Below, piece after piece: positions 1 to 59,299 of a DNA stretch of 59,299 bases (position 1 is the first letter of the stretch; every line of letters starts with the position of its first letter). The notes under the pieces were generated by a model. The model worked only from the letters and a program-made list of their open reading frames with translations, ran no database searches and had not been told where the DNA came from. The stretch lies in the IMG/VR virus record IMGVR_UViG_3300046000_006837, positions 1-59,299 of that record; one strand, given 5' to 3'. Source of the stretch: a virus. A program made the position numbers and the translations under genes.

Positions 1-22
1 AGAGAAGACATTTTTTTAGCAC

Positions 23-150
23 CCTAATTTAATAAAATAATGCAATTAATTTGAGCAAAGTTATGAAATATCAAATTACTGTTGTATATTTGTAGGGCAA
101 TAGCGAAGAGGCTAAAGCACTTTATTAATCACTTAAACAAAAACAAAGTT
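23..150 (+). repeat. Family A leader, copy 1, with promoter
   Basis: First of four related leaders (others at 1052, 1842 and 2522). It starts with CCTAATTT and contains the box TATATTTG at 85-92. The 5' leader after it carries GGGCAATAGCGAAGAGGC and a cacTTAA-type stretch before the start codon at 151. Unlike the other copies, the right half of the CCTAATTT inverted repeat is missing here. Bases 1-22 look like the tail of another terminator hairpin. Confidence 0.7.
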
Positions 151-387
151 ATGTCAGAATCAATGGTAAGAGAATTAGAAAATCGCTCTTTTGAAGTTGG
201 GAGAGTTTTATTTGCAGGTTGCATTTATATGCTTCACACTGCCAATAAAAAAGCGGTTGAAACACTTTTGAATGAAATGTTGGCTACTCCTGATGTTGCC
301 TGTTCTTTATCTAAAGCACGCGAATTAGTTATTCAGGCGTGTTATGATAGATTGATTGAATTAGAAAATGATTCAACCGAAAAGTAA
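151..387 (+). CDS. Small hypothetical protein (78 aa)
   Basis: No family recognised. The product is soluble, mostly helical in appearance and mildly acidic, with no membrane segment. The frame is open upstream to base 82, but the promoter box at 85-92 rules out that start. The ATG at 151 follows the same caaagtt-ATG leader seen before several cassette genes. It is the only gene between its promoter and the hairpin at 396-418. Confidence 0.75.
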   Translation: MSESMVRELENRSFEVGRVLFAGCIYMLHTANKKAVETLLNEMLATPDVACSLSKARELVIQACYDRLIELENDSTEK

Positions 388-395
388 ACCAACAA

Positions 396-418
396 GCCCC
401 GCGGTTATATCGCGGGGC
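396..418 (+). terminator. Hairpin after the first cassette gene
   Basis: GCCCCGCG (396-403) pairs perfectly with CGCGGGGC (411-418) around a 7-nt loop. The tail is only weakly T-rich (acttttacc), so partial read-through into the next small gene is likely. Confidence 0.7.
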
Positions 419-448
419 ACTTTTACCACCACTCAAACAAAAAAAATC

Positions 449-583
449 ATGTCAAGAACTCAAAGAATCCTAATCGACATCAAAAACAATTATGCAATCA
501 TTTTTTGCCTATCTTTCTACCTAGGAATATGGCTAATGATTATTGCAATGGTAGTCGACATCATCATTAAGAACATTTTTTAG
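449..583 (+). CDS. Small membrane protein (44 aa)
   Basis: A positively charged N-terminus (MSRTQR) is followed by one or two hydrophobic segments spanning about residues 15-44, so an inner-membrane location is inferred. No family recognised. The frame is open upstream into the preceding gene, but the ATG at 449 follows an A-rich leader beyond the hairpin. No separate promoter is visible, so expression probably depends on read-through of that hairpin. Confidence 0.6.
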   Translation: MSRTQRILIDIKNNYAIIFCLSFYLGIWLMIIAMVVDIIIKNIF

Positions 584-590
584 AACGGTC

Positions 591-618
591 GAACCCCGGC
601 TTAGAACGGTCGGGGTTC
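591..618 (+). terminator. Hairpin terminator
   Basis: GAACCCCG (591-598) pairs with CGGGGTTC (611-618). The short T-containing tail is modest, and the hairpin closes the unit ending at 583. Confidence 0.6.
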
Positions 619-673
619 ATCTTATCATCGGAACGGATTACATTTCATCATATACATTTTAAAATCTATAAAC

Positions 674-952
674 ATGAATAACTTATCATCTCTTTTAAAT
701 AATGATGCAATTAATTTTGGAACAAGTGTAATGAGATTTTTATCCATTGATGCTGTTCCTAATGATTGGACATTCTGGATTAAATTATTATTAGTTATCA
801 TTGTCATTAATAACATTTGGGATCTATGTAGAGAATTGATAAACATTATAAGCAATTTAGGAAATGGAAGTAAGATTGATTTAGGATCTATCTTTAATGA
901 TATTGTTTGGATCTATATTGCATTGGTTTGTCTTAAGTATTGGTTTTTATAG
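674..952 (+). CDS. Putative membrane protein (92 aa)
   Basis: Hydrophobic stretches around residues 33-45 and 75-92 suggest two membrane segments. No conserved family recognised. The ATG at 674 follows aaaatctataaac, the A-rich start context used across the window. No TAnnTTTG box was found directly upstream, so its promoter is unclear. Confidence 0.65.
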   Translation: MNNLSSLLNNDAINFGTSVMRFLSIDAVPNDWTFWIKLLLVIIVINNIWDLCRELINIISNLGNGSKIDLGSIFNDIVWIYIALVCLKYWFL

Positions 953-1009
953 ACATGGAATATATAATCGGCTGGGGATTGGTTAATAGGTGGTCCCCGC
1001 CGAATTTTG

Positions 1010-1037
1010 CTTGGGTCATTCGATAGAATGACCCGAG
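1010..1037 (+). terminator. Variable-stem hairpin, unit 1
   Basis: CTTGGGTCATTC and GAATGACCCGAG form a long stem with loop GATA, followed by a T6 run. It sits in conserved flanks (gaatttTgct...gag) shared with nine other hairpins in the first 13.4 kb. Confidence 0.75.
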
Positions 1038-1051
1038 CCATTTTTTACAGG

Positions 1052-1163
1052 CCTAATTTAATAAAAAAGTAACAATTTAATTAGTAAAATTAGGAAATAT
1101 GAAATTACTGTTGTATATTTGTGACGCAGTCGCAATGAAGCGAAGGCGATAAATAAACAGGTT
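1052..1163 (+). repeat. Family A leader, copy 2, with promoter
   Basis: CCTAATTT (1052-1059) and AAATTAGG (1087-1094) form a perfect inverted repeat upstream of box TATATTTG (1114-1121). The leader contains TCGC-AATGAA-GCGA, a small hairpin also present in the family B leaders, so leader modules have been exchanged between families. Confidence 0.75.
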
Positions 1164-1463
1164 ATGCAAAATTTAGAAATGGTGGCTATTGAGTTAAAAG
1201 AAGTATTAGCCGCGAAAGCAATTTTAGAAGCGAGAGAAAAAGCACTACGTTCTGAAATTATCGAAGGTTTACAGTCCCAAAATTTAACCCTATTAAAAGT
1301 AGGTGGGTTTACAGTGTCCATTCGTAAAAACAAAACGTGGGCATATTCAAAATGGGTTAGAACGTTGGAAAAAATGCTTAAGACGCGTAAAACTAACGAG
1401 CAAAACAGCGGAGTAGCTACTTTTGAAGAAACGCCTACATGGCAATTCTTAAGCGCAAAGTAA
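1164..1463 (+). CDS. Coiled-coil protein, paralogue of the gene at 2636 (99 aa)
   Basis: The N-terminal half (residues 1-45) is a charged helix or coiled coil. It is followed by a short beta-like segment (LLKVGGFTVSIRK) and a lysine-rich C-terminus with the motif WAYSKWVRTLEKMLK. It is nearly identical to the product at 2636 and resembles the protein at 19165 more distantly (shared order: helix, beta pair, Y-S, LEK-L, FL/TLS-K ending). The function is unknown. The layout recalls phage Gp157- or Gam-like helical proteins, but this is only an impression. Confidence 0.8.
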   Translation: MQNLEMVAIELKEVLAAKAILEAREKALRSEIIEGLQSQNLTLLKVGGFTVSIRKNKTWAYSKWVRTLEKMLKTRKTNEQNSGVATFEETPTWQFLSAK

Positions 1464-1470
1464 GACAAAA

Positions 1471-1492
1471 GGGGTGAACGAAAGTTCACCCC
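1471..1492 (+). terminator. Intercistronic hairpin
   Basis: GGGGTGAAC-GAAA-GTTCACCCC is a perfect 9-bp stem with a GNRA tetraloop. The gene at 1530 follows without its own promoter box, so this looks like a stabiliser or attenuator. The paralogous unit has the equivalent hairpin at 2944. Confidence 0.7.
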
Positions 1493-1529
1493 GCTTTAAA
1501 AAAATTTTTAACCTTTAAATTTTATATCA

Positions 1530-1766
1530 ATGTTAGGCAAATTAATAATAATTTCAATTTACGTTTATGTTTGTGTTCCACACCCGAACGGCGGTAAAAC
1601 GGAATACATTGAAACGGCGGGTACAAGATCCTGGGAGATGCCGGGAACGTTCACCAAAACGGATTCACTTGTAAAGGAAGCTATCAAGTTCTACGGAATT
1701 GACCTCGAGTATAACACTATTAAAGTAGATGTTAATACACTACGGGTGAAATGCGAGTGCAACTAA
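1530..1766 (+). CDS. Small exported or anchored hypothetical protein (78 aa)
   Basis: A hydrophobic N-terminus (MLGKLIIISIYVYVCV) is followed by a polar domain with PNGGKTEYIE, RSWEMPGTFTKTDSL and a C-terminal CEC. It is a close paralogue of the product at 3000. It forms a two-gene unit with the coiled-coil gene upstream, and that whole unit is duplicated downstream. Function not recognised. Confidence 0.75.
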   Translation: MLGKLIIISIYVYVCVPHPNGGKTEYIETAGTRSWEMPGTFTKTDSLVKEAIKFYGIDLEYNTIKVDVNTLRVKCECN

Positions 1767-1786
1767 GGTAAGCAAGAAACTAGGTC

Positions 1787-1835
1787 GGAGCGAATTTCGC
1801 TCCGGCTATTCTATCGAATAGCCTGAGCAAATTTT
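1787..1835 (+). terminator. Variable-stem hairpin, unit 2 (double hairpin)
   Basis: Two stems lie in tandem: GGAGCG/CGCTCC (1787-1803) and GGCTATTC-TATC-GAATAGCC (1804-1823), then gagcaaattttt. The flanks match the other units while the stem sequence is its own. Confidence 0.75.
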
Positions 1836-1841
1836 TAGCAC

Positions 1842-1968
1842 CCTAATTTAATAAAAAAGTAACAATTTAATTAGTAAAATTAGGATATATCAAATTACTG
1901 TTGTATATTTGTAGGGCAATAGCAAGTAAGCGAAAGCACTTTAATAATCACTTAAACAAAATCAAGTT
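1842..1968 (+). repeat. Family A leader, copy 3, with promoter
   Basis: Box TATATTTG lies at 1904-1911, with the CCTAATTT/AAATTAGG inverted repeat upstream. The leader has the GGGCAATAGC type and leads to the gene at 1969. Confidence 0.75.
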
Positions 1969-2394
1969 ATGAACAATCTAAAGTCAATGGGAACTATGTT
2001 CAATGCCATGTTTCCAATTTTAAATGTAGCTCAAACGTATGTAAGTGGCATATACATGCCAAAAGAGAACACAGCAAAAGCATTTCTTGAGGCATTTCAA
2101 GAATGTCAAAGCAGATTAGAAGAAGGATCAAAATATGACTTTGAACCTGAATACTACATTAAACAATTAAAAGATTGGGCAAAGAAAACAGAGGAGTCAA
2201 TATTTATGTCCTTACTACCCTACAATCCCGAAGGTTTCTACCCACAGCAAATTGAGGATATGCCTGAAGATCTTTGTTTCTGGGAAGGGCTTTATCAAGC
2301 AGAGCAATGGGATTTAATTACAGAGCACCCATTCTTTGACAGCTGGTTGCAAGAAGCTCAAGAAATTACTCAAGAAATGTGGCAAGAGCATTAA
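1969..2394 (+). CDS. Hypothetical protein (141 aa)
   Basis: Acidic, soluble product rich in Trp, Phe and Tyr toward the C-terminus. No family recognised. The N-terminal 30 residues are Met-rich and mildly hydrophobic (GTMFNAMFPILNVAQTYVSG). It is a single-gene cassette between a family A promoter and the strong terminator at 2403. The start is fixed by the caagtt-ATG context. Confidence 0.75.
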   Translation: MNNLKSMGTMFNAMFPILNVAQTYVSGIYMPKENTAKAFLEAFQECQSRLEEGSKYDFEPEYYIKQLKDWAKKTEESIFMSLLPYNPEGFYPQQIEDMPEDLCFWEGLYQAEQWDLITEHPFFDSWLQEAQEITQEMWQEH

Positions 2395-2402
2395 ACGAAA
2401 CG

Positions 2403-2434
2403 ACCCCGGCCGGAAACGGTCGGGGTTTCTTTTG
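2403..2434 (+). terminator. Rho-independent terminator
   Basis: ACCCCGGCCG-GAAA-CGGTCGGGGT is a 10-bp stem with one G-U pair, followed by ttcttttg. It closes the gene ending at 2394. Confidence 0.85.
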
Positions 2435-2479
2435 TTAGAACGGAACGGATCCATAACGGAACGGAGCTGATGAATTTTG

Positions 2480-2516
2480 CTTGGGTCATTCGATAGAATG
2501 ACCCGAGCAATTTTTT
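2480..2516 (+). terminator. Variable-stem hairpin, unit 3
   Basis: The stem CTTGGGTCATTC/GAATGACCCGAG is the same as unit 1, followed by a T6 tail. It directly precedes the family A leader at 2522. Confidence 0.75.
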
Positions 2517-2521
2517 CGGGG

Positions 2522-2635
2522 CCTAATTTAATAAAAAGTAACAATTTAATTAGTAAAATTAGGATATATCAAATTGTTGTTGTATATTTGTAGGGCAATA
2601 GCAAAGAGGCTAAAGCACTAAACAAAAATCAAGTT
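2522..2635 (+). repeat. Family A leader, copy 4, with promoter
   Basis: Box TATATTTG lies at 2583-2590. CCTAATTT begins at 2522 and its inverted partner lies about 30 bp on. It drives the duplicated two-gene unit 2636-3236. Confidence 0.75.
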
Positions 2636-2935
2636 ATGAGAAATTTAGAAATTGTTGCGGTTGAACTAAAAGAGGTAATGGCTGCAAAATCAATCTTAGA
2701 GGCAAAAGAAAAAATGCTTCGCAATGAAATTATTGAGGGTTTACAGTCTCAAAATTTAACCCTATTAAAAGTAGGTGGGTTCACGGTGTCCATTAGAAAG
2801 AACAAAACATGGGCATATTCAAAATGGGTTCGCACCTTAGAAAAGATGCTCAAAACTAGAAAAGCGAACGAGCAAAACAACGGTACCGCAACCTACGAAG
2901 AAACGCCTACATGGCAATTCTTAAGCGCAAAGTAA
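2636..2935 (+). CDS. Coiled-coil protein, paralogue of the gene at 1164 (99 aa)
   Basis: Same length and layout as the product at 1164: helical N-terminus, LLKVGGFTVSIRK strand pair, then a lysine-rich tail. The C-terminal half is almost identical and most changes lie in residues 1-35. Together with the following gene it is a second copy of the whole 1052-1766 unit, leader included, which indicates a segmental duplication. Confidence 0.8.
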   Translation: MRNLEIVAVELKEVMAAKSILEAKEKMLRNEIIEGLQSQNLTLLKVGGFTVSIRKNKTWAYSKWVRTLEKMLKTRKANEQNNGTATYEETPTWQFLSAK

Positions 2936-2943
2936 AACAAAAG

Positions 2944-2970
2944 GGGTAGGCGAAAGCCTACCCTACTTTA
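2944..2970 (+). terminator. Intercistronic hairpin
   Basis: GGGTAGGC-GAAA-GCCTACCC. It occupies the same place as the 1471 hairpin in the paralogous unit but has a different stem sequence, so pairing is conserved and sequence is not. Confidence 0.7.
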
Positions 2971-2999
2971 ACAAACTTTTAACCTTCAAATAATAGACC

Positions 3000-3236
3000 A
3001 TGTTAGGCAAATTAGTAATTGTTGTAATTTATGTTTATGTATGTATTCCTAACCCGAACGGTGGCAAAACGGACTACATGGAGAGGGTAGGCGCTAGGTC
3101 CTGGGAGATGCCGGGAACGTTCACCAAAACGGATTCTTTAGTCAATGAAACTATTAAGTACTACGGAATTGACCTTGAACATATCAATATCAACGTAGAC
3201 GTTAACACACTACGAATCAAATGTGAGTGCAACTAA
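3000..3236 (+). CDS. Small exported or anchored hypothetical protein, paralogue of the gene at 1530 (78 aa)
   Basis: It has the same hydrophobic start (MLGKLVIVVIYVYVC) and the same RSWEMPGTFTKTDSL block and CEC end as the copy at 1530. Divergence is concentrated in the charged middle. Function unknown. Confidence 0.75.
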   Translation: MLGKLVIVVIYVYVCIPNPNGGKTDYMERVGARSWEMPGTFTKTDSLVNETIKYYGIDLEHININVDVNTLRIKCECN

Positions 3237-3257
3237 AGTAAAGCAGGGAGCCAGGTC

Positions 3258-3308
3258 GGAGCGAATTTCGCTCCGGCAAGGCTTTAGCCTTGCCTGAGAA
3301 AATTTTTG
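3258..3308 (+). terminator. Variable-stem hairpin, unit 4 (double hairpin)
   Basis: GGAGCG/CGCTCC (3258-3274) is followed by GGCAAGGC-TTTA-GCCTTGCC (3275-3294) and gagaaaattttt. The first hairpin is the same as in unit 2 and the second stem is new. Confidence 0.75.
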
Positions 3309-3440
3309 CAGGGGCGGATCTTAACACTTCTTTAACTAAAATAGCTAAAAATATTAACACTTATTAACTACTACTTATTACTTTTATGCTTATCTTTGTC
3401 ATGCAGTCGCAATGAAGCGAAGGCGTTAAAAAATCAAGTT
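3309..3440 (+). repeat. Family B leader, copy 1, with promoter
   Basis: A second leader type with repeated taaca/ttaac motifs and box TATCTTTG at 3391-3398. The transcript leader contains the TCGC-AATGAA-GCGA hairpin. Copy 2 at 4065 is almost identical. Confidence 0.75.
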
Positions 3441-3668
3441 ATGGAAATCATTTGTTTGTTTAAAAAAGCCGCTCATACTTACACACTATTCTTTAAACCA
3501 GTCTTGATTGGTTATTCTTTTGCGGAAGGTGATTTACGTATGTATGACGATACTGTCGAAGAATTTACAATGGATACTCCTATATTCGATACCTATGAAG
3601 AAGCTGTCAAGTATGCTTATATAAAAACCCACGGAGAGGCTAACTACCTTAGAGAGTTCGAGGAATAA
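3441..3668 (+). CDS. Hypothetical protein (75 aa)
   Basis: Contains a TYEEAVKYAY-like segment (residues about 52-63) of the kind found at the end of the larger proteins at 24652-25824, so it may be a short relative of that family. The frame is open to base 3396, but the promoter box at 3391-3398 makes the ATG at 3441 (context caagtt-ATG) the real start. Confidence 0.7.
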   Translation: MEIICLFKKAAHTYTLFFKPVLIGYSFAEGDLRMYDDTVEEFTMDTPIFDTYEEAVKYAYIKTHGEANYLREFEE

Positions 3669-3693
3669 AATACCTTAACAAAACATTAACACT

Positions 3694-3731
3694 AAGGGTA
3701 TTGCATAATACATTCAATACCCTTATATTTG
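3694..3731 (+). promoter_or_regulatory. Promoter inside an inverted repeat
   Basis: AAGGGTATTG (3694-3703) and CAATACCCTT (3715-3724) form a perfect 10-bp dyad. The left arm ends in the TTG box, and the last T of the right arm is the first base of TATATTTG (3724-3731). It drives the gene at 3772. Confidence 0.8.
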
Positions 3732-3771
3732 TTTTATAATTTTTAATCACTTAAACGTAAAGACAAGCACC

Positions 3772-3960
3772 ATGAAAAGCACAATGTTAGAATCAAACGG
3801 AATTAGAATTGTTTTCTCTTTTGGCGGCAAAGTACGCGTCAACCAGAACGACAAAGAGGTTGAATCGGTAAACAACTTTTCAACATTCAGAAAGTGGGCG
3901 AAGGAGGTTTTATCCGATACTCAATTCAAAGTAGCGAAGGCTCAATTCAACCGTATGTAA
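3772..3960 (+). CDS. Small basic hypothetical protein (62 aa)
   Basis: Short beta-rich start (IRIVFSFGGKVRVNQNDKEV) and a helical basic C-terminus (FRKWAKEVLSDTQFKVAKAQF). No family recognised. Single-gene cassette with its own promoter and the terminator at 3979. Confidence 0.7.
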   Translation: MKSTMLESNGIRIVFSFGGKVRVNQNDKEVESVNNFSTFRKWAKEVLSDTQFKVAKAQFNRM

Positions 3961-3978
3961 TGCGTCCAAAGGATACAA

Positions 3979-4012
3979 CCCACCGAACGGAACGGTTCGG
4001 TGGGAATTCCTA
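3979..4012 (+). terminator. Hairpin terminator
   Basis: CCCACCGAAC (3979-3988) pairs perfectly with GTTCGGTGGG (3995-4004). The T tail is weak (aattcct). Confidence 0.75.
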
Positions 4013-4019
4013 TGCTAGC

Positions 4020-4064
4020 GAATTTCGCTCAGGGCAGGGCGGAGCCCTGCCTGAGTAAATTTTT
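4020..4064 (+). terminator. Variable-stem hairpin, unit 5
   Basis: CTCAGGGCAGGGC and GCCCTGCCTGAG pair with a single bulged G, loop GGA, then gtaaattttt. It has the conserved flanks gaatttcg and tgagtaaa. Confidence 0.75.
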
Positions 4065-4197
4065 GCAGGGGCGGATCTTAACATTTCTTTAACTAAAATA
4101 GCTAAAAATATTAACACTTATTAACTACTACTTATTACTTTTATTCTTATCTTTGTCATGCAGTCGCAATGAAGCGAAGGCGTTAAATAAACAAGTT
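4065..4197 (+). repeat. Family B leader, copy 2, with promoter
   Basis: Box TATCTTTG lies at 4148-4155. Over about 130 bp it is nearly identical to the leader at 3309, including the leader hairpin. Confidence 0.75.
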
Positions 4198-4374
4198 ATG
4201 TACTTATTCATTTTAATTTTCTTCTTAGGTTGTTGGTTCCCTATTAGCTTATACGCTATGATTTTAAATAGCGAATCGGACGGGGATACAGTAAAAGAGA
4301 CGTTATCAAAATTTTTCATCGGTTCGTCTTTATGGATATTATTAATTGTATTTTTTGCAACACTAATAATTTAA
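4198..4374 (+). CDS. Small membrane protein (58 aa)
   Basis: Two hydrophobic segments (residues 1-24 and about 38-58) flank a short acidic loop (NSESDGDTVKE), giving a predicted two-pass membrane protein. No family recognised. An upstream in-frame ATG overlaps the promoter box, so the ATG at 4198 is preferred. Confidence 0.7.
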   Translation: MYLFILIFFLGCWFPISLYAMILNSESDGDTVKETLSKFFIGSSLWILLIVFFATLII

Positions 4375-4389
4375 CAGAACGTTAACACT

Positions 4390-4427
4390 AAGGGTATTGC
4401 ATAATACATTCAATACCCTTATCTTTG
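4390..4427 (+). promoter_or_regulatory. Promoter inside an inverted repeat
   Basis: AAGGGTATTG (4390-4399) and CAATACCCTT (4411-4420) overlap box TATCTTTG (4420-4427) by one base. Same arms as the promoter at 3694. It drives the gene at 4463. Confidence 0.8.
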
Positions 4428-4462
4428 CTTTATAATTTTTTAATCACTTAAACTTAAAAACA

Positions 4463-4693
4463 ATGTTAGCTGAAAAGAAAAATGTATTAAAGACTTTAAA
4501 GTCAGCCATCTTAAAGTCATATTCTGAAAACAAAAATTTAGATTTTACCGATTTTGAGGACGTGGCTTTTGATTTACAAGTAGATATAGAAACGGAAGAG
4601 GACGAACTGGAAACGGAACATAATAGGTTTTATATGGATTATCAAAAAAGCGTAGACGCTGACTATTACGCATTCAGACAAGCGCAAAGATAG
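4463..4693 (+). CDS. Small acidic hypothetical protein (76 aa)
   Basis: Lysine-rich N-terminus (about 20 residues), then a strongly acidic middle (DIETEEDELETE), then an aromatic C-terminus. No known domain. Probably co-transcribed with the RadC-like gene that follows 66 nt later. Confidence 0.7.
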   Translation: MLAEKKNVLKTLKSAILKSYSENKNLDFTDFEDVAFDLQVDIETEEDELETEHNRFYMDYQKSVDADYYAFRQAQR

Positions 4694-4708
4694 AACGGAA
4701 TTTATAAA

Positions 4709-4740
4709 CAGGGAGGGCTTAAATGCTCTCCCTATCTTAA
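4709..4740 (+). terminator. Intercistronic hairpin
   Basis: AGGGAGGGC (4710-4718) pairs with GCTCTCCCT (4725-4733), including one G-U pair. No T run follows, so it is more likely an attenuator or stabiliser before the RadC-like gene. Confidence 0.5.
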
Positions 4741-4759
4741 ACATCTTAAAATAATTGTT

Positions 4760-5191
4760 ATGAAGGTTAATGAAGTAAAAGTAAGCTATAAAAAAGGAGT
4801 TTTTGGTAATGTATTAAATTCCTTAAATGCCGTTGATTATTGCAGAAACATTCCGGAATTTGAAAACAGAATGGAGTATCAAGAAGTATTTGCAGCCATA
4901 TATTTAGATAATGCAAATAACATTCTTTGCCATCAAATTATAGGTATTGGTAACATCACTGGGGCAGTGGTAGATCTAAGAATTATTTTCTCCACCGCGC
5001 TTAAGACATTATGCACTAGCCTAGTTCTTTGCCATAACCACCCATCGGGAACTTTAAAAGTATCAAAAGCAGATTTTGACGTAACGAACAAAGTAAAGGA
5101 AGCGGGTAAATTATTTGATATACAGGTATTAGACCACATTATACTAACTAAAAATAGTTATTTGTCCTTTGCGGACGAAGGACACTTATAA
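4760..5191 (+). CDS. radC-like: RadC-like JAB/MPN domain protein (143 aa)
   Basis: Carries the JAB metal-binding signature HNHPSG (residues 92-97) followed by S102 and D105, with a likely catalytic Glu at 42. This matches the C-terminal domain of RadC; the helix-hairpin-helix N-terminus of full RadC (about 220 aa) is absent. Such short forms are common on phages and plasmids. JAB domains are metal-dependent hydrolases, but the substrate of RadC proteins is unsettled. It sits second in a unit starting at 4463. Confidence 0.92.
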   Translation: MKVNEVKVSYKKGVFGNVLNSLNAVDYCRNIPEFENRMEYQEVFAAIYLDNANNILCHQIIGIGNITGAVVDLRIIFSTALKTLCTSLVLCHNHPSGTLKVSKADFDVTNKVKEAGKLFDIQVLDHIILTKNSYLSFADEGHL

Positions 5192-5212
5192 AATACCATT
5201 GTTTTAAGTTTA

Positions 5213-5245
5213 CCCGTCAAATGTAAAAGTTTGGCGGGCTTTTCT
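5213..5245 (+). terminator. Rho-independent terminator
   Basis: CCCGTCAAA (5213-5221) pairs with TTTGGCGGG (5230-5238), one G-U pair, then cttttct. It ends the 4463-5191 unit. Confidence 0.8.
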
Positions 5246-5252
5246 ATGCCAG

Positions 5253-5298
5253 TGAATTTCGCTAAGGCAAGGCTTTAGCCTTGCCTGAGTAAATTTTG
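5253..5298 (+). terminator. Variable-stem hairpin, unit 6
   Basis: Stem AAGGCAAGGC/GCCTTGCCT with loop TTTA in the flanks gtgaatttcgct...gagtaaatttt. It directly precedes the first family C leader. Confidence 0.75.
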
Positions 5299-5520
5299 GC
5301 GGGATCCCTTTTTAACATTTCCTTAACTATACCAGGGAAAACATTAACACTCCGTTAACTACTAGGTATTGTTTTTATGCTTATCTTTGCAGTGTTATAA
5401 AGAGAGAGGGTAAATAGAAAGGCAAAAAAGTAATTTAAAAAAAGTTTGCCTAAAATTTGGAAATTAGAAAAATAACCCTTATCTTTGCATCAGATTCTTT
5501 ACCACTTAAACAAACAGGTT
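5299..5520 (+). repeat. Family C leader, copy 1 (dual promoter)
   Basis: A 220-bp unit repeated at 6625, 8746 and 10891. It holds two promoters (boxes TATCTTTG at 5382-5389 and 5480-5487). Between them a transcribed stretch has AGGCAAA and TTTGCCT arms that can form a hairpin, so transcripts from the first promoter may be attenuated before the second. It ends in a cagattctt-accactt leader. Confidence 0.8.
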
Positions 5521-6225
5521 ATGAAATTAGTCGGTTTTAATTTTATCCATGGCGCAAATGTACATTCAGTTGACTTAAGACTGTCAGGTACAAAAAAATT
5601 AGGATATGCCTTTATAGTGCAAACATATCACTTTGATATGGAACAAGTTATAAATAATAATCTTGTTTTGGATTCGGGAACTTGCTTTAATTGCCCTTTA
5701 AGTTTCAACCAAAATAACGGCAAAACAGGCGGCTGTTATACGCATAAAGGAAATTTAAGAAAGGGCTTAGGCTCTAAATTAAGGTCGTTAAATAAGCAGT
5801 ACAAAGCCGGTAAATTGCTTAATAATTACGATACCGTTTTAAGCGGTTTAAATAAATTCGCAAAGGACGTAAAAATTTCCTTAGTACGGTTTGGGACGTA
5901 TGGCGAAGCGGTTACATTGCCTTTAGACCTATTAGACGGTTTGGCAAAGCTATCAAAGCGTAAAACGGGTTATACGCACCAATGGAACAAACCAGAGTAT
6001 AAAGACTACTCAAAATTTTTAATGGCATCTACTCACAATGTTTTTGAGGTTAACATTGCAAAGGATTATGGATTCAGGACGTTCAATGTAGGACAAATTG
6101 AGAATAGTTTAATGTGTCCATCTTCGCCAACAATCAAAAAAGAAAACAGAACGCCATGTTCGGATTGTGGATTGTGCGCGGGAAATTCAATACAGGCAAA
6201 GGATATTTATATTCCTAAACACTAA
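5521..6225 (+). CDS. Cys-rich conserved phage protein, paralogue of the gene at 11116 (234 aa)
   Basis: Seven cysteines fall in two clusters: C55-x2-C58-x13-C72 and C199-x13-C213-x2-C216-x2-C219, suggesting a metal or Fe-S site. Conserved blocks shared with the copy at 11116 are RFGTYGEA, GYTHQW and FLMASTHN (about residues 123-172). I do not recognise an assigned function. The first ATG in frame (5485) falls at the second promoter box, so the ATG at 5521 (context caggtt-ATG) is used. It is driven by a family C dual promoter like its paralogue. Confidence 0.8.
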   Translation: MKLVGFNFIHGANVHSVDLRLSGTKKLGYAFIVQTYHFDMEQVINNNLVLDSGTCFNCPLSFNQNNGKTGGCYTHKGNLRKGLGSKLRSLNKQYKAGKLLNNYDTVLSGLNKFAKDVKISLVRFGTYGEAVTLPLDLLDGLAKLSKRKTGYTHQWNKPEYKDYSKFLMASTHNVFEVNIAKDYGFRTFNVGQIENSLMCPSSPTIKKENRTPCSDCGLCAGNSIQAKDIYIPKH

Positions 6226-6234
6226 AAAAAATAT

Positions 6235-6275
6235 GGGAGAATGTTTGGATATGTCAAATATTCTCCCTATCTTTG
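6235..6275 (+). promoter_or_regulatory. Promoter inside an inverted repeat
   Basis: GGGAGAAT (6235-6242) and ATTCTCCC (6260-6267) form a perfect dyad directly abutting box TATCTTTG (6268-6275). It drives the gene at 6307. Confidence 0.8.
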
Positions 6276-6306
6276 AAACATATTAATCACTTAAATACTT
6301 AAAAAA

Positions 6307-6516
6307 ATGAATAACAGGCATGTTTGGGAAGGTTGGACGGTTCAAGATTTTATAGATGAATTAGAACCATTCTTTAATTTAGTCATGAGTGGAAGGACAC
6401 ATATCAAGCCATTTAAGGACGACAAAGAACTAAAACAGTATCTTAGAGATAATCAACCATATTATAAGAAACACATTCCAGAGGTCTTTAAGTACTTCAA
6501 AAATAAAATGAAATAA
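6307..6516 (+). CDS. Small conserved phage-type protein (69 aa)
   Basis: Starts with VWEGWTVQDFIDELEPFFNLVM, a helical aromatic block I associate with small conserved proteins of large phages without an assigned role. Basic C-terminus. Single-gene cassette between its own promoter and the terminator at 6539. Confidence 0.75.
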   Translation: MNNRHVWEGWTVQDFIDELEPFFNLVMSGRTHIKPFKDDKELKQYLRDNQPYYKKHIPEVFKYFKNKMK

Positions 6517-6538
6517 AGAGATAGTAACTTGTTTTTTG

Positions 6539-6570
6539 CCCCGTTGGATCCAGTGTCCGACGGGGATTTT
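6539..6570 (+). terminator. Rho-independent terminator
   Basis: CCCCGTTGGA pairs with TCCGACGGGG (one G-U pair), followed by attttg. Confidence 0.8.
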
Positions 6571-6580
6571 GTGTGCCAGT

Positions 6581-6624
6581 GAATTTCGCTCAGGGCAGGG
6601 CTAAAGCCCTGCCTGAGTAAATTT
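6581..6624 (+). terminator. Variable-stem hairpin, unit 7
   Basis: Stem CTCAGGGCAGGGC/GCCCTGCCTGAG with loop TAAA. Flanks are identical to units 5, 6 and 8. Confidence 0.75.
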
Positions 6625-6846
6625 GGCGGGATCCCTTTTTAACATTTCCTTAACTATAATAGGGAAAACATTAACACTCCCTTAACTACTTTGTATTGGT
6701 TTTACCCTTATCTTTGTGTTGTTATTAAGAGAGAGGGTAAATAGAAAGGCAAAAAAGTAATTTAAAAAAAGTTTGCCTTAAATTTGGAAATTAGAAAAAT
6801 AACCCTTATCTTTGCATCAGATTCTTAACCACTTTAAATATTTGCT
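6625..6846 (+). repeat. Family C leader, copy 2 (dual promoter)
   Basis: Boxes TATCTTTG lie at 6709-6716 and 6807-6814. Same internal AGGCAAA/TTTGCCT hairpin as copy 1. The differences from copy 1 are few and cluster around the first promoter. Confidence 0.8.
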
Positions 6847-7344
6847 ATGAAGTCCATTAATGAGTTTATTTCCAATTTGTCAGCAAGAAACACGTTTGCA
6901 GCTATTCAATACGAGTCGGCAGCAGATAAGGTTGCTAAAAAATTAACCTATGGTTGGTTGGCAGCCAATGGTATTTCTCGCGAAGAAGTACGTTGTATTA
7001 CTTTCCGTACTTGTCAGTTAGGCAGTACGTACAAAACAAGAGTAGAAAACAGAGAAGGCGAAGGAACGGTTATTAATCCAGGTTGGGCTCGGTCGTTAGA
7101 CAACAAAGGGCACTTATTTGACAATCCTAAGAACGGTAAAAAGTTTCTCCGCGTGTTCTTAGTGCCAGGCAAACAGGTTACTTGGGGCTTTCCGGACGCA
7201 ACAACAGAACGGAACAGATTAGCCTTAGTACAGAGAATGAAGGAAATAGAGCCACAAACGGAATCGGATACGTTTGAAGTAAGAATGATTGAGCTTGATT
7301 GTATCCAGAGTTTAAAGGCAAAAGAAATTTTTCAATTAGCGTAA
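6847..7344 (+). CDS. Hypothetical protein (165 aa)
   Basis: Soluble, slightly basic, with a beta-rich middle (VRCITFRTCQLGSTYKTRVENREGE is the clearest part). No family recognised. It is the sole gene behind a family C dual promoter. A fresh promoter for the next gene begins 9 nt after the stop. Confidence 0.75.
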   Translation: MKSINEFISNLSARNTFAAIQYESAADKVAKKLTYGWLAANGISREEVRCITFRTCQLGSTYKTRVENREGEGTVINPGWARSLDNKGHLFDNPKNGKKFLRVFLVPGKQVTWGFPDATTERNRLALVQRMKEIEPQTESDTFEVRMIELDCIQSLKAKEIFQLA

Positions 7345-7352
7345 AAAAAAGT

Positions 7353-7393
7353 AGGGGAATGTTTGGATATTTTAAATATTCCCCTTATCTTTG
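7353..7393 (+). promoter_or_regulatory. Promoter inside an inverted repeat
   Basis: AGGGGAAT (7353-7360) and ATTCCCCT (7378-7385) abut box TATCTTTG (7386-7393). It drives the gene at 7425. Confidence 0.8.
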
Positions 7394-7424
7394 CAACATA
7401 TTAATCACTTAAATACTTAAAAAA

Positions 7425-7817
7425 ATGAACAAGGAAGGTTTAGAAATTTCGCTAACAAATGATTTAAGCGAAGAGATTTTTTTCAATGCTTTATGTAATT
7501 CAATGGATTATATGTGTAGCTCGTATGGACTTGATTTAAAGTACAAACAATCGGACTACCTTAAGGCAAAAGCTAAATTGACTAATCCATGTTTAGAAGA
7601 TGTTTTAATGCAGATGCTAAGGGATGGAGCTAAAATTGGATTGAAAGATCTTGAGGGTGGAATGGGTACGGAATACATTACATTAGATACGATACATGAA
7701 AGAGTTAAGAATGTTCCTATTACCGATTTGTTAGATATGATAGATGAAAATGATGATGCCACTACGGGAGAAGTTGTTTTACAGATTGTTTTCCTTAATG
7801 AAATAATGTATGGATAG
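7425..7817 (+). CDS. Acidic hypothetical protein (130 aa)
   Basis: Soluble and helical with a run of acidic residues near the C-terminus (DMIDENDDATTGE). No family recognised. Start context aaaaa-ATG. Separate promoters lie upstream and downstream, so it is probably monocistronic. Confidence 0.75.
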   Translation: MNKEGLEISLTNDLSEEIFFNALCNSMDYMCSSYGLDLKYKQSDYLKAKAKLTNPCLEDVLMQMLRDGAKIGLKDLEGGMGTEYITLDTIHERVKNVPITDLLDMIDENDDATTGEVVLQIVFLNEIMYG

Positions 7818-7831
7818 GATTTAAAAAAGAT

Positions 7832-7872
7832 GGGAGAATGTTTGGAAATGTGAAATGTTCTCCCTATCTTTG
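7832..7872 (+). promoter_or_regulatory. Promoter inside an inverted repeat
   Basis: GGGAGAA (7832-7838) and TTCTCCC (7858-7864) abut box TATCTTTG (7865-7872). It drives the three genes 7903-8628. Confidence 0.8.
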
Positions 7873-7902
7873 CAACATATTAATCACTTAAATTTTAAAA
7901 CA

Positions 7903-8127
7903 ATGCAGTATCAAATCAAAAGAGAATGTTGGAATGAGAAAACATTTAATGGGTATACAGATAATCCATATTGGAAAATTGAGTTGAAAGGTTTAGGATT
8001 TGTGTTAAATGATGATGGCAGAGTATGGAGTTCTATTGGTATAAAAATGACAGAATTTTATTTAGAGGATATTAGGACAATTATAAAAGAATGTAAACTT
8101 AATATTGATATTGTTTCACCACTTTAA
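7903..8127 (+). CDS. Small hypothetical protein (74 aa)
   Basis: Beta-rich appearance (PYWKIELKGLGFVLNDDGRVW). No family recognised. The upstream ATG at 7855 overlaps the promoter, so the ATG at 7903 is used. First gene of a three-gene unit. Confidence 0.7.
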   Translation: MQYQIKRECWNEKTFNGYTDNPYWKIELKGLGFVLNDDGRVWSSIGIKMTEFYLEDIRTIIKECKLNIDIVSPL

Positions 8128-8138
8128 ATTTTAAAAGA

Positions 8139-8327
8139 ATGTTAGTAAAGAATGATGTTAGATGTAATTGGTGTGACTGGGAAGGATATGAGGATGAATT
8201 AGATTTGATTGTTGATTTATCTGATGATGGTATTTCACATGATGTACATTATCTTAAAGTATGTCCTGAATGTAAGCAAGATGATTATTTGATGGATATT
8301 GATATTGATAACCCCGCGGAAAATTAA
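8139..8327 (+). CDS. Small zinc-ribbon-like protein (62 aa)
   Basis: Two CxxC pairs (CNWC at residues 9-12 and CPEC at about 42-45) spaced by an acidic stretch fit a small zinc ribbon. No partner domain is present. Such stand-alone ribbons are often accessory nucleic-acid or protein binders; the role here is unknown. It ends with NPAEN just before the start of the next gene. Confidence 0.75.
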   Translation: MLVKNDVRCNWCDWEGYEDELDLIVDLSDDGISHDVHYLKVCPECKQDDYLMDIDIDNPAEN

Positions 8328-8331
8328 TAAA

Positions 8332-8628
8332 ATGAGAAGCGAAGTAATTGTAAAAAGACGTGAGGATTTTGGCCATGACTGGATTTTGGTCCTCGAAACA
8401 AAAAAGAATAAAATCCTGAGACGCAAAAGTTTTTACTTAGGTCAAGATGTAAAATTTTGTAGTAGAGTATTGGGAATGTCCCCGCGCGATGTTGTCAATG
8501 AAATTGGTTCTGGAGATTTTACCAAAGATAATAACTTAAAATTGTTAGGAAAATTTATTAGTAAGCGTTTAGAATTATCCTCTAAGTCCATAGATGAATT
8601 AGAAGCGTGGGATTTGTGCTGTCAATAA
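8332..8628 (+). CDS. Hypothetical protein (98 aa)
   Basis: Basic N-terminus (RSEVIVKRRED) and a mixed alpha/beta appearance. No family recognised. It starts 4 nt after the preceding stop and is probably translated by coupling. The longer frame from 8299 overlaps the upstream gene and is less likely. Confidence 0.7.
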   Translation: MRSEVIVKRREDFGHDWILVLETKKNKILRRKSFYLGQDVKFCSRVLGMSPRDVVNEIGSGDFTKDNNLKLLGKFISKRLELSSKSIDELEAWDLCCQ

Positions 8629-8658
8629 ATTTTAAAGATAACATAACTTGTTTTTTTG

Positions 8659-8692
8659 CCCCGTCGGATTTAGTATCTGGCGGGGATTTTTT
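8659..8692 (+). terminator. Rho-independent terminator
   Basis: CCCCGTCGGA pairs with TCTGGCGGGG (two G-U pairs), followed by attttttat. It ends the 7903-8628 unit. Confidence 0.85.
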
Positions 8693-8701
8693 ATGGCCAG
8701 T

Positions 8702-8745
8702 GAATTTCGCTCAGGGCAGGGCAAAGCCCTGCCTGAGTAATTTTT
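8702..8745 (+). terminator. Variable-stem hairpin, unit 8
   Basis: Stem TCAGGGCAGGGC/GCCCTGCCTGA with loop AAA, then gtaattttt. Confidence 0.75.
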
Positions 8746-8971
8746 GGCGGGATCCCTTTTTAACATTTCCTTAACTATACCAGGGAAAACATTAACACTC
8801 CGTTAACTACTAGGTATTGTTTTTATGCTTATCTTTGCAGTGTTATAAAGAGAGAGGGTAAATAGAAAGGCAAAAAATTAATTTAAAAAAAGTTTGCCTT
8901 AAATTTGGAAATTAGAAAATTAACCCTTATCTTTGCATCAGATTCTTAACCACTTTAAATTTTTAAAGACT
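8746..8971 (+). repeat. Family C leader, copy 3 (dual promoter)
   Basis: Boxes TATCTTTG lie at 8830-8837 and 8928-8935, with the shared AGGCAAA/TTTGCCT hairpin between them. The first promoter half is nearly identical to copies 1 and 4. Confidence 0.8.
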
Positions 8972-9709
8972 ATGATTATTTCAGAAGTAAAAGGCGCAAA
9001 TTTAAGCGCGAAGTATGTAGCTATTAGCTCACAAAAATTGATTAATGACCTTAAGTCTAATGGCTTTGAGATTTCAGACTTTAGAACTAAAAAGAAAGGT
9101 TCTAAAAGTTCCGCGCACCTTATTAGAATGAGGTACAATAAGGAATTAATCTTAAATGGTGAAACCTTATATCCGGAGGTCGTTATCCGTAATTCTTTTG
9201 ACGGAACGGTTGGGTTTGAATGTTCAATGGGAATATTCAGGTTAGTATGTGAAAACGGACTAACTGTAGCTGATTCCAGATTTGAAGCTAAGATTTACAA
9301 AATAAAGCATTTCGGAAAGAAAGCAATGGATATTTCGGAAAAGGTTATTTCGGGTGAAATTGTAGCTAACTTTTTTGAATTGTTACCTAAACTCGAAGAA
9401 TACGTATTGCAGCAAATGTCTGTAAACTTGACCGAAGAGAAGGCTATTGAATTTGCCATGAAGGCTGCTGCTTTGCGTTTTAAGAGAGCCTTTACAGAAA
9501 GTGAAGCCAAATTATTACTCACTTCAGAAAGGTTCGCAGATGATGATAATACGCTTTGGGCTATTCAGAATCGTCTTCAGGAAAAATTGATTAATGGGTT
9601 TGGGCTTGGGGCTATTCGCGGTAGAAAATATTCCTCATTAAAAGATCCTAATAAAATTGCGGTTATCAATGAGAGGTTAGCTAATCTTTCTATGGAGTTC
9701 GCAAATTAA
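8972..9709 (+). CDS. DUF932 family protein (245 aa)
   Basis: The block NSFDGTVGFECSMGIFRLVC followed by ENGL (about residues 75-98) is the hallmark of the DUF932 (phage/plasmid-like TIGR03299) family. Members are common on phages and plasmids and their biochemical role is not established. Length fits the family core. It is driven by a family C dual promoter; the upstream frame start at 8933 lies in the promoter box, so the ATG at 8972 is used. Confidence 0.85.
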   Translation: MIISEVKGANLSAKYVAISSQKLINDLKSNGFEISDFRTKKKGSKSSAHLIRMRYNKELILNGETLYPEVVIRNSFDGTVGFECSMGIFRLVCENGLTVADSRFEAKIYKIKHFGKKAMDISEKVISGEIVANFFELLPKLEEYVLQQMSVNLTEEKAIEFAMKAAALRFKRAFTESEAKLLLTSERFADDDNTLWAIQNRLQEKLINGFGLGAIRGRKYSSLKDPNKIAVINERLANLSMEFAN

Positions 9710-9722
9710 TTTAAAAAAATGT

Positions 9723-9763
9723 GGGGGAATGTTTGGAAATGTAAAATGTTCCCCCTATCTTTG
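9723..9763 (+). promoter_or_regulatory. Promoter inside an inverted repeat
   Basis: GGGGGAA (9723-9729) and TTCCCCC (9749-9755) abut box TATCTTTG (9756-9763). It drives the gene at 9797. Confidence 0.8.
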
Positions 9764-9796
9764 CAGCATATTATTGACCACTTAAAAATTAAAAAC

Positions 9797-10231
9797 ATGA
9801 GAAGGATTAAGGTTAGATTCTCTTTACAGCGTGGAGAAAATTATATGAAATGGAGAGTGATTGATAGAGATGGGGTTGTCACATATTACAATCCATGTGA
9901 CGTTCAATTAATCATGAGAGGTTGCACGTTAAGGAACAATAAGAAATTAGCTACTAAGATTTACAATGGCGAAAGTACGAAGGTAGTGTGCGCCTGGATT
10001 TTATGTGATGAGTTAGAGATTAGACATTCTGATTTTATTAAGGGGTCTGATTTTAAAATCAAGTACAATCCTAAACTTGCCCCCCACTGGATGTTCCTGG
10101 GTGCAGATGTAGATGATAGGTATGTTTCTTACATTGTTTCGGTTGACTTTAAGTTACATATTGATTTGATTCCCGACGGTATGAAATTGGGAGGATACAA
10201 AACTTCGGGAGAAGAGCCCGCAGATTATTAA
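9797..10231 (+). CDS. Hypothetical protein (144 aa)
   Basis: Basic N-terminus with beta-like pattern (RRIKVRFSLQRGENYMKWRVIDRDG). No family recognised. The frame is open to 9719, but that includes the promoter, so the ATG at 9797 (context aaaac-ATG) is used. Single-gene cassette. Confidence 0.75.
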   Translation: MRRIKVRFSLQRGENYMKWRVIDRDGVVTYYNPCDVQLIMRGCTLRNNKKLATKIYNGESTKVVCAWILCDELEIRHSDFIKGSDFKIKYNPKLAPHWMFLGADVDDRYVSYIVSVDFKLHIDLIPDGMKLGGYKTSGEEPADY

Positions 10232-10245
10232 CAAAACATTAACGA

Positions 10246-10284
10246 TAGGGGTATTGCATAATATATCCGATGCCCCTATCTTTG
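10246..10284 (+). promoter_or_regulatory. Promoter inside an inverted repeat with G-U pairs
   Basis: TAGGGGTATTG (10246-10256) and CGATGCCCCTA (10268-10278) pair over 11 positions, two of them G-U, and overlap box TATCTTTG (10277-10284). It drives the gene at 10319. The wobble pairs suggest that the structure matters as RNA. Confidence 0.8.
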
Positions 10285-10318
10285 CACTATAATTATTCAC
10301 CACTTAATATTTTAAATC

Positions 10319-10801
10319 ATGCACAGTATTCATTTAGTTAGATTAAAAGCAGATTCTCATTCCGATGCTTATTCCATAGTAGAAGATTATCTATTCGATT
10401 GGGGCACAGAGAATAACTGGTTTACTATCCTGGGTTCTCATTGCAAAGAGGATAAATCATTTTCAGAATCTTTTGAAGAAAGATACGTAACTAAAGATGA
10501 ATTGCTTAATAACCCTGATAGATTTAATAGCCTAACAAATATATCTGATTACTACAAAGAGGCATTTGAAAAGGTAGCAAATTTTAAAGGTACTGTTTTA
10601 GTTGAACCTATAGATTGGTTTCTTGCATTAAATCATTGTAAGGAACAACATCAAAGAGCTTTACTTTCCGACCCTGATAAAATTGATATATGGTCGGATA
10701 CTTTCTATGATGGTTCTATAGATGAAAATGGGATTACAGAGCTTTACACAGGTGCAGATAGCCAATTAACTTTTATTGTGTTGGTTGATATGCACTCGTA
10801 A
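10319..10801 (+). CDS. Hypothetical protein (160 aa)
   Basis: Acidic, Trp- and Tyr-rich soluble product starting MHSIHLVRLKADSHSDAYSI. It looks like a conserved phage protein of unknown role, but I cannot name a family. Single-gene cassette closed by the terminator at 10807. Confidence 0.75.
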   Translation: MHSIHLVRLKADSHSDAYSIVEDYLFDWGTENNWFTILGSHCKEDKSFSESFEERYVTKDELLNNPDRFNSLTNISDYYKEAFEKVANFKGTVLVEPIDWFLALNHCKEQHQRALLSDPDKIDIWSDTFYDGSIDENGITELYTGADSQLTFIVLVDMHS

Positions 10802-10806
10802 AAAAA

Positions 10807-10837
10807 GCCCTCCTGGTTAACGCTGGGAGGGTTTTTC
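10807..10837 (+). terminator. Rho-independent terminator
   Basis: CCCTCC (10808-10813) pairs with GGAGGG (10826-10831), followed by TTTTT. Confidence 0.85.
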
Positions 10838-10847
10838 TATGCCAGTG

Positions 10848-10890
10848 AATTTCGCTCAGAGCAGAGCTCCGCTCTGCCTGAGTAAATTTT
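10848..10890 (+). terminator. Variable-stem hairpin, unit 9
   Basis: Stem CAGAGCAGAGC/GCTCTGCCTG in the conserved flanks. Relative to unit 8, G-to-A changes on the left arm are matched by C-to-T changes on the right in the inner stem. Confidence 0.75.
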
Positions 10891-11115
10891 GGCGGGATCC
10901 CTTCTTAACATTTCCTTAACTATACCAGGGAAAACATTAACACTCCGTTAACTACTAGGCATTGTTTTTATGCTTATCTTTGCAGTGTTATAAAGAGAGA
11001 GGGTAAATAGAAAGGCAAAAAATTAATTTAAAAAAAGTTTGCCTTAAATTTGGAAATTAGAAAAATAACCCTTATCTTTGCATCAGATTCTTAACCACTT
11101 AACTTTTAAAAAATT
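10891..11115 (+). repeat. Family C leader, copy 4 (dual promoter)
   Basis: Boxes TATCTTTG lie at 10975-10982 and 11073-11080. Same internal hairpin and same 3' leader as the other three copies. Confidence 0.8.
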
Positions 11116-11823
11116 ATGTTAAAGCAAATTAATTTCAGATTAGGCGACGTTATTCACTGTATTGATATCAAGCCTAGTGCTACGCCTAAGCTCGCTCAAA
11201 AAGGCGAAATCATTCTGCAAACTTATCATTTTTCCATTGACCAGATTAATGAGGGTAGCCTAAAAAATGATTCTAAGGTGTGTTTTGATTGTAAGTTCTC
11301 TTATAATGCAAACGGTGGAAAATCAGGCGGTTGCTATACCCATGCGAACGGATCCCTAGCTTGGGGATTGGTTGCAAAATTAAAGGCTTTAAAAAGGCGT
11401 TTAGACAACGGATTAATTCCAGAAGGGACGGACGGTGTAATGGAACAAATTACAAGCGTTACAAAAAAGGTTAAAATATCCTTTGCTCGAATGGGAACGT
11501 ATGGGGAGCCTACCTTATTACCTTTTGAATTGCTAGAACAAATAAGGCCTTTGGTCGGCAAAGTATCGGGCTATACTCACCAATGGCATAAACCAGAGAA
11601 TAAGCAATATGCAAAATACTTAATGGCAAGTACGCATAATATCTTTGACGTAAAATTGGCCGAAGGTTTAGGATTCAGGTCTTACAATGCTAGCCAGGTT
11701 GAAGGTGCTATCCTTTGTCCATCAGCGCCAACCATAGCAAAGGAGAAGCAAGTAAGTTGCGCTAAATGTGGATTGTGTGAAGGTGGAAAGAAAGCTAAGA
11801 ATATTTACAATGTAATCCATTAA
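11116..11823 (+). CDS. Cys-rich conserved phage protein, paralogue of the gene at 5521 (235 aa)
   Basis: The seven cysteines of the 5521 product are all conserved with the same spacing (C56, C59, C73; C201, C215, C218, C221), as are the MGTYGEP, GYTHQW and YLMASTHN blocks. The rest has diverged widely, so the duplication is old while the Cys and central motifs are under constraint. Function unknown; a metal or Fe-S site is inferred. Both copies sit behind family C leaders. Confidence 0.8.
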   Translation: MLKQINFRLGDVIHCIDIKPSATPKLAQKGEIILQTYHFSIDQINEGSLKNDSKVCFDCKFSYNANGGKSGGCYTHANGSLAWGLVAKLKALKRRLDNGLIPEGTDGVMEQITSVTKKVKISFARMGTYGEPTLLPFELLEQIRPLVGKVSGYTHQWHKPENKQYAKYLMASTHNIFDVKLAEGLGFRSYNASQVEGAILCPSAPTIAKEKQVSCAKCGLCEGGKKAKNIYNVIH

Positions 11824-11837
11824 CATAATCTTAACGT

Positions 11838-11876
11838 GGGGGGATTTGGTTTTCTCAATTACCCCCCCTATATTTG
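11838..11876 (+). promoter_or_regulatory. Promoter with G-run/C-run dyad
   Basis: Six G (11838-11843) face a run of seven C (11862-11868) directly before box TATATTTG (11869-11876). It drives the gene at 11907. Related promoters lie at 14227, 15035 and 15332. Confidence 0.75.
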
Positions 11877-11906
11877 CATCATAATTAATCACTTAAATTG
11901 TAAAAC

Positions 11907-12116
11907 ATGAAAAGTAAATATGATAATATATTAAAGGCATACGAAAAGGTGCTAGGCATGGCAGAAGCTAAGTTACAAAATGCCATTGACAAAAATAAAG
12001 AATGGGATATTGAACATTATAAAACTGATGTTCAAACGATAAAGAATGAAATTGAGTTCACAAATAATCTCAAAAAGAATGAACTTGAAATCAAAAAAAA
12101 TGCTAAAAAAAGTTAA
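11907..12116 (+). CDS. Small coiled-coil protein (69 aa)
   Basis: Almost entirely charged helix, Lys/Glu/Asn-rich, with a heptad-like pattern over residues 5-65. No family recognised. Single-gene cassette. Confidence 0.7.
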   Translation: MKSKYDNILKAYEKVLGMAEAKLQNAIDKNKEWDIEHYKTDVQTIKNEIEFTNNLKKNELEIKKNAKKS

Positions 12117-12140
12117 ATTAAATTAACAAAACATTAACGA

Positions 12141-12179
12141 TAGGGGTATTGCATATTATATCCGATACCCTTATCTTTG
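12141..12179 (+). promoter_or_regulatory. Promoter inside an inverted repeat with G-U pairs
   Basis: TAGGGGTATTG (12141-12151) faces CGATACCCTTA (12163-12173). All 11 positions pair if two G-U pairs are allowed. The right arm overlaps box TATCTTTG (12172-12179). It drives the gene at 12214. Confidence 0.8.
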
Positions 12180-12213
12180 CATCATAATTAATCACCACTT
12201 AATATTTAAACTT

Positions 12214-12546
12214 ATGGCAATTTACGGAGATGGAAAGCACAATGAAAACATGGAACACATTGAGCAGCCAATGGAAACTTTTGATTTTTTCCTTGACCAA
12301 AAAATAACTACATGGATGCGTACTAGATTTAGCGTGGAGGCTACATCAAGAGAGGAGGCGATAGAGAAAGCTAAGAAGGAGTATGAGGAGTTATGTTGGG
12401 ATGAATCTTGGGAGGAGATTCCGGACGTTCAAGAAACAATGAGTGTAAGAGATAACGCTGGTTTTAGCACCGAAGAAGTTTACATACATGAATTTCCGAC
12501 AATTAAGATTTGGGAGAATGGCATGAATTCTTTAGACCATTTTTAA
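12214..12546 (+). CDS. Acidic hypothetical protein (110 aa)
   Basis: Contains FSVEATSREEAIEKAKKEYEE (split here: FSVEATSREEAIEK plus following helix), a strand-helix pattern common in small phage proteins of unknown role. No named family. Single-gene cassette with a promoter on each side. Confidence 0.7.
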   Translation: MAIYGDGKHNENMEHIEQPMETFDFFLDQKITTWMRTRFSVEATSREEAIEKAKKEYEELCWDESWEEIPDVQETMSVRDNAGFSTEEVYIHEFPTIKIWENGMNSLDHF

Positions 12547-12560
12547 CAAAACATTAACGA

Positions 12561-12599
12561 TAGGGGTATTGCATAGTATATCCAATACCCTTATCTTTG
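12561..12599 (+). promoter_or_regulatory. Promoter inside an inverted repeat
   Basis: TAGGGGTATTG (12561-12571) faces CAATACCCTTA (12583-12593), one G-U pair, overlapping box TATCTTTG (12592-12599). It drives 12632-13107 and possibly the tRNA-like element after it. Confidence 0.8.
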
Positions 12600-12631
12600 C
12601 CACATATTAATCATCACTTAAAAAACAAAAA

Positions 12632-12937
12632 ATGCACGTTTCAGAAAAAAATGTAGCAGGCACTTCTTTCCACGGGGATACCATTAATGCGTCGGTTAAA
12701 GAGCTAACTAAAATTCTTGGTAAACCTACTTATGAGGATAAATCCATAGTAGAGAAAGTAAACTTTGAATGGGTTCTAGAAACTTCAAATGGACACGTTG
12801 TTACTTTGTACACTTGGAAAGAATATAGAAGGTTTAAAAAGAGCGAGGTAGTTAACTTGCACATAGGAGGATTTAAAAAATCAGCTACTTCAATAGCCAA
12901 AGGAGAACTAGAATTTTTGTTGAACTTAAAAAGATAA
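12632..12937 (+). CDS. Conserved phage-type hypothetical protein (101 aa)
   Basis: The pattern GTSFHGDTINASVKELTKILG at the start, then a WVLETSNGHVVTLYTWKEY strand pair and LHIGGF near residue 80, matches a small protein I have seen across unrelated phages, with no assigned function. Probably alpha/beta and soluble. Confidence 0.8.
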   Translation: MHVSEKNVAGTSFHGDTINASVKELTKILGKPTYEDKSIVEKVNFEWVLETSNGHVVTLYTWKEYRRFKKSEVVNLHIGGFKKSATSIAKGELEFLLNLKR

Positions 12938-12942
12938 TAACC

Positions 12943-13107
12943 ATGATAACTTTAAAGGAAATTTCAAGAAGAGATTTAGTAGAGGCTTTAGAAGTATTAC
13001 TTTCAGATGAGTTTGATTCATCAGAGCTTGTTTACTTGACCGAAGAAGAACTCATTAGGTCTATAATTACCGCAGCTATTTTCTACAAGGAAGCAGCTAA
13101 TGATTAA
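12943..13107 (+). CDS. Small acidic protein (54 aa)
   Basis: ATG at 12943, stop at 13107. The product MITLKEISRRDLVEALE... is a short helical acidic protein. It starts 5 nt after the preceding stop and ends 10 nt before the tRNA-like element at 13118, so it is probably co-transcribed with both. No family recognised. Confidence 0.65.
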   Translation: MITLKEISRRDLVEALEVLLSDEFDSSELVYLTEEELIRSIITAAIFYKEAAND

Positions 13108-13117
13108 ATAAAAAGTA

Positions 13118-13242
13118 AGTCAGGTAGCTCAGTTGGGTAGAGCAACCGGTGACAACGGTTCGAGTCCGTTCCATACGAAAGTGTGAGGTGTGTAGGGTAG
13201 CAAGCGGGTGTGACGCAGGTTCGATTCCTGTCCTGACTTCCA
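13118..13242 (+). tRNA. tRNA-like element 1, expanded, with encoded CCA
   Basis: Acceptor AGTCAGG (13118-13124) pairs with CCTGACT (13232-13238), then T and an encoded CCA (13240-13242), the only element here with CCA. The D arm is GCTC...GAGC. AACCG-GTGACAA-CGGTT forms a regular 5-bp/7-nt anticodon arm with U33 and anticodon GAC (Val-type). Before the final T arm (GCAGG-TTCGATT-CCTGT) lies about 54 extra nt, and AACGG-TTCGAGT-CCGTT could be a second T arm overlapping the anticodon arm. Total about 122 nt without CCA. Whether it is charged is unknown. Confidence 0.6.
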
Positions 13243-13270
13243 AAGGTTAATAGATGTTTAAGTGGTTTGG

Positions 13271-13301
13271 CTCCTGGCAGTAGATGTCAGGAGTTTTTTT
13301 T
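13271..13301 (+). terminator. Strong rho-independent terminator
   Basis: CTCCTG (13271-13276) pairs with CAGGAG (13288-13293), followed by T8. It ends the transcript that includes tRNA-like element 1. Confidence 0.9.
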
Positions 13302-13310
13302 GTTGCCAGT

Positions 13311-13354
13311 GAATTTCGCTCAGAGCAGAGCGAAGCTCTGCCTGAGTAAATTTT
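13311..13354 (+). terminator. Variable-stem hairpin, unit 10
   Basis: Stem CAGAGCAGAGC/GCTCTGCCTG with loop GAA, then gtaaatttt. It is the last unit of the series, and here it is not followed by a family A, B or C leader. Confidence 0.75.
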
Positions 13355-13640
13355 CCCCCTCCTCCTTTCCAGGATGGCCAGGGATCTATGGGGGAAATCC
13401 AGGCGTTAACATTTTTTAACATTTCTTTAAGATCCTTTTAACATTTGAAATTAGGATATTAGATAGATTGGGTGTATCTTTGCAATGTCAATTAGATGAT
13501 GGGGAATAGATGAGATATGGTATGGGTTACATTTTACTACATTTCATTTTAACATGACTTTAACATTTTAGGATTAGGATATTAGATGGAATGTCATTAT
13601 CTTTGCGACATATTATTAACCACTTTAAATTTTTAGAATC
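13355..13640 (+). promoter_or_regulatory. Gene-free stretch with two tandem promoters
   Basis: No gene seen. The left part has a C-run (13355-13359) facing a GGGGG near 13390. Two related promoter copies follow, both with aacatt...ttaggatattagat: boxes TATCTTTG at 13475-13482 and 13598-13605. The second drives the gene at 13641; the first would make a leader of about 150 nt with no ORF longer than a few codons. Confidence 0.65.
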
Positions 13641-14210
13641 ATGCCAAATTGGTGTTCAAATTGTATCTCATTTGAAGGTAATGAGAAAGCTATGGAAACA
13701 TTTAGAAAAGATGTTGCCAGTATTGAGGACGGTCATTGTATATTTACTGCATTGACTGATTTTAAAGAAGAATGGTGTTATGATGATTGGTGTAATGAGT
13801 TCGGCACTAAATGGAGTGTAACGATGGACGATGACATTAGGAGTAACGTGAAAGAATGTGATTACTTTAATTGTGAAACGGCTTGGAGTCCATGTACGGA
13901 ATTTGTTAAGAAGGTATGTAAGAAGTACGGAATAGAAGGACGGATTGAATATACAGAAGGGGGGTGTGACATTGCAGGTATTGTTGAGATTGATGTAAAT
14001 GGTGATGAAGTAAGTAGAAGAGATATGACTTATAATGAATATCAGTATGAAGAAGTACCTGAGAGTTTCTTCTATGATTTTATTATGAATGTTGAAGATG
14101 GATTGATTGAAAGTGAGGAGCAGATAAGAGAAGAATATTCATTTGTTACTGAGGAGGATATGTTGGAATTGATTGTATTGTTTAATGAGAATGTCCCCTC
14201 GAAAAATTAA
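13641..14210 (+). CDS. MPNWC-type Api92-like (DUF1281-like) protein (189 aa)
   Basis: The N-terminus MPNWCSNCISFEGNEKAMETF and the later WCNEFGTKWS and CETAWSPC blocks match the ferredoxin-fold proteins of the Api92/DUF1281 group found on phages and mobile elements. The role is unknown. The C-terminal third is strongly acidic. Driven by the promoter at 13598. Confidence 0.8.
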   Translation: MPNWCSNCISFEGNEKAMETFRKDVASIEDGHCIFTALTDFKEEWCYDDWCNEFGTKWSVTMDDDIRSNVKECDYFNCETAWSPCTEFVKKVCKKYGIEGRIEYTEGGCDIAGIVEIDVNGDEVSRRDMTYNEYQYEEVPESFFYDFIMNVEDGLIESEEQIREEYSFVTEEDMLELIVLFNENVPSKN

Positions 14211-14226
14211 CATAATATTAACATGA

Positions 14227-14263
14227 GGGGATTTGGTTTTCTCAATTATCCCCCCTATATTTG
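14227..14263 (+). promoter_or_regulatory. Promoter with G-run/C-run dyad
   Basis: GGGGAT (14227-14232) and ATCCCC (14248-14253) precede box TATATTTG (14256-14263). It drives the FISUMP gene at 14295. Confidence 0.75.
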
Positions 14264-14294
14264 CACTATATTCTTTACCACTAAACTAAAAAAA

Positions 14295-15020
14295 ATGGGC
14301 GACCAAAAAATTAAGATTGTAGAAGATTTTGTATGGCTATTGATTACCGACAAAGCTAAGGAAGTTTACCAGTCGGGTTTATTTGATGGTTCTATCTGTG
14401 CGCTACATGATGACGGTAGCGAGAGTTTATGTGATACCTACGAAGACCTTACCGAAGCATTAGAGAGAGGTCTTGAAATCGGAATAGAGGTTGGCCATAT
14501 AACCAAACCAAAACCTAAAGAAGTAGAATGGTATAATACCCTATACAATTTAGATGTTACGACCTTCAGGAACTTAGACCCTATCATGGAAGCTAAGACA
14601 GATGAGGAGTGGATTAAGGCAGGAGAACAGGGCATTCCAGCTTGGTGCTACTACGACAATGACCCAGCGAACAACGAACTATTTGGCAAGCTATATAATT
14701 GGCATGCGGTAAATGATAAGAGAGGACTTGCACCCGAAGGATTTAGAATTCCAACCATAGAGGAGTTAGATAACTTATATATTAGCCCAGGTTATTTGTA
14801 TCCGTCAGGGTCTCGTACTCATGAGAAAACCAGTTATGGGAAGTACTTTAATAGCTTTGATGCTATTAGAGAAATGGGGTTCTTTTGGAGTTCTACGGAA
14901 GATGATATTGATAGAAATTTTGCTTGGTACAGATACTTTACGAATCACCCTGATAACAATGCGGGCATAGATGTAAATCATAAGTCAATGGGTGCATCGG
15001 TTATCTGCATCAAAGATTAA
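14295..15020 (+). CDS. FISUMP (Fibrobacter succinogenes major paralogous) domain protein (241 aa)
   Basis: Residues about 115-241 carry the FISUMP pattern: GKLYNWHAVNDKRGLAPEGF with RIPT (131-154), GFFWSSTE (near 196) and the terminal SVICIKD. In Bacteroidota and Fibrobacteres this domain occurs in secreted surface proteins. Here no signal peptide is present. Instead there is an N-terminal domain of about 75 residues of unknown type (FVWLLITDKAKEVYQSGLFD). The upstream in-frame ATG at 14223 overlaps the promoter, so the ATG at 14295 is used. Confidence 0.85.
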   Translation: MGDQKIKIVEDFVWLLITDKAKEVYQSGLFDGSICALHDDGSESLCDTYEDLTEALERGLEIGIEVGHITKPKPKEVEWYNTLYNLDVTTFRNLDPIMEAKTDEEWIKAGEQGIPAWCYYDNDPANNELFGKLYNWHAVNDKRGLAPEGFRIPTIEELDNLYISPGYLYPSGSRTHEKTSYGKYFNSFDAIREMGFFWSSTEDDIDRNFAWYRYFTNHPDNNAGIDVNHKSMGASVICIKD

Positions 15021-15034
15021 CATAATCTTAACAT

Positions 15035-15073
15035 GGGGGGATTTGGTTTTCTCGAATATCCCCCCTATATTTG
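15035..15073 (+). promoter_or_regulatory. Promoter with G-run/C-run dyad
   Basis: GGGGGGAT (15035-15042) and ATCCCCCC (15058-15065) abut box TATATTTG (15066-15073). It drives the gene at 15105. Confidence 0.8.
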
Positions 15074-15104
15074 CATCATATTATTCACCACTTTAAAAAA
15101 CAAC

Positions 15105-15317
15105 ATGAGAAATAGTAAAGAATGGATAGCTGTCTTAAATGGCACAAGGATTGATTCTAATGGGTTCTATTGCAGTGAGTTCTTTCGTAGGACATGTGTT
15201 ACCTCCTACAATAAGAAAGAAGCTGTACGATTACTCTCGAAGGCTAAGATGCACTACTTCGGTACTTATAAGATTCCCAAGGAAGTTAGGATGAGGACAG
15301 GCATCATTTCTAATTAA
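15105..15317 (+). CDS. Small basic protein, tandem paralogue A (70 aa)
   Basis: MRNSKEWIAVLNGTRIDSNG start, then CVTSYNKKEA-RLLSKAKMHYFGTYKI. It is nearly identical to the following gene but carries a few extra residues (SEFFRRT) near position 24. No family recognised. Gene plus promoter form a tandem duplication. Confidence 0.75.
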   Translation: MRNSKEWIAVLNGTRIDSNGFYCSEFFRRTCVTSYNKKEAVRLLSKAKMHYFGTYKIPKEVRMRTGIISN

Positions 15318-15331
15318 CAAAATATTAACAT

Positions 15332-15370
15332 GGGGGGATTTGGTTTTCTCGAATATCCCCCCTATATTTG
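15332..15370 (+). promoter_or_regulatory. Promoter with G-run/C-run dyad
   Basis: GGGGGGAT (15332-15339) and ATCCCCCC (15355-15362) abut box TATATTTG (15363-15370). Duplicate of the promoter at 15035. Confidence 0.8.
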
Positions 15371-15400
15371 CATCATATTATTCATCACTTAAAAAACAAC

Positions 15401-15601
15401 ATGAGAAATAGTAAAGAATGGATAGCTGTCTTAAATGGCACAAGGATTGATTCTAATGGGTTCTACTGTGGTGCGGCCTGTGTTACCTCATACAATAAGA
15501 AAGAGGCCATACGATTACTCTCTAAGGCTAAGATGCATTACTTCGGTACCTATAAGATTAGTAAGGAAGTTAGAAGGAATACAAACATCTACGCTAATTA
15601 A
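15401..15601 (+). CDS. Small basic protein, tandem paralogue B (66 aa)
   Basis: Second copy of the 15105 gene, identical over the first 20 residues and over most of the KEA-RLLSKAKMHYFGTYKI block, with a shortened middle (CGAACVTS). Probably a recent duplication. Function unknown. Confidence 0.75.
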   Translation: MRNSKEWIAVLNGTRIDSNGFYCGAACVTSYNKKEAIRLLSKAKMHYFGTYKISKEVRRNTNIYAN

Positions 15602-15623
15602 CAAAACTTTAACATGAGGGGTA

Positions 15624-15654
15624 TTGTATATATCATGTAAGCTCCTTATCTTTG
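15624..15654 (+). promoter_or_regulatory. Promoter
   Basis: TTG (within gtattgtata) lies about 20 bp before box TATCTTTG (15647-15654). The dyad seen in neighbouring promoters is degenerate here. It drives the acidic genes 15688-16535. Confidence 0.7.
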
Positions 15655-15687
15655 TATCATATTAATAATCACTTTAAATTTTAAATC

Positions 15688-15918
15688 ATGCAGTTAGATA
15701 AAGTAATGTTGGATAAATTGGAATCTTGGTTTGAGACCTATAATCCTGATAGTATGTTATTAAATTTTGATATAGATGAAGAGGAGGATGAGTTGATGTA
15801 TAAAGATTATCAAGAGTTAATGGAGTTACTGGAGAGAGCTAAGAAGAATGAGTTAACAGATGATGATAAAGATGTTATAGAATTCCATTTAGATTGTATT
15901 GCAAATGATGAAGATTAA
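15688..15918 (+). CDS. Acidic hypothetical protein (76 aa)
   Basis: Strongly acidic, with FDIDEEEDELMYKDY and a C-terminal helix. Probably soluble; its charge pattern would fit a DNA mimic, though that is speculation. First of three consecutive acidic genes behind one promoter. Confidence 0.7.
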   Translation: MQLDKVMLDKLESWFETYNPDSMLLNFDIDEEEDELMYKDYQELMELLERAKKNELTDDDKDVIEFHLDCIANDED

Positions 15919-15948
15919 TTTTTAGTCACCGCGAAAAACTTAAAAAAA

Positions 15949-16218
15949 ATGTCAGTATTCAAGTATTTAGAAGATTTTCTTCCAGGGAGAGACCCAAACA
16001 ATTTTGTATTCACTGTGTTAGAACCTCTATATAATGAAGAATTTACATGGGATATATTAGATATCCTTGATGAAATAAATAGAGACAGGTTAGCTGATTG
16101 GACTGACTACTCAAAGGATGATTGGTTTGATGGTTGGTCGGAATGGTGTGAGGGTGATGTCTATAAAATTCTCTCCATAGAAGACAAGGGAGATATAATA
16201 CACAAACCTTTCATGTAG
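15949..16218 (+). CDS. Acidic Trp-rich protein, paralogue A (89 aa)
   Basis: FKYLEDFLPGRDPNNFVFTV start, then WDILDILDEINRDR and DWTDYSKDDWFDGWSEWCEG. Very acidic with six or more Trp. Paralogue of the next gene; both follow the same leader ttagtcacc-ggaaaaact. The charge could fit a DNA-mimic or anti-restriction role, but nothing in the sequence proves it. Confidence 0.75.
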   Translation: MSVFKYLEDFLPGRDPNNFVFTVLEPLYNEEFTWDILDILDEINRDRLADWTDYSKDDWFDGWSEWCEGDVYKILSIEDKGDIIHKPFM

Positions 16219-16253
16219 ATAAATTATTAGTCACCAGGAAAAACTTAAAAAAA

Positions 16254-16535
16254 ATGTTAGTATTCAAGTATTTAGAAGATTTCTTACCAGGCAGACCTGT
16301 CGATGATTTTGTGTTCACAGTGTTTGATAAGCACAGCGATGAAGAACTTATATGGGATATACTAGATGTCCTTGACGAAATAAACAGAGATAGGACTGCG
16401 GATTGGATTGACTACACGGAAGATAATTGGTTTGATGGTTGGGCTTCATGGTGTGAGGATGATGCGTACACAATACTATCAATAGAGGATAGGGGAGATA
16501 AAGTGAACAAACCTTTCCTATCTATGCACATGTAG
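16254..16535 (+). CDS. Acidic Trp-rich protein, paralogue B (93 aa)
   Basis: Second copy of the preceding gene with the same FKYLEDFLPGR start and the DWFDGW-WCED block, diverged in the middle. The stop at 16535 lies 7 nt before tRNA-like element 2. Confidence 0.75.
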   Translation: MLVFKYLEDFLPGRPVDDFVFTVFDKHSDEELIWDILDVLDEINRDRTADWIDYTEDNWFDGWASWCEDDAYTILSIEDRGDKVNKPFLSMHM

Positions 16536-16542
16536 ATAAAAT

Positions 16543-16675
16543 AGCAAGGTGGCGTAATTGGTAGACGCATATATGGTGTAAGTGAATCTAACTCGCGAGG
16601 TAGTTGAGCGGAGAATAAAGCACCAGATAGATGAAGTTACTTATCATCATGCAGGTTCGAATCCTGCCCTTGCTA
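16543..16675 (+). tRNA. tRNA-like element 2, expanded (about 133 nt), no anticodon assigned
   Basis: Acceptor AGCAAGG (16543-16549) pairs with CCTTGCT (16668-16674), then A. The D arm is of the GCGT-AATTGGTAG-ACGC (Leu-like) type. T arm GCAGG-TTCGAAT-CCTGC. The middle offers TGGTG (16574-16578)/CACCA (16621-16625) around 42 nt, and GATGA (16630-16634)/TCATC (16644-16648) just before the T arm. Alternatively TAAGT (16579-16583) with ACTTA (16639-16643) plus GATGA/TCATC gives a pseudoknot. No 7-nt anticodon loop adjoins the D arm. It ends 14 nt before the next ATG. Confidence 0.6.
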
Positions 16676-16689
16676 CTAAAATTGTAATT

Positions 16690-16866
16690 ATGGAAATAGC
16701 AATGATTGTAGGATGGGTATTTTTAATATCGAGTTGGACAATACCATCTTTTATTAAAGATGTACCTATTAAAGACGTATCTAAAAGAAGATTTGTAGGA
16801 CTAATGTTATCAACTTTAGCAACAGGTGTTTTTATAGGTCATGGATTATCTTTATTATTTAGTTAA
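16690..16866 (+). CDS. Small two-pass membrane protein (58 aa)
   Basis: Hydrophobic residues 1-20 (EIAMIVGWVFLISSWTIPSF) and about 36-58 flank a short basic loop, so two membrane segments are inferred. The frame is open leftward through the tRNA-like element, but the ATG at 16690 right after it is the credible start. Confidence 0.7.
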   Translation: MEIAMIVGWVFLISSWTIPSFIKDVPIKDVSKRRFVGLMLSTLATGVFIGHGLSLLFS

Positions 16867-16879
16867 TTTAAAATTAATT

Positions 16880-16953
16880 AGCAAGGTAGCGTAACGGTAA
16901 CGCAATGAACAGGGAAGGCTGCATAGATACAGGTTCGAATCCTGTCCTTGCTA
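16880..16953 (+). tRNA. tRNA-like element 3 (74 nt), no valid anticodon loop
   Basis: Acceptor AGCAAGG (16880-16886) with CCTTGCT (16946-16952), D arm GCGT-AACGGTA-ACGC and T arm ACAGG-TTCGAAT-CCTGT are all intact, and the length is normal for a tRNA. However, the anticodon region can only pair as ATG..CAT with CAG-GGAAGG-CTG inside, the loop has no T at position 33, and the stem is interrupted. It ends 15 nt before the next ATG. Confidence 0.6.
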
Positions 16954-16968
16954 CAAAAAAATAATAAC

Positions 16969-17145
16969 ATGAGCTACGAACCAAAGTATATTGAGCAGCC
17001 AGTTGTGAGCGTGCATGATTCAGGTGAGCAGGGACCTATGCTTGTAATCCACAGTTACATCAACCAGAAGGGTAAGATGATTCTAAGCAAAGACGAAGCA
17101 TCCCTGCTGTTTCTAGAGTTGTATAAATTCATTCAAAACAACTAA
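16969..17145 (+). CDS. Small hypothetical protein (58 aa)
   Basis: Soluble, with the pattern VVSVHDSGEQGPMLVIHSYI and a helical end. No family recognised. Its stop is followed immediately by the start of the epimerase gene at 17147. Confidence 0.65.
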   Translation: MSYEPKYIEQPVVSVHDSGEQGPMLVIHSYINQKGKMILSKDEASLLFLELYKFIQNN

Positions 17146-17146
17146 C

Positions 17147-18154
17147 ATGAAAGTATTAATAACGGGTGTCGCAGGATTCATTGGCAGTCATCTAGCGCAT
17201 TCTATGTTAACCCAATGCCACAAAGTGATAGGTGTGGACTTCTTTGATGGAGGCGATACTCAGTTATTAAAAAAGATGAGGTTGGATGATATATGGAACA
17301 ATCGCCAGGATGGAAAAGGTATTGGCTGCTACGAATTGGACATAACAGAAAAGTGGAAGGTAGATTTTCTATTCTCCATACACAAGTTTGACATAGTAGT
17401 GAACTTAGCAGGACAGGCCGGAGTTAGAGCCAGCGTCAAGGATCCGGATCTATTTGCCCGATCAAACGTTCAAGGATTCTTAAACATTATAGAAGCATGT
17501 AAGAAATATGAAGTAAAGCATTTAGTGTATGCATCTAGTTCAAGTGTATATGGAATGGGTAGTAACATGGATATGGCATTTAGTACAGATGATAGAACAG
17601 ATGGGCCGGTATCCTTTTATGCAGCGACTAAGAAGATGAATGAATTGACGGCACATGTATATAGTCATTTGTTCAACATGCGTACTACAGGTCTTAGATT
17701 CTTTACAGTGTATGGTCCATGGGGTAGACCGGATATGATGGTTTATAAATTTACATATAACATCCATAATAACATTCCTATTGACATTTATAATCATGGA
17801 GAGATGTTTAGAGAATTTACTTACATTGATGATATTATTGATGGGATTAATATTGTGATTAAAAATGAAACGGATGTCAAGTACATGTTATATAATGTAG
17901 GGAGCAATGAGAGTATTAAGATTTTAGATTTCATTGATGTTCTGGAGGAGGAGATTGGAAAGAAGGCCCGCCGGAATTTAGAACGGATGCAAGATGGAGA
18001 CGTTTACTTCACTGCGTCCGACGTATCACCTCTAAGAAGATTGGGATACGAACCGAAAGTAAAATACAGAGAAGGGATCAGACGGTTTTTAAAATGGTAT
18101 GATTCAATAGACAATATAGAACACCGGACTATAATGGAACAGACCGGTGTGTAA
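17147..18154 (+). CDS. NAD-dependent sugar epimerase, UDP-glucuronate 4-epimerase-like (335 aa)
   Basis: Extended SDR family. NAD-binding motif GVAGFIG (7-13), acidic D31 after strand 2, SSSSVYG (about 130-136) and catalytic YAATK (Y158, K162). The blocks GVRASVKDP and LRFFTVYGPWGRPDMM are typical of UDP-glucuronate/UDP-GlcNAc 4-epimerases such as those making capsule sugars. Full length. In a phage it could supply a modified nucleotide sugar for virion or DNA glycosylation or alter host surface sugars; glycosyltransferases lie at 50-56 kb. Confidence 0.9.
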   Translation: MKVLITGVAGFIGSHLAHSMLTQCHKVIGVDFFDGGDTQLLKKMRLDDIWNNRQDGKGIGCYELDITEKWKVDFLFSIHKFDIVVNLAGQAGVRASVKDPDLFARSNVQGFLNIIEACKKYEVKHLVYASSSSVYGMGSNMDMAFSTDDRTDGPVSFYAATKKMNELTAHVYSHLFNMRTTGLRFFTVYGPWGRPDMMVYKFTYNIHNNIPIDIYNHGEMFREFTYIDDIIDGINIVIKNETDVKYMLYNVGSNESIKILDFIDVLEEEIGKKARRNLERMQDGDVYFTASDVSPLRRLGYEPKVKYREGIRRFLKWYDSIDNIEHRTIMEQTGV

Positions 18155-18186
18155 GAGCAAAGTTTAAGTGGTGTATATAGAAGGTG

Positions 18187-18225
18187 GGCTCTGGCCTCCC
18201 CGGTTATCCTACCTTCCTTTTTAAA
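18187..18225 (+). terminator. Hairpin terminator
   Basis: GAAGGT-GGG and CCT-ACCTTC arms enclose a C/G-rich loop and are followed by ctttttaaaa. It lies after the epimerase gene. Confidence 0.7.
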
Positions 18226-18242
18226 ACAAACAAATCAATTAT

Positions 18243-18590
18243 ATGAGATCAATCCTTTCAACCTTTTTACTCTTAGGAGTGTTTTATTCTTATGGCCAAG
18301 AACCGATTAACTGTGTAATAAACAACACCGTTCTATTCGAAAGCCTATTGCCTGATCAAGATAAGTTCGAGTACGTTATCGTGGACCGAAGCACAGACCT
18401 AATAGACGGTATCAATCACATGCTAATGTTCGTGTTACCGCAAAGGAACAACCGGGTTGTATCTTTCCGGGGAGAAGAGCGAGAGGTCATCTACAACCCG
18501 AAGAAGAGACGGTACATCTTTGACGGGGGCACATACAAGACCTACCCGGATCTACTCTCGGCGGTAAAGTTCTTTTTATTAACCAATTAA
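18243..18590 (+). CDS. Secreted hypothetical protein (115 aa)
   Basis: Clear Sec signal peptide (MRSILSTFLLLGVFYSYGQ, cleavage likely before or after Q19). The mature part of about 96 residues is mixed alpha/beta and basic near KKRRYIFDGGTYKTYPDL. Base use is richer in CGG/ACG codons than in the cassette region, suggesting a different origin. No family recognised. Confidence 0.75.
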   Translation: MRSILSTFLLLGVFYSYGQEPINCVINNTVLFESLLPDQDKFEYVIVDRSTDLIDGINHMLMFVLPQRNNRVVSFRGEEREVIYNPKKRRYIFDGGTYKTYPDLLSAVKFFLLTN

Positions 18591-18602
18591 AACATTTCTT
18601 AC

Positions 18603-19013
18603 ATGTCCAAAAAATTAAATACAACGGATCTTATACCATTAGATTCATTATCATTAGGAGAGCCATTAGATAATAAGATGGAAATATTCAATAACGTTAT
18701 TACATCTATTAAAACATTTCCAGATTCAAATTATCTATGTTGTGCTTACTTGCTTATAGAAGATCCGGAAGATGAAACAAATGTATTCTTCTTTCCATTG
18801 TTTGAAGATGATGATAAAAACATGCAGGCATTCTTATTGAAAACGGAAGATGATACAAAAGTATTTTTAGATTACATGAAGAAAGTATCTGAAAATGTAA
18901 AAGTTCCAAAGTTAAAAGAATTCATAGATGAGATAAATCATGAGATTAAAATAGATTCTGAAAGAGGAAAATATTATAAATCATGTAAAGGAATATTAAC
19001 CCTACCTGCATAA
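18603..19013 (+). CDS. Acidic hypothetical protein (136 aa)
   Basis: Soluble. Central strands LCCAYLLIEDPEDETNVFFF are followed by an acidic loop and a helical C-terminus ending with CKGILTLPA. No family recognised. It starts 12 nt after the secreted protein gene, probably in the same transcript. Confidence 0.7.
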   Translation: MSKKLNTTDLIPLDSLSLGEPLDNKMEIFNNVITSIKTFPDSNYLCCAYLLIEDPEDETNVFFFPLFEDDDKNMQAFLLKTEDDTKVFLDYMKKVSENVKVPKLKEFIDEINHEIKIDSERGKYYKSCKGILTLPA

Positions 19014-19112
19014 ATTAATCGCCGGGCCTGGAAAATTGGCCCTGCGGAAAATTAAGGAACGGATTTGCATTAGAGCCCAAAAAAATATATGGAAAAAAAT
19101 ATTCGCCTGGGC

Positions 19113-19143
19113 TTGCATATATCAAAAGAATGTATTATCTTTG
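19113..19143 (+). promoter_or_regulatory. Promoter
   Basis: TTG (in gcttgcat) lies 20 bp before box TATCTTTG (19136-19143). It drives the overlapping genes 19165-20428. Confidence 0.75.
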
Positions 19144-19164
19144 CAGCATATTAAAATGATCAAC

Positions 19165-19509
19165 ATGGAGAATGAGAAAATAGAACGGCTGTTAAATAGA
19201 ACGGCAATCCTTATACAACAACGGAAAGAGTTAGAGGATAAAGAGAACGCACTTAAGAAAGAAGTACAGGAAGCATTAATAGAAGCAGATCTCTCAACGC
19301 TATCGACTTCAATGATATCGGTAATAAAAGTAACAAAGAAGTCCTTTACTTACTCTCCTGCAATTCAACTGCTGGAGAAAGAACTAAAGTTAAAGAAAAG
19401 CCAGGAAGAGATTTACGGCGCAGCAAAAGAAACGCTTAAGTCCCACTACATGTATACACTTAGTAAACAATTCGTAAAGGATGCTTATGACGACTTCGGA
19501 GATAATTAA
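19165..19509 (+). CDS. Coiled-coil protein, distant relative of the 1164/2636 products (114 aa)
   Basis: N-terminal charged helix (residues 1-42), a short strand pair (STSMISVIKVTKKSFTYSP), then a lysine-rich helix and an MYTLSK end. The same order of elements and several positions match the 99-aa paralogues at 1164 and 2636. The ATG at 19156 is an alternative start. The 3' end overlaps the next gene, suggesting translational coupling. Confidence 0.75.
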   Translation: MENEKIERLLNRTAILIQQRKELEDKENALKKEVQEALIEADLSTLSTSMISVIKVTKKSFTYSPAIQLLEKELKLKKSQEEIYGAAKETLKSHYMYTLSKQFVKDAYDDFGDN

Positions 19510-19789
19510 AGAACGATTCACCGACGCACTTTCTATTAGGTTGAACGGTGTTAGATACTGCGGTAAACGACTACAAACCGACGGAGTTGAATTATATGTT
19601 TTAACCGGTGACTTTAATCCGGTTCATAAACAATACATGGAGTACATGGCAATGGTCCACTCTCCAACCGGTAACATAAACATAGTAAGCATGGAAGAGA
19701 ACGGTAAGTTATTTCCTTGGATTACTTTGAACATGGCAAAACAGATCACAGAATTTATAAACATTAATAAAAAGGGTGCAGCCCATTAA
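19487..19789 (+). CDS. Hypothetical protein (100 aa)
   Basis: Overlaps the preceding gene by 23 nt. Alpha/beta appearance with KQYMEYMAMVHSPTGNINIV. An ATG two codons earlier (19481) is equally possible. It lies between the coiled-coil gene and the SSB-tailed gene, so a replication or recombination setting is inferred. No family recognised. Confidence 0.7.
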   Translation: MTTSEIIKERFTDALSIRLNGVRYCGKRLQTDGVELYVLTGDFNPVHKQYMEYMAMVHSPTGNINIVSMEENGKLFPWITLNMAKQITEFININKKGAAH

Positions 19790-19798
19790 TAAACTAAC

Positions 19799-20200
19799 AT
19801 GGAACAACAGAAGAGTAAAAAGTTTGTAGGTAACGGCAGACTAATCACAACAAAAGATTCGACCGGCTTTGGTATGAGTATATGTATCACAGACCTATTC
19901 GAATTATGTATGAAGGATCCGGAAGTATCTCAATTCATTTATGTGTCAGAGAAGACCGGTAAGAAGTATCTACCACTTATCGCATGGCCATTAAAAGAAG
20001 TAAGAGAAGAAGACAAGTTCCGGACCCACGCCATTAGCATAGACACTTATAAGAAGGATGAAGCTAAAGGACAGACAACCTACGCGGCAAAACCGAAGGC
20101 CGCACCGAAAGAGAATAAGTTTGATGATGTGTTTGAGAATGCATTTCCAACAGCACAGGCATCAACTTCAACAATAACGGACGACGACTTACCGTTTTAA
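19799..20200 (+). CDS. SSB-like protein with DDDLPF C-terminal tip (133 aa)
   Basis: The C-terminus ends TDDDLPF, the acidic tip by which bacterial and phage single-stranded DNA-binding proteins recruit replication and repair enzymes. A flexible linker rich in Ala, Pro, Lys and Thr (about residues 88-126) precedes it, and residues 8-70 could be a small OB-like beta domain (GNGRLITTKDSTGFGMSICI). A true OB-fold match was not shown, so it may be an SSB or another protein using the same tail. Confidence 0.7.
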   Translation: MEQQKSKKFVGNGRLITTKDSTGFGMSICITDLFELCMKDPEVSQFIYVSEKTGKKYLPLIAWPLKEVREEDKFRTHAISIDTYKKDEAKGQTTYAAKPKAAPKENKFDDVFENAFPTAQASTSTITDDDLPF

Positions 20201-20242
20201 TTTCACATGTTTTAATTTTCACATAACCATAATCTTTTTAAA

Positions 20243-20428
20243 ATGTTATCAACAACCGTTTTAATTTCGCTATCAGTTATTGCCGTTATCTTTATGATCA
20301 TGGGTTTAGTAATCCTATCCGACAGATCTAAAGTTGATTCTCCATGGGAAAAGAAAGTACCAGGAGCGTTACTAGTGTTCTCCGGATTAGCCCTATCCCT
20401 AGCATGTGTCATAGACGTACTTGGTTAA
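20243..20428 (+). CDS. Small two-pass membrane protein (61 aa)
   Basis: Hydrophobic segments at about residues 4-26 and 41-60 are joined by a charged loop (DRSKVDSPWEKKVP). Closed by the terminator at 20441. No family recognised. Confidence 0.7.
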   Translation: MLSTTVLISLSVIAVIFMIMGLVILSDRSKVDSPWEKKVPGALLVFSGLALSLACVIDVLG

Positions 20429-20440
20429 TGGTTGCATGTG

Positions 20441-20476
20441 AGAAGGGGGCTGGTGAAAGCCGGCCCCCTTTCTTTA
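20441..20476 (+). terminator. Strong terminator, possibly bidirectional
   Basis: AGAAGGGGGC and GCCCCCTTTCT arms enclose tggtgaaagccg, then ttatgtttct. The A-rich left flank would also give a T tail on the other strand. Confidence 0.85.
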
Positions 20477-20480
20477 TGTT

Positions 20481-20729
20481 TCTATCTCCCTGGTCACAAA
20501 AAGATCAACAAAAAATGTAAATGATTGATTGTCAATGGTATTTCAATTTCAAACATGTCAATTAGATCAAAAAGATGCATTTTATTCTATCTCCCTGGCC
20601 ACAAAAAGATCAAAAAAAACATAAAACGTTGACAATCAATGCTATTTTTTAACAACAATTCTTAAAAATGCACAGTAAAATGTCTAAAAAATGCACAAAA
20701 TGTCTAAAAATGTCTAAAAATTAATCAAA
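20481..20729. repeat. Repeat cluster, possible origin or control region
   Basis: Gene-free. Two 28-bp direct repeats starting TCTATCTCCCTGG lie at 20481-20508 and 20586-20613 (one mismatch). A perfect 11-bp inverted pair TTGATTGTCAA (20525-20535) and TTGACAATCAA (20629-20639) interleaves with them. Three copies of TGTCTAAAAA (20681, 20701, 20711) and two of AAAATGCACA follow. There is no TAnnTTTG box although a gene starts at 20730. Iteron-like order plus AT-richness fits an origin or a multi-site operator. Confidence 0.55.
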
Positions 20730-21092
20730 ATGGATAAAAAACCTAAGAAAAAGCTAGTATGGACCTCTACATTTGGTGGTTGTAGAGCTTATGAACATAC
20801 AATAATTTGGCATGATGTAAAGTCGGAAGTACCGGAAGATGCTGCAAGAAGTTACGATCTAGACATGAATGTAGATGGTTGTAAGTTATTGTTGTTAGTT
20901 GAGGTAAAAGAAGAAGGCGAAACATATCTTGAGCTAGAACAAGGATGGTATGATGCTAAGATAGATAGAAATAACATAGTAGTAGATAAAGACGTGGACG
21001 GAAGAATTATCGCCTACGCTTTTGAACAGGCCCTCGAACCGATAAGAGTATTTAATAGAACAGAAGAATATCAAACAAATGGAAGAAAATAA
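20730..21092 (+). CDS. Hypothetical protein (120 aa)
   Basis: Lysine-rich start (MDKKPKKKLVWTS), then a beta-rich acidic body (YDLDMNVDGCKLLLLVEVKEE). No family recognised. It begins directly after the repeat cluster, so it may be controlled by it; an origin-linked replication factor is possible but not shown. Confidence 0.7.
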   Translation: MDKKPKKKLVWTSTFGGCRAYEHTIIWHDVKSEVPEDAARSYDLDMNVDGCKLLLLVEVKEEGETYLELEQGWYDAKIDRNNIVVDKDVDGRIIAYAFEQALEPIRVFNRTEEYQTNGRK

Positions 21093-21213
21093 CGAACATT
21101 GGATATCTAAACTAACGGACAGACAGGTATACATCATATCTTTCATCCTAATAGTCACTCCAACACTCTTATATTATGGATTTAAATATGTGTTTAACAT
21201 GCTTTCCCATTAG
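21079..21213 (+). CDS. Small single-pass membrane protein (44 aa)
   Basis: Starts inside the end of the preceding gene (14-nt overlap). Polar N-terminus MEENNEHWISKLTDRQ, then one membrane segment (VYIISFILIVTPTLLYYGF) and a short tail. A small phage membrane protein of unknown role. Confidence 0.6.
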   Translation: MEENNEHWISKLTDRQVYIISFILIVTPTLLYYGFKYVFNMLSH

Positions 21214-21838
21214 ACATCATAGAATCCATTTTAAGGCATGTAGCGTTCATTCTGCTGCATCTTCTCATGGTGGGTGGAACTACACGAAGGGTTCCACCCA
21301 AAGTTCATTAGGAGCCAACTGTGTGCGAAAAAAAGGCATTCGATGAAAAAATTCGCCTGATACCCAAGGCCTTATCCACATATTAACCCAGATGCACTAC
21401 AATTTAACTTACCACATAGAACGTATTTTTTGCTGCTCCTTTCCCGATACTTGCACGTCATTTCCAGTACTACTCTTACACGTTATTGATTTACTCATCC
21501 TATTTTTATCATTTTCTTTCATTTATCATCTATCTTTTCATGTTACAGTCATGTTCATTAGGATTACATTTATTATTCTTTATGTTCTTGATATGTTTTA
21601 TAGATGACTTTATTTGATGTTATATGGATGATGTATGGAAGACATGATACCGTACATGATACCGTACATGATGTTAGAATGTTATAGATGATTTTATTGA
21701 TTTTATTTTATGTTTTATTTGGATATTATTATTTTATGTTGTATCTTTGTGTTCATGTTATTGATGTATATTAATGTTATTATTTAATTAATTGCTGGGA
21801 TTGTATATTATGTAGTGTCCCCGCGCAAAAACTGTTTT
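21214..21838 (+). promoter_or_regulatory. Gene-free stretch with hairpin, 12-bp repeats and promoter
   Basis: Holds a 9-bp hairpin GGGTGGAAC/GTTCCACCC (21272-21280, 21291-21299), a T-rich tract, 2.6 tandem copies of ACATGATACCGT (21642-21672), and a promoter with TTG 20 bp before TATCTTTG (21742-21749). The promoter leader to 21839 is about 90 nt. An ORF at 21392-21607 is present but low-complexity and not credible. Confidence 0.65.
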
Positions 21839-22075
21839 ATGGATTATAATTTTAGAGTATTGGCTCACCTAATTGGAAGGACTGTAGTGTTCCAAATTCA
21901 TGATGTATATTATAATGATGAGGATGGAAGTCCGGAAGGTTATAATATGGAATCTGCTAAATTGAAGACAAGGGATGTAAAAGATTTTAGACTCATGTTG
22001 GAAAAGATGTATGAATGTTTGGACAAGCCTATTTTGTGGAGTGGTGATAGATTTCCGGAAGAGTTTAATGATTGA
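21839..22075 (+). CDS. Hypothetical protein (78 aa)
   Basis: Soluble acidic product (MDYNFRVLAHLIGRTVVFQI...). No family recognised. First gene of a long operon of overlapping small genes running to about 27.4 kb. The ATG at 21839 is preferred over an upstream in-frame one at 21815. Confidence 0.7.
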   Translation: MDYNFRVLAHLIGRTVVFQIHDVYYNDEDGSPEGYNMESAKLKTRDVKDFRLMLEKMYECLDKPILWSGDRFPEEFND

Positions 22076-22433
22076 CTTGAATAATCTGGAAAGGAAATTA
22101 GATGAAGCATTGAGTAAAGAGACCAAAGAAACATTGACTGATTTTGTAAACATGAAAAGAAACAAAATGAAAATCAATAAAGGCAAGAGAACAAAGCAAA
22201 CAGGGATTGAATATTTGAGAGACATTTATAAGCATGATTACAGATGTCCGGTAAAATTTGACACCGCCGAAAAAATGCAACTTGAAATCATGGATGAGTT
22301 TTCTGAATGGCTTGCGAAGGAGGAGTATATTTTAGGTCACTTAAGCAGTACTTGGCGAAAGCGTGTAAAGGATCCTCCAATATCAATGTCGGTACTTTAC
22401 CAAATGTTTTTAGACAACGAAAAAACAAAGTAA
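22068..22433 (+). CDS. Hypothetical protein, helical (121 aa)
   Basis: Overlaps the preceding stop by 8 nt. Charged helical N-terminus, a basic stretch (MKRNKMKINKGKRTK), then acidic helices with EIMDEFSEWLAKEEYILG. No family recognised. Confidence 0.7.
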   Translation: MIDLNNLERKLDEALSKETKETLTDFVNMKRNKMKINKGKRTKQTGIEYLRDIYKHDYRCPVKFDTAEKMQLEIMDEFSEWLAKEEYILGHLSSTWRKRVKDPPISMSVLYQMFLDNEKTK

Positions 22434-22435
22434 AT

Positions 22436-22648
22436 ATGGAAACAAAACCAAATGAACCAATCATTACGTTAGAATATAATAATGATTACACATCCATGGG
22501 CTTAACCAAACGTGAATACTTTGCAGCAATGGCAATGAAAGGAATAATCACTAACAAGGATGGACTTGATATTAAAATTGAGCGTATAGCTGAAAGTGCT
22601 GTAGATATGGCAGATGCACTTATTGAGGAATTAAATAAAAAAAGATAA
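22436..22648 (+). CDS. Conserved phage-type small protein (70 aa)
   Basis: The pattern GLTKREYFAAMAMKGIITN followed by AESAVDMADALIEELNK is a recurrent small protein in phages of many hosts. I recall it without an assigned function. Starts 2 nt after the preceding stop. Confidence 0.8.
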   Translation: METKPNEPIITLEYNNDYTSMGLTKREYFAAMAMKGIITNKDGLDIKIERIAESAVDMADALIEELNKKR

Positions 22649-22649
22649 A

Positions 22650-22844
22650 ATGATAGAAAATATTAAAGCACGTCTCTTTGCAAAAAGATTCAATATTTGG
22701 AAAGAAGAAATAGATGCTAACGATAAAGAAGGTTATTTTATTTACAATAAACAAATCTATTTTGGAAATAGGTTTTTTGTATTTATTAAATCAAATCAAA
22801 TACTATTTCGTTTAGAAGTTAAAGAAGAGAACAAAACAAAATAA
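22650..22844 (+). CDS. Small basic hypothetical protein (64 aa)
   Basis: Basic, aromatic-rich, beta-like C-terminal half (KQIYFGNRFFVFIKSNQILF). No family recognised. Tightly packed in the operon. Confidence 0.65.
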   Translation: MIENIKARLFAKRFNIWKEEIDANDKEGYFIYNKQIYFGNRFFVFIKSNQILFRLEVKEENKTK

Positions 22845-22847
22845 CAA

Positions 22848-23051
22848 ATGGAAAACAAAGAAGAAGAATCGTCGTTAAAGTATTACGATAGTAAAGTATC
22901 GCTTTTTATCATTCACAATAGAAGCACTGATGCAGGTTTTTTATTTGATGCTTTTGAAGAAGCTAAGAAAATGTATGAAATAGAAATTGCTAAAGCCTAC
23001 GAAAAAGGATATCGAGATGCAATAAAATTTTACAACCAATTTGAAAAATGA
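22848..23051 (+). CDS. Small hypothetical protein (67 aa)
   Basis: Ends with a helix of the type AKAYEKGYRDAIKFY, resembling the YEEGYGDALNAV segment of the next product. The stop overlaps the next start (ATGA). Confidence 0.65.
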   Translation: MENKEEESSLKYYDSKVSLFIIHNRSTDAGFLFDAFEEAKKMYEIEIAKAYEKGYRDAIKFYNQFEK

Positions 23052-23560
23052 TTATGGCAGAGCAAGAAGAGAAAACAGTAGTAGAGTTATTGTTTTTGGA
23101 ATTTAAAACATTAGCAACTAACATGAGATTTGCAGGTGATGAATCCGGAGCTGGCTTAATAGATTTTTTATGCGAACGTGAAGTAGATGCTTTGAGAGAA
23201 GAGCAAGAACAACTTCAAGAAGCATACGAAGAAGGTTATGGGGATGCTCTAAATGCTGTAGATTCTATAATTAATAAAGTAAAGGAAATTTCTCTACCCG
23301 AAGTAAAAAAAATTATTGGTGAGGTGGATATGGAGGAGTTGGAACTTAAATACCACAAAAAACTTATGGAACGTAGAGAAATTGCTAAAAACTTTCGTGG
23401 TCAAGTTGCCGGTAATCATCCAGATATGTTTACTAGTCGAGAAATGTTAAGTATGATGGAAGGTTTTACAGATGGCTACACCCAGGCTCTTGAAGATACT
23501 AAGAATAAAAAGACTCATTGGGAAGTAGAATTTATTGATGGTGAATTAAAACTTATATAA
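23048..23560 (+). CDS. Acidic helical protein (170 aa)
   Basis: Two YxxGYxDAL-type helices (YEEGYGDALNAV near residue 57 and FTDGYTQALEDT near 142) suggest an internal duplication. Coiled-coil tendency throughout. No family recognised. Start by ATGA overlap with the previous gene; the Met two codons later is an alternative. Confidence 0.7.
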   Translation: MIMAEQEEKTVVELLFLEFKTLATNMRFAGDESGAGLIDFLCEREVDALREEQEQLQEAYEEGYGDALNAVDSIINKVKEISLPEVKKIIGEVDMEELELKYHKKLMERREIAKNFRGQVAGNHPDMFTSREMLSMMEGFTDGYTQALEDTKNKKTHWEVEFIDGELKLI

Positions 23561-24069
23561 TGAAAAACCCAAAAGAAGAAAAATGTACTTGTAAAGAACA
23601 CGACCCTTATTGTTGTCAAATTCATGGTAATTGTCCTACTTGTGTAAAAAAAGAAGAACCTAAACAAGAAAATTGTTGCACTCCTCTAGGACAGATAAAA
23701 AGATATGAAGATTGTTATGGTTGTGATAGAAAACCTAAACAAGAAAAACTCACTTACACAGAATCAGCAAAGAAAGAGGAAAGAATATCTAATTCTATTA
23801 TGATGAAACGTAAACAAGAAACACTTGAAGAAGCTGCTGAAAAATTTTGGCTCAATGATGATTCTATGACTGATTATGTACAACGAGCTTATATAACTGG
23901 TTTTATTCAAGGTGCTAAATGGCAACAAGAAAAAATGTATAGTGAGGAAGATTTGATTAGTTTTGCACATTTTTATTTTAGAGAAGAATTTAATTCAACA
24001 ATGCAAAACTCTGATAAACCAATAGATGAAATTTTACAAGAGTGGTTTAACCAATTTAAAAAGAAATAA
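23560..24069 (+). CDS. Cys-rich N-terminus plus EEAAEKFW/GAKWQQE domain (169 aa)
   Basis: Residues 8-55 hold at least ten Cys in CxC and CxxC pairs (KCTCKEHDPYCCQIHGNCPT), likely a metal-binding module. Residues about 88-150 carry the EEAAEKFW...FIQGAKWQQEKMYSEEDL domain shared with the next two genes. That domain recurs in phages of Bacteroidota, role unknown. The start codon overlaps the preceding stop. Confidence 0.75.
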   Translation: MKNPKEEKCTCKEHDPYCCQIHGNCPTCVKKEEPKQENCCTPLGQIKRYEDCYGCDRKPKQEKLTYTESAKKEERISNSIMMKRKQETLEEAAEKFWLNDDSMTDYVQRAYITGFIQGAKWQQEKMYSEEDLISFAHFYFREEFNSTMQNSDKPIDEILQEWFNQFKKK

Positions 24070-24070
24070 G

Positions 24071-24391
24071 ATGAACTATATTGCTAGAGGTTGTATGTAT
24101 TGCGAAGGTATTTGTAACAAAGAATGTCTTCCTAAAAAAGAAACAGTTGATGAGGCGGCCGAAAAACAATATCCCACAATTCACGAGCAGTATCAATATG
24201 ATGCTTTTATAGAAGGTGCTAAATGGCAAATGGATAAACAAAGTGATTTTATTATAGGGTTTTTAGAGTTTATAGAAGGAACTTATTCTTATAGTAACAT
24301 ATATGACCATTGGTATTTACACGCAAACACTTCTAAAACTTATAGCAAAAAACAACTATTAGAAGTTTACTTAAAAAGAAATAAACTATGA
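24071..24391 (+). CDS. GAKWQ-domain paralogue with Cys-rich start (106 aa)
   Basis: N-terminal CMYCEGICNKEC resembles a small metal knuckle and is followed by EAAEKQYP...FIEGAKWQMDKQ, a divergent copy of the domain at 23560. The stop overlaps the next start by 4 nt. Confidence 0.75.
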   Translation: MNYIARGCMYCEGICNKECLPKKETVDEAAEKQYPTIHEQYQYDAFIEGAKWQMDKQSDFIIGFLEFIEGTYSYSNIYDHWYLHANTSKTYSKKQLLEVYLKRNKL

Positions 24392-24648
24392 AAAAAGAAA
24401 CAGTTGAAGAAGCTGCCGAAAGAATTTACCCAACTCCCAACCCTTACATTATGGGTATAGACCTAGGTAACTCAATGAGAAGAGAAGCATTTAAAGAAGG
24501 TGCTAAATGGCAACAAGAAAGAATGTATAGTGAAGATGATATGAAAGAGTGTTGGAATGCTTCTTATGTAGATGCTATGTCATTCGATGAAATAACTTAC
24601 AAACCATTATTCTTTGAAGATTTTATGGAACAACTTAAAAAGAAATAA
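24388..24648 (+). CDS. GAKWQ-domain paralogue (86 aa)
   Basis: Only the shared domain: EEAAERIYPTPNPY, FKEGAKWQQERMYSEDDM and a C-terminal acidic helix. Third tandem copy in the operon. Function unknown. Confidence 0.75.
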   Translation: MKKETVEEAAERIYPTPNPYIMGIDLGNSMRREAFKEGAKWQQERMYSEDDMKECWNASYVDAMSFDEITYKPLFFEDFMEQLKKK

Positions 24649-24651
24649 ACT

Positions 24652-24984
24652 ATGGAAAAAGAATTTGTAAGTTACGAAATAGCATTAGAACTTAAGGAAT
24701 TAGGTTTTGATGAAGAATGTTTTAAATATTATACAAACACGGGAGAATTATATCTTAGTAACCTTTATGGAATACACGCTCCAACATATTCCCAAGCATT
24801 TAGATTTTTTAGAGAGAAATACAAATTACCTTCTTGGGTATATACTAGCGATAATGAAAAATTTTACTACGGCATTCTCAGAGATACACGTTTCCTTATC
24901 GATGGTAATAAACCTTATGAGACATACGAAGAAGCGGAGTGGGCGTGTTTACTAAAATTAATTGAAGTAGTTAAAAAAAAATGA
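24652..24984 (+). CDS. QAFRFFREKY family paralogue 1 (110 aa)
   Basis: Pattern ELKELGFDEECFKYY, then APTYSQAFRFFREKY, then YETYEEAEWACLLKLIE. The same order recurs in the next two genes. I know such proteins from phages of gut Bacteroidota, with no assigned role. Confidence 0.8.
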   Translation: MEKEFVSYEIALELKELGFDEECFKYYTNTGELYLSNLYGIHAPTYSQAFRFFREKYKLPSWVYTSDNEKFYYGILRDTRFLIDGNKPYETYEEAEWACLLKLIEVVKKK

Positions 24985-24985
24985 T

Positions 24986-25420
24986 ATGATTATGAGTTCT
25001 AAAGATATTATTATTTATGAATTCGCTATAAAAATTAAAAACCTTGGATTTGATGAGCCTTGTATTGGTAATTACAGAAAAGTTCAAGTAACAGATGCTA
25101 AAACGGGAGACTCTTCCGAATCTACCGTATATTTGGATATGATGACTTTTACTATGAATTTTAATGAGAATAATAAAGATACAGATGCTTCGGCTCTCAC
25201 ATTTTCTCAAGCATTTAGATTTTTTAGAGAGAAATATGATCTTTTTGGATGTATTGATTTACATGTGAGTACACCTCTTCATTGGTATGTAAGAATTGAT
25301 AAAATTTCTATTAATGATTATGTTTACCATTCAGAAGATGATTCTAAATATTATGCTAATTACGAGGATGCCGAGTTAGCATGTTTAATGAAATTAATTG
25401 AAATTGTTGAAAATATATAA
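24986..25420 (+). CDS. QAFRFFREKY family paralogue 2 (144 aa)
   Basis: Longer copy with an insertion after LGFDEPCIGNYRKV. It keeps SQAFRFFREKYDLFG and YEDAELACLMKLIEIV. An ATG two codons downstream (24992) is an alternative start. Confidence 0.75.
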   Translation: MIMSSKDIIIYEFAIKIKNLGFDEPCIGNYRKVQVTDAKTGDSSESTVYLDMMTFTMNFNENNKDTDASALTFSQAFRFFREKYDLFGCIDLHVSTPLHWYVRIDKISINDYVYHSEDDSKYYANYEDAELACLMKLIEIVENI

Positions 25421-25422
25421 TT

Positions 25423-25824
25423 ATGATGAAGGAACTTATTTCTTATAATGATTCTTTAATGCTTAGAGAATTAGGATTTGATGAGGCATGTTTTGCTTGG
25501 TATAGTAATGGTCAATTAATACTTGAACATCATATCATATTTACTGGAGATCAATATTACATGAGAAAAGAGGATTGTAATGCCCCCACATTTTCTCAAG
25601 CATTTAGATTTTTTAGGGAGAAGTATCAATGGCAATCATACATAGAACCAACTTCTGATCAACATAGTCGAGAACTTGGATACAACTATTGTCTTTGGAA
25701 TTATAAAACAGGTGAGGAATATAATACAATGCCTCAAAATTGCCCCTCCGGAGATTGGGAGTTTGAAAAGTATGAAGATGCAGAATTGGCATGTTTGATT
25801 AAATTAATTGAAATAAACTCATGA
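25423..25824 (+). CDS. QAFRFFREKY family paralogue 3 (133 aa)
   Basis: Third tandem copy with LRELGFDEACFAWY, APTFSQAFRFFREKY and YEDAELACLIKLIE. The divergent middle between the last two blocks suggests each copy recognises something different. The stop overlaps the next start by 4 nt. Confidence 0.75.
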   Translation: MMKELISYNDSLMLRELGFDEACFAWYSNGQLILEHHIIFTGDQYYMRKEDCNAPTFSQAFRFFREKYQWQSYIEPTSDQHSRELGYNYCLWNYKTGEEYNTMPQNCPSGDWEFEKYEDAELACLIKLIEINS

Positions 25825-26042
25825 TACTAACACCAAGACAAAAAGCGTATGAGCTTCACACTTTCTATCGAAAGGTCATCTGGGATATTGGAGGTGAACT
25901 GGCGAGGACAATCCCTGTTTCAGAACGTGCAAAGGAATGCGCCTTGTTTACGGCAAATCAATGTCAAAAAGAATTGGAAGAGATTGGCCATTATAATTAT
26001 TTTTATTGGGAAGAAGTTAAAGAAGAAATAGAGAAATTATGA
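25821..26042 (+). CDS. Tandem helical paralogue 1 of 4 (73 aa)
   Basis: Pattern TPRQKAYELHTFY...AKECALFTANQCQKEL...YYWEEVKEEIEKL-like: two helices around a Cys-containing A-K-x-C-A core, ending EEIEKL. First of four 4-nt-overlapping copies. Confidence 0.75.
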   Translation: MILTPRQKAYELHTFYRKVIWDIGGELARTIPVSERAKECALFTANQCQKELEEIGHYNYFYWEEVKEEIEKL

Positions 26043-26284
26043 CACCAAAAGAAGAAGCAAAAGAATTAGTTGATACATTCTATCAAACAACGCCTAATGA
26101 GACTTGGATTGATGAGCCTTTAGGAGAATTTATGGAAACCTATACAGCTTGGGGGCAGGCTAAACAATGTGCTTTGATTGCAGTTGATAAGATATTGTTT
26201 GTACTTGAATTTAATCTTGATTTTAAAATGGAAAGGTCTATTGGATATTATTTAGAAGTTAAACAAGAAATAGAGAAATTATGA
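26039..26284 (+). CDS. Tandem helical paralogue 2 of 4 (81 aa)
   Basis: TPKEEAKELVDTFY start, AKQCALIAVDKIL core, YYLEVKQEIEKL end. The ATGA overlap with the neighbours indicates coupled translation. Function unknown. Confidence 0.75.
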   Translation: MTPKEEAKELVDTFYQTTPNETWIDEPLGEFMETYTAWGQAKQCALIAVDKILFVLEFNLDFKMERSIGYYLEVKQEIEKL

Positions 26285-26517
26285 GATTATCACCTAAAGA
26301 AAAAGCAGAAGAATTAGTATTGAGGTATCTAAGAATTGATAATAATACTAAAGAATGGTTTAATTCGTATATAGCTAAACAATGTGCATTGATTGCGGTT
26401 GATGAAATACTACAAATTTTTAATAACGAATGGACAAAATTAGATTTTTGGACAGAAGAAATAAACGGAACAATTAATTTTTGGCAAGAAGTTAAAAAAG
26501 AAATAGAGAAATTATGA
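26281..26517 (+). CDS. Tandem helical paralogue 3 of 4 (78 aa)
   Basis: SPKEKAEELVLRYL start, AKQCALIAVDEIL core, FWQEVKKEIEKL end. The nucleotide sequence at its start is nearly identical to that of copy 4, so this duplication is recent. Confidence 0.75.
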   Translation: MRLSPKEKAEELVLRYLRIDNNTKEWFNSYIAKQCALIAVDEILQIFNNEWTKLDFWTEEINGTINFWQEVKKEIEKL

Positions 26518-26741
26518 GACTATCACCTAAAGAAAAAGCAGAAGAATTAATTAGAAAATATTACTCATTTGGATTAAATAATGTAGCCGGTTCGTTTAGT
26601 TGGTATGAATGTAAAAAATTTGCTTTATTTACAGTTGATGAGATACTAAAAGCAAGAGAGGTTAGTCCAGGAGGATTAATTTTAGATGAAGATTATTGGT
26701 TAGAAGTTAAAGAGGAATTAATAAATTGGAAAAATGAATAA
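26514..26741 (+). CDS. Tandem helical paralogue 4 of 4 (75 aa)
   Basis: SPKEKAEELIRKYYSFG start; the core is altered to CKKFALFTVDEIL, and the end is YWLEVKEELINWKNE instead of EIEKL. It overlaps the HNH gene by 8 nt. Confidence 0.75.
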   Translation: MRLSPKEKAEELIRKYYSFGLNNVAGSFSWYECKKFALFTVDEILKAREVSPGGLILDEDYWLEVKEELINWKNE

Positions 26742-27123
26742 AGAATCCAGAGAAATCTTATATAACAAGTACAATGGTAAATGTGCCTATTGTGGATGTA
26801 ATTTAGAAAATGGTTGGCATGTAGATGAGATAGAACCAGTTCGAAGAAATTATGTTTATGATAAAATTAAGAGGAAGCATGTAGTAGATAAATATAATCC
26901 TATGCTGCATCCGGAAAGATTGAACATTGAAAATCAGAATCCTTCATGTCCATCATGTAATATTAATAAGCATAGCATGTCTCTTGAAGAATTTAGATCA
27001 TTGATTAAAGGATTTATGAAACATTTAAATGAGAAGTCTACACAGTATAAAGTAGCTAAACGTTATGGACTTATTGTAGAAAATGATATTGATGTATTAT
27101 TCCACTTTGAAAAACAATTATAA
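26734..27123 (+). CDS. HNH endonuclease-like protein (129 aa)
   Basis: Zinc pairs CAYCG (C17, C20) and CPSC (C72, C75) frame the HNH core: WHVDEIEP (H29-D31-E32) and NPSCPSCNINKHSM with N77 and H80. Such free-standing HNH proteins are mobile nicking or homing endonucleases, or packaging helpers in phages. Here it sits at the end of a duplicated operon with no terminase nearby, so a homing role is more likely than packaging. Confidence 0.85.
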   Translation: MNKESREILYNKYNGKCAYCGCNLENGWHVDEIEPVRRNYVYDKIKRKHVVDKYNPMLHPERLNIENQNPSCPSCNINKHSMSLEEFRSLIKGFMKHLNEKSTQYKVAKRYGLIVENDIDVLFHFEKQL

Positions 27124-27124
27124 A

Positions 27125-27379
27125 ATGTCAGAAGAAAAAGCATTGTTAGCAGCTCAAATTTTAGAGAGACTTACTAAATTTAGACGTATTTTTAAAATAT
27201 TAGTAGAAAGTAGAGAGATACCTGAGATTACAATTAGATGTAAAGATATTAGCTTTAAGGAAAGTACTTTACATATTAATGGAGATGATCCAGGATTTAA
27301 GAGTATGTTTGTTGAGTTTAATAAAGATGCTATAGCTAATCATATTATTAGACTGGAGAAAGAATTGGAAAATTTGTAG
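27125..27379 (+). CDS. Small hypothetical protein (84 aa)
   Basis: Helix-strand-helix appearance (ALLAAQILERLTKFRRIFKI, then EITIRCKDISFKESTLHING). No family recognised. Last gene of the operon begun at 21839; a new promoter follows at 27421. Confidence 0.7.
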   Translation: MSEEKALLAAQILERLTKFRRIFKILVESREIPEITIRCKDISFKESTLHINGDDPGFKSMFVEFNKDAIANHIIRLEKELENL

Positions 27380-27420
27380 GTTAATTGGGATTCCCCGCGG
27401 AAAATTAAGAAAATATTAAC

Positions 27421-27461
27421 ATAGGAGGAATTGACTTTATAGAATATTCCTCCTATATTTG
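27421..27461 (+). promoter_or_regulatory. Promoter inside a perfect 11-bp inverted repeat
   Basis: ATAGGAGGAAT (27421-27431) and ATTCCTCCTAT (27446-27456); the right arm overlaps box TATATTTG (27454-27461), and TTG lies 20 bp upstream of the box. It drives 27495 onward. Confidence 0.85.
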
Positions 27462-27494
27462 CAGCATATTATCTATAAACTAAAAATAAATAAC

Positions 27495-27815
27495 ATGAGT
27501 AAAATTATGATTAGCCAGAGAATGAATGGTTTAACAAATGAGCAGATTATCGAAACAAGAAATAGGTTTCTTGAATATGCCAAAAAAGAAAATTTAGAGG
27601 TTGTAAATACCTATTTTACTGATGAATGGTATTCGAAAGATTCCATGAGTTCAAGAGGCGTTGTTCAAATACCTTTATGTTTTTTGGCAAAGTCATTAGA
27701 AAATATGAGCCAATGTAGTATTGTTTATTTTGCAAAAGGATGGGAGAATGCAAGAGGTTGTAAAATTGAGCATGAAGTTGCTTTGCAGTATGGTTTAGAA
27801 ATTATTTATGAATAA
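27495..27815 (+). CDS. DUF4406-like nucleoside 2-deoxyribosyltransferase-fold protein (106 aa)
   Basis: Starts KIMISQRMNGLTNEQIIETR and has LENMSQCSIVYFAKGWENARGC with EHEVALQYGLEIIYE at the end. This order (beta-strand with S-x-x-M, then D/C-hydrophobic, then W-xx-ARG-x-x-E) fits DUF4406, related to nucleoside 2-deoxyribosyltransferases. The E of EHE is the likely active residue. The role may be nucleotide salvage; the substrate is unknown. Confidence 0.8.
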   Translation: MSKIMISQRMNGLTNEQIIETRNRFLEYAKKENLEVVNTYFTDEWYSKDSMSSRGVVQIPLCFLAKSLENMSQCSIVYFAKGWENARGCKIEHEVALQYGLEIIYE

Positions 27816-27844
27816 AACGAAGTCAACAAATTAAAAACGAAAAC

Positions 27845-28156
27845 ATGATAAACAAGATTAATGAAGAAATTGCGGAGCAGTTTGGTTTAAACTTTGATGA
27901 ATTACTAGATGATTTTTTAGAAGATTCTTATAATGAACATAGGCGAGGATCTACATTCTATGTACAATCTATTGTGGAAATAGATGAAGAGAATTATCCG
28001 GATATTGATAAACAACTTTATGGTTATTGGCAAACAAATCAATATGTTTTTAGCGATGATTATGGTTATGACAAAAGAGATATTGATACCTTAACGAGAG
28101 TAACCGTAAAAGAAAAAACTGTTATTGAAAAATATTGGGAAGAAGTAGAAAATTAA
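27845..28156 (+). CDS. Acidic hypothetical protein (103 aa)
   Basis: Acidic, Tyr-rich, soluble; contains QYVFSDDYGYDKRDID. No family recognised. It lies between the DUF4406 and HD-domain genes in one transcript. Confidence 0.7.
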   Translation: MINKINEEIAEQFGLNFDELLDDFLEDSYNEHRRGSTFYVQSIVEIDEENYPDIDKQLYGYWQTNQYVFSDDYGYDKRDIDTLTRVTVKEKTVIEKYWEEVEN

Positions 28157-28166
28157 TGGTAAAATT

Positions 28167-28670
28167 ATGAATAAAGAATTTCCAGCATCTTATAAGCATT
28201 TAATTGCACTATCGCCCAGAACATTGAAAGAGTTATTGTTCAATCAATGGGGTGCTAAACAAAACGTAGTATGGCATCCAGAGGGAAATACCTTAAAGCA
28301 TATTATTGTAGTATTGCAAAGGGCTTATGAAGAGTATCCGGATAATCCTAATATAATAATGGCAGCTCTGTTTCATGATTTAGGGAAAATGGAAACCTAT
28401 GGTATAAACGAAAAAACAGGGCAGCCAACTGCGTATGGCCATGAACATAAGTCGGCAGAGTATGTTTTGCAGTATAAAGATTGGATCCTGTCTTTTGAGG
28501 GAACGGACATTGAAGCTATACATTTTATAGTAAAGAATCACATGTTGGTAAAGTACCCCAATCCCGTGATAGAATCCATGAGAGTATCTAAGCGAGAAGC
28601 CATTGAAAATCATAGGTCATTCAATGATTTAATATCCTTCTCTACAATCGACAAAGGAGGAATTATTTAA
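28167..28670 (+). CDS. HD-domain phosphohydrolase (167 aa)
   Basis: Metal ligands of an HD domain are visible: WHPEGNTLKH (H37, H45), LFHDLGK (H70, D71), GHEHKSAEYV (H92, H94) and KNHM (H125), followed by a MRVSKREA basic segment. HD proteins hydrolyse phosphoesters of nucleotides or RNA ends. Similar domains are found in tRNA nucleotidyltransferases, and the array of tRNA-like elements lies 1.5 kb downstream, but a link is inference only. Confidence 0.87.
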   Translation: MNKEFPASYKHLIALSPRTLKELLFNQWGAKQNVVWHPEGNTLKHIIVVLQRAYEEYPDNPNIIMAALFHDLGKMETYGINEKTGQPTAYGHEHKSAEYVLQYKDWILSFEGTDIEAIHFIVKNHMLVKYPNPVIESMRVSKREAIENHRSFNDLISFSTIDKGGII

Positions 28671-28687
28671 CTTTAAAAACATAAATT

Positions 28688-28948
28688 ATGAGCTCAATAT
28701 CAGTAGAAATAGATGTCGACTTCGAGGATTACCTAGATGAAATTGTTTATGAATTTAAGAACAGTAATCGTTTCAGGCGAGAGCTATTAAAAGCAATGGA
28801 AGAAGAGGGTATTAAAGTGGTTGACAAAAATGATGAAAATGAGGATGATGATGAAAGATGTGTATGGATTAATAAGATTTTAGTTAATTATTGGAAGTTG
28901 ACTCAAGAAGAAAATGATTTAATTAAAAAAATTGCAGATAGATTTTAA
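28688..28948 (+). CDS. Acidic hypothetical protein (86 aa)
   Basis: Strongly acidic with ENEDDDERCVWINKILVNYW near the end. No family recognised. Followed by a separate promoter at 28965. Confidence 0.7.
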   Translation: MSSISVEIDVDFEDYLDEIVYEFKNSNRFRRELLKAMEEEGIKVVDKNDENEDDDERCVWINKILVNYWKLTQEENDLIKKIADRF

Positions 28949-28964
28949 AATGACATGAAATAAT

Positions 28965-28994
28965 TTGTTTTTGTCATTTTTATTCTTATCTTTG
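28965..28994 (+). promoter_or_regulatory. Promoter
   Basis: TTG (in tttgttttt) lies 19 bp before box TATCTTTG (28987-28994). It drives 29028-30154. Confidence 0.75.
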
Positions 28995-29027
28995 TGTATT
29001 ATTATTTCACTTTTAAAAATATCAATT

Positions 29028-29225
29028 ATGTCTAAAGAATCGTCTAATTCAGGTGTTAGTTTCATGGGTATGTTAACTATCCTATTCACTGCCTTAAAAC
29101 TTACTAATTATATAGATTGGTCTTGGTGGTGGGTTCTGTCTCCTATGTGGCTTCCGCTATTTGTTCTATTAATATCTGCGGGACTAATATCGGTTATTAA
29201 GTATGTTAAAAGTACAAAAAAATAA
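29028..29225 (+). CDS. Small membrane protein of a conserved phage type (65 aa)
   Basis: Pattern MGMLTILFTALKLTNYIDWSWWWVLSPMWLP followed (split) by a second hydrophobic run and a basic tail. The LKLT-x-I-x-WSWWWVL-P-W-P core is shared by small membrane proteins of many phages, role unknown. Two membrane segments. The in-frame ATG at 28965 lies in the promoter and is excluded. Confidence 0.8.
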   Translation: MSKESSNSGVSFMGMLTILFTALKLTNYIDWSWWWVLSPMWLPLFVLLISAGLISVIKYVKSTKK

Positions 29226-29231
29226 GTAGTT

Positions 29232-29495
29232 ATGAGTAGTTTCGATTATCAAGGTTTAACGCCTAAAAGAGTATTTCCGGAGTCTATGGATGAAAGTCTC
29301 ATTGGAAGAAAAGTAATGTATAGAGAAGATTGGAATAATGTCAATGTTCAATATGAGCATGGTACTATCACTTCATTTAATGAGAGATATGTTTTTATTG
29401 ATTTTAGAGGTAATGGATTTGGGCAAGCATGTAAGTATAATAATGTCTTGTTAGCTCCCACGAGTATTGCTCCTCACATTTGTACACTTCCATAA
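29232..29495 (+). CDS. Hypothetical protein with SH3-like beta pattern (87 aa)
   Basis: The order GRKVMYREDWNNVNVQYEHG, TITSFNERYVFIDFRG suggests a small beta barrel, as in proteins whose members read 'G..V..fNERYvFV.F'. No function assigned. Confidence 0.7.
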   Translation: MSSFDYQGLTPKRVFPESMDESLIGRKVMYREDWNNVNVQYEHGTITSFNERYVFIDFRGNGFGQACKYNNVLLAPTSIAPHICTLP

Positions 29496-29509
29496 TTAAA
29501 TCTTATATC

Positions 29510-30154
29510 ATGTTGTATGTTAGTATTGATATTGAAACAAGTGGGTTAAATCCTAATAAAGATCAAATCCTATCATTTGGAGCAATTATTGAAGATACAA
29601 GTAAAATGTTATCATTTGAAGATTGTCCTAAGTTCTATGCTACTGTTATTCATAGACGTATTAAAGGATCTCCGGAAGCATTATCGATGAATATGGATCT
29701 TGTTCAGGATATTTCAGATTATTTAGAAAATGAAAGTAATGATGCATTAAATAATGTTGTAGGTAATTGGAATCCTATTTTTGTTGAGACTTTTACATTA
29801 ACTGCATGTTTTACATCTTTTCTAGATGCTAATGGAATTAAAGCTAATTCTAGGTATGGTAGATTTAAGATAAATGTAGCTGGAAAGAATTTTGCTGCAT
29901 TTGACATGTTATTCTTAAATAATGTTCCTGGATGGTTGGGATTTATTGATGTTCATAAAAGAGTGTTGGACCCCGCAATTTTATATTTTGATTTGATAAG
30001 AGATTCCGAGTTACCGTCTTTAGATATATGCAAGATGAGAGCTAATATTGATGGGGATGTTAGTCATAATGCTTTATTGGATGCATGGGATGTTATTCAA
30101 TTGATAAGACATAAATTTAAAATGACTCACATCGGAAAATTAACATATTATTAA
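29510..30154 (+). CDS. DEDDh 3'-5' exonuclease (214 aa)
   Basis: All five residues of the RNase T / DnaQ-type site are visible: D7 and E9 (SIDIETSGLNP), D132 (AAFDMLF), H186 and D191 (SHNALLDAWD). Length and the lack of other domains fit a stand-alone oligonucleotide or RNA/DNA 3' exonuclease. Given the tRNA-like elements that begin 53 nt downstream, RNA 3' trimming is a possible but unproven job. The ATG at 29510 is used. Confidence 0.9.
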   Translation: MLYVSIDIETSGLNPNKDQILSFGAIIEDTSKMLSFEDCPKFYATVIHRRIKGSPEALSMNMDLVQDISDYLENESNDALNNVVGNWNPIFVETFTLTACFTSFLDANGIKANSRYGRFKINVAGKNFAAFDMLFLNNVPGWLGFIDVHKRVLDPAILYFDLIRDSELPSLDICKMRANIDGDVSHNALLDAWDVIQLIRHKFKMTHIGKLTYY

Positions 30155-30165
30155 CAAAGTAGGTA

Positions 30166-30196
30166 TTGTTTTTGTGGAAGAACATACTTATATTTG
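30166..30196 (+). promoter_or_regulatory. Promoter of the tRNA-like array
   Basis: TTG (in gtattgttt) lies 20 bp before box TATATTTG (30189-30196). The first tRNA-like element begins at 30207, so the predicted transcription start coincides roughly with its 5' end. Confidence 0.75.
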
Positions 30197-30206
30197 CATT
30201 GTAATT

Positions 30207-30332
30207 AGTCAGATGGCGAAACAAGGGCAGCGCTGATAAAGCTGATTCCTGATGGTAGATGCTAGCGTTGTAAAGGTAGAATGATAAATAGGTTACGCTT
30301 CATTCGTACAGGTTCGAGCCCTGTTCTGACCA
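30207..30332 (+). tRNA. tRNA-like element 4, expanded (126 nt), pseudoknot-capable
   Basis: AGTCAGA (30207-30213) pairs with TCTGACC (30325-30331), first pair A-C mismatched. T arm ACAGG-TTCGAGC-CCTGT. The D-arm 3' part TGGTAGATGC lies 40 nt late, so the D loop holds an insert; that insert contains CAGC-GCTGATAAA-GCTG, an Ile(GAU)-like anticodon hairpin. AGCGT (30264-30268)/ACGCT (30295-30299) forms the next stem; in its loop GAATGA (30279-30284) is complementary to TCATTC (30300-30305) next to the T arm, giving a pseudoknot. The loop begins TTGTAAA, Tyr-like. Confidence 0.6.
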
Positions 30333-30410
30333 CGAAGGCTAGGTAGCTCCTAGATGAACTTAGGGCGGTAACGGGCTAGCCTAAGAGAGATTGAAAAAAA
30401 GCCCGTACAT
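30333..30410 (+). ncRNA. Structured RNA with two exclusive hairpins
   Basis: AGGCTAG (30336-30342) pairs with CTAGCCT (30376-30382). ACGGGCT (30371-30377) pairs with AGCCCGT (30400-30406). The two stems share bases 30376-30377, so they exclude each other, as in an attenuator or switch. No ORF. It lies between two tRNA-like elements. Confidence 0.5.
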
Positions 30411-30489
30411 GGTCAGGTGGGTGTAATGAGGAAAGGTTTCCGAGTCCAGTAAAATGGTTGCTTATCCGGTTCAAGTCCGGCCCTGACTA
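30411..30489 (+). tRNA. tRNA-like element 5, degenerate (79 nt)
   Basis: GGTCAGG (30411-30417) pairs with CCTGACT (30482-30488), one G-U. T arm CCGG-TTCAAGT-CCGG with its outer pair mismatched. The D arm is poorly formed and the centre holds GGAA-AGGT-TTCC and CCA-GTAAAA-TGG instead of an anticodon arm. The most eroded member of the set. Confidence 0.45.
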
Positions 30490-30638
30490 CAAAAAGCCCT
30501 CTGCCTAGCGCTGGGTATGGATCGAAGATAGAGATTACAGATATGCGACTTATACTCGTATATTGGCGTGGAGGCTCTCCGAATCGTAGGTCGGCATAGT
30601 TTGTGCGTTCTAGGGGTATTACAAAAATGCACATTTTT
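30490..30638 (+). ncRNA. Structured gap with anticodon-arm-like hairpin
   Basis: No ORF. ATATGCGA (30541-30548) and TCGTATAT (30556-30563) form 8 bp around the 7-nt loop CTTATAC, which has the layout of an anticodon loop with U33 and UAU. No acceptor or T arm surrounds it, so its identity is open. Confidence 0.4.
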
Positions 30639-30732
30639 AACAAGGTGACGAAAATGGATAAACGTAAGGACAGCGTAGTAGCTTATAAAAAGGTTTCCGA
30701 AAAAGTTGCAGGTTCGAATCCTGTCCTTGTTA
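30639..30732 (+). tRNA. tRNA-like element 6, expanded (94 nt), no anticodon assigned
   Basis: AACAAGG (30639-30645) pairs with CCTTGTT (30725-30731). Short D stem ACG/CGT (30648, 30663). T arm GCAGG-TTCGAAT-CCTGT with a terminal G-U. The 42 nt between D and T arms have no clear 5-bp/7-nt arm. It ends 15 nt before the next ATG. Confidence 0.55.
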
Positions 30733-30747
30733 CAAAAAACAAAAATT

Positions 30748-30993
30748 ATGACAACAGTAGAGAAAATGATTCATATTAAAAAGCTGGTCGAAGAAGTGGA
30801 ATCAGAAGTACGGGAAACGGCTAGACATATAGAAGATATTGATTGGCCGCTTTACAGAATGCTTACAGAAGGATGCGCCGACCGGTTTAAGCACATGTCT
30901 AAAGATCTATCAACAGGATATACAATTGAAAGTTGGGAGAAGCAATTGTGGCAGGCTTATAAATTAATTTGGCCAAATTCAGTAAAACTTTAA
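30748..30993 (+). CDS. Helical hypothetical protein (81 aa)
   Basis: Coiled-coil-like start (KMIHIKKLVEEVESEVRETA), then WPLYRMLTEGCADRFKHM. No family recognised. The ATG lies 15 nt after tRNA-like element 6; the frame continuing upstream through that element is not credible. Confidence 0.7.
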   Translation: MTTVEKMIHIKKLVEEVESEVRETARHIEDIDWPLYRMLTEGCADRFKHMSKDLSTGYTIESWEKQLWQAYKLIWPNSVKL

Positions 30994-31003
30994 ATGATTG
31001 AAA

Positions 31004-31180
31004 ATGAATAGCATACTAATATGTGTATTACTACAATTTGTTTTGTTTACACCATTTTATTTAGTTTGGAGAAACGACTGTAAAGAAATAGGTAAAGAAA
31101 ACTTAGCAGTAAGTTTAACTGAAAGGTTTATTTCTTGTATATTATTTTGCCCAATTTGGATCATTCCATTTATTCGTTAA
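31004..31180 (+). CDS. Small membrane protein (58 aa)
   Basis: Two hydrophobic segments (residues 3-22, about 43-58) with a charged loop WRNDCKEIGKENLAVS between. No family recognised. Confidence 0.65.
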   Translation: MNSILICVLLQFVLFTPFYLVWRNDCKEIGKENLAVSLTERFISCILFCPIWIIPFIR

Positions 31181-31216
31181 ATTCCTTCCTTCCTACAAAT
31201 TTAAAAATAATAGATC

Positions 31217-31333
31217 ATGAAAACATTGTTTGAAATTTATAGAAAACAAGCATCTATTGCTTATAATTACCCATCAGTTAAATTATGCTCAGATGGTGAT
31301 GTAATAAATTATTTGAAAAGTATTAAGTTATAA
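31217..31333 (+). CDS. Very small protein (38 aa)
   Basis: ATG at 31217, stop at 31333: MKTLFEIYRKQASIAYNYPS and more. It has the same A-rich start context as its neighbours, and the stop lies 10 nt before tRNA-like element 7. No family recognised; coding status rests on context only. Confidence 0.5.
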   Translation: MKTLFEIYRKQASIAYNYPSVKLCSDGDVINYLKSIKL

Positions 31334-31343
31334 GAACTAATAT

Positions 31344-31444
31344 AGCAAGGTGGCGGAATTGGTAGACGCTAGCTAAGAATCGACAGGTGTACAACTGTTA
31401 TTGAGCTTATACGATTCATGCAGGTTCGAATCCTGCCTTTGCTA
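31344..31444 (+). tRNA. tRNA-like element 7, expanded (101 nt), pseudoknot-capable
   Basis: AGCAAGG (31344-31350) pairs with CTTTGCT (31437-31443). The Leu-type D arm contains AATTGGTAG. T arm GCAGG-TTCGAAT-CCTGC. AGCT (31371-31374)/AGCT (31404-31407) forms the central stem; GAATCG (31377-31382) in its loop pairs with CGATTC (31412-31417) just before the T arm. ACAG/CTGT (31383-31386, 31395-31398) makes an inner hairpin with loop GTGTACAA. It ends 14 nt before the next ATG. Confidence 0.6.
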
Positions 31445-31458
31445 CTAAAAAATAAAAC

Positions 31459-31611
31459 ATGGATTTATTTATTTTATTATTATCAACTGCTGTTATTCTT
31501 GGTTTATCTAATAAATCAGATTATCAAATTAAAAAGGAAGCAGATAAATTACCTCCTTTTACGAAACAAGAAGCAATAGATTATTACTATAGAGAACTTT
31601 TAGGAAAATAA
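31459..31611 (+). CDS. Very small membrane-start protein (50 aa)
   Basis: MDLFILLLSTAVILGLSNKS gives one hydrophobic segment and is followed by a polar part (KQEAIDYYYRELLGK). Could be a small membrane-anchored protein. It fits exactly between tRNA-like elements 7 and 8. Confidence 0.55.
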   Translation: MDLFILLLSTAVILGLSNKSDYQIKKEADKLPPFTKQEAIDYYYRELLGK

Positions 31612-31618
31612 TAAACTT

Positions 31619-31809
31619 GGCAAGGTGGCGAAATGTTTAAACAACCCCGTTCCAGCCGTGAAAATAATGTGGTTAGAATCCACTACGGGGTTAATGTTTG
31701 AACTTGGTAGACGCTTAAGGGTTGGATAGATGTTGCAACGTAAAACAGAGAAAATAACCTAACAAATCATACAAAATCTATCGTGCAGGTTCGAATCCTG
31801 CCCTTGCTA
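31619..31809 (+). tRNA. tRNA-like element 8, giant (191 nt), with nested insert
   Basis: GGCAAGG (31619-31625) pairs with CCTTGCT (31802-31808). The D loop is split by an insert (31635-31703) closed by GTTTAAAC/GTTTGAAC and AACCCCGT/ACGGGGTT, which itself contains a T-arm-like GTGG-TTAGAAT-CCAC (31669-31683). The D arm resumes as TTGGTAG-ACGC. GGGTT (31719-31723)/AACCT (31756-31760) is the central stem; GATAGAT (31725-31731) in its loop pairs with ATCTATC (31776-31782) before the T arm. It ends 15 nt before an ATG. Confidence 0.6.
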
Positions 31810-31824
31810 CGCAAAAAACATAAG

Positions 31825-31860
31825 ATGGAGTTTCCTTACCTTGTAAAAGATGGGTTTTAG
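31825..31860 (+). CDS. Possible 11-residue ORF between tRNA-like elements
   Basis: An ATG at the usual 15 nt after element 8 opens MEFPYLVKDGF and a TAG, and element 9 starts 11 nt later. It could be a leader peptide or the remnant of a deleted gene. Only the spacing supports it. Confidence 0.25.
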   Translation: MEFPYLVKDGF

Positions 31861-31871
31861 AAATCTTAATT

Positions 31872-31949
31872 AGTCAGGTGGCAGATTGGTATGCAACTCT
31901 CAGTGTAAACAAAGGGGGTGATAAGCAGGTTCGAATCCTGTCCTGACTG
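31872..31949 (+). tRNA. tRNA-like element 9 (78 nt), enlarged anticodon loop
   Basis: AGTCAGG (31872-31878) pairs with CCTGACT (31942-31948), discriminator G. D arm GCA-GATTGGTA-TGC. T arm GCAGG-TTCGAAT-CCTGT. The anticodon stem is ACTCTC/GGGGGT with two G-U pairs and a 12-nt loop AGTGTAAACAAA containing a Tyr-like UGUAAA. The closest in size to a normal tRNA apart from element 3. Confidence 0.6.
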
Positions 31950-31970
31950 CAAACTTTAAAAACAAATAAC

Positions 31971-32225
31971 ATGGTAAACGAAATAACAAAAGTATTTTCT
32001 GACATGTCCAATGAATAATTAGCTCAAGTAATTCAAGAAATGAAAGAAGATGGTCCACAAGGTATTATCCGTATGGAAGGTATTATAAGGGAAAAATGTA
32101 ACATGATTCAAAAGATTGTAGGTGGAGATACTTACGAACGTATAATGATGGTTCAGTTTTCAATTCTTCAAGAAGCTGCGTATAGGTTTACACCAACGAT
32201 GGATGAATTAACACATAATGTATAA
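31971..32225 (+). pseudogene. Small gene with in-frame TAA (84 codons if read through)
   Basis: ATG at 31971 stands 21 nt after element 9. Codon 16 (32016-32018) is TAA, after which the same frame stays open to 32225 with LAQVIQEMKEDGPQGI and more. NE-stop-LAQVIQE fits a CAA or GAA codon changed by one base. Either a recent loss, a read-through site, or re-initiation at the ATG at 32040 (61 aa). Other genes in the window use TAA as a true stop. Confidence 0.6.
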
Positions 32226-32232
32226 ATAATAT

Positions 32233-32341
32233 AGTCAGATGGTGAAATTGGTTCACCTTAGCAGTAGCAGACACTACATAAAAATTGGCCGAATGTCATC
32301 GATACCAAAAGCTAATACAGGTTCGAATCCTGTTCTGACTA
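32233..32341 (+). tRNA. tRNA-like element 10, expanded (109 nt)
   Basis: AGTCAGA (32233-32239) pairs with TCTGACT (32334-32340). D arm GTGA-AATTGGT-TCAC. TTAGC (32258-32262) pairs with GCTAA (32311-32315), one nt before the T arm ACAGG-TTCGAAT-CCTGT. Inside this stem lie GTAG-CAGACA-CTAC and TTGG...CCAA, so the anticodon arm is replaced by a multi-branch loop. It ends 16 nt before the next ATG. Confidence 0.6.
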
Positions 32342-32357
32342 CAAAAAAATTAAGGTC

Positions 32358-32615
32358 ATGAATATTAAACAATTAAAAGAATCAATCGCAAATCTTCCTG
32401 ATGAAATGGAAGTGGTTTTACAAAAAGATAGTGAGGGTAACGGGTATAGTCCACTTAAAGGTGTTGACTCAGATGCTGTTTACATTCCTTATAATACATG
32501 GTCAGGGGATGTTTATTCAATTGGATGGACTTCAGATGAAGCTGATATGTCAGATAAAGAATGGCAGGAAATAAAGTCAAAACCAAGAACTTTGATTTTA
32601 TATCCTGTTAATTAA
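32358..32615 (+). CDS. Conserved phage-type small protein (85 aa)
   Basis: Starts NIKQLKESIANLPDEMEVVL with QKDSEGNGYSPLKGVD, a pattern I recall from many phage genomes with no assigned role. Acidic, soluble. It fits between elements 10 and 11. Confidence 0.8.
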   Translation: MNIKQLKESIANLPDEMEVVLQKDSEGNGYSPLKGVDSDAVYIPYNTWSGDVYSIGWTSDEADMSDKEWQEIKSKPRTLILYPVN

Positions 32616-32624
32616 TATTAACCT

Positions 32625-32726
32625 AGTCAGGTGGCGGAATGGTAGACGCACATCCTAAATACATTCAGATGGTGGAACTGAATTAATTGGGTGTACCACT
32701 TGCAGGTTCGAATCCTGTTCTGGCTA
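32625..32726 (+). tRNA. tRNA-like element 11, expanded (102 nt)
   Basis: AGTCAGG (32625-32631) pairs with TCTGGCT (32719-32725), two G-U. Leu-type D arm with AATGGTAG. CATCC (32651-32655)/GGGTG (32689-32693) forms a 5-bp anticodon stem. Its loop contains the extra hairpin ATTCAG (32663-32668)/CTGAAT (32678-32683), as if a 20-nt hairpin had been inserted in the anticodon loop. It ends 20 nt before the next ATG. Confidence 0.6.
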
Positions 32727-32746
32727 CAAATTTCAAAACAATTATC

Positions 32747-32986
32747 ATGAATATAGTGTATTGGACAACAAAAGATAATCGCAAAATAAATATAGATGAA
32801 ATGTCTGTTGATCATTTGCGTAACATAGTAAAAATGATTGTAAAACAAACTCAACATTTTCAAAACACATGTCCTCATAATGTAGATGATGCGATGTCAT
32901 TAGAAATAGAGGAAGGTGAATCTTTTTTTGAAAAACTACGTTCTACAAACTATGAGGACATCTGTTGGAGAGAATTAGAGTTTTAA
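32747..32986 (+). CDS. Hypothetical protein (79 aa)
   Basis: MNIVYWTTKDNRKINIDEMS, a helix HLRNIVKMIVKQTQHF, then acidic residues. No family recognised. Last gene of the tRNA-like array; the frame running upstream through element 11 is not credible. Confidence 0.7.
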   Translation: MNIVYWTTKDNRKINIDEMSVDHLRNIVKMIVKQTQHFQNTCPHNVDDAMSLEIEEGESFFEKLRSTNYEDICWRELEF

Positions 32987-33062
32987 ATATCATAAACAAA
33001 TTATCATTATACATGGTGTTCAATATTTAGTACTTTTCATTGTCAATGAACGTTTAAATATA

Positions 33063-33134
33063 ATGAACATAATGTCAATAAAAAATTATGAGCTTCTTGA
33101 TGTCAGGAAGATGTTATTTGATCAAAAAAATTAA
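33063..33134 (+). CDS. Possible 23-residue ORF
   Basis: ATG at 33063 opens MNIMSIKNYELLDVRKMLFD and ends at a TAA at 33134, 4 nt before the next gene. Only the close spacing supports it. Confidence 0.25.
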   Translation: MNIMSIKNYELLDVRKMLFDQKN

Positions 33135-33137
33135 TGC

Positions 33138-33344
33138 ATGAAATCATTTAGAGAAATTTTATTCTTCTTAGGAGTAACGGAGAAGATTGTAAATGAAAGA
33201 GGGTATGAAAAATATAGGCTTAATCGTTATAATCCTCTATCCTATATTCTAATCATTCTCGTTTTTGTTGTGGGAATTATCCTATATGGTGTAATAGGAT
33301 TTTGGAAAGAAATTGATTTACGTAACCCTTTTAAATACCAATAA
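33138..33344 (+). CDS. Single-pass membrane protein (68 aa)
   Basis: Polar basic N-terminus, then one membrane segment (LSYILIILVFVVGIILYGVI) and a short tail. No family recognised. Its stop overlaps the leader of the kinase gene. Confidence 0.7.
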   Translation: MKSFREILFFLGVTEKIVNERGYEKYRLNRYNPLSYILIILVFVVGIILYGVIGFWKEIDLRNPFKYQ

Positions 33345-33345
33345 T

Positions 33346-33747
33346 ATGAATAAAACACTCTTTTTATTAAGAGGATTGCCAGGTTCAGGTAAAACAACTT
33401 TGGCAAATCAATTAGGCGGATCTCTAGTTGAAGCCGACAGATATTTTATGGTATATGGTGAATATAAGTTTGATGCTGCTAAATTGAAAGAAGCTCATGC
33501 TTGGTGCAGGAATCAGGTTAAAGAGTGGATGGAAACCAATGATAGAGGATTTGATGTTCCCAGGATTGTTGTTTCCAATACCTTTACACAAGAATGGGAA
33601 ATGAAACCTTACTTTGATTTGGCAAAAGAACATGGTTATACGGTCTTTTCATTAATTGTGGAAAATAGACATGGAGGTAAAAATGTTCATGATTGCTCGG
33701 AAGAAACTATAACAAAGATGAGAGAAAGATTTGAAATTTCATTGTGA
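33346..33747 (+). CDS. P-loop polynucleotide-kinase-like protein (133 aa)
   Basis: Walker A GLPGSGKTT (10-18), then EADRYF (D31) and the blocks VSNTFTQEWEMKPY and VENRHGGKNVHDCSEETI, ending MRERFEISL. This order is that of AAA_33 / N4BP2-type kinases related to the 5'-kinase domain of Pnkp. Small and full length for the type. With the metallophosphoesterase (35259) and RNA ligase (38868) it could form an RNA end-healing and sealing set; this is inference. Confidence 0.85.
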   Translation: MNKTLFLLRGLPGSGKTTLANQLGGSLVEADRYFMVYGEYKFDAAKLKEAHAWCRNQVKEWMETNDRGFDVPRIVVSNTFTQEWEMKPYFDLAKEHGYTVFSLIVENRHGGKNVHDCSEETITKMRERFEISL

Positions 33748-33804
33748 AAAAATATGAGACATAGTATTAAAAATAATTTTAAAACTCTTTAAATTATTTC
33801 CCTT

Positions 33805-34005
33805 ATGACAGATGATTTAGAAAAAGAACTAATAAAGATTATGAAAGTACCGGTTAGACAAAATGTTTATGAATACATTTGGTCAAAGGTATTTCCAAAT
33901 GAAGAATTTGATTATAATGATTTCTATGATTGGTCAAGAGAAAACGCTAATATTGCATTAGAATTAGCTTTGCAGTATTGCGACCTAATGACTTGGAAAA
34001 GATGA
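33805..34005 (+). CDS. Hypothetical protein (66 aa)
   Basis: Acidic, Trp/Tyr-rich, helical (EKELIKIMKVPVRQNVYEYI). No family recognised. It is bracketed by a duplicated piece of the kinase gene 3' end (33719-33750 and 34000-34036), suggesting insertion by recombination at a short repeat. Confidence 0.65.
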   Translation: MTDDLEKELIKIMKVPVRQNVYEYIWSKVFPNEEFDYNDFYDWSRENANIALELALQYCDLMTWKR

Positions 34006-34036
34006 GAGGAAGATTTGAAATTTCATTGTGAAAAAA
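34000..34036 (+). repeat. Remnant copy of the kinase gene 3' end
   Basis: gatgagaggaagatttgaaa and the following ttcattgtgaaaaaa repeat the sequence at 33719-33753, which encodes the kinase C-terminus MRERFEISL and its stop, with one base change. Here it is not translated in that role. Confidence 0.75.
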
Positions 34037-34040
34037 CAAC

Positions 34041-34343
34041 ATGAAAAATAAAGGCGCGCTAAAAATAAAGATTGAGTCGTTCTCTAAATTAGAAAAAAAT
34101 TGGGGGAGTTACAATGAAGATGAAATAACCATTGAATCAATTATAACAGCGAACAAAGTTTTAGATAAGTTATCTGATATTGTAGAAATACAAAAAGTTC
34201 ATGTGTTTCCAATGAGAGATGGCGGTGTGCAGATTCAAATAGGAGAGTACAAAGAAATTGAAATATTCAATTATACAGTAACAGAAATAGAATTTGACAT
34301 AAACTTTAACGTCATCAACAAATATGTTTATGAACTTTATTAA
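34041..34343 (+). CDS. Hypothetical protein (100 aa)
   Basis: Alpha/beta: LKIKIESFSKLEKNWGSYNE, then VHVFPMRDGGVQIQIGEYKE. The central part resembles the 'P...GgvqleW' segment common in small helper proteins of toxin or plasmid loci, but I cannot assign it. Soluble. Confidence 0.65.
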   Translation: MKNKGALKIKIESFSKLEKNWGSYNEDEITIESIITANKVLDKLSDIVEIQKVHVFPMRDGGVQIQIGEYKEIEIFNYTVTEIEFDINFNVINKYVYELY

Positions 34344-34362
34344 CACTATAAAAAAAATAACC

Positions 34363-34707
34363 ATGAGTGGAGGATTTTTTAATTATGACCAGGCTCGAAT
34401 GAAGAATATGATTGATTCTATCGAAGAGTTAATTGAGAAAAATGGAAGGGCTAAAACAGAAGAAGAAATTAGGGAGGGTGCTTGGGGAACTCTTGATGAT
34501 GATTATTTTACTAAGTATCCTGATGAAAAGTTTTGGTATAAGTATTCGGATGAAGTTATAGAAGAGTTTAAAGAAGCAGTAAAGTACTTGAGTATTGCTT
34601 ATGTATATGCTCAAAGAGTTGATTGGTTAGTATCAGGTGATGATAGCGAGGAATCATTTATGGAAAGACTAAAGAAAGATTTAACCTTAAAAGTATATTT
34701 GAAATGA
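34363..34707 (+). CDS. MSGG-FNYDQ conserved phage protein (114 aa)
   Basis: MSGGFFNYDQARMKNMIDSI start and the end blocks KYLSIAYVYAQRVDWLVSGD and EESFMERLKKDL match a small protein present in many large phages, without assigned role. The upstream in-frame ATG at 34324 is inside the previous gene and is not used. It overlaps the next gene by 4 nt. Confidence 0.82.
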   Translation: MSGGFFNYDQARMKNMIDSIEELIEKNGRAKTEEEIREGAWGTLDDDYFTKYPDEKFWYKYSDEVIEEFKEAVKYLSIAYVYAQRVDWLVSGDDSEESFMERLKKDLTLKVYLK

Positions 34708-34925
34708 AAAGCATGTTACTTCTTATTTTATTAGCGTGTGGGCTTACCTTTTTAGGATTGTATTGTGAATCTAAGAAAGATCCTTACGAGATTGGTATGC
34801 ACTGGTCATATAGTATCAGTTGTGAAAATGGATTTATCTTTAAAATACTAGATCAGCGAAGGGGTACGATTCAAATTTTTAATAGCGACGGGACTCCTTT
34901 AAAATGTGGAGAAAAAATATACTAA
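34704..34925 (+). CDS. Small membrane-anchored or exported protein (73 aa)
   Basis: Hydrophobic start MKSMLLLILLACGLTFLGLYC with an LxxC-like site at C12 (lipoprotein processing is possible), then a beta-rich part (ISCENGFIFKILDQRRGTIQI) and SDGTPLKCGEKIY. I recall similar small exported phage proteins. Confidence 0.75.
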   Translation: MKSMLLLILLACGLTFLGLYCESKKDPYEIGMHWSYSISCENGFIFKILDQRRGTIQIFNSDGTPLKCGEKIY

Positions 34926-35083
34926 AAACTTGCATATCGGATATATATTTTCGATAGCCTGTACCCTTGAGAAACTCGTATTAGCCAAGCTGTGAATATA
35001 ACGGCAGGTAAGATAAGCAGGCATGCTCTGATATAAAGGGGTAGTAGAATAAAGAGCAAATTTTAACTTATAAATGAAAAAAG
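34926..35083 (+). ncRNA. Structured gene-free stretch
   Basis: No ORF of note. Pairings seen: TATCG...CGATA near 34935-34955, GCC...GGC within the 34990s-35010s, and TGCTCT...AGAGCA (about 35023-35060). It could be a leader of the next gene or a decayed tRNA-like element; no T-arm motif is present. Confidence 0.35.
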
Positions 35084-35257
35084 ATGTTTGAGAAGATGTA
35101 TGAAGGTTTTAAAGATGTGGATGATCCTAGTAGATTGTATGAGATTAAAATGGATATTAGGAGATCCAGATATGAAATGTATGAAAAATATTTTAGTAAC
35201 CTAGCAAAGCCTATCGTTAAATTTTTTACCGATGATTGGTTTGTTTTAAAAAGATAA
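35084..35257 (+). CDS. Small hypothetical protein (57 aa)
   Basis: ATG at 35084 and TAA at 35255-35257 give MFEKMYEGFKDVDDPSRLYE and more, ending TDDWFVLKR. Charged and helical. The next gene starts 2 nt later, supporting co-translation. Confidence 0.6.
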   Translation: MFEKMYEGFKDVDDPSRLYEIKMDIRRSRYEMYEKYFSNLAKPIVKFFTDDWFVLKR

Positions 35258-35258
35258 T

Positions 35259-36023
35259 ATGAAGACAGTAATTATTGGAGACATTCATGGTAGAATATCA
35301 TGGGAGAAGATTGTAGAAAAAGAAAATGATGCAGATAGATTTATATTTGTAGGAGATTACTTTGATACACATGAAGATATAAGAATTATAGTTCAATTAC
35401 ATAATTTTAAACGTTTGATTGACTTTAAGAAGGAGTCTAAAGCAGATGTTATTATGTTAATTGGTAATCATGACTTTCATTACATGCCTTTTGCTAATGA
35501 GACGTATTCAGGACATCAGAGAGGACACCATCATACTATTCAGGAGTTATTGATGGAAAATATAAATGAGTTATCTATGTGTTATAAGATGGATAATTAT
35601 TTATTTAGTCATGCGGGAGTTAGTTCTGAATGGTTAGAGTACTGGGGTGGTCGGATGAAGGTAAATATGAAGAATGATGTTGATGTTATTGTTAATGATT
35701 TATTTATTGGTTCTCCCCGCGCTTTTAAATTTGCCGGATGGGACCCTTATGGAGACAGTGTTGAATCTTCCCCTATATGGATCCGGCCTAAGTCATTACA
35801 GGAATCTAACTATGATACCTTCCGGAAAAAGTACATCCAGGTTGTAGGCCATACACAACAAAAGAAAATAGATATTAAGGGGCAAACTACGGGAGGGAGA
35901 TACTACTACATTGACACTCTAGGTACCAGCCAGGAATATCTAATTATCAAAGATGGTGAAGTTAGCGTAGGTCAATTATCAGATGATTTTACTTCATATC
36001 AATCTTCTTCGAAAGAAATTTAG
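35259..36023 (+). CDS. Calcineurin-like metallophosphoesterase (254 aa)
   Basis: Metal motifs GDIHG (7-11), GDYFD (32-36), GNHD (69-72), HAG (118-120) and a late VVGHTQ are all present. Family members remove phosphates from proteins, nucleotides or RNA ends; the Pnkp repair phosphatase belongs to this fold. Phage homologues of this size are common with unknown substrate. It lies between the kinase and the ligase genes. Confidence 0.9.
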   Translation: MKTVIIGDIHGRISWEKIVEKENDADRFIFVGDYFDTHEDIRIIVQLHNFKRLIDFKKESKADVIMLIGNHDFHYMPFANETYSGHQRGHHHTIQELLMENINELSMCYKMDNYLFSHAGVSSEWLEYWGGRMKVNMKNDVDVIVNDLFIGSPRAFKFAGWDPYGDSVESSPIWIRPKSLQESNYDTFRKKYIQVVGHTQQKKIDIKGQTTGGRYYYIDTLGTSQEYLIIKDGEVSVGQLSDDFTSYQSSSKEI

Positions 36024-36039
36024 GTTTTCTAGAAAAATT

Positions 36040-36051
36040 GTTTTATATTTG
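36040..36051 (+). promoter_or_regulatory. Promoter (weak upstream box)
   Basis: Box TATATTTG at 36044-36051 lies 20 nt before the gene at 36072. A clear TTG at the usual distance is absent. Confidence 0.6.
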
Positions 36052-36071
36052 TAAAGTTGTAAAAATAAAGT

Positions 36072-36437
36072 ATGAAAAAAGAAAATTTTAAAAACATTTT
36101 GAAATCTTATCGTGATGTATTCACTCACTTATGTGATTTACATGATATTGGATTTGACTTATTAGATAATAAACGTTTTCCCATAAACGATTTGATTTCT
36201 AATATATTTAGCCAAAGTATCCTATCCCACTACAACGATGAAGGATTAGATTGGGTAACATGGTATCTTTTGGAATTTATTAAAGTTGATGCTCTTAGTT
36301 CAGATGCTGATTTGATGTACCCGGATAGAGAACCTGCCGCATGGGATTCCAATGGAGCTCCTATATGTTTTAATATTGATGTATTATATGATTACATTAA
36401 TAAGAATTGTAAACCTGAAAAACAAGAATGTTGCTAG
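36072..36437 (+). CDS. Hypothetical protein (121 aa)
   Basis: Helical, acidic; contains GLDWVTWYLLEFIKVDAL and a DLMYPDREPAAWDSNGAPIC segment, ending KQECC. I recall the 'W..YflyE' pattern from phage proteins of unknown function. It overlaps the next gene by 10 nt. Confidence 0.7.
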   Translation: MKKENFKNILKSYRDVFTHLCDLHDIGFDLLDNKRFPINDLISNIFSQSILSHYNDEGLDWVTWYLLEFIKVDALSSDADLMYPDREPAAWDSNGAPICFNIDVLYDYINKNCKPEKQECC

Positions 36438-36745
36438 TAAAATCAAAAGTTGTACATTGTAAGAAAGAAAGTTATAATGTATATATTGGAAGGCCGAGCA
36501 AGTGGGGGAACCCTTTCACGCACCGGCCAGATGGAAAAACTCTTGCTAAGTATGTAGTTAAAGATAGAGATACTGCTGTCAATGCTTATAGAGAGTGGAT
36601 TACAAATGGAGAAGGAAAACATTTATTGGATGATTTACATGAATTAAAAGGTGGAAAGATTCTTGGATGTTGGTGTAAGCCACAAGCATGTCATGGAGAT
36701 GTTTTATTAGAATTGTTAGATAAATTAACCCCGCAAAATAAATAA
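36428..36745 (+). CDS. DUF4326 protein (105 aa)
   Basis: VYIGRPSKWGNPF (18-30) and the GCWCKPQACHGDVL block (about residues 80-93) are the two hallmarks of DUF4326, a small phage and bacterial family with conserved Cys/His and no established activity. Length normal. Confidence 0.9.
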   Translation: MLLVKSKVVHCKKESYNVYIGRPSKWGNPFTHRPDGKTLAKYVVKDRDTAVNAYREWITNGEGKHLLDDLHELKGGKILGCWCKPQACHGDVLLELLDKLTPQNK

Positions 36746-36746
36746 C

Positions 36747-36989
36747 ATGAATTTAGAATCTATACTTGAAAAATATCCGGATGAAACATTTTTAAAAGCA
36801 GATGGATTTGATGATGCTATACTTGGAGTGGATGAATCTTCCATGCGTCTTATCTATTCTATATCTAAATGTATTGATATTCTGATGGAAGACATGTCAG
36901 ATGAAGATGCCTTAGAACATTTTTATTATAATGTCAGCGGTTCATATATGGGAGAACAAACTCCTATCTGGTGCGATGATCTTGATTAA
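36747..36989 (+). CDS. Acidic hypothetical protein (80 aa)
   Basis: Pattern DGFDDAILGVDESSMRLIYS then ISKCIDILMEDMSDEDALEH, FYYNVSGSYMGEQTPIW. This order (DGFDdAilGv... Y...k.i.iL...M...eA.E.f..NV.gaY.GeqtPi) is recurrent in phages, role unknown. Starts 1 nt after the previous stop. Confidence 0.8.
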   Translation: MNLESILEKYPDETFLKADGFDDAILGVDESSMRLIYSISKCIDILMEDMSDEDALEHFYYNVSGSYMGEQTPIWCDDLD

Positions 36990-37004
36990 CTTAAATTAAA
37001 GGAC

Positions 37005-37262
37005 ATGGAAGATAAATTATATGAAGAATATTTGGTTTGGTTAAAAAAAACACATAACATCACTCCAGATGATAAGTATATGGGATTAAAAGAGCTCGAA
37101 TCATTAAAAACATTGAGAGATGAGTTTATGGGTTTGTTGGGTGAAACTCAAATGGTGGTGATGATGAAAGAAGAAGGTAGTTTTGAAAAAAACAAGAATT
37201 ATTGGGAAGCCAAATATTCCATTCTTACATTTGATGAATACAAAAACTCAAAACAAAAATAA
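37005..37262 (+). CDS. Hypothetical protein (85 aa)
   Basis: Charged, helical, soluble (KKTHNITPDDKYMGLKELES). No family recognised. The region after it (37263-37314) has no promoter box. Confidence 0.65.
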   Translation: MEDKLYEEYLVWLKKTHNITPDDKYMGLKELESLKTLRDEFMGLLGETQMVVMMKEEGSFEKNKNYWEAKYSILTFDEYKNSKQK

Positions 37263-37314
37263 CATTACTTATAACGGTTACAGATAAACGCAGTTCTAAC
37301 TTAAATTAAATGAT

Positions 37315-37560
37315 ATGACAAACGAAGATTTATTAAAAGAAAATGGATGGGAAATTGAATGTGAAAGCCCATTTGAGATACGACACGAAGATGGAAGTTT
37401 TGCAAGTATGAACGCTGCTTATAGAGTAGTTGAAGAATTGCGTTTATCTGATGTTATGAGTAGTGTTTTATTGATTAAAGATGCCTACAAAGCTGAACTG
37501 ATTAATAAAGATATGTTCATAACTAAAATGATAGACTTACTTGAAAAACATTACTCATAA
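37315..37560 (+). CDS. Conserved small protein (81 aa)
   Basis: LLKENGWEIECESPFEIRHE, DGSFASMNAAYRVVEELR: the GW-x-x-ECESPFEI-HEDGSFA core recurs in gut phage and plasmid proteins of unknown role. The C-terminal part is helical. Confidence 0.75.
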   Translation: MTNEDLLKENGWEIECESPFEIRHEDGSFASMNAAYRVVEELRLSDVMSSVLLIKDAYKAELINKDMFITKMIDLLEKHYS

Positions 37561-37628
37561 CGGATTGACGGTTGGCGTTCTTTGTCGACTTTGAAACACG
37601 ACACTTTAACGTAAAAACAAAATTTGAT

Positions 37629-37910
37629 ATGGAAAACACTATTTCAATAAACCACGAAAACGGCAATGACGCTAAACGCTTGTTAACAGCCGTTACTTTT
37701 GATGCCATTCATAATGCAGTAAGCAATTTCGTTCTTACGAACAATCGAAGACCAGCGTTAATTGTAATGCATCCTGCCGATGGCCAAAAGTTCATAGAAT
37801 TACTTTACAATGAATATGGTTACTGTGCGATGCCAAATCTTATGAATTATCGAGGAATGAAATTGATTCGCTCTTTTGATGTCGAAGAAGGTCGTTGGTT
37901 GGTCTATTAA
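37629..37910 (+). CDS. Hypothetical protein (93 aa)
   Basis: Contains RPALIVMHPADGQKFIELLY and NYRGMKLIRSFDVEEGRWLV, an alpha/beta pattern found in small phage proteins. The frame is open to 37572, but the ATG at 37629 follows an A-rich leader and the codons upstream lack conservation signs, so the shorter form is preferred. Confidence 0.7.
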   Translation: MENTISINHENGNDAKRLLTAVTFDAIHNAVSNFVLTNNRRPALIVMHPADGQKFIELLYNEYGYCAMPNLMNYRGMKLIRSFDVEEGRWLVY

Positions 37911-37976
37911 TGGCTTGGAGATATTATATCAAAAGTAAAAAGGTTATTATAAATTCTTAAACCTAAATTTATTATT

Positions 37977-38534
37977 ATGTACATTTTAATTATTTTATTC
38001 ATTGTTGTAATTTGTTATATCCCCGCGATAATTCTGTATTACTACATTAAATCATACATATCTTATAAAATAGGATTGTATAAGTTAGAGAAGAAGTTTG
38101 GTTCAATGTCAAGCAAAGGTGCGAGGTATAAATTTCCTCCCGTAGCTTTCAAAGATATTCTACTATGTTTCTCCAACCACAGAGAAGATAGATATAACTA
38201 TCTAGGCATTTCTTGGAATATATTTAAAGAAGGTACAGATTTACATGAATACCTAGAAGACTTTATTATGTTTGTTGCAAAGAAAGCTAAACCTTGGTGG
38301 TGTCCTACATTTGTGCTAAATCTCCTTAATTTATTTGCTAATGATAACTCGATTGTTAGGTGCAGGAACCAACATTTAGCATCTGCTTTTAGAAATATTA
38401 CTGGCGGATTGTTAATAACTGACATAAAAGAAAAGTACGGTACAATAAGAGTTTATGGTTATTTTACTAAAGAGGTTGACGAGGAATTAACAAAACTAGA
38501 AAAACTAGTTAATCCGCATTTAAAGGCTTATTAA
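37977..38534 (+). CDS. Membrane-anchored hypothetical protein (185 aa)
   Basis: One or two N-terminal membrane segments (ILIILFIVVICYIPAIILYY) are followed by a cytosolic domain of about 145 residues with KPWWCPTFVLNLLNLF and IREKYG/IKEKYGTIRVYG. The last motif (f.DIK.KyGtlRiYg) occurs in small domains of unknown role in phages. Confidence 0.75.
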   Translation: MYILIILFIVVICYIPAIILYYYIKSYISYKIGLYKLEKKFGSMSSKGARYKFPPVAFKDILLCFSNHREDRYNYLGISWNIFKEGTDLHEYLEDFIMFVAKKAKPWWCPTFVLNLLNLFANDNSIVRCRNQHLASAFRNITGGLLITDIKEKYGTIRVYGYFTKEVDEELTKLEKLVNPHLKAY

Positions 38535-38535
38535 T

Positions 38536-38835
38536 ATGGTTGTAAAAAACAGAAAAGAATATCTTAGAAACAGGTTTGCTAATTTACCGGAGGAAAAGAA
38601 GGAGGAGCATAAGAGAAAAAGATTAGCTGATTACCACTCCATGTCTGAGTATGCTAGGCAAAAAGAAGTGAAAAGACGACAACAATATTACATAGAAAAC
38701 AAAGAGAAGTTGAAAGAAAAACAAAGAGCATACTACGCAGAAAACAGGGAAATTTATGTTGAATACGCTAGGAATAAAAGAGAACAAGAAAAAGAATTAA
38801 AAAAGTCCTTAATTAGTTTGGAAGTTACAAAATAA
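38536..38835 (+). CDS. Basic coiled-coil protein (99 aa)
   Basis: Lys/Arg/Glu-rich helix over the whole length (KRRQQYYIENKEKLKEKQRA) with YYxEN repeats like those of small phage proteins near homing endonucleases. Starts 1 nt after the previous stop. Function unknown; RNA or DNA binding is possible. Confidence 0.7.
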   Translation: MVVKNRKEYLRNRFANLPEEKKEEHKRKRLADYHSMSEYARQKEVKRRQQYYIENKEKLKEKQRAYYAENREIYVEYARNKREQEKELKKSLISLEVTK

Positions 38836-38848
38836 TAAGTTATCTTTG
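38818..38848 (+). promoter_or_regulatory. Promoter of the RNA ligase gene
   Basis: TTG (in agtttggaag) lies 20 bp before box TATCTTTG (38841-38848), inside the end of the preceding gene. Confidence 0.75.
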
Positions 38849-38867
38849 TGCCATTAAATCATAGTTT

Positions 38868-39998
38868 ATGAAAAATGAAAATAGTGTTTGTTTCGTGTCC
38901 GTGATAAATGATATTCAATCTATTCCGGATGCTGATAACATAGAACTAGCTGTTATAAATGGCTGGCACTGTGTTGTAAAAAAAGGTTCTCACTCAATCG
39001 GAGATTTAGTTATTTGCGCTACTACAGATGCTATGATACCTTTAGAAATTTCAGAGAAATTAGGTATCACCAATTATCTCCGTAACAAAGAAAGAGTTAG
39101 GACAATTAAGCTAAGAGGTGTTTACAGTGAATGTTTGATAATGCCTATTGATTTGATTCCGGAAAATAAAAGGAAAAAATGGGAGGATGTAATGGATGTT
39201 CTTAAAATAGCTAAGTATGAACCTGCGGTTAAAATGATTAGATTAGCCAATGGTAAAAAAAGAAAATACCGTGAAAATCCTAATTTTCCTATTTACTATA
39301 AATTCCCTAATTTTAAAAATGTTCCTAATATTTTTGATGAAAATGATTATGTCGAAATTACTAGGAAAATACATGGAACAAATGCAAGATACGGGATTGT
39401 TAAGAAGAATAAGCTATCTCTGTGGATCAAAATTAAAAAATTCTTTGGTTTTGAGACAGGTTGGGATGAATATGAATTCGTGGTAGGTTCTCATAACGTA
39501 GAAAAAGGATCTGATAGTCAAGGTTTTTATGATACTAATGTTTGGTATGATATTGAAAAAAAATATGATATCAAAAATAAGCTCTGGAACCTTGTTAAGA
39601 AAAATTTTGGTGGTTATACTCGCATGAGCTCTGGTTTTATAATCTACGGAGAAATATATGGAAAAGGAATCCAGAAAAACTATGAGTATGGATTAGATGA
39701 TATACAGCTATGTATTTTCGATATTGAACTAGATAAAAAGTATTTCAATTTGTCCGCAGCTCAATATATGACTGAAGAATATTTAAATCTACCCTACGTT
39801 GAAGTCCTATATAAAGGACTTTATTTAGAGGAAGTAAAAAATTTATTCGTGTTTAATAATTTTATAGACAACACTAAAGTTCCTCATGAAGGTGTTGTTA
39901 TAAAAGCTGTTGATGGAAATAGAGCAAAAGTAGCTAAAGTAATAAACCCAGATTACTTAATTTATAGCGAAAAAAATAATGTTGGGGATTCACATTAA
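38868..39998 (+). CDS. RNA ligase, Rnl5/DRB0094-like (376 aa)
   Basis: Nucleotidyltransferase motif I is TRKIHGTNARYG with catalytic K167. Motif III/IIIa-like FIIYGEIYGKGIQ, motif IV HEGVVIKA and motif V RAKVAK follow in order. An N-terminal domain of about 120 residues (OB-like, containing IPDADNIELAVINGWHCVVK) precedes it, as in the Deinococcus DraRnl group rather than T4 Rnl1 or Rnl2. It seals RNA ends using ATP. It has its own promoter. Confidence 0.92.
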   Translation: MKNENSVCFVSVINDIQSIPDADNIELAVINGWHCVVKKGSHSIGDLVICATTDAMIPLEISEKLGITNYLRNKERVRTIKLRGVYSECLIMPIDLIPENKRKKWEDVMDVLKIAKYEPAVKMIRLANGKKRKYRENPNFPIYYKFPNFKNVPNIFDENDYVEITRKIHGTNARYGIVKKNKLSLWIKIKKFFGFETGWDEYEFVVGSHNVEKGSDSQGFYDTNVWYDIEKKYDIKNKLWNLVKKNFGGYTRMSSGFIIYGEIYGKGIQKNYEYGLDDIQLCIFDIELDKKYFNLSAAQYMTEEYLNLPYVEVLYKGLYLEEVKNLFVFNNFIDNTKVPHEGVVIKAVDGNRAKVAKVINPDYLIYSEKNNVGDSH

Positions 39999-40022
39999 TC
40001 AATCACAATTATATCACAAAGT

Positions 40023-40247
40023 ATGAGAAAAGTTTTTGTTAATTTATTGGTTTTATTGTTCTTCTTAATAACAACTTGTATTGGGTCTTTTATGGTTATG
40101 GTATGTTGGAATTTTTCAATTGCTGATTATTTTGAATTGAAAGATTTATCCTTCCTTCAATCTTTTGGATTCTATGTCATGTTAAGAATTATCCTAGACA
40201 ATCCTATAAAGATAGAGGCAACGGATCAGTCTGATAAGGACGAATAA
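40023..40247 (+). CDS. Small membrane protein (74 aa)
   Basis: Residues 4-31 are hydrophobic (KVFVNLLVLLFFLITTCIGS), a second weaker segment covers about 44-60, and the tail is acidic. No family recognised. Confidence 0.65.
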   Translation: MRKVFVNLLVLLFFLITTCIGSFMVMVCWNFSIADYFELKDLSFLQSFGFYVMLRIILDNPIKIEATDQSDKDE

Positions 40248-40302
40248 AATAAACAAGTATGAGGCCTTTTTACAAAGGCTTCATATTTATTTAAAAGATA
40301 TT

Positions 40303-40956
40303 ATGGATTCTAAGAAAATAGACTCGGTTAAATTTGGAAATCAACCAGAAGATTATGTAAGAAAAATTGAGAAAGATAAGTACGGAACTCTAGAAAAATC
40401 AAAAGATTCCGGTATGATAGATGAATTTATAAAAAAGTTCCCTCCTCCAAAGAATTCTTCCGATACTACAAAGAAAGAACTTGAACATCTTAAAAAGATT
40501 TCTGATAATGTTACGGATAAAGAAAAAAGTATGTGTTTTTACATGGAGCATCATCATTTAGATTTCTTCGTGAAAACGGCGGAAAAATTGGGTATTAAAG
40601 GTGTAGACCGGAAAAAAGTTAACTCCTGGGCTGATGAGGCTTTTCCTATAGTGTACTATCTTAAAGATCACTTCAATAGACCTAGGCCAAATGAACTAGC
40701 CGGAGAGTACGGAATTAAGCTACATCCTATAACTAGAACCGATGCAAATTCAGCTGCTTACCCTTCCGGACATACCATGGATTTCCTAGTTATGATTTAC
40801 CAATTAATGAAATTGAAACCCTCCTCTAGAAAATATTTTGTAGATCTCTACAATAAAATAAAGGATGTTAGAGAGTTATCGGGAGTTCACTATCCGTCTG
40901 ACGGCGATGGAAGTGAAGAATTGTTCAAATTAATGTTGAAATACAAAATAATATAG
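40303..40956 (+). CDS. PAP2-family phosphatase, soluble type (217 aa)
   Basis: Three motifs are present: K121 with RPRP (126-129), PSGH (154-157) and R190...H196-x3-D200. There are no membrane segments, unlike lipid phosphatases, and the N-terminal 100 residues are charged. It resembles class A acid phosphatases or vanadium haloperoxidase-type folds. The substrate may be a nucleotide or sugar phosphate. The position before thyX suggests nucleotide metabolism. Confidence 0.85.
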   Translation: MDSKKIDSVKFGNQPEDYVRKIEKDKYGTLEKSKDSGMIDEFIKKFPPPKNSSDTTKKELEHLKKISDNVTDKEKSMCFYMEHHHLDFFVKTAEKLGIKGVDRKKVNSWADEAFPIVYYLKDHFNRPRPNELAGEYGIKLHPITRTDANSAAYPSGHTMDFLVMIYQLMKLKPSSRKYFVDLYNKIKDVRELSGVHYPSDGDGSEELFKLMLKYKII

Positions 40957-40965
40957 TTATATTTG
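40936..40965 (+). promoter_or_regulatory. Promoter of the thyX-like gene
   Basis: TTG (in atgttgaaa) lies 19 bp before box TATATTTG (40958-40965), overlapping the end of the PAP2 gene. It leaves a leader of about 55 nt. Confidence 0.75.
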
Positions 40966-41023
40966 CGCAATAAACTTAATGGGTTTATTAAACAAAATTT
41001 AGTTTACTAAAAAGTTTCAAAAA

Positions 41024-41887
41024 ATGAAAGCAGAATTAATTGATTTTATGGGAAGCGACCTTAAGATTGCAAATGTCGCTAGAGTTTCTTATGACAAAGA
41101 GGCATCAAATTATCCGGATAGTCAAAATGAAAACCTATTAGAATTCTTATGGGAGGAAGGGCACGTATCTCCCTTCAGGCATGCGCAATTACAATTTAGG
41201 TTGTCATGTCCAATATATGTAGAAAGGCAGCTTAGAAAGCACGAAATTGGCGTTGAAGTGAATTTACCAATGGAGAATATGTCTGTAAATTCGATATCCG
41301 GAAGGTATGTAGATTTCTCAGATTCTTACTATGCTATTCAAACATTTAGATCACAGTCAAAAGACTCAAAACAAGGCAGTGGCGAAGATCTAAATAAATT
41401 AAGTAATGTAATAGCGAATCTTATTCAAGATGAACTAATAGAGAATGCTAGAGTAGCTTATGAAAAGTTACTTGAGTTAGGAACAAGCAAAGAACAGGCT
41501 AGATCAGTACTTCCATTATCCTTAGAGACAACTTTTATTTGGACTATGAGTTTTTTAGCTTTCATGCACTTAGTTAAATTAAGAATCAAAAAAGATGTGC
41601 AAAAAGAGACTAGAGACTTAGTTGCAGATATGTTGGAACAAGTAAAAAACATGCCGGGTAATCCTTTTAAGAAGTCTTTAGAACTCTTGGAAAGAAAAGA
41701 AGAAGCGTTTATTGTGACAAATAATAGCGGAGATATTGTATCTATATTTACTAGTCTAAGAAAATTAAAAAAACATTTCTCGAATAAAGGTTGGATTTTT
41801 GATAAAACTTCCTTATCTTTGCAGAATAATTTGAGAACATTATTTATTACCAAAATGGGATTAGACGGAAGTTATGAAGAGATCTAA
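41024..41887 (+). CDS. thyX: Flavin-dependent thymidylate synthase, ThyX-like (287 aa)
   Basis: HVSPFRHAQLQFRLSCPIYVERQ and SGRYVDF fit ThyX, which makes dTMP with FAD and methylene-THF. The signature RHRx7S is altered: KHEIG (72-76), then ten extra residues VEVNLPMENM (77-86), then SVNSISGRY (87-95). The ARSVLPLSLETTFIWTMS core (about 170-187) is intact. The last 60 residues (VSIFTSLRKLKKHFSNKGW) are an extra domain. Its 3' end overlaps the next gene. Activity cannot be assumed. Confidence 0.88.
   Translation: MKAELIDFMGSDLKIANVARVSYDKEASNYPDSQNENLLEFLWEEGHVSPFRHAQLQFRLSCPIYVERQLRKHEIGVEVNLPMENMSVNSISGRYVDFSDSYYAIQTFRSQSKDSKQGSGEDLNKLSNVIANLIQDELIENARVAYEKLLELGTSKEQARSVLPLSLETTFIWTMSFLAFMHLVKLRIKKDVQKETRDLVADMLEQVKNMPGNPFKKSLELLERKEEAFIVTNNSGDIVSIFTSLRKLKKHFSNKGWIFDKTSLSLQNNLRTLFITKMGLDGSYEEI
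41791..41821 (+). promoter_or_regulatory. Possible internal promoter in thyX
   Basis: TTG (41791) lies 20 bp before TATCTTTG (41814-41821), the exact consensus spacing, inside the thyX coding sequence and 52 nt before the gene at 41874. It may be real or chance. Confidence 0.5.
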
Positions 41888-42377
41888 AGGTATTTTTTAC
41901 ATTGAGGGAGTTATAGGAAGCGAAGTATATGCTTCTCTATTTAGAAAAAATTTGTACGGAAAAGAGAATTATGATAAAACCATAATTTTTGATGAAATCA
42001 TGCATAAAATAGATGGAGAGATAAGAATAGAGTCTTTAGTCTATCCAGGAAAAGATGCTAAGATAATTCAGCAAAATGAGTTTGATAAGAAAGGAATTTC
42101 AAAAATTGGACTTGTTTCAGATAAAATAGATAATGTTTACTTTCTATATCCTCCTACGGGTTGGTATGATAGCGAAATCCATTTAGATGAGCATGGAGAA
42201 GTTGAACAAGTCATTTTTGATTTCAAGTATTTAGATTCAGAGGATCCGAATGATATAGATGATTTACTATTCTTTGATTCAAAGTACCTTCGTCTATTTA
42301 TGGATAATTCTCTAAAAGTAAAGGACTGTTATAAATTCACAAACTTAAATTTACTATGTTACAATCACCAGATTTAA
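41874..42377 (+). CDS. Hypothetical protein (167 aa)
   Basis: Overlaps the thyX end by 14 nt. Alpha/beta, acidic C-terminus (LDSEDPNDIDDLLFFDSKYL). No family recognised. It overlaps the next gene by 22 nt. Confidence 0.7.
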   Translation: MKRSKGIFYIEGVIGSEVYASLFRKNLYGKENYDKTIIFDEIMHKIDGEIRIESLVYPGKDAKIIQQNEFDKKGISKIGLVSDKIDNVYFLYPPTGWYDSEIHLDEHGEVEQVIFDFKYLDSEDPNDIDDLLFFDSKYLRLFMDNSLKVKDCYKFTNLNLLCYNHQI

Positions 42378-42649
42378 AAAGGGAGTTACCTAAATTTATT
42401 ATTGCTTCTACTTCTTACTTAGCACAAGAAACATTTATATTTGAAGCAGAGGACATGGGAGGATTCCCTAAAATAGTAAAATCAGGAGGACTAGAAGAAT
42501 TAACCGGATTGGCGAAAAGGTGGGGAGATGAAAATTGGGCATCTAAAGAAGATGCGGTAAATTTATATGCCTCGGGTTCTTATGTGCGTGTTAATAATGA
42601 AGTACCTAATTTTGATAGTGCTTATTTGTATATGTTAAAAAATGATTAA
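42356..42649 (+). CDS. Hypothetical protein (97 aa)
   Basis: KFIIASTSYLAQETFIFEAE, then GGLEELTGLAKRWGDENWAS. Looks alpha/beta and soluble. I recall 'AS...qEtyvFpad.eG' patterns in phages but no function. Confidence 0.7.
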   Translation: MLQSPDLKRELPKFIIASTSYLAQETFIFEAEDMGGFPKIVKSGGLEELTGLAKRWGDENWASKEDAVNLYASGSYVRVNNEVPNFDSAYLYMLKND

Positions 42650-42650
42650 A

Positions 42651-43085
42651 ATGAAAAAATTGTTTGTTTTTGTGTTATTTTTTTCTACTGTGAAAGGTTT
42701 TTCTCAATATTTCAGTCTTAATAATCCTGTTAGAAAATCAATTGACAGTATTGTGTGCGTAACGATTGAATACAAAAAAAGAGCTCCTGCTCCTTGTAGT
42801 ATTGAAATGGATACTTACGAAGTTCCCATCTATATGATTAGGGTCGGCCTTTATGATAGGGCAGTAAAGTCAGGGCCCGAAATCATTAAAATAAAGTTGG
42901 GAATACAAAATTACTACTATTATGCACGTATGTATAATTCCTACAAGAAGGCTGCTATTGATTTAGAAAAATTAAAGAAAGCCGGATTTTGTGATGCGTT
43001 TATTGCAGCCGCTCCTTTTGATATGCAAGGATTCTCGTTTTTTCCGGAAGGGGCAGGTTTTTCTAGCGAGATTATTTTTAAGTAA
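42651..43085 (+). CDS. Secreted hypothetical protein (144 aa)
   Basis: Signal peptide MKKLFVFVLFFSTVKGFSQ. The mature part is about 125 residues with many Tyr and Ser (KLGIQNYYYYARMYNSYKKA). An ATG three codons upstream (42642) overlaps the previous gene. Its stop precedes the terminator at 43090. No family recognised. Confidence 0.75.
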   Translation: MKKLFVFVLFFSTVKGFSQYFSLNNPVRKSIDSIVCVTIEYKKRAPAPCSIEMDTYEVPIYMIRVGLYDRAVKSGPEIIKIKLGIQNYYYYARMYNSYKKAAIDLEKLKKAGFCDAFIAAAPFDMQGFSFFPEGAGFSSEIIFK

Positions 43086-43089
43086 TATT

Positions 43090-43120
43090 AAGGCCTGCTT
43101 TTTAGCGGGCCTTTTCAATT
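43090..43120 (+). terminator. Rho-independent terminator
   Basis: AAGGCCTGC-TTTTTA-GCGGGCCTT, 9 bp with one G-U pair, followed by ttcaattt. Confidence 0.8.
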
Positions 43121-43128
43121 TAACTTTT

Positions 43129-43380
43129 ATGGAAACACCTTTAGAACATATTTTATATTGGGCAGAAACAAAGAAAGATCAATACAGTGCTTTATCAAAT
43201 GTATCGAATGATCCTTCTTTTCATTTGGGTAGACTAGACGTAATGTTGGAGTTAGTAGCTTTAATTTACAAAAAACTACCAGAAGAAAAAGAAATGATTG
43301 AAAATGCTTATGAAGATGGTAAAACAGGGAATGGTAGAGGTAGCCACTACTATGAATCCTTATTTAATCAAGATTCTTAA
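43129..43380 (+). CDS. Hypothetical protein (83 aa)
   Basis: ETPLEHILYWAETKKDQYSA, then RLDVMLELVALIYKKLPEEK: helical, acidic. The last + strand gene before the direction of transcription switches; its 3' end overlaps the convergent gene 43364-43729 by 17 nt. Confidence 0.7.
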   Translation: METPLEHILYWAETKKDQYSALSNVSNDPSFHLGRLDVMLELVALIYKKLPEEKEMIENAYEDGKTGNGRGSHYYESLFNQDS

Positions 43381-43729
43381 GCAAGTAAGTCGTTTGGTAT
43401 ATTAAACTTGCTATTTCGTCACAGGTATTCATCAAATAAGTATCTTTTGGAAGACTTTTAGATTTACTTTCAACATATTTACTTAACATATCAAAGTATT
43501 TTATAATATCTTCATCTGTTTTTATATTGTATATACTACCAGGGACTTTAATATCCTTAATGATTCCATATTTACCTTGATATGATTCTGCTAGTGTATC
43601 AACTAAATCAAGAATACTATCATAATAAGATTGCAGAGCTTTATGCTTGGCAAAAGAAGATGTTTGTAAATGATAAATTCTTGTTTGAGTACTAGAGTGT
43701 AGCAAAAATCCGATATATTCGTTTATCAT
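43364..43729 (-). CDS. DUF5856-like protein (121 aa)
   Basis: IYHLQTSSFAKHKALQSYYD with ILDLVDTLAESYQGKYGIIK matches the phage family DUF5856, helical with ferritin-like His/Glu spacing and unknown function. It is the promoter-distal end of the minus-strand block, or its own unit given the motif at 43740. Confidence 0.8.
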   Translation of the reverse strand: MINEYIGFLLHSSTQTRIYHLQTSSFAKHKALQSYYDSILDLVDTLAESYQGKYGIIKDIKVPGSIYNIKTDEDIIKYFDMLSKYVESKSKSLPKDTYLMNTCDEIASLIYQTTYLLKNLD

Positions 43730-43739
43730 AGTTTTTTCC

Positions 43740-43751
43740 TATAAATAGTGT
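43740..43751 (-). promoter_or_regulatory. Candidate late promoter element
   Basis: Minus-strand ACACTATTTATA lies 10 nt upstream of the ATG at 43729. The identical 12-mer precedes the gene at 46170, and a near copy precedes the adhesin gene at 50575. Confidence 0.5.
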
Positions 43752-43766
43752 GCTACAATACAAAAA

Positions 43767-44342
43767 TTAACTTCTCAGATAAAAATCCAATAGCCTAACC
43801 AATACTTCTTCGTGGTCTACACATGTTTCTTTATCCATTATACTATTCATGGAATCTATAGTGGTATCATAATCATCGGCATCAAAGTTTATTTTTAGCG
43901 TCTTTAACTTATGTACGACCATGGCATCCGGATCTTTCTCTTTAAACATTGAGTCTATGAACTTTCTGTTAAAACCTAGTAAGTCAATGTCCATTTCACT
44001 CTTTAGTATAATATCGAACTCTTCCTTTAGCATATCGTAATCCCATTCTCCGGAAAGTGCTATCTTATTGTCTGCTATGATGAAAGCTCTTTTTTTATCG
44101 TCAGTAAGGTGGGTAAGTCTTATTGTGGGAACCTCTTCAAGATTTAGATGCTTAGCTGCCATAAATCTTCCATGCCCAGCTATAATCTCGTTATCTTCGT
44201 CTATGATAATCGGATTAACAAAGCCAAATTCTGCTATGCTATTCGCAATCTTTTCTACTTGAGCTTCGCTATGTATTCTCGAGTTATAATTTGATTCTTT
44301 TATTTCCTCAATGTCAAAAATTTCTATATTTAATTTACTCAT
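43767..44342 (-). CDS. ParB-like nuclease domain protein B (191 aa)
   Basis: NSRIHSEAQVEKIANSIAEF, GFVNPIIIDEDNEIIAGHGR and FMAAKHLNLEEVPTIRL give the ParB/Srx N-terminal domain, with the GHGR box at about residues 56-59. The C-terminal 100 residues lack the usual ParB DNA-binding helix. The start at 44342 overlaps the upstream paralogue by 8 nt. In phages such proteins sit beside terminase genes. Role unknown. Confidence 0.87.
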   Translation of the reverse strand: MSKLNIEIFDIEEIKESNYNSRIHSEAQVEKIANSIAEFGFVNPIIIDEDNEIIAGHGRFMAAKHLNLEEVPTIRLTHLTDDKKRAFIIADNKIALSGEWDYDMLKEEFDIILKSEMDIDLLGFNRKFIDSMFKEKDPDAMVVHKLKTLKINFDADDYDTTIDSMNSIMDKETCVDHEEVLVRLLDFYLRS

Positions 44343-44949
44343 GGTGTCTTTCATTATAGTGTTCAATCAATAATCTTATAACTTCTGCGTTAGCTTTTAT
44401 GTCGTTCTCATTCATTACCGTCTTGAATTTCTTCATCATGTTCGTATAATCTTCTATGTTATAGGAGAAGACAATGCTTTTTTTATTTTTAGATGCAGGA
44501 GAAGATTCAGATTTAGTCGCAGATAAGATGTCGTCATCATTTTGGAAAGATTCATTTAACATTTCAAAATCCTCATAATCAAATCCCATGGCCATTGCAT
44601 CTATGTCAACAGAATTGAGATACTCTAATTCATCGCTTAATTTTGTATAATCCCATTCACCTAATTCTGTTAGTTTGTTATCTGCTATGGAGTAGGCTCT
44701 TATTTGATCATCTGTTAAATTTTCAATGCGGATAGATGGAATGGAATCTATATGTAATGCCTTAGCTGCCAGGAATCGAGCATGTCCAGCAATAATCATG
44801 TTTTTCTTATCAATGAGGATAGGAATGTTAAATCCGAACTCTGTGATGCTCTTCATTAATTTTGCTATCTGTTCATCCGGATGTATCTTACTGTTTCTTG
44901 GATTCTCTGATAATCTATTTACATCTATATATTCAATCTTATTCTTCAT
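44335..44949 (-). CDS. ParB-like nuclease domain protein A (204 aa)
   Basis: Paralogue of the protein at 43767: PRNSKIHPDEQIAKLMKSIT, GFNIPILIDKKNMIIAGHAR with FLAAKALHIDSIPSIRI. GHAR replaces GHGR. It has a longer C-terminal tail (about residues 120-204). Overlapping genes suggest coupled translation and perhaps a heterodimer. Confidence 0.87.
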   Translation of the reverse strand: MKNKIEYIDVNRLSENPRNSKIHPDEQIAKLMKSITEFGFNIPILIDKKNMIIAGHARFLAAKALHIDSIPSIRIENLTDDQIRAYSIADNKLTELGEWDYTKLSDELEYLNSVDIDAMAMGFDYEDFEMLNESFQNDDDILSATKSESSPASKNKKSIVFSYNIEDYTNMMKKFKTVMNENDIKANAEVIRLLIEHYNERHHE

Positions 44950-45256
44950 CTTTTAATGTTTGGGCTCTCCGTTGTCTATATATTTCTTTATCTTTTCTTT
45001 CTTCATATTTTTTTAAAGCTCTTATGTTTCCACTTTTAGCTTCTTCAAATAGTTTCATGTCTATAACGTAGTCTGCTTTATCTATTCCTTTCTTGTATGC
45101 TCTATATACTTCACTATTCTTATTGTAAAATTCATCTGTAAATGATTTCATATCAGATGTAGGAATATCTAATACATTCATTATTTTTTCTAATGAGTAT
45201 CCTAATGTTCCTACGCCTACTATTCTTCTTAGGAAGTCTTCATCATTATAATTCAT
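44939..45256 (-). CDS. Terminase small subunit-like protein (105 aa)
   Basis: N-terminal helix-turn-helix-like segment (GTLGYSLEKIMNVLDIPTSD), then YRAYKKGIDKADYVIDMKLF and EEAKSGNIRALKKYEER. The 'LFEEAKSGNIRALKKY' pattern is frequent in small terminase subunits, which recognise phage DNA for packaging. No large subunit is in the window, so the call is moderate. Confidence 0.65.
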   Translation of the reverse strand: MNYNDEDFLRRIVGVGTLGYSLEKIMNVLDIPTSDMKSFTDEFYNKNSEVYRAYKKGIDKADYVIDMKLFEEAKSGNIRALKKYEERKDKEIYRQRRAQTLKDEE

Positions 45257-45777
45257 GTTTCTGGGTTTATGGATTGGTTTCTTAAATCTTTGTTCTTTAC
45301 TCTTTCTTTATATGCTTTTTTCATTTTCATTGATTCATTCTTTGATTCTTCCCATTGTGCTCCTAGTATCTGATGCATCCATTTCCAATAATCCCCGCCC
45401 TTTTTTTTGACTAGCCATTTCTCATACTCCGATCTCCTCAATACATCCTCTTTCCTACATTCCTTGATAAAGACATCATAAATGAATGCTTCATCTTTTT
45501 TCATCTTTTCATGTCTTCCGAATGGGAAATAATAATACATGGCATCAATTAGAAAATAAATTCTATCTGCGGAAGAGATGTCATTAAATGTTTTAGAATC
45601 TACGACAAATGCAAACAATCCTTTAATAGCATTTAGATGTAGTTTATCCCTGCGACGAATTAACCTGTCACTATAATCAGCACCCTCTTCTGCTATAATC
45701 TGTAAGTATTTATGAAAGTTGTCTAAATCTTTTCGTAAATATCTTCTCAAATAATCAGTAATGATAATACCACTCAT
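45253..45777 (-). CDS. Hypothetical protein (174 aa)
   Basis: Basic C-terminus with ESKNESMKMKKAYKERVKNK and many Tyr/Arg/Asp in the middle (YYYFPFGRHEKMKKDEAFIY). Overlaps the terminase-like gene by 4 nt. No family recognised; a packaging or head accessory role is possible from context. Confidence 0.7.
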   Translation of the reverse strand: MSGIIITDYLRRYLRKDLDNFHKYLQIIAEEGADYSDRLIRRRDKLHLNAIKGLFAFVVDSKTFNDISSADRIYFLIDAMYYYFPFGRHEKMKKDEAFIYDVFIKECRKEDVLRRSEYEKWLVKKKGGDYWKWMHQILGAQWEESKNESMKMKKAYKERVKNKDLRNQSINPET

Positions 45778-45783
45778 GTAAAA

Positions 45784-46170
45784 CTATTTTTTAAATCTTC
45801 TGAAAAAACTTAGTGTAGCATCTTTTAATTTATGTAATATAGATTTTTCTGCATTGGAAAAGTTTTCCTGAACCATTCTTGGATTGCTTTTGATAACTTT
45901 ATCCGGGTCTATTTTAATATTGCATGAATTTTGTCTTTCATATTTAATTGCGTGAACTATCCTTGATACACTGTCGGTAACTATAACTCGGTCTCCTTGC
46001 GAAGTATTTAGATTGAGCTTATACACGTGCTCTGAAGGTATTGTAGTTCTAAATCCCGAAGCGTCCTCTCTTGTCTTATTTACAGGAGATGCTTTCTTTT
46101 TATTTTTAACTTCTTGATCCGTCTTTACTTCTTTTTGCGAATCTATTTCTGTTTTCCTAGGTCTGCCCAT
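45784..46170 (-). CDS. Basic hypothetical protein (128 aa)
   Basis: Starts MGRPRKTEIDSQKEVKTDQE (AT-hook-like GRPRK), with a short beta part (VYKLNLNTSQGDRVIVTDSV) and a basic C-terminal end (FFRRFKK). Could bind DNA. First gene behind the candidate late promoter at 46187. Confidence 0.7.
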   Translation of the reverse strand: MGRPRKTEIDSQKEVKTDQEVKNKKKASPVNKTREDASGFRTTIPSEHVYKLNLNTSQGDRVIVTDSVSRIVHAIKYERQNSCNIKIDPDKVIKSNPRMVQENFSNAEKSILHKLKDATLSFFRRFKK

Positions 46171-46186
46171 AATTACAGCGTTTTAT

Positions 46187-46198
46187 TATAAATAGTGT
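46187..46198 (-). promoter_or_regulatory. Candidate late promoter element
   Basis: Minus-strand ACACTATTTATA lies 16 nt upstream of the ATG at 46170, identical to the element at 43740. Confidence 0.5.
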
Positions 46199-46236
46199 TA
46201 TTTTGCTATAAACTTACTTTTTTATATAATTACACA

Positions 46237-46914
46237 TTAATAACGATTATTTGGTATCGGTTTTATGTTGTAATATAATTCTAAGTCTTTCTCCGCCAAA
46301 CATTTAATTAAGTTCTTAGATCCTTCGCTATGACTTAATTTATGGGAATCAGATGTATTCAATCTCTTTAATTCGGTAAATGGTATATTTAATTTATTGC
46401 ATATATCCCTAAAGTCCTCATCTAAAAATTCTGTCCGTCCTATAAAATTAATTGGCTTATCTATCCATGATATTTGAGTTACATGACTATCCATTATATT
46501 TTCATTTATAGTAGGATAAAACCAAAAATCATTTAGTAATTGAATTATCATTACATGCTTCTCGTGCAACGTTCCATTTACAGGTTCCGGGAGTGAATTG
46601 TCCTCTGTTAAAATCAATCCCAAACTTTTTTTTGCTAGCTCGCTGTCCTCATCCCATGAATAATTTAAAAGATCTGAATAATATGATTTGTACCACTGGT
46701 AAGGTTCGCGTATGAAAGTGAATTTGTAATAAGAGTTCCATACTGTATGACCATGTTCTTCTAATAACTGTGAGCATGTGTCGTGTCCATACGGAGGTTT
46801 ATCCCCTGATGAAATACAATCCGGGTCGACTTCTTTTAAATAGGTCTCTACACTAGTTGAACCAGTTTTGGGAATTCTTATGAAAATACATTTATATTTA
46901 TGAGATATAATCAT
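46237..46914 (-). CDS. Sulfotransferase-like protein (225 aa)
   Basis: The 5'-phosphosulfate loop RIPKTGSTS (13-21) and the later FIREPYQWYKSYY (67-79) fit the sulfotransferase family 2 fold that transfers sulfate from PAPS to sugars. The ATG at 46914 places the P-loop at the usual depth; an ATG at 46935 is possible. It lies on the virion side near glycosyltransferases, so glycan sulfation is inferred. Confidence 0.83.
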   Translation of the reverse strand: MIISHKYKCIFIRIPKTGSTSVETYLKEVDPDCISSGDKPPYGHDTCSQLLEEHGHTVWNSYYKFTFIREPYQWYKSYYSDLLNYSWDEDSELAKKSLGLILTEDNSLPEPVNGTLHEKHVMIIQLLNDFWFYPTINENIMDSHVTQISWIDKPINFIGRTEFLDEDFRDICNKLNIPFTELKRLNTSDSHKLSHSEGSKNLIKCLAEKDLELYYNIKPIPNNRY

Positions 46915-46962
46915 GACATATAGATCTATAAACAATTATTTAACGTAAAAATGAAAAAATAG

Positions 46963-46993
46963 TTGCGTAAGTGAATTGTTTTTACTATATTTG
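46963..46993 (+). promoter_or_regulatory. Promoter of the YopX-like gene
   Basis: TTG (in agttgcgta) lies 20 bp before box TATATTTG (46986-46993), on the plus strand within the minus-strand block. Confidence 0.75.
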
Positions 46994-47026
46994 CGCTTAT
47001 TATTTATTTTTAAACATGAACATACT

Positions 47027-47605
47027 ATGGAGACTATTTTTAGACTGAGGTTTAGAGCGGAAAAAAGTTTTGCGGAATTAAAGAAAGGTGAAATTATTGA
47101 AGTATTTGAAAACATATTCGATACCGACAACAAAGATTTAGGATATGTCTATGCGGGAACACCTAGAGGATTCTCTCTTGAGTCCTGTGATGCGTGGACG
47201 GGCTTTAGAGACTCTCTAGGGAATCGAATCTATGAAAATGATAACATACTAAGTAGATCCCTTGGAGACGATTACAAGCTATATATAAGGCTAGAAAGGG
47301 TAAGATGGAATCCGGTAACTCTTCAATTTTTCTGCGGGGACTATCCATTATATAGGTACCAAGAAATTAAAAGATTAAATATCATTAGTAACATAACAAA
47401 AGATAAACTTAATGAGATACAAAAGATTTTAGGAAATGATTTCTCGAATGAAGATCTAACTCATTTAATATGCCCTTTTGAAGTAATGGGGAATATCTAT
47501 GACCTGTCAAAAGATATAGACGGCAAAGAAGATAACTTCTACCTGCCGCCAAGTAAAAAAATAAGAAATCCAAAAAAATCAGAAACGTATGACCCGGTTG
47601 TTTAA
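47027..47605 (+). CDS. YopX-like protein (192 aa)
   Basis: The AWTGFRDSLGNRIYENDNI block (56-74) is the YopX signature (TGl.D.nG..IyegDiv), found in phage and plasmid proteins of unknown role. A C-terminal domain of about 110 residues lacks a match. It is the only plus-strand gene among the virion genes, with an early-type promoter, so it was probably inserted. Convergent with the amidase gene (4-nt overlap). Confidence 0.82.
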   Translation: METIFRLRFRAEKSFAELKKGEIIEVFENIFDTDNKDLGYVYAGTPRGFSLESCDAWTGFRDSLGNRIYENDNILSRSLGDDYKLYIRLERVRWNPVTLQFFCGDYPLYRYQEIKRLNIISNITKDKLNEIQKILGNDFSNEDLTHLICPFEVMGNIYDLSKDIDGKEDNFYLPPSKKIRNPKKSETYDPVV

Positions 47606-48486
47606 ATGCTTTTTATCATGTCAATCATTTCATCCTGCGGGAAAATATCCCATTTGCCGGACATGATAACGTTTGTATGAGAGAATACACCTTTTACAAG
47701 ACCTTTCTTTACATCATCCTTATAATCTAATGCTACGAATGGGTCTTGTGAATTAAAGTAAGTGTATAATCCTCCTTTTAAATCAATAGAGTGATCATTA
47801 GATATTTTTATAAGTAATTTTTTCAATGAAGATATTTGATTGTCAGAATATTTATGGAAATATCTAAATCCTCTAAAATCTTTTTTCAATGTGACTACTT
47901 GACTAGGATCTACTTCTCTTTTAGTGTATGTATAAAATTTAGTTCCTTCTTTTGTCAAGTATCCAAAATTACATAATTCAATTCCTACAGACCTAGAGTG
48001 CATATAAGTAGCTCCGATTCCTAAATGATATGCGTAATATTCTTTAGGGAAAGCCTCCACAATTACGCCGTCGTATTTATGTGAAACATTTGTAACATTC
48101 TGCCCACCGATAACATATTGAGTTCCTATTCTACCTCTAGTATCCGCGGTCCATCCATGAATAACATTGTACGGATTATCCCATCCTGCTGTGTGATGTA
48201 AAAATATATACTCTTTTTTTGTTTCTGTCTTTATATACTCTTTGTCAGGCATGTGTCTCCGGTCAATAACTAAATCTCCGGATACTTCTACTCTACTTAA
48301 AAAATCGGTAGTTAGCTCTCCTTCAAAAATAAGATTAACGGTATAATTATCTAATTTTCCGTCGGGGTAAACTTCATTATTTCTTTGTATATTCTTTACC
48401 GCAGCTTCTGTCAACGGATCATATTGTCCAGTTTTACTAAATCCAAAATACTCTTGAATCCTTTTTATTAAATCCATGTCTTGCAT
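47602..48486 (-). CDS. N-acetylmuramoyl-L-alanine amidase with peptidoglycan-binding domain (294 aa)
   Basis: The N-terminal 60 residues form a peptidoglycan-binding fold (FGFSKTGQYDPLTEAAVKNI). The Amidase_2 domain follows: IFLHHTAG (H97, H98), RIGTQYVIGG, YHLG, SVGIELCNFG (E170), and a late FSHTNV...GKWDIFP with the second His and the Asp. It cuts cell-wall peptides, as an endolysin or virion enzyme. No signal peptide. The longer frame starts at a TTG, so the ATG at 48486 is used. Confidence 0.9.
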   Translation of the reverse strand: MQDMDLIKRIQEYFGFSKTGQYDPLTEAAVKNIQRNNEVYPDGKLDNYTVNLIFEGELTTDFLSRVEVSGDLVIDRRHMPDKEYIKTETKKEYIFLHHTAGWDNPYNVIHGWTADTRGRIGTQYVIGGQNVTNVSHKYDGVIVEAFPKEYYAYHLGIGATYMHSRSVGIELCNFGYLTKEGTKFYTYTKREVDPSQVVTLKKDFRGFRYFHKYSDNQISSLKKLLIKISNDHSIDLKGGLYTYFNSQDPFVALDYKDDVKKGLVKGVFSHTNVIMSGKWDIFPQDEMIDMIKSI

Positions 48487-48527
48487 TTTATTACATTGTT
48501 TTAATCCCAAAAAATATATACAACATC

Positions 48528-49061
48528 TTATTTCTTTCCTATCGACATGGCAGCACCAACTAACCTGCCAATACCTCCAACTTTTCCACTCTTAGGTTTT
48601 CTGCTGTAATATCCTTCATCTGTCTTTTTAAATGCATTAGAATCATTTTCTAATTCATTTGACATGTATTGACATAGGGTTGTCATGTAATCATGAGCTT
48701 TAGTTATTTTAGATTCAACCCATTCCGGTAAATCATCTCTTTCATTTATCATCTTGTGAATCTCTAAAGCATATTTCATAATGTCTTTAGCTTGATTTTT
48801 TGCCATTCTACCTTCTTCTGCATTTTCTCCATCATTAGGTTTTACATCTGGCATTACATTTTCTTTTTTCATGTTTAATAATTCTCTTAGTTCATCAATA
48901 TCTTCTTTTGTCAATTTAGTATATTTATCGACTTCTTTATCGGACATGTCTTTAGCTGCATCTTCTACGTTCTTTCCTACATCTGCTGCGGACATTTTCT
49001 TATCTTTATAGGCTTTTACTATTTGAAAGAATTTTTGCTGTTTTTCTGATTTTGATGGCAT
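48528..49061 (-). CDS. DUF3008-like head or scaffold-associated protein (177 aa)
   Basis: The start PSKSEKQQKFFQIVKAYKDK followed by VGKNVEDAAKDMSDKEV is the DUF3008 pattern; the later DLPEWVESKITKAHDYMTTL segment is typical of phage proteins near head or scaffold genes. Basic Gly-rich C-terminus. Virion-associated function is inferred. Confidence 0.75.
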   Translation of the reverse strand: MPSKSEKQQKFFQIVKAYKDKKMSAADVGKNVEDAAKDMSDKEVDKYTKLTKEDIDELRELLNMKKENVMPDVKPNDGENAEEGRMAKNQAKDIMKYALEIHKMINERDDLPEWVESKITKAHDYMTTLCQYMSNELENDSNAFKKTDEGYYSRKPKSGKVGGIGRLVGAAMSIGKK

Positions 49062-49071
49062 TTTGTTTTGT

Positions 49072-49473
49072 TTATTCGTTTATTAAATCCCAAGTTTGTG
49101 TATCTTCATTCCATTCATATATGTTTCCATCGTTAGGATATGGTATAGGTGATTCCCATAAACAAGAGAATTCATTTAGTATCCACGATGGGAATGGTTT
49201 TGGTGGGATAAATGCATCTCTTTCTTCATCGTAATAATACCCAATTCCTGCGTAGTTTTTTCGGAATGCTTTAGTTTGGTCTTCGGATGGTTCATTGGTT
49301 ATTGGATTTAAATGAATTCCACCAATTGTATTGTATGAAGTTCTTTTCACGATACAATTATATATAGATGCATACGATTTTTCAGGATTATCTCCACTAA
49401 TGAGATAATCCTCGTCAGCTCCTACGATAACTTGATATACTATATTATTAGTCAAAAGTGCGTAATGTGCCAT
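49072..49473 (-). CDS. Adhesin-linked small protein, YAGIGYYYDE family copy 1 (133 aa)
   Basis: Starts MAHYALLTNNIVYQVIVGAD and contains KNYAGIGYYYDEERDAFIPP and PFPSWILNEFSCLWESPIPY. Related short virion proteins are frequent in marine phages, role unknown. The second copy (56379) also directly follows a glycine-rich adhesin gene, so it probably helps fold or dock the adhesin. Confidence 0.8.
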   Translation of the reverse strand: MAHYALLTNNIVYQVIVGADEDYLISGDNPEKSYASIYNCIVKRTSYNTIGGIHLNPITNEPSEDQTKAFRKNYAGIGYYYDEERDAFIPPKPFPSWILNEFSCLWESPIPYPNDGNIYEWNEDTQTWDLINE

Positions 49474-49474
49474 G

Positions 49475-50575
49475 TTATAAAAATGCTACTAATCCTGAAG
49501 TTCTTATTTCTACAGCAGTATACAACCCGTCCGTATAAGTTACTGCATTTGTCTGCGCTCCACCTGTTAATGAAATTGTTGCTCTGCTTGTTAACCATCT
49601 AATTATTACTACGCCGGAACCTCCATTGCCAGCTGAACCCGGAACACTACCATTAAAACCACCGCCTTCACCTCCATTGCCAGTGTTAGCAGTCCCAGGG
49701 GAACCCGGTGGTGAAGCTGTGGCTACCCCTCCTGCCCCTCCTACTGCTCTTGTTACTGAAGTTCCTGTTATACTGGAAGCTACACCGATCCCTCCGTTTA
49801 TCCCAGATCCGGCAGATCCAGCACCACCACCACCACCGCCTGAATTAGCAAGTCCCGAAGCACCTGCATTTCCCTGACTTGGACTTGTCGAGGGAACGTT
49901 GCCAGCAGCTCCACCACCGGAGGGTCCGTTACCACCACCGCCAGACCCACCCGATCTTGCACTACCACCACCACCAGCGGATGTAATTTGTCCGTAGGTA
50001 GAAGGGCTTCCATCACCAGCTGAATTATTGACACCACCCGCGCCTACTGTAACAAGGTATATTACTCCTTTTTCAATAACTTGACTTGATAGTAATCGAT
50101 AACCTCCAGCACCTCCTCCTCCACCCCGAGTGGCATTAGGTCCGCTACCTCCTCCTCCAATAATAAGAAAATCTACAGAAACAAAACCCCTTGATCCAAA
50201 GTTAACCCAGATGTTAGAGTAAGAATCGTACCATTCCGGATTTCCTGTTGAAGTATTGAATCTTATATACCCATCAAAATTACTGACTGGTCTTTGTGCC
50301 GTTGTTCCTACGGGTATTTTTAATACTGATGTTGTATCTAATGAGAATATAGATTCGTTAAATGTAAAAGAACCTGATGCAGTTGTTGCTTTAATTCCTC
50401 CCCGTATAGATGCACTTCCTGTTACCACCAATTTTGAAGTAGGATTACTAGTTCCTATCCCTACATTACCTGTGTTTGAGACAAATAGGTACGTTTTATT
50501 TACCCTTAATGGACTTGCCGCTAAACTTGATGATATGGATAAAGAACCTGTTAATTCTATTTGATCTATTCTCAT
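49475..50575 (-). CDS. Glycine-rich tail adhesin 1 (366 aa)
   Basis: N-terminal segments with GNVGIGTSNPTSKLVVTGSA (trimeric fibre repeat), then GTTAQRPVSNFDGYIRFNTS, then about 170 residues of poly-glycine-type loops (about 143-330), ending with VVIIRW. The glycine-rich region resembles the polyglycine-II receptor-binding domain of T2/S16-type adhesins. It follows the candidate late promoter at 50593. Confidence 0.85.
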   Translation of the reverse strand: MRIDQIELTGSLSISSSLAASPLRVNKTYLFVSNTGNVGIGTSNPTSKLVVTGSASIRGGIKATTASGSFTFNESIFSLDTTSVLKIPVGTTAQRPVSNFDGYIRFNTSTGNPEWYDSYSNIWVNFGSRGFVSVDFLIIGGGGSGPNATRGGGGGAGGYRLLSSQVIEKGVIYLVTVGAGGVNNSAGDGSPSTYGQITSAGGGGSARSGGSGGGGNGPSGGGAAGNVPSTSPSQGNAGASGLANSGGGGGGAGSAGSGINGGIGVASSITGTSVTRAVGGAGGVATASPPGSPGTANTGNGGEGGGFNGSVPGSAGNGGSGVVIIRWLTSRATISLTGGAQTNAVTYTDGLYTAVEIRTSGLVAFL

Positions 50576-50592
50576 TACTTATCTGTTATTAC

Positions 50593-50603
50593 TTATAAAT
50601 ATG
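50593..50603 (-). promoter_or_regulatory. Candidate late promoter element
   Basis: Minus-strand ACATATTTATA, a near copy of the elements at 43740 and 46187, 17 nt upstream of the adhesin ATG. Confidence 0.45.
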
Positions 50604-50614
50604 TAGTAACTAAT

Positions 50615-51280
50615 TTAAATGTTATATTTCTCCATGTATATTTTAGTGTCATTATCCAGGATGTTATTAAATGTCGATGATGATAATGTCTGTGAGAATG
50701 GTGATGCTTTTATGTTTTTGAATGTATAGACTTTTCCTCCATTGCTTAGTACATGTTTTGTTAGGTAATCATCGCCGAACCATATTTTTAATTCATTTGG
50801 GATGTCTGTCCATGTATATCTATGTAATATGAAGAAGCATCCCCACCCGGTTCCTCTACCTTCATTGTCTGTTAAATATATTTTATTGGATGTTGGTTCT
50901 TCTATGTAACATGATGTTGATACTCCATAAATGCTAGTATATATGTCTTTATTATCTTGATGTGTTTTTATTATGTTCTGTAATGTTTTTTTAGATGTTA
51001 TATGGAAGTCATCATTTACTATCATTAAGTGTTTCCCGCGGGCTTCTAATGCGCCTAAGTTCCATGCCGGGTTTACATATATATTTTCATCTTGTGGATA
51101 GTATTTTATTTTAGGACTTATGTTTAATATGTTTTGTTTTATTGTTTGTTTGAATGTTATGTCATTGTCTATTAGAATGATTTCTTTTATTTGAGGTTCC
51201 CCGCTGAAAATTAGCATGGTCTTATAAAAGTTTTCTAAATTGCATTTCCATAATGTAGGAATGATTACGCTATAAGTCAT
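50615..51280 (-). CDS. Glycosyltransferase family 2-like protein (221 aa)
   Basis: GT-A start TYSVIIPTLWKCNLENFYKT, LIDNDIT, then GALEARGKHLMIVNDDFHIT with the metal-binding D-D (VNDDF) and RGTGWGCFFILHRYTW. Shorter than many GT2 enzymes and without membrane segments. It probably transfers a sugar onto a virion or surface target. Overlaps the next gene by 11 nt. Confidence 0.82.
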   Translation of the reverse strand: MTYSVIIPTLWKCNLENFYKTMLIFSGEPQIKEIILIDNDITFKQTIKQNILNISPKIKYYPQDENIYVNPAWNLGALEARGKHLMIVNDDFHITSKKTLQNIIKTHQDNKDIYTSIYGVSTSCYIEEPTSNKIYLTDNEGRGTGWGCFFILHRYTWTDIPNELKIWFGDDYLTKHVLSNGGKVYTFKNIKASPFSQTLSSSTFNNILDNDTKIYMEKYNI

Positions 51281-53123
51281 TGTATATAAAATTTACATGA
51301 TTTTCATCTTTTCCAAATCTACTTTCTACATTTAAAGGATTGTCTTTATTTTCTTTATATGCATAATCAATAACTCCTAATTCTTCAAATCTTTCATTTA
51401 TTGCATCATTATAGAAATACATGATAGACCTAACTCTTCTCTGGATATCTGCTCTAGCTAAATCATGGGTATTTCTTCCATTTGAATTATTATAGATGTA
51501 TTGAAGATATCCTAATTTTGGTATTTTTACAAATTTAGTTTTTAGGAATGTTCTAACAATTAATTCATAATCATCTGCAATGGATAGATTTCTATTATGA
51601 CCTCCCACCGAAAAATATACATCTCTCCTCCATGTTCTTATGTGATTAGGTACTCCTACGATATGTCTAATTGTTTTTGGATTAATATTTGGCGAATCGA
51701 CAACATCCCAAGTATTCCGGAAATGATTCTCTGTTCTATACTTTCCATACCCAAAACAAAAACCATCTGGGTATTTCATAGAGTTATGCCATTCATCTAA
51801 TTCTGCACTATCCGTATATATAAAACCTGCATCTGGAAACTTATTGGCCGCTTCTATTATATACTTAGCACAATCCGGCATTAAGTAATCATCATGGTCT
51901 AATTCTGCTAACCATCTGCCTTTAGTAAGCGTAGCGGCCCTATATTTAGATTCACCTATAATTCCTCCCGATTTTTCTCTGAAGTCATACACTCTAACTC
52001 TGTGATCCTGTGAAGCTATCTCTAAGGCAATCTTTAGAGTTTTGCCTCCGTCGGAAGAATCATTTACTATAACCCATTCCCAATCCGGATAAGTTTGATT
52101 CTTAACTGACTCATAAGTTCTCCAAAGTTTTTCTTTTGTATTATAAATTGGTGTGAAGAAAGATACCACGGAATCGTAGTCAGACCTAAGTATGCTACTC
52201 ATTGCACAATTATACGCTATCTCTCCCGTATTATAAGCTATCCCTGTTTCTTTATCATGGTATGGATTTAAGTTTATCCATCTATTTCTCACATAGGAAG
52301 GCTGGTTGCATAGATTCCTGTATTGGTCATAATAATCGTCGGAAATGCTTATGATAGAGTCCGGATTAAACGAAGATATAGCTTTACTTATGTTTTCGTC
52401 GTTCTCAATATATTTTACATTTAAAGAATCGTCTTCATAATCTGCATATTTTATACTTTTTAATTCGGGTTTATCAGGTCCTAAATATAATACTTTAGGA
52501 ACTTTAGCTTTCGACCCACTTGTTAAAGCATTGTAATAGCATAGTGTTTTTTCTATGAAGCCAAATTCATCAGGATATTCATCATATAATTTTTCTATGA
52601 ATTTACCGTCAGCATCATATCCGGATTCGTATTTTAATTTTTGATGTAATTCCGTGTGTATGATATATTGTGCGGAATCAATATGTTTTAATTTCATGTG
52701 CTCCGGTCCGACTTTCCTTATATCTAACCCGGTAAAATCCCTACCATTGACTTCTTGTTCATACGCATAAGCAGCCTTTTTACTAGCTCTTATTTCATCA
52801 TTAAGGACATCAAAATAATTAGGATAACATACATTATCATCATCCATAATTAAAACCCATCCTATATTAAGATTACTTACAACATCGCTTATTTGAGGAT
52901 ATAAATAATCTGTACCATCACTTTCCACAAAATGTAAGTGAGCGTCTAACTTACTTAAATCTAAAAGCAATTTGGAATCAATATCAATCAAAGATGAAGT
53001 ATCGAATAAGACATGCCAAAGTACACAATATCGATTATTTTCTGTGTAATTAAAGCTATCATATATCTGTAAAAGATTTTGAGGTCTTGTACATCTGGTT
53101 ATAACATGGAATCTAATCTTCAT
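51270..53123 (-). CDS. Bifunctional glycosyltransferase (617 aa)
   Basis: Two GT-A domains. The N-terminal one begins KIRFHVITRCTRPQNLLQIY with metal motif MDDDN (93-97). The C-terminal one (from about residue 318) reads SFFTPIYNTKEKLWRTYESV, NQTYPDWEWVIVNDSSDGG and WLAELDHDDYLMPD, typical GT2. Such fused enzymes build disaccharides. It overlaps the neighbouring genes at both ends, so it is part of one modification operon. Confidence 0.87.
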   Translation of the reverse strand: MKIRFHVITRCTRPQNLLQIYDSFNYTENNRYCVLWHVLFDTSSLIDIDSKLLLDLSKLDAHLHFVESDGTDYLYPQISDVVSNLNIGWVLIMDDDNVCYPNYFDVLNDEIRASKKAAYAYEQEVNGRDFTGLDIRKVGPEHMKLKHIDSAQYIIHTELHQKLKYESGYDADGKFIEKLYDEYPDEFGFIEKTLCYYNALTSGSKAKVPKVLYLGPDKPELKSIKYADYEDDSLNVKYIENDENISKAISSFNPDSIISISDDYYDQYRNLCNQPSYVRNRWINLNPYHDKETGIAYNTGEIAYNCAMSSILRSDYDSVVSFFTPIYNTKEKLWRTYESVKNQTYPDWEWVIVNDSSDGGKTLKIALEIASQDHRVRVYDFREKSGGIIGESKYRAATLTKGRWLAELDHDDYLMPDCAKYIIEAANKFPDAGFIYTDSAELDEWHNSMKYPDGFCFGYGKYRTENHFRNTWDVVDSPNINPKTIRHIVGVPNHIRTWRRDVYFSVGGHNRNLSIADDYELIVRTFLKTKFVKIPKLGYLQYIYNNSNGRNTHDLARADIQRRVRSIMYFYNDAINERFEELGVIDYAYKENKDNPLNVESRFGKDENHVNFIYNDL

Positions 53124-54049
53124 ATATCAAAAAAGAATAAGTGAAAAAATCTACTATTTTCCTTAGTGTCACCAAAGTAATTTACGGCGGCATGTATATT
53201 TTTAGCATCGAATAAAACTAATCTATTATATACATTTGCAATATTATCTACGAGTTCAAAAGATGTTTTATCGTAAAAATTTAATCCGCTACTTCTTCCT
53301 TTGAATGTCTTCTCATAATCTCCCCCCTGTGCTTCTTCAAACTTTGTCTTATTTGTATAGATACTTTTATAAGTTGCTGTACCACTCTGCAAAGGTGCAT
53401 CCGGAGTTAAGTAAACCATGGCAGCATAGTTTTGAGAATCTACATGATAAACAATTGGATCTGTCGATGTACAATACTGGAATTTACCATTAGCATAATT
53501 AGGATTATTCCAATTATAAATAGGTCTTCCTAATATCTCTTCAAATCTTTCTAGTGTTCCATTTAGTATAAAAGAGGTCTCACTTCTTTTTCCTCTATGA
53601 TAATCAGATTCAGAGTACTTTAGATTATGAATTGCATGGCTTCTGACTAAATCAGGTTGCATGTAAAAATTATCTACAACAATAATGTCTTTAGAAGCGT
53701 AAGGGTTAAAACCTGAATTAAATACATGCCAGGAATCTAAAGTACCTATATTTAAAATTTCAACTTCATTATCCAAAATAATATCTATAGGAGAATTTAC
53801 ATTAGAAGGTTTAACCATAAAAGTCCAACCTATTAAATCATTAGGTAAATCCGGGTAAACATCCTTAACATCTTTTCTAGGGTACAATCCATTTTGTAGA
53901 TTTGTATACTCTACATCTCCTATGATTATTTTTTTAATACTCCCCTCTGTACTGAAAATCCAACCACTTACTTCATATAAATCGTTGCTAATTAATCGCA
54001 TGCTATCTATATGCCAAAAAACATTTTCAAAATTACTTTTATGTGTCAT
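53120..54049 (-). CDS. 2OG-Fe(II) oxygenase, DUF6445-like (309 aa)
   Basis: The C-terminal part has the iron site HVDSQNYAAMVYLTPDAP (H-x-D) and the distal NRLVLFDAKNIHAAVNYFGD with H, then NSRFFHLFFF with the 2OG-binding R. The N-terminal 100 residues are a separate beta domain (YEVSGWIFSTEGSIKKIIIG). It could hydroxylate a sugar or protein. Located between glycosyltransferases. Confidence 0.82.
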   Translation of the reverse strand: MTHKSNFENVFWHIDSMRLISNDLYEVSGWIFSTEGSIKKIIIGDVEYTNLQNGLYPRKDVKDVYPDLPNDLIGWTFMVKPSNVNSPIDIILDNEVEILNIGTLDSWHVFNSGFNPYASKDIIVVDNFYMQPDLVRSHAIHNLKYSESDYHRGKRSETSFILNGTLERFEEILGRPIYNWNNPNYANGKFQYCTSTDPIVYHVDSQNYAAMVYLTPDAPLQSGTATYKSIYTNKTKFEEAQGGDYEKTFKGRSSGLNFYDKTSFELVDNIANVYNRLVLFDAKNIHAAVNYFGDTKENSRFFHLFFFDI

Positions 54050-54074
54050 ATATTTAAAATTTACTTTTAGTCTC

Positions 54075-54890
54075 TTAGTTATTCATTATACTTAATAATT
54101 CAGGTGTCAAATTATTTTCAATAGCATAGAAAAATTCATTTCTTCCTAACAAATCTTCAAAATTAGAAATACGTCTATTTATTTCTTCGTCTGATAAATT
54201 GGATATATGTTTATACTCACAATGAGAAAAATTCTTCAATTTCTCTTTTATCTTAGATATTCCACCAAAATAACTAAAATGCCATGCGTTATTTTCTATT
54301 ATTTTTTTAAATCCTGCATTTGGGCTGTTTCTCATTCCTTGGATGTCATAACAATGATTTTCTTGTCCATCCCATTCTGTATTTTTAAACTTTTTATATT
54401 GATTTTTTGTAAACATTTGAGTACCCGGAATTAAATACTTTATATTATTTGGTCTAATATATTGGATATAATCGTATTTAAAATAATTATTTGTCATTAA
54501 AAATGTTATTGGTTTATCTTGAGGTACTAAATAATCTCTATTATAAAATTCATCTACATCACTTATTGTGATAATATCATCATCATTTAACTCCTCTATA
54601 ATTTTTGTTGCACTTTGTCTTAGTTTGTACTCATTTTCCCAAGGTCCTTGAGACCATGAATAATTACTTATTTTCTCATCAATATCATGAAAATTTTCAC
54701 ATACTATATATTCTACATTTACATTAATTTTATTACGTATTGATTCATATTTAAGATTTCTTTTTTTTCCATAAAATGTTTTATCTGATTCAACAACATA
54801 AAAGATATCTATATGGTTTTTATAATACTCAAATCTTTTAAGCAATAAATCGGTTTCCTCCGAAAAAAAACAAATATCAACTTTTTTCAT
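54075..54890 (-). CDS. Glycosyltransferase family 17-like protein (271 aa)
   Basis: Starts KKVDICFFSEETDLLLKRFE, YYKNHIDIFYVVESDKTFYG, and has DDDIITISDVDEFYNRDYLV (DVDE metal motif) and NAWHFSYFGG. This order matches GT17 (N-acetylglucosaminyltransferase III-like) proteins. The region is more AT-rich than its neighbours, suggesting recent transfer. Overlaps the methyltransferase gene by 4 nt. Confidence 0.83.
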   Translation of the reverse strand: MKKVDICFFSEETDLLLKRFEYYKNHIDIFYVVESDKTFYGKKRNLKYESIRNKINVNVEYIVCENFHDIDEKISNYSWSQGPWENEYKLRQSATKIIEELNDDDIITISDVDEFYNRDYLVPQDKPITFLMTNNYFKYDYIQYIRPNNIKYLIPGTQMFTKNQYKKFKNTEWDGQENHCYDIQGMRNSPNAGFKKIIENNAWHFSYFGGISKIKEKLKNFSHCEYKHISNLSDEEINRRISNFEDLLGRNEFFYAIENNLTPELLSIMNN

Positions 54891-55444
54891 ATTGTTAGAT
54901 TTATTTTTTTAATCCAACTAGTGTCTATAAAGATTGAGTCTGGTTCTCCTAGTATTTCGTTTATTCCCTTAACAACACCATACCAATTTAAATGATAATC
55001 ATGTCCACCTATTAAACCATCTTTCTTTATCAAGGGAAGATAATTAGTTATGTCTTTTTTTATCTGTTCGTAGGTATGTAGTCCATCTATATATATAAAA
55101 TCAAATTTTTCATCCTTTAGCTCGCTTACAGCATCGTCAGATGTCATTCTTATATGTTTTATGTTAGGATGTTTATTTACAACCTCTCTAAAAATATCAT
55201 AGACTTTATCTAATGGCATAAATTGACATGTAATATCATTTGAATCATAATCATTGATAAACGGGTCAATTGAAATTACTTCTTTAAAATTTTCAGAAAA
55301 AATCTTAGTAGATTCACCAGCATAAGATCCGATTTCAATCATTGACATTTCTTCTGGTTTTCTATGTTGTCTAATGTAATTAATTAAATCGACAAGTCCC
55401 TGCGTATATGTCTGATCACGCATTTGAAATAAATCATTTACCAT
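54887..55444 (-). CDS. Class I SAM-dependent methyltransferase (185 aa)
   Basis: SAM-binding motif I is MIEIGSYAGESTKIF, with the acidic D in VISIDPF (motif II), then FDFIYIDGLHTYEQIKKDIT and LIGGHDY. This fits the Methyltransf_24 group that acts on sugars or small molecules in glycan clusters. Same operon as the flanking glycosyltransferases. Confidence 0.87.
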   Translation of the reverse strand: MVNDLFQMRDQTYTQGLVDLINYIRQHRKPEEMSMIEIGSYAGESTKIFSENFKEVISIDPFINDYDSNDITCQFMPLDKVYDIFREVVNKHPNIKHIRMTSDDAVSELKDEKFDFIYIDGLHTYEQIKKDITNYLPLIKKDGLIGGHDYHLNWYGVVKGINEILGEPDSIFIDTSWIKKINLTI

Positions 55445-55457
55445 ATTTTACTTTTTA

Positions 55458-56378
55458 TTAACCTAAATTTGCTACATAATCGTGTCCATGTCTTTCCATA
55501 TCAGTATAGTTCTTAGAATGGTCACATAATTTACAAAATAATTCTTCAGGGAAAAAATACCCATATTTACATCCTCCACATCCTGTTTCTTGGTATTTTC
55601 TACATGTTTTTATCTCACTACAAAGATTTTCATACTTTTCATAATAATTCCATGATTCACAATGTACCATATTGCCGAGTAGAAGATAAGCCGAATTGAG
55701 AACAAAAGCCCTAGATTCAGCATCTATCTCTGCTTGGCCCCACATAGGTAAACCTTTTAATTCAGCCGGATTTCCTTCGTCGTCATAGAATTCTTTTAAA
55801 GGTAAAACTCCAGCATCATAAAAATCTTTAGTTCGTCGTATATGAGGATTATTTACATACTCCTTTTTTACTAATTCTAAATATTTGTTTTTAAGCTGTA
55901 CTATATTTTTTATATTGTCTTCCTTTATCCAATATCCTAAACCGTACTGCCTATCATCATAATCACTAATATACCTTCTTAGTAACACTTGACTAATGGT
56001 TTTGTTTTGTTCCATGTAATTTAAACAATCTCTTAACCAATCCTCTTGGCCAGAAATATCGCGGGGCAAACAAATCCAATCTCCTTCCAAAAATAAAACA
56101 TACTCATAGTCCCTAACCAATGAATTCAGATAGTTTATCCCTACTCCACACCCCATGTTTTTTTCAGAAAATGAGTATATAAAATTAATCACATCTTTAT
56201 AATTATCAATACATTCTTTTACCACATCATCAATCAATTCATTTTTACCATTACAATGAATGAACCAATCAATAATACCATCAAATTCTGTATTATTAAT
56301 GAAACTATCTATTGTTCTTTTTAAATAAACATCTCTGCTAGTATCATTGTGAGTTAGTGTAGCTATGCAAAATTTCAT
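55458..56378 (-). CDS. Glycosyltransferase-like protein with Cys-rich C-terminus (306 aa)
   Basis: GT-A-like start KFCIATLTHNDTSRDVYLKR, with NMGCGVGINYLNSLVRDYEY and VLFLEGDW (metal-binding EGD). The last 60 residues hold eight Cys (CSEIKTCRKYQETGCGGCKY and CKLCDH), probably a zinc knuckle. The Cys-rich tail is unusual for a transferase and may bind the acceptor. Confidence 0.8.
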   Translation of the reverse strand: MKFCIATLTHNDTSRDVYLKRTIDSFINNTEFDGIIDWFIHCNGKNELIDDVVKECIDNYKDVINFIYSFSEKNMGCGVGINYLNSLVRDYEYVLFLEGDWICLPRDISGQEDWLRDCLNYMEQNKTISQVLLRRYISDYDDRQYGLGYWIKEDNIKNIVQLKNKYLELVKKEYVNNPHIRRTKDFYDAGVLPLKEFYDDEGNPAELKGLPMWGQAEIDAESRAFVLNSAYLLLGNMVHCESWNYYEKYENLCSEIKTCRKYQETGCGGCKYGYFFPEELFCKLCDHSKNYTDMERHGHDYVANLG

Positions 56379-56744
56379 CTATATATTATTTATTAAATCC
56401 CAAGTTTGTGATTCCTCATTCCACATATACATATTACCATCATTAGGATATGGTACAAGTGATTCCCATAAGCAAGAGAATTCATTTAATACCCAAGATG
56501 GATAAGGTTTTGGTGGGATGAATGCGTCTCTTTGTTCATCGTAATAATATCCAATTCCTGCGTAGTTTTTGCGAAAGTTTCCATTATATGATGTTTGCTT
56601 CCATGAATTATAACCATGTAAATTGGTTAAAAAATCAACGCCAACCTGTTCAAATTCTACTTCATTAATAGTTATAATGTCATTAACTACTGTATGAACA
56701 GCAATCACATAATTATTTTCATCAAGTTTTGCAAAATGTGCCAT
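56379..56744 (-). CDS. Adhesin-linked small protein, YAGIGYYYDE family copy 2 (121 aa)
   Basis: Keeps the KNYAGIGYYYDEQRDAFIPP and YPSWVLNEFSCLWES blocks of copy 1 almost unchanged, and has a different N-terminal third (MAHFAKLDENNYVIAVHTVV). It begins 2 nt after the second glycine-rich adhesin. Confidence 0.8.
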   Translation of the reverse strand: MAHFAKLDENNYVIAVHTVVNDIITINEVEFEQVGVDFLTNLHGYNSWKQTSYNGNFRKNYAGIGYYYDEQRDAFIPPKPYPSWVLNEFSCLWESLVPYPNDGNMYMWNEESQTWDLINNI

Positions 56745-56746
56745 AT

Positions 56747-57730
56747 TTAATAAGTTATTGTTCCATCTCCATTAAATTGATATATATGATAAATTCCTGA
56801 TGTTGTATACACAGGTGAACCTGTTGTTGATACTGCCTGCACAGTTGCTCGGATGATTACAACTCCTGAACCGCCATTCATTCCATTACCACCATTGTCA
56901 CCTCCACCACCACCACCTGTGTTACTAGTTCCAGCTACTCCGCCATTTCCTCCTCCACCATTACCTCCAAGATTAGACGCACCACCACCACCACCACCAC
57001 CACCTCTAAATACACCAGTACCCGTTATAAAACTTTGTACGCCATCACCACCCTGTTTTCCTCCATCTGTACCACCTGCTTCAGCAGCACCCCCACCTCC
57101 TCCTTGATACAGACCTGGTGTATTTTCACCAGCAAAACCTTGACCTGATGGTGATGCTGCACCGCCACTTCGAGAACCTTGTTGACCCCCGGCACCACCA
57201 CCCGAACCACCGCTTAGACCCTGTGCAAGAGTAGCGGGTGTTGTAGAAGGGCCTGCTCCACCTCCTCCTCCCCCTCCTGCTGATGTTATTGATGTAATAT
57301 CAACACCACTTATTGAAGATAATGTTCCACTAGACCCTTGAAAAGTTGAACCATTCCCCCCGGCACCTCCACCTCCTCTTATAATAGTATAACTTACCCC
57401 TTTTGATAACTGCAAACTAGATTCAGCACTATTTCCACCGCCAGAATTTTCACCAACAACACTACTTCTATATCCTCCTGCTCCACCTCCAGCTCCGTAA
57501 TAATAACCACCACCACCACCACCTGCAACTACAATATACTCAACTGTAATGGGATATTCAGAAAGTGATACTTTTTGCCATCTACCACTCAAATGTATTT
57601 CTAATGCAGATGTAGTTGTATTATATCTCATAGAACCTGTTGTAGGTGTAGCAGGTCTTTCTGCGCTAGTACCAACGGGTAATTTAAAAAATCCCGTATC
57701 GTTAATACTTGTATTTTTTAATGTTGCCAT
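56747..57730 (-). CDS. Glycine-rich tail adhesin 2 (327 aa)
   Basis: N-terminal GTSAERPATPTTGSMRYNTT attachment segment, then YIVVAGGGGGGYYYGAGGGA and about 200 residues of glycine-rich loops (70-290), ending VVIIRATVQ and a short variable tip. It shares the scaffold of adhesin 1 but has its own loop sequences, as expected for receptor-binding diversification. Its ATG overlaps the stop of the upstream tail fibre gene. Confidence 0.85.
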   Translation of the reverse strand: MATLKNTSINDTGFFKLPVGTSAERPATPTTGSMRYNTTTSALEIHLSGRWQKVSLSEYPITVEYIVVAGGGGGGYYYGAGGGAGGYRSSVVGENSGGGNSAESSLQLSKGVSYTIIRGGGGAGGNGSTFQGSSGTLSSISGVDITSITSAGGGGGGGAGPSTTPATLAQGLSGGSGGGAGGQQGSRSGGAASPSGQGFAGENTPGLYQGGGGGAAEAGGTDGGKQGGDGVQSFITGTGVFRGGGGGGGGASNLGGNGGGGNGGVAGTSNTGGGGGGDNGGNGMNGGSGVVIIRATVQAVSTTGSPVYTTSGIYHIYQFNGDGTITY

Positions 57731-59299
57731 TTGTTTATTTTGTTATCTAATTCTTTTACCGCTTCTATCAATAAGGCAGTTAATCTACCGTATGATACTG
57801 AATTAGGATTCCCTTCTTTATCTCTTGTAACTATTTGAGGTAGAATCTCCTCTACTTCCTCTGCTATAACACCTATTTCTTTATTATTGTTTCCTATCTT
57901 ATTATATTGTACTCCTCTTAATTTTTTTATAGTATCTAATGCCTTTATTATGTTTTCTACATTCTCTTTTACATTAGCTGTAGATGTTTCTGTGATAGTA
58001 CCTGTAACTGTTAATGTACTACCATCAAATGTTAAATTTGATTCTGCATTTATTGTTGTAGAAGATACCGATGTTAATACTCTATTGTCGGCAGGATTTG
58101 TGTATGATGTTATAACTCCAATACTACTACCGCTAACTAAATGACCTCCTTTAGCTACAACTACATATCCTGTAGATGGGCTAGCAAAAGATAGTTTTAC
58201 TCTATTATTATCTAATAATCTAACTTGATTTGGAACGAAATAAAAATCAGAAGAATCATACGTAGATATTATGACATTTTTTGAATTAAAGTTATGTGCT
58301 ACTGTTATGGATGCAGTTACTGAGAATGATGCTGATACCGTAGCTGTTTGTGATATATTTGTACCAGCTATTCCTTGATTACCCTGTGGTCCCTGTCTCC
58401 CCTGAAAACCTTGGAAACCCTGTGTACCTACAGTACCTTGGATTCCTTGTATTCCGGTAGGTCCCTGATTACCTTGGAAACCCTGTGGTCCCGCTACAGA
58501 ACTTGGATTACCTGTAAGACCCTGGTTTCCCTGCGGTCCTTGATTACCTTGAAAACCTTGGAAACCTTGTGTACCTACAGTACCTTGGATTCCCTGTAGA
58601 CCAGTAGGTCCCTGATTTCCTTGAGCTCCGGTAGTACCTTGTAAACCGGTAGGTCCCTGATTTCCCTGTGGTCCTTGATTTCCTTGGAAACCTATTATAC
58701 CTTGTGGTCCTTGATTACCCTGTGGTCCCTGTCTCCCCTGAAAACCTTGGAAACCCTGTGTACCTACAGTACCTTGGATTCCTTGTATTCCGGTAGGTCC
58801 CTGATTACCTTGGAAACCCTGTGGTCCCGCTACAGAACTTGGATTACCTGTAAGACCCTGGTTTCCCTGCGGTCCTTGATTACCTTGCGGTCCTTGATTA
58901 CCTTGCGGTCCCGCTACAGAACTTGGATTACCTGTAAGACCCTGGTTTCCCTGCGGTCCTTGATTACCTTGGAAACCTATTATACCTTGAGGTCCTTGAT
59001 TACCCTGTGACCCCTGTAGTCCAGTAGGTCCCTGATTACCTTGGAAGCCTATAATACCTTGTGGTCCTTGATTACCCTGTGGTCCCTGATTACCTTGGAA
59101 ACCTATTATACCTTGAGGTCCTTGATTTCCTTGTGGTCCTTGATTACCCTGTGGTCCTTGTCTTCCCTGAAAACCTTGTGTACCTACAGTACCTTGGATT
59201 CCCTGTAGTCCAGTAGGTCCCTGATTACCTTGGAAGCCTATAATACCTTGTGGTCCTTGATTACCCTGTGACCCCTGTAGTCCAGTAGGTCCCTGATTA
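57718..59299 (-). CDS. Collagen-like tail fibre with S74-type chaperone domain (partial, 5' end beyond window)
   Basis: The frame is open from the right edge to a TAA at 57718-57720. The first 310 or more residues are Gly-X-Y repeats (GNQGPQGFQGNQGP type; 58360-59299). Then comes a beta-rich domain, and last the intramolecular chaperone domain ENIIKALDTIKKLRGVQYN, EIGVIAEEVEEILPQIV, SYGRLTALLIEAVKEL of the peptidase S74 type, which trimerises fibres and may cut itself off. It overlaps the adhesin 2 gene start by 13 nt. Confidence 0.88.
   Translation of the reverse strand, partial: NQGPTGLQGSQGNQGPQGIIGFQGNQGPTGLQGIQGTVGTQGFQGRQGPQGNQGPQGNQGPQGIIGFQGNQGPQGNQGPQGIIGFQGNQGPTGLQGSQGNQGPQGIIGFQGNQGPQGNQGLTGNPSSVAGPQGNQGPQGNQGPQGNQGLTGNPSSVAGPQGFQGNQGPTGIQGIQGTVGTQGFQGFQGRQGPQGNQGPQGIIGFQGNQGPQGNQGPTGLQGTTGAQGNQGPTGLQGIQGTVGTQGFQGFQGNQGPQGNQGLTGNPSSVAGPQGFQGNQGPTGIQGIQGTVGTQGFQGFQGRQGPQGNQGIAGTNISQTATVSASFSVTASITVAHNFNSKNVIISTYDSSDFYFVPNQVRLLDNNRVKLSFASPSTGYVVVAKGGHLVSGSSIGVITSYTNPADNRVLTSVSSTTINAESNLTFDGSTLTVTGTITETSTANVKENVENIIKALDTIKKLRGVQYNKIGNNNKEIGVIAEEVEEILPQIVTRDKEGNPNSVSYGRLTALLIEAVKELDNKINKWQH
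58372..58551 (-). repeat. 180-bp direct repeat in the tail fibre, copy 1
   Basis: Identical, as far as I can read, to 58708-58887. It encodes 60 residues of the collagen-like part and is in frame with the second copy (offset 336 bp). Confidence 0.85.
58708..58887 (-). repeat. 180-bp direct repeat in the tail fibre, copy 2
   Basis: Second copy of the 180-bp repeat. Shorter repeats of the same type fill the rest of 58360-59299, so copy number can change by recombination without breaking the frame. Confidence 0.85.

Follow-up and report, generated by a model that had tools for sequence, protein, structure and literature searches.

Phage T4 carries two small stable RNAs, RNA C and RNA D, within its tRNA cluster, and their role is unknown. 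In engineered tRNA scaffolds and polycistronic tRNA-guide RNA arrays, a foreign folded RNA replaces the anticodon arm, or flanking tRNAs free the RNA. An aptamer-tagged tRNA has been made as a laboratory construct (PMC7590224). In mitochondria, polycistronic transcripts are punctuated by tRNAs, at which RNase P and RNase Z cut (PMC4394434). GOLLD and ROOL are large phage non-coding RNAs found beside tRNA arrays, of unknown function (PMC12286853).

We analysed a viral DNA stretch of 59,299 nucleotides (IMG/VR record IMGVR_UViG_3300046000_006837), hereafter the window, in which an initial annotation had pointed out eleven expanded tRNA-like elements. All eleven were recovered by a shell scan, from which the extents in Table 1 are taken; they measure 74 to 191 nt and their middles differ. 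The acceptor, D and T arms are kept, as seen with the Rfam tRNA model (RF00005) and the shell scan, and both acceptor types described were found, AGTCAGG (variants AGTCAGA, GGTCAGG) and AGCAAGG (variants GGCAAGG, AACAAGG). RF00005 matched at seven places of the window, above or near the cut-off and with long middle inserts (through the 3′ part, 16594-16675, for the element at 16543, and weakly at 30207 and 30639). ARAGORN detected 2 of the 11, at 16880 and 31872, with an ordinary reading for neither, one of them being assigned a 4-nt anticodon. This is a warning that tRNA finders overlook such genes or assign them false identities.

Table 1. Elements and adjoining features of the window.
Position	Strand	Feature	Details	Basis
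13118..13239	+	tRNA-shell element	122 nt; second T-arm-like hairpin in core	Rfam, shell scan
16543..16675	+	tRNA-shell element	133 nt; core 88% identical in L282	shell scan, core comparison
16880..16953	+	tRNA-shell element	74 nt; odd anticodon arm, 10-nt loop	ARAGORN, Rfam, shell scan
30189..30196	+	TATATTTG, Bacteroidota-type -7 promoter box	10 nt upstream of the array's first element	sequence
30207..30332	+	tRNA-shell element	126 nt; D-loop insert (about 30221-30252) plus core	Rfam, shell scan
about 30341..30405	+	sp1, conserved non-coding RNA	between two elements	comparison of nine loci
30411..30489	+	tRNA-shell element	79 nt; acceptor GGTCAGG	shell scan, core comparison
about 30494..30638	+	sp2, conserved non-coding RNA	elements on both sides	18 distinct copies
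30639..30732	+	tRNA-shell element	94 nt; acceptor AACAAGG; decayed copy in L141	shell scan, comparison
31344..31444	+	tRNA-shell element	101 nt; acceptor AGCAAGG; core pseudoknot possible, GAATCG/CGATTC	Rfam, shell scan
31619..31809	+	tRNA-shell element	191 nt; D-loop insert (about 31635-31704) plus core	shell scan
31872..31949	+	tRNA-shell element	78 nt; without ordinary anticodon arm	ARAGORN, Rfam, shell scan
32233..32341	+	tRNA-shell element	109 nt; core 97% identical in L080/L286	comparison
32625..32726	+	tRNA-shell element	102 nt; core family with compensatory changes, loop-tail pseudoknot	alignment of core family

The tight packing first noticed between tiny genes also held. The distance from element 3′ end to ATG was 14, 15, 15, 14, 16 and 20 nt for six window elements, and about 14-22 nt at 13118, 31619 and 31872 (by reading of the sequence, these ATGs opening very short frames); the 5′ end of most window elements lies 7-13 nt past the previous stop. 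In the related set, heuristic ORF calls gave an ATG peak at 12-20 nt and a stop-to-element peak at 5-10 nt. Some of the gaps lack a protein gene; those at 30335-30405 and 30490-30638 are occupied by conserved non-coding RNA (sp1 and sp2). The promoter box fits the known Bacteroidota consensus, TAnnTTTG; box and spacing are identical in the relative L136, and similar boxes lie upstream of elements in L094, L112, L083 and L155.

The shell and its distribution

The near-constant shell comprises the AGTCAGG/CCTGACT acceptor, the D arm, the T arm, U-1, A73 and C74. It encloses a core, the D loop being a second insertion site, and elements measure 62-191 nt overall. Among 500 elements from the matches listed, T was found at -1 in 82%, A73 in 88% and C74 nearly always, compared to 71% T-1 and 98% C74 in 532 canonical tRNAs of the same contigs. 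Conservation of the shell covers sequence as well as pairing, and pairing is preserved in acceptor and D-stem variants. The AGTCAGG acceptor was present on 2 of 546 canonical tRNAs of these contigs; a canonical anticodon arm (5-bp stem, 7-nt loop, U33, purine 37) was missing in 92 of the 94 ARAGORN matches with AGTCAGG. Scans seeded with cores recovered AGTCAGG on one or both acceptor strands in 25/27, 12/13 and 5/8 usable copies, the rest being mostly close variants, so that the identity of the shell is not a search artefact. With two cores, shell-blind scans found the core solely inside the shell, except for copies at contig ends; a third such scan matched two unrelated sites too.

The shell pattern matched at least 120 viral contigs in each of two pattern scans. 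Chance is excluded, because a pattern with about 30 fixed bases matches more than 120 contigs. Sequence or assembly errors are likewise ruled out, because shell and cores alike are found again in independent metagenomes. The initial annotation had taken ordinary 75-90-nt tRNAs at the same loci of relatives as the sign of such errors; none was seen at the window's island, where relatives have other expanded elements or none. Among 11.3 million genome contigs, 3 matched, each 7-8 kb long, and one of them (L144) looks like a phage contig, with a DUF932-like protein as in the window. A host chromosomal gene was ruled out, genome matches being confined to these three short contigs. No counterpart was found in named phages, by megablast with the window or blastn with one typical element, nor were such elements described in the openly accessible papers searched. 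The carriers are apparently many uncultured phages with Bacteroidota hosts, and the elements point to a large, so far unrecognised RNA class.

Core structure and core exchange

The initial annotation was partly right in its interpretation, and it missed the main feature: an exchangeable structured core, a D-loop site and a wide spread. The shortest cores have about 10 nt and the longest exceed 100 nt; 330 of them, among the matches listed, fell into 238 families. Core families recur in unrelated contexts with conserved sequence, loops included. Cores fold more stably than dinucleotide shuffles (mean z -0.74 ± 0.07, n = 231), a structural signal that is modest on average. Covariation was tested in two core families, and changes were few. 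The pseudoknot of one family showed two double-sided changes and zero broken pairs over 19 sequences. Helix P1 of the 32625 core had two double-sided changes, and the covariation of its family was equalled by 59 of 500 shuffles. Tail pseudoknots across cores gave z = -0.87 with an invalid mirror control; as reversal in this control keeps pairing, we make no general claim for them. Rfam matches to Type III toxin-antitoxin RNA families (ToxI-like pseudoknots) were absent from the array of the window and from 11 further sources.

Comparison of orthologous sites, by hand-checked alignments, showed at the sequence level that the core is a structured cassette exchanged between resident shells: shell and flanks are kept, and the core is replaced. 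In L011 and L016, the flanks are identical at 978/986 (99%) and 265/265 (100%) positions and the acceptor has a common private mutation, CCTGACG, with elements of 130 versus 80 nt. Similar swaps were found for L182/L073, L151/L152 and L112/L094. Junctions fall within the shell, and core turnover is fast. Cores and D-loop inserts shuffle independently: the core and D-loop insert of the 30207 element were found in two different elements of L136-L138, and the D-loop insert of the 31619 element, which resembles a mini acceptor/T-arm hairpin, is paired with other cores in L136, L138 and L272. The content of the gene island differs in every relative, and in L133 the whole island is absent; no single element is therefore essential.

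An element or tRNA stands 21-23 nt past the sp2 motif in 12 of 18 distinct copies, with unrelated cores; one of the 12 (L383) has a canonical tRNA in the element's place. No element was detected at this distance in the other 6 copies. At the element's place, another tRNA-like sequence starts in L391, and L315 has a terminator-like hairpin. The sp1 RNA (78-95% identity in nine loci, no Rfam match) is mostly flanked on both sides by tRNA-like sequence. Pairs with the same core had a common downstream gene in 2 of 49 cases, by which a cis-regulatory leader of the next gene was ruled out; where downstream genes were homologous, cores differed in 35 of 38 pairs. The translation leader initially considered is weakened, since core and downstream gene are not linked. 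Downstream of 199 of 469 elements there was no nearby ORF start and no further element, hence not every element punctuates a gene.

Proposed processing and cargo, and alternative readings

Comparison shows, in sequence, a shell with its end signals, exclusion of the anticodon arm, core structure in two families, cassette exchange and a fixed distance to a non-coding RNA. The reading that we favour, on a balance tilted modestly towards it, is that the shell would serve as punctuation for processing of the tRNA type, with the core as a structured, exchangeable cargo freed by host tRNA maturation. Processing punctuation had been among the initial suggestions; the U-1 and C74 shared with canonical tRNAs of these phages, the fixed sp2 distance and the tRNA substitution argue for it. 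The acceptor stem and the D and T arms, with their contacts, would be kept for recognition by host tRNA-maturation enzymes, which probably excise the elements from a polycistronic phage transcript, RNase P cutting at the 5′ end, and 3′ tRNA trimming and CCA-adding enzymes presumably acting at the other. Cutting would give defined ends to the adjacent tiny mRNAs and non-coding RNAs that it sets free, hence punctuation, and would also yield a tRNA-capped, presumably stable RNA. In it, the structured core would occupy the site of the anticodon and variable arms, and in some cases that of the D loop as well; since the core is exchangeable between resident shells, the shell would be a natural tRNA scaffold. 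The cargo is perhaps a trans-acting anti-host RNA: cores would work in trans, with factors of the host or of rival phages as their probable targets, and the fast turnover of the cores would follow from this. The invariance of the acceptor sequence exceeds the known requirements of RNase P or RNase Z, which counts against this explanation.

Shells might instead be DNA-level boundaries for homologous or site-specific recombination of small modules (core, D-loop insert, tiny gene), RNA being irrelevant or secondary. Shuffling of cores and D-loop inserts, variable island content, swap junctions inside the shell and shell conservation beyond pairing all suit this view; we nevertheless hold it unlikely, as T-1 and C74, outside the repeat, match canonical tRNAs of the same contigs, pairing is maintained in variants, cores fold and two families covary, and the 21-23 nt spacing is also true of a canonical tRNA. 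A somewhat smaller likelihood is given to punctuation by the shell alone, the core being neutral filler that folds by itself without disturbing it. Core-independent placement beside sp2, where a canonical tRNA can substitute, the very short elements and the lack of linkage between cores and neighbouring genes speak for it, but filler ought to become shorter or be lost, core families recur with conserved sequence and loops, and compensatory changes maintain the pseudoknot of one family.

Decoys are doubtful to about the same degree as recombination boundaries: tRNA-shaped RNA lacking an anticodon arm would absorb host nucleases, aminoacyl-tRNA synthetases or toxins, cores varying as host nucleases vary. 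Both tRNA-cleaving defences and phage tRNAs that escape them have been described (PMC10264068, PMC11555353, PMC12851939), the window encodes an RNA ligase, a PNK-like kinase and a metallophosphoesterase, and cores turn over rapidly. Yet the bait would be the invariant shell when variation is confined to the core, and cores do not mimic anticodon arms (16 anticodon-like hairpins against 11 ± 2.7 in shuffles, not enriched). This reading overlaps with the cargo part of the favoured one. Working tRNAs with unusual decoding, through large anticodon or variable arms or removable introns, would account for the complete acceptor, D and T arms and the phage RNA ligase; they are highly improbable, as some elements (about 62 nt) are too short for any anticodon arm, AGTCAGG and such an arm almost never go together, Rfam returned neither a group I nor a group II intron, whether at cut-off or at E≤5 within 12500-33500, and the 238 core families have no common exon halves. 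The initial view that these are neither decoding tRNAs nor tRNA introns is upheld.

More tentatively, with chances a little short of even, we propose a natural RNA cassette system: tRNA-shaped scaffolds in phage operons whose cores are swapped, so that each phage would have a shifting set of small trans-acting RNAs directed at host defences or rival phages, made and protected by host tRNA-maturation enzymes. If our reading is true, a large phage RNA class, tRNA-shaped yet non-decoding and with hundreds of core types, has been overlooked; its cassettes are exchanged between near-identical phages, it offers numerous structured RNAs of natural origin, possibly directed at host defence systems, and the role of phage tRNA-like genes becomes a testable question.

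Comparison with known systems

Like canonical tRNAs, the elements have acceptor, D and T arms, the T loop TTCGAAT, the D-loop GG, U-1 and C74, and a host tRNA-Leu gene of Bacteroidota type (L361) has their D arm GCGGAATTGGTAGACGC and a similar 3′ half. They differ by the absent anticodon arm, the near-fixed AGTCAGG, the free exchangeable middle and the size range. Neither ARAGORN nor Rfam reported a tmRNA in the window. With integron attC sites they share conserved ends and a variable middle between small gene cassettes, but their ends are AGTCAGG/CCTGACT, without R boxes (RYYYAAC, GTTRRRY), and they have tRNA arms and processing signals instead; no integron integrase was found among the ORFs annotated here. 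GOLLD and ROOL, unlike the elements, are each a single large RNA without a tRNA shell; no covariance-model match to them was found in the window, and GOLLD adjoins elements in the related contig L276. T4 RNA C and RNA D are, by description, also small stable phage RNAs among tRNAs, but they are two fixed RNAs and no class with exchangeable cores.

Engineered tRNA scaffolds similarly hold a folded RNA in the place of the anticodon arm but are laboratory constructs; no natural class of this kind was found in the openly accessible literature searched, and the elements, if our reading is true, would be the natural form of the RNA engineers' trick. Mitochondrial tRNA punctuation is alike in its tRNA-like units between genes, the short gaps and the expected RNase P and RNase Z cuts; the tRNAs there decode, whereas the phage elements cannot, their middle is swappable and their cutting is predicted. 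On the same condition, they would be a bacterial parallel to it.

Eleven elements that are very probably not decoding tRNAs

The record is a linear IMG/VR virus of 59,299 bases with 33.6% G+C. The initial annotation had announced eleven tRNA-like elements that keep the acceptor, D arm and T arm (here the shell) and differ in their middles (here the core). All were found where it had placed them, on the + strand, eight of them within 30207-32726. Its two acceptor types, AGTCAGG and AGCAAGG, were also seen, with single changes mostly preserving pairing. The Rfam tRNA model aligned the acceptor, D and T arms and left long inserts mid-element; ARAGORN detected two of the eleven, with an ordinary reading for neither.

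Membership of the tRNA family was rejected, as the anticodon arm was looked for and not found. On element-bearing contigs, a canonical anticodon arm was absent from 92 of 94 AGTCAGG ARAGORN hits, and this acceptor occurred in 2 of the 546 ARAGORN tRNAs that have such an arm. Some elements, at 62 nt, are too small to fit one, and anticodon-like hairpins showed no convincing enrichment in cores (16/231, versus 11 ± 2.7 in shuffles). We conclude that the elements are very probably not decoding tRNAs.

The shell seems to descend from a tRNA-Leu of Bacteroidota: one such tRNA, in the Chitinophagaceae MAG holding contig L144, has an identical D arm and resembles the shell in its 3′ half. Bacteroidota are also the probable hosts, given the TAnnTTTG promoter boxes immediately 5′ of some elements (in the window and in L083, L094, L112 and L155) and a terminase, encoded behind one element, with 50.5% identity to that of Flavobacterium psychrophilum phages.

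Scans seeded by exact patterns yielded, in viral contigs, at least 120 stretches with both shell ends fixed and a middle beyond class I or class II tRNA length, at least 120 with shorter middles (elements of 61-81 nt), and 9 of the AGCAAGG type. The long-middle pattern was met in 3 stretches among 11.3 million genome contigs, each on a 7-8 kb MAG contig. Contigs with elements range from 4 to 322 kb. Among 500 distinct elements from fetched loci, T was present at −1 in 82%, A73 in 88% and C74 in nearly all; 532 canonical tRNAs of the same contigs have T−1 in 71% and C74 in 98%. Element ends therefore bear the tRNA signals of these phages.

Features in the window and in related contigs
Feature	Location	Remark
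Exonuclease gene	29510	conserved, island border
TAnnTTTG box	30189-30196	immediately 5′ of an element
ncRNA sp1	30341-30405	conserved, between elements; no Rfam match
ncRNA sp2	30494-30638	conserved, between elements; no Rfam match
11-codon frame MEFPYLVKDGF	about 31825-31860	between elements, conserved surroundings; likewise in L136, L141
PNK-like kinase	33346-33747	conserved, island border
Metallophosphoesterase	35259-36023	alternative island border
RNA ligase	38868-39998	
Small-gene tandem near-copies	15107-15320/15401-15600; 15950-16220/16254-16535	upstream of window elements
Similar protein pair, 246 and 235 aa	5485-6225/11116-11823	further upstream
Exonuclease-phosphoesterase interval	L133:4690-5420	no element
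Decayed copy of element 30639	L141:4145-4225	acceptor 5′ strand gone, readable as open frame
Phage-encoded RNase P RNA candidate	L281:3428-3662 (−)	inside tRNA array, contig carries elements; matches Rfam RF00010 over the full model length with E 4e-13, its 49.7 bits falling short of the family cut-off
GOLLD RNA	L276:2366-2783	262 bits; adjoins tRNAs and elements of this class
'freshwater-1' RNA match	L273:3973-4034 (−)	70 bits, cut-off 72; near elements, outside shells

Exchange and structure of the cores

The window's island lies between the conserved exonuclease gene and the conserved kinase or phosphoesterase gene. Four relatives with proteins 75-96% identical (L136, L138, L139, L141) have other elements and other tiny genes there, in differing numbers, and L133, whose thyX protein is 90% identical, has none of the elements there. 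On this comparison the island is accessory and fast-changing.

With heuristic ORF calls, 2 of 49 pairs of elements with the same core had a common downstream gene, 2 of 59 had a common upstream gene, and homologous downstream genes followed differing cores in 35 of 38 pairs. Same-site exchanges were aligned and checked by hand. In the pair L112 and L094, the flanks agree at about 89-91% of positions across 300 nt, the shell ends at 25/25 and 25/25 positions and the middle at 21/48; between L011 and L016, with flanks identical at 978/986 and 265/265, the elements have in common a private acceptor change, CCTGACG, and measure 130 nt versus 80 nt. Judged by these alignments, the core is a cassette exchanged at the same site. 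Insertions are also made at a second site, the D loop: element 30207 has a D-loop insert and a core that occur in separate elements of L136, and the D-loop insert of 31619 is combined with other cores elsewhere.

The 330 cores of at least 25 nt group into 238 families; folded singly, cores were more stable than dinucleotide shuffles, with a mean z of −0.74 ± 0.07 (n=231). Three scans were seeded with core sequence alone, ignoring the shell. Family 1 and family 2 cores were found within a shell, except for contig-end copies and a few with altered acceptors; the 32625 core was shell-borne in eight contexts, its two other hits being unrelated sequence. Covariation analysis covered two core families. 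In family 2, a hairpin loop pairs with the strand preceding the T arm, and this pseudoknot shows, over 19 sequences, two pairs with double-sided changes and zero broken pairs; the whole-structure covariation score was matched by 0 of 500 shuffles. The outer helix of the 32625 core (six sequences) has two double-sided changes, equalled by 59 of 500 shuffles. By comparison, cores are structured in the families tested.

Probable processing and punctuation, possible role

The sp2 ncRNA recurs in at least 18 contexts, and eighteen distinct copies were examined. In 12, an element starts 21-23 nt past the motif, with unrelated cores and differing acceptors; in one of the 12 (L383) a canonical tRNA occupies this position. 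Another tRNA-like sequence begins there in L391, and L315 has a terminator-like hairpin. Upstream, an element ends 5-7 nt before the ncRNA in seven copies; in several others a T arm lies there, for which the scan linked no acceptor. Placement beside this ncRNA is independent of the core, and the fixed spacing is expected if RNase P, cutting at the 5′ edge of the element, makes the 3′ end of its neighbour.

With heuristic ORFs, distances peak at 12-20 nt from element to ATG and at 5-10 nt from stop to element. Among 469 elements, an ORF starts 10-30 nt downstream of 166, another element comes next after 41, and 199 have neither, so punctuation accounts for only part of the picture. From these comparisons, we consider it quite probable that elements undergo tRNA-type processing, in which host RNase P and 3′ tRNA enzymes would excise the element and leave a stable tRNA-capped RNA. 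That punctuation is a selected function is somewhat favoured. More tentatively, the cores might be effectors acting in trans, most likely in conflict with the host or rival phages, since they turn over between near-clonal genomes.

The kinase, metallophosphoesterase and RNA ligase of the window form a possible RNA-repair set, which would suit a phage facing tRNA-cutting defences.

Identities of the elements as tmRNA, intron, GOLLD, ROOL or attC were each rejected, and no prior description of such elements was found in the open literature. By analogy, they would work like the tRNA punctuation of mitochondria and like engineered tRNA scaffolds.
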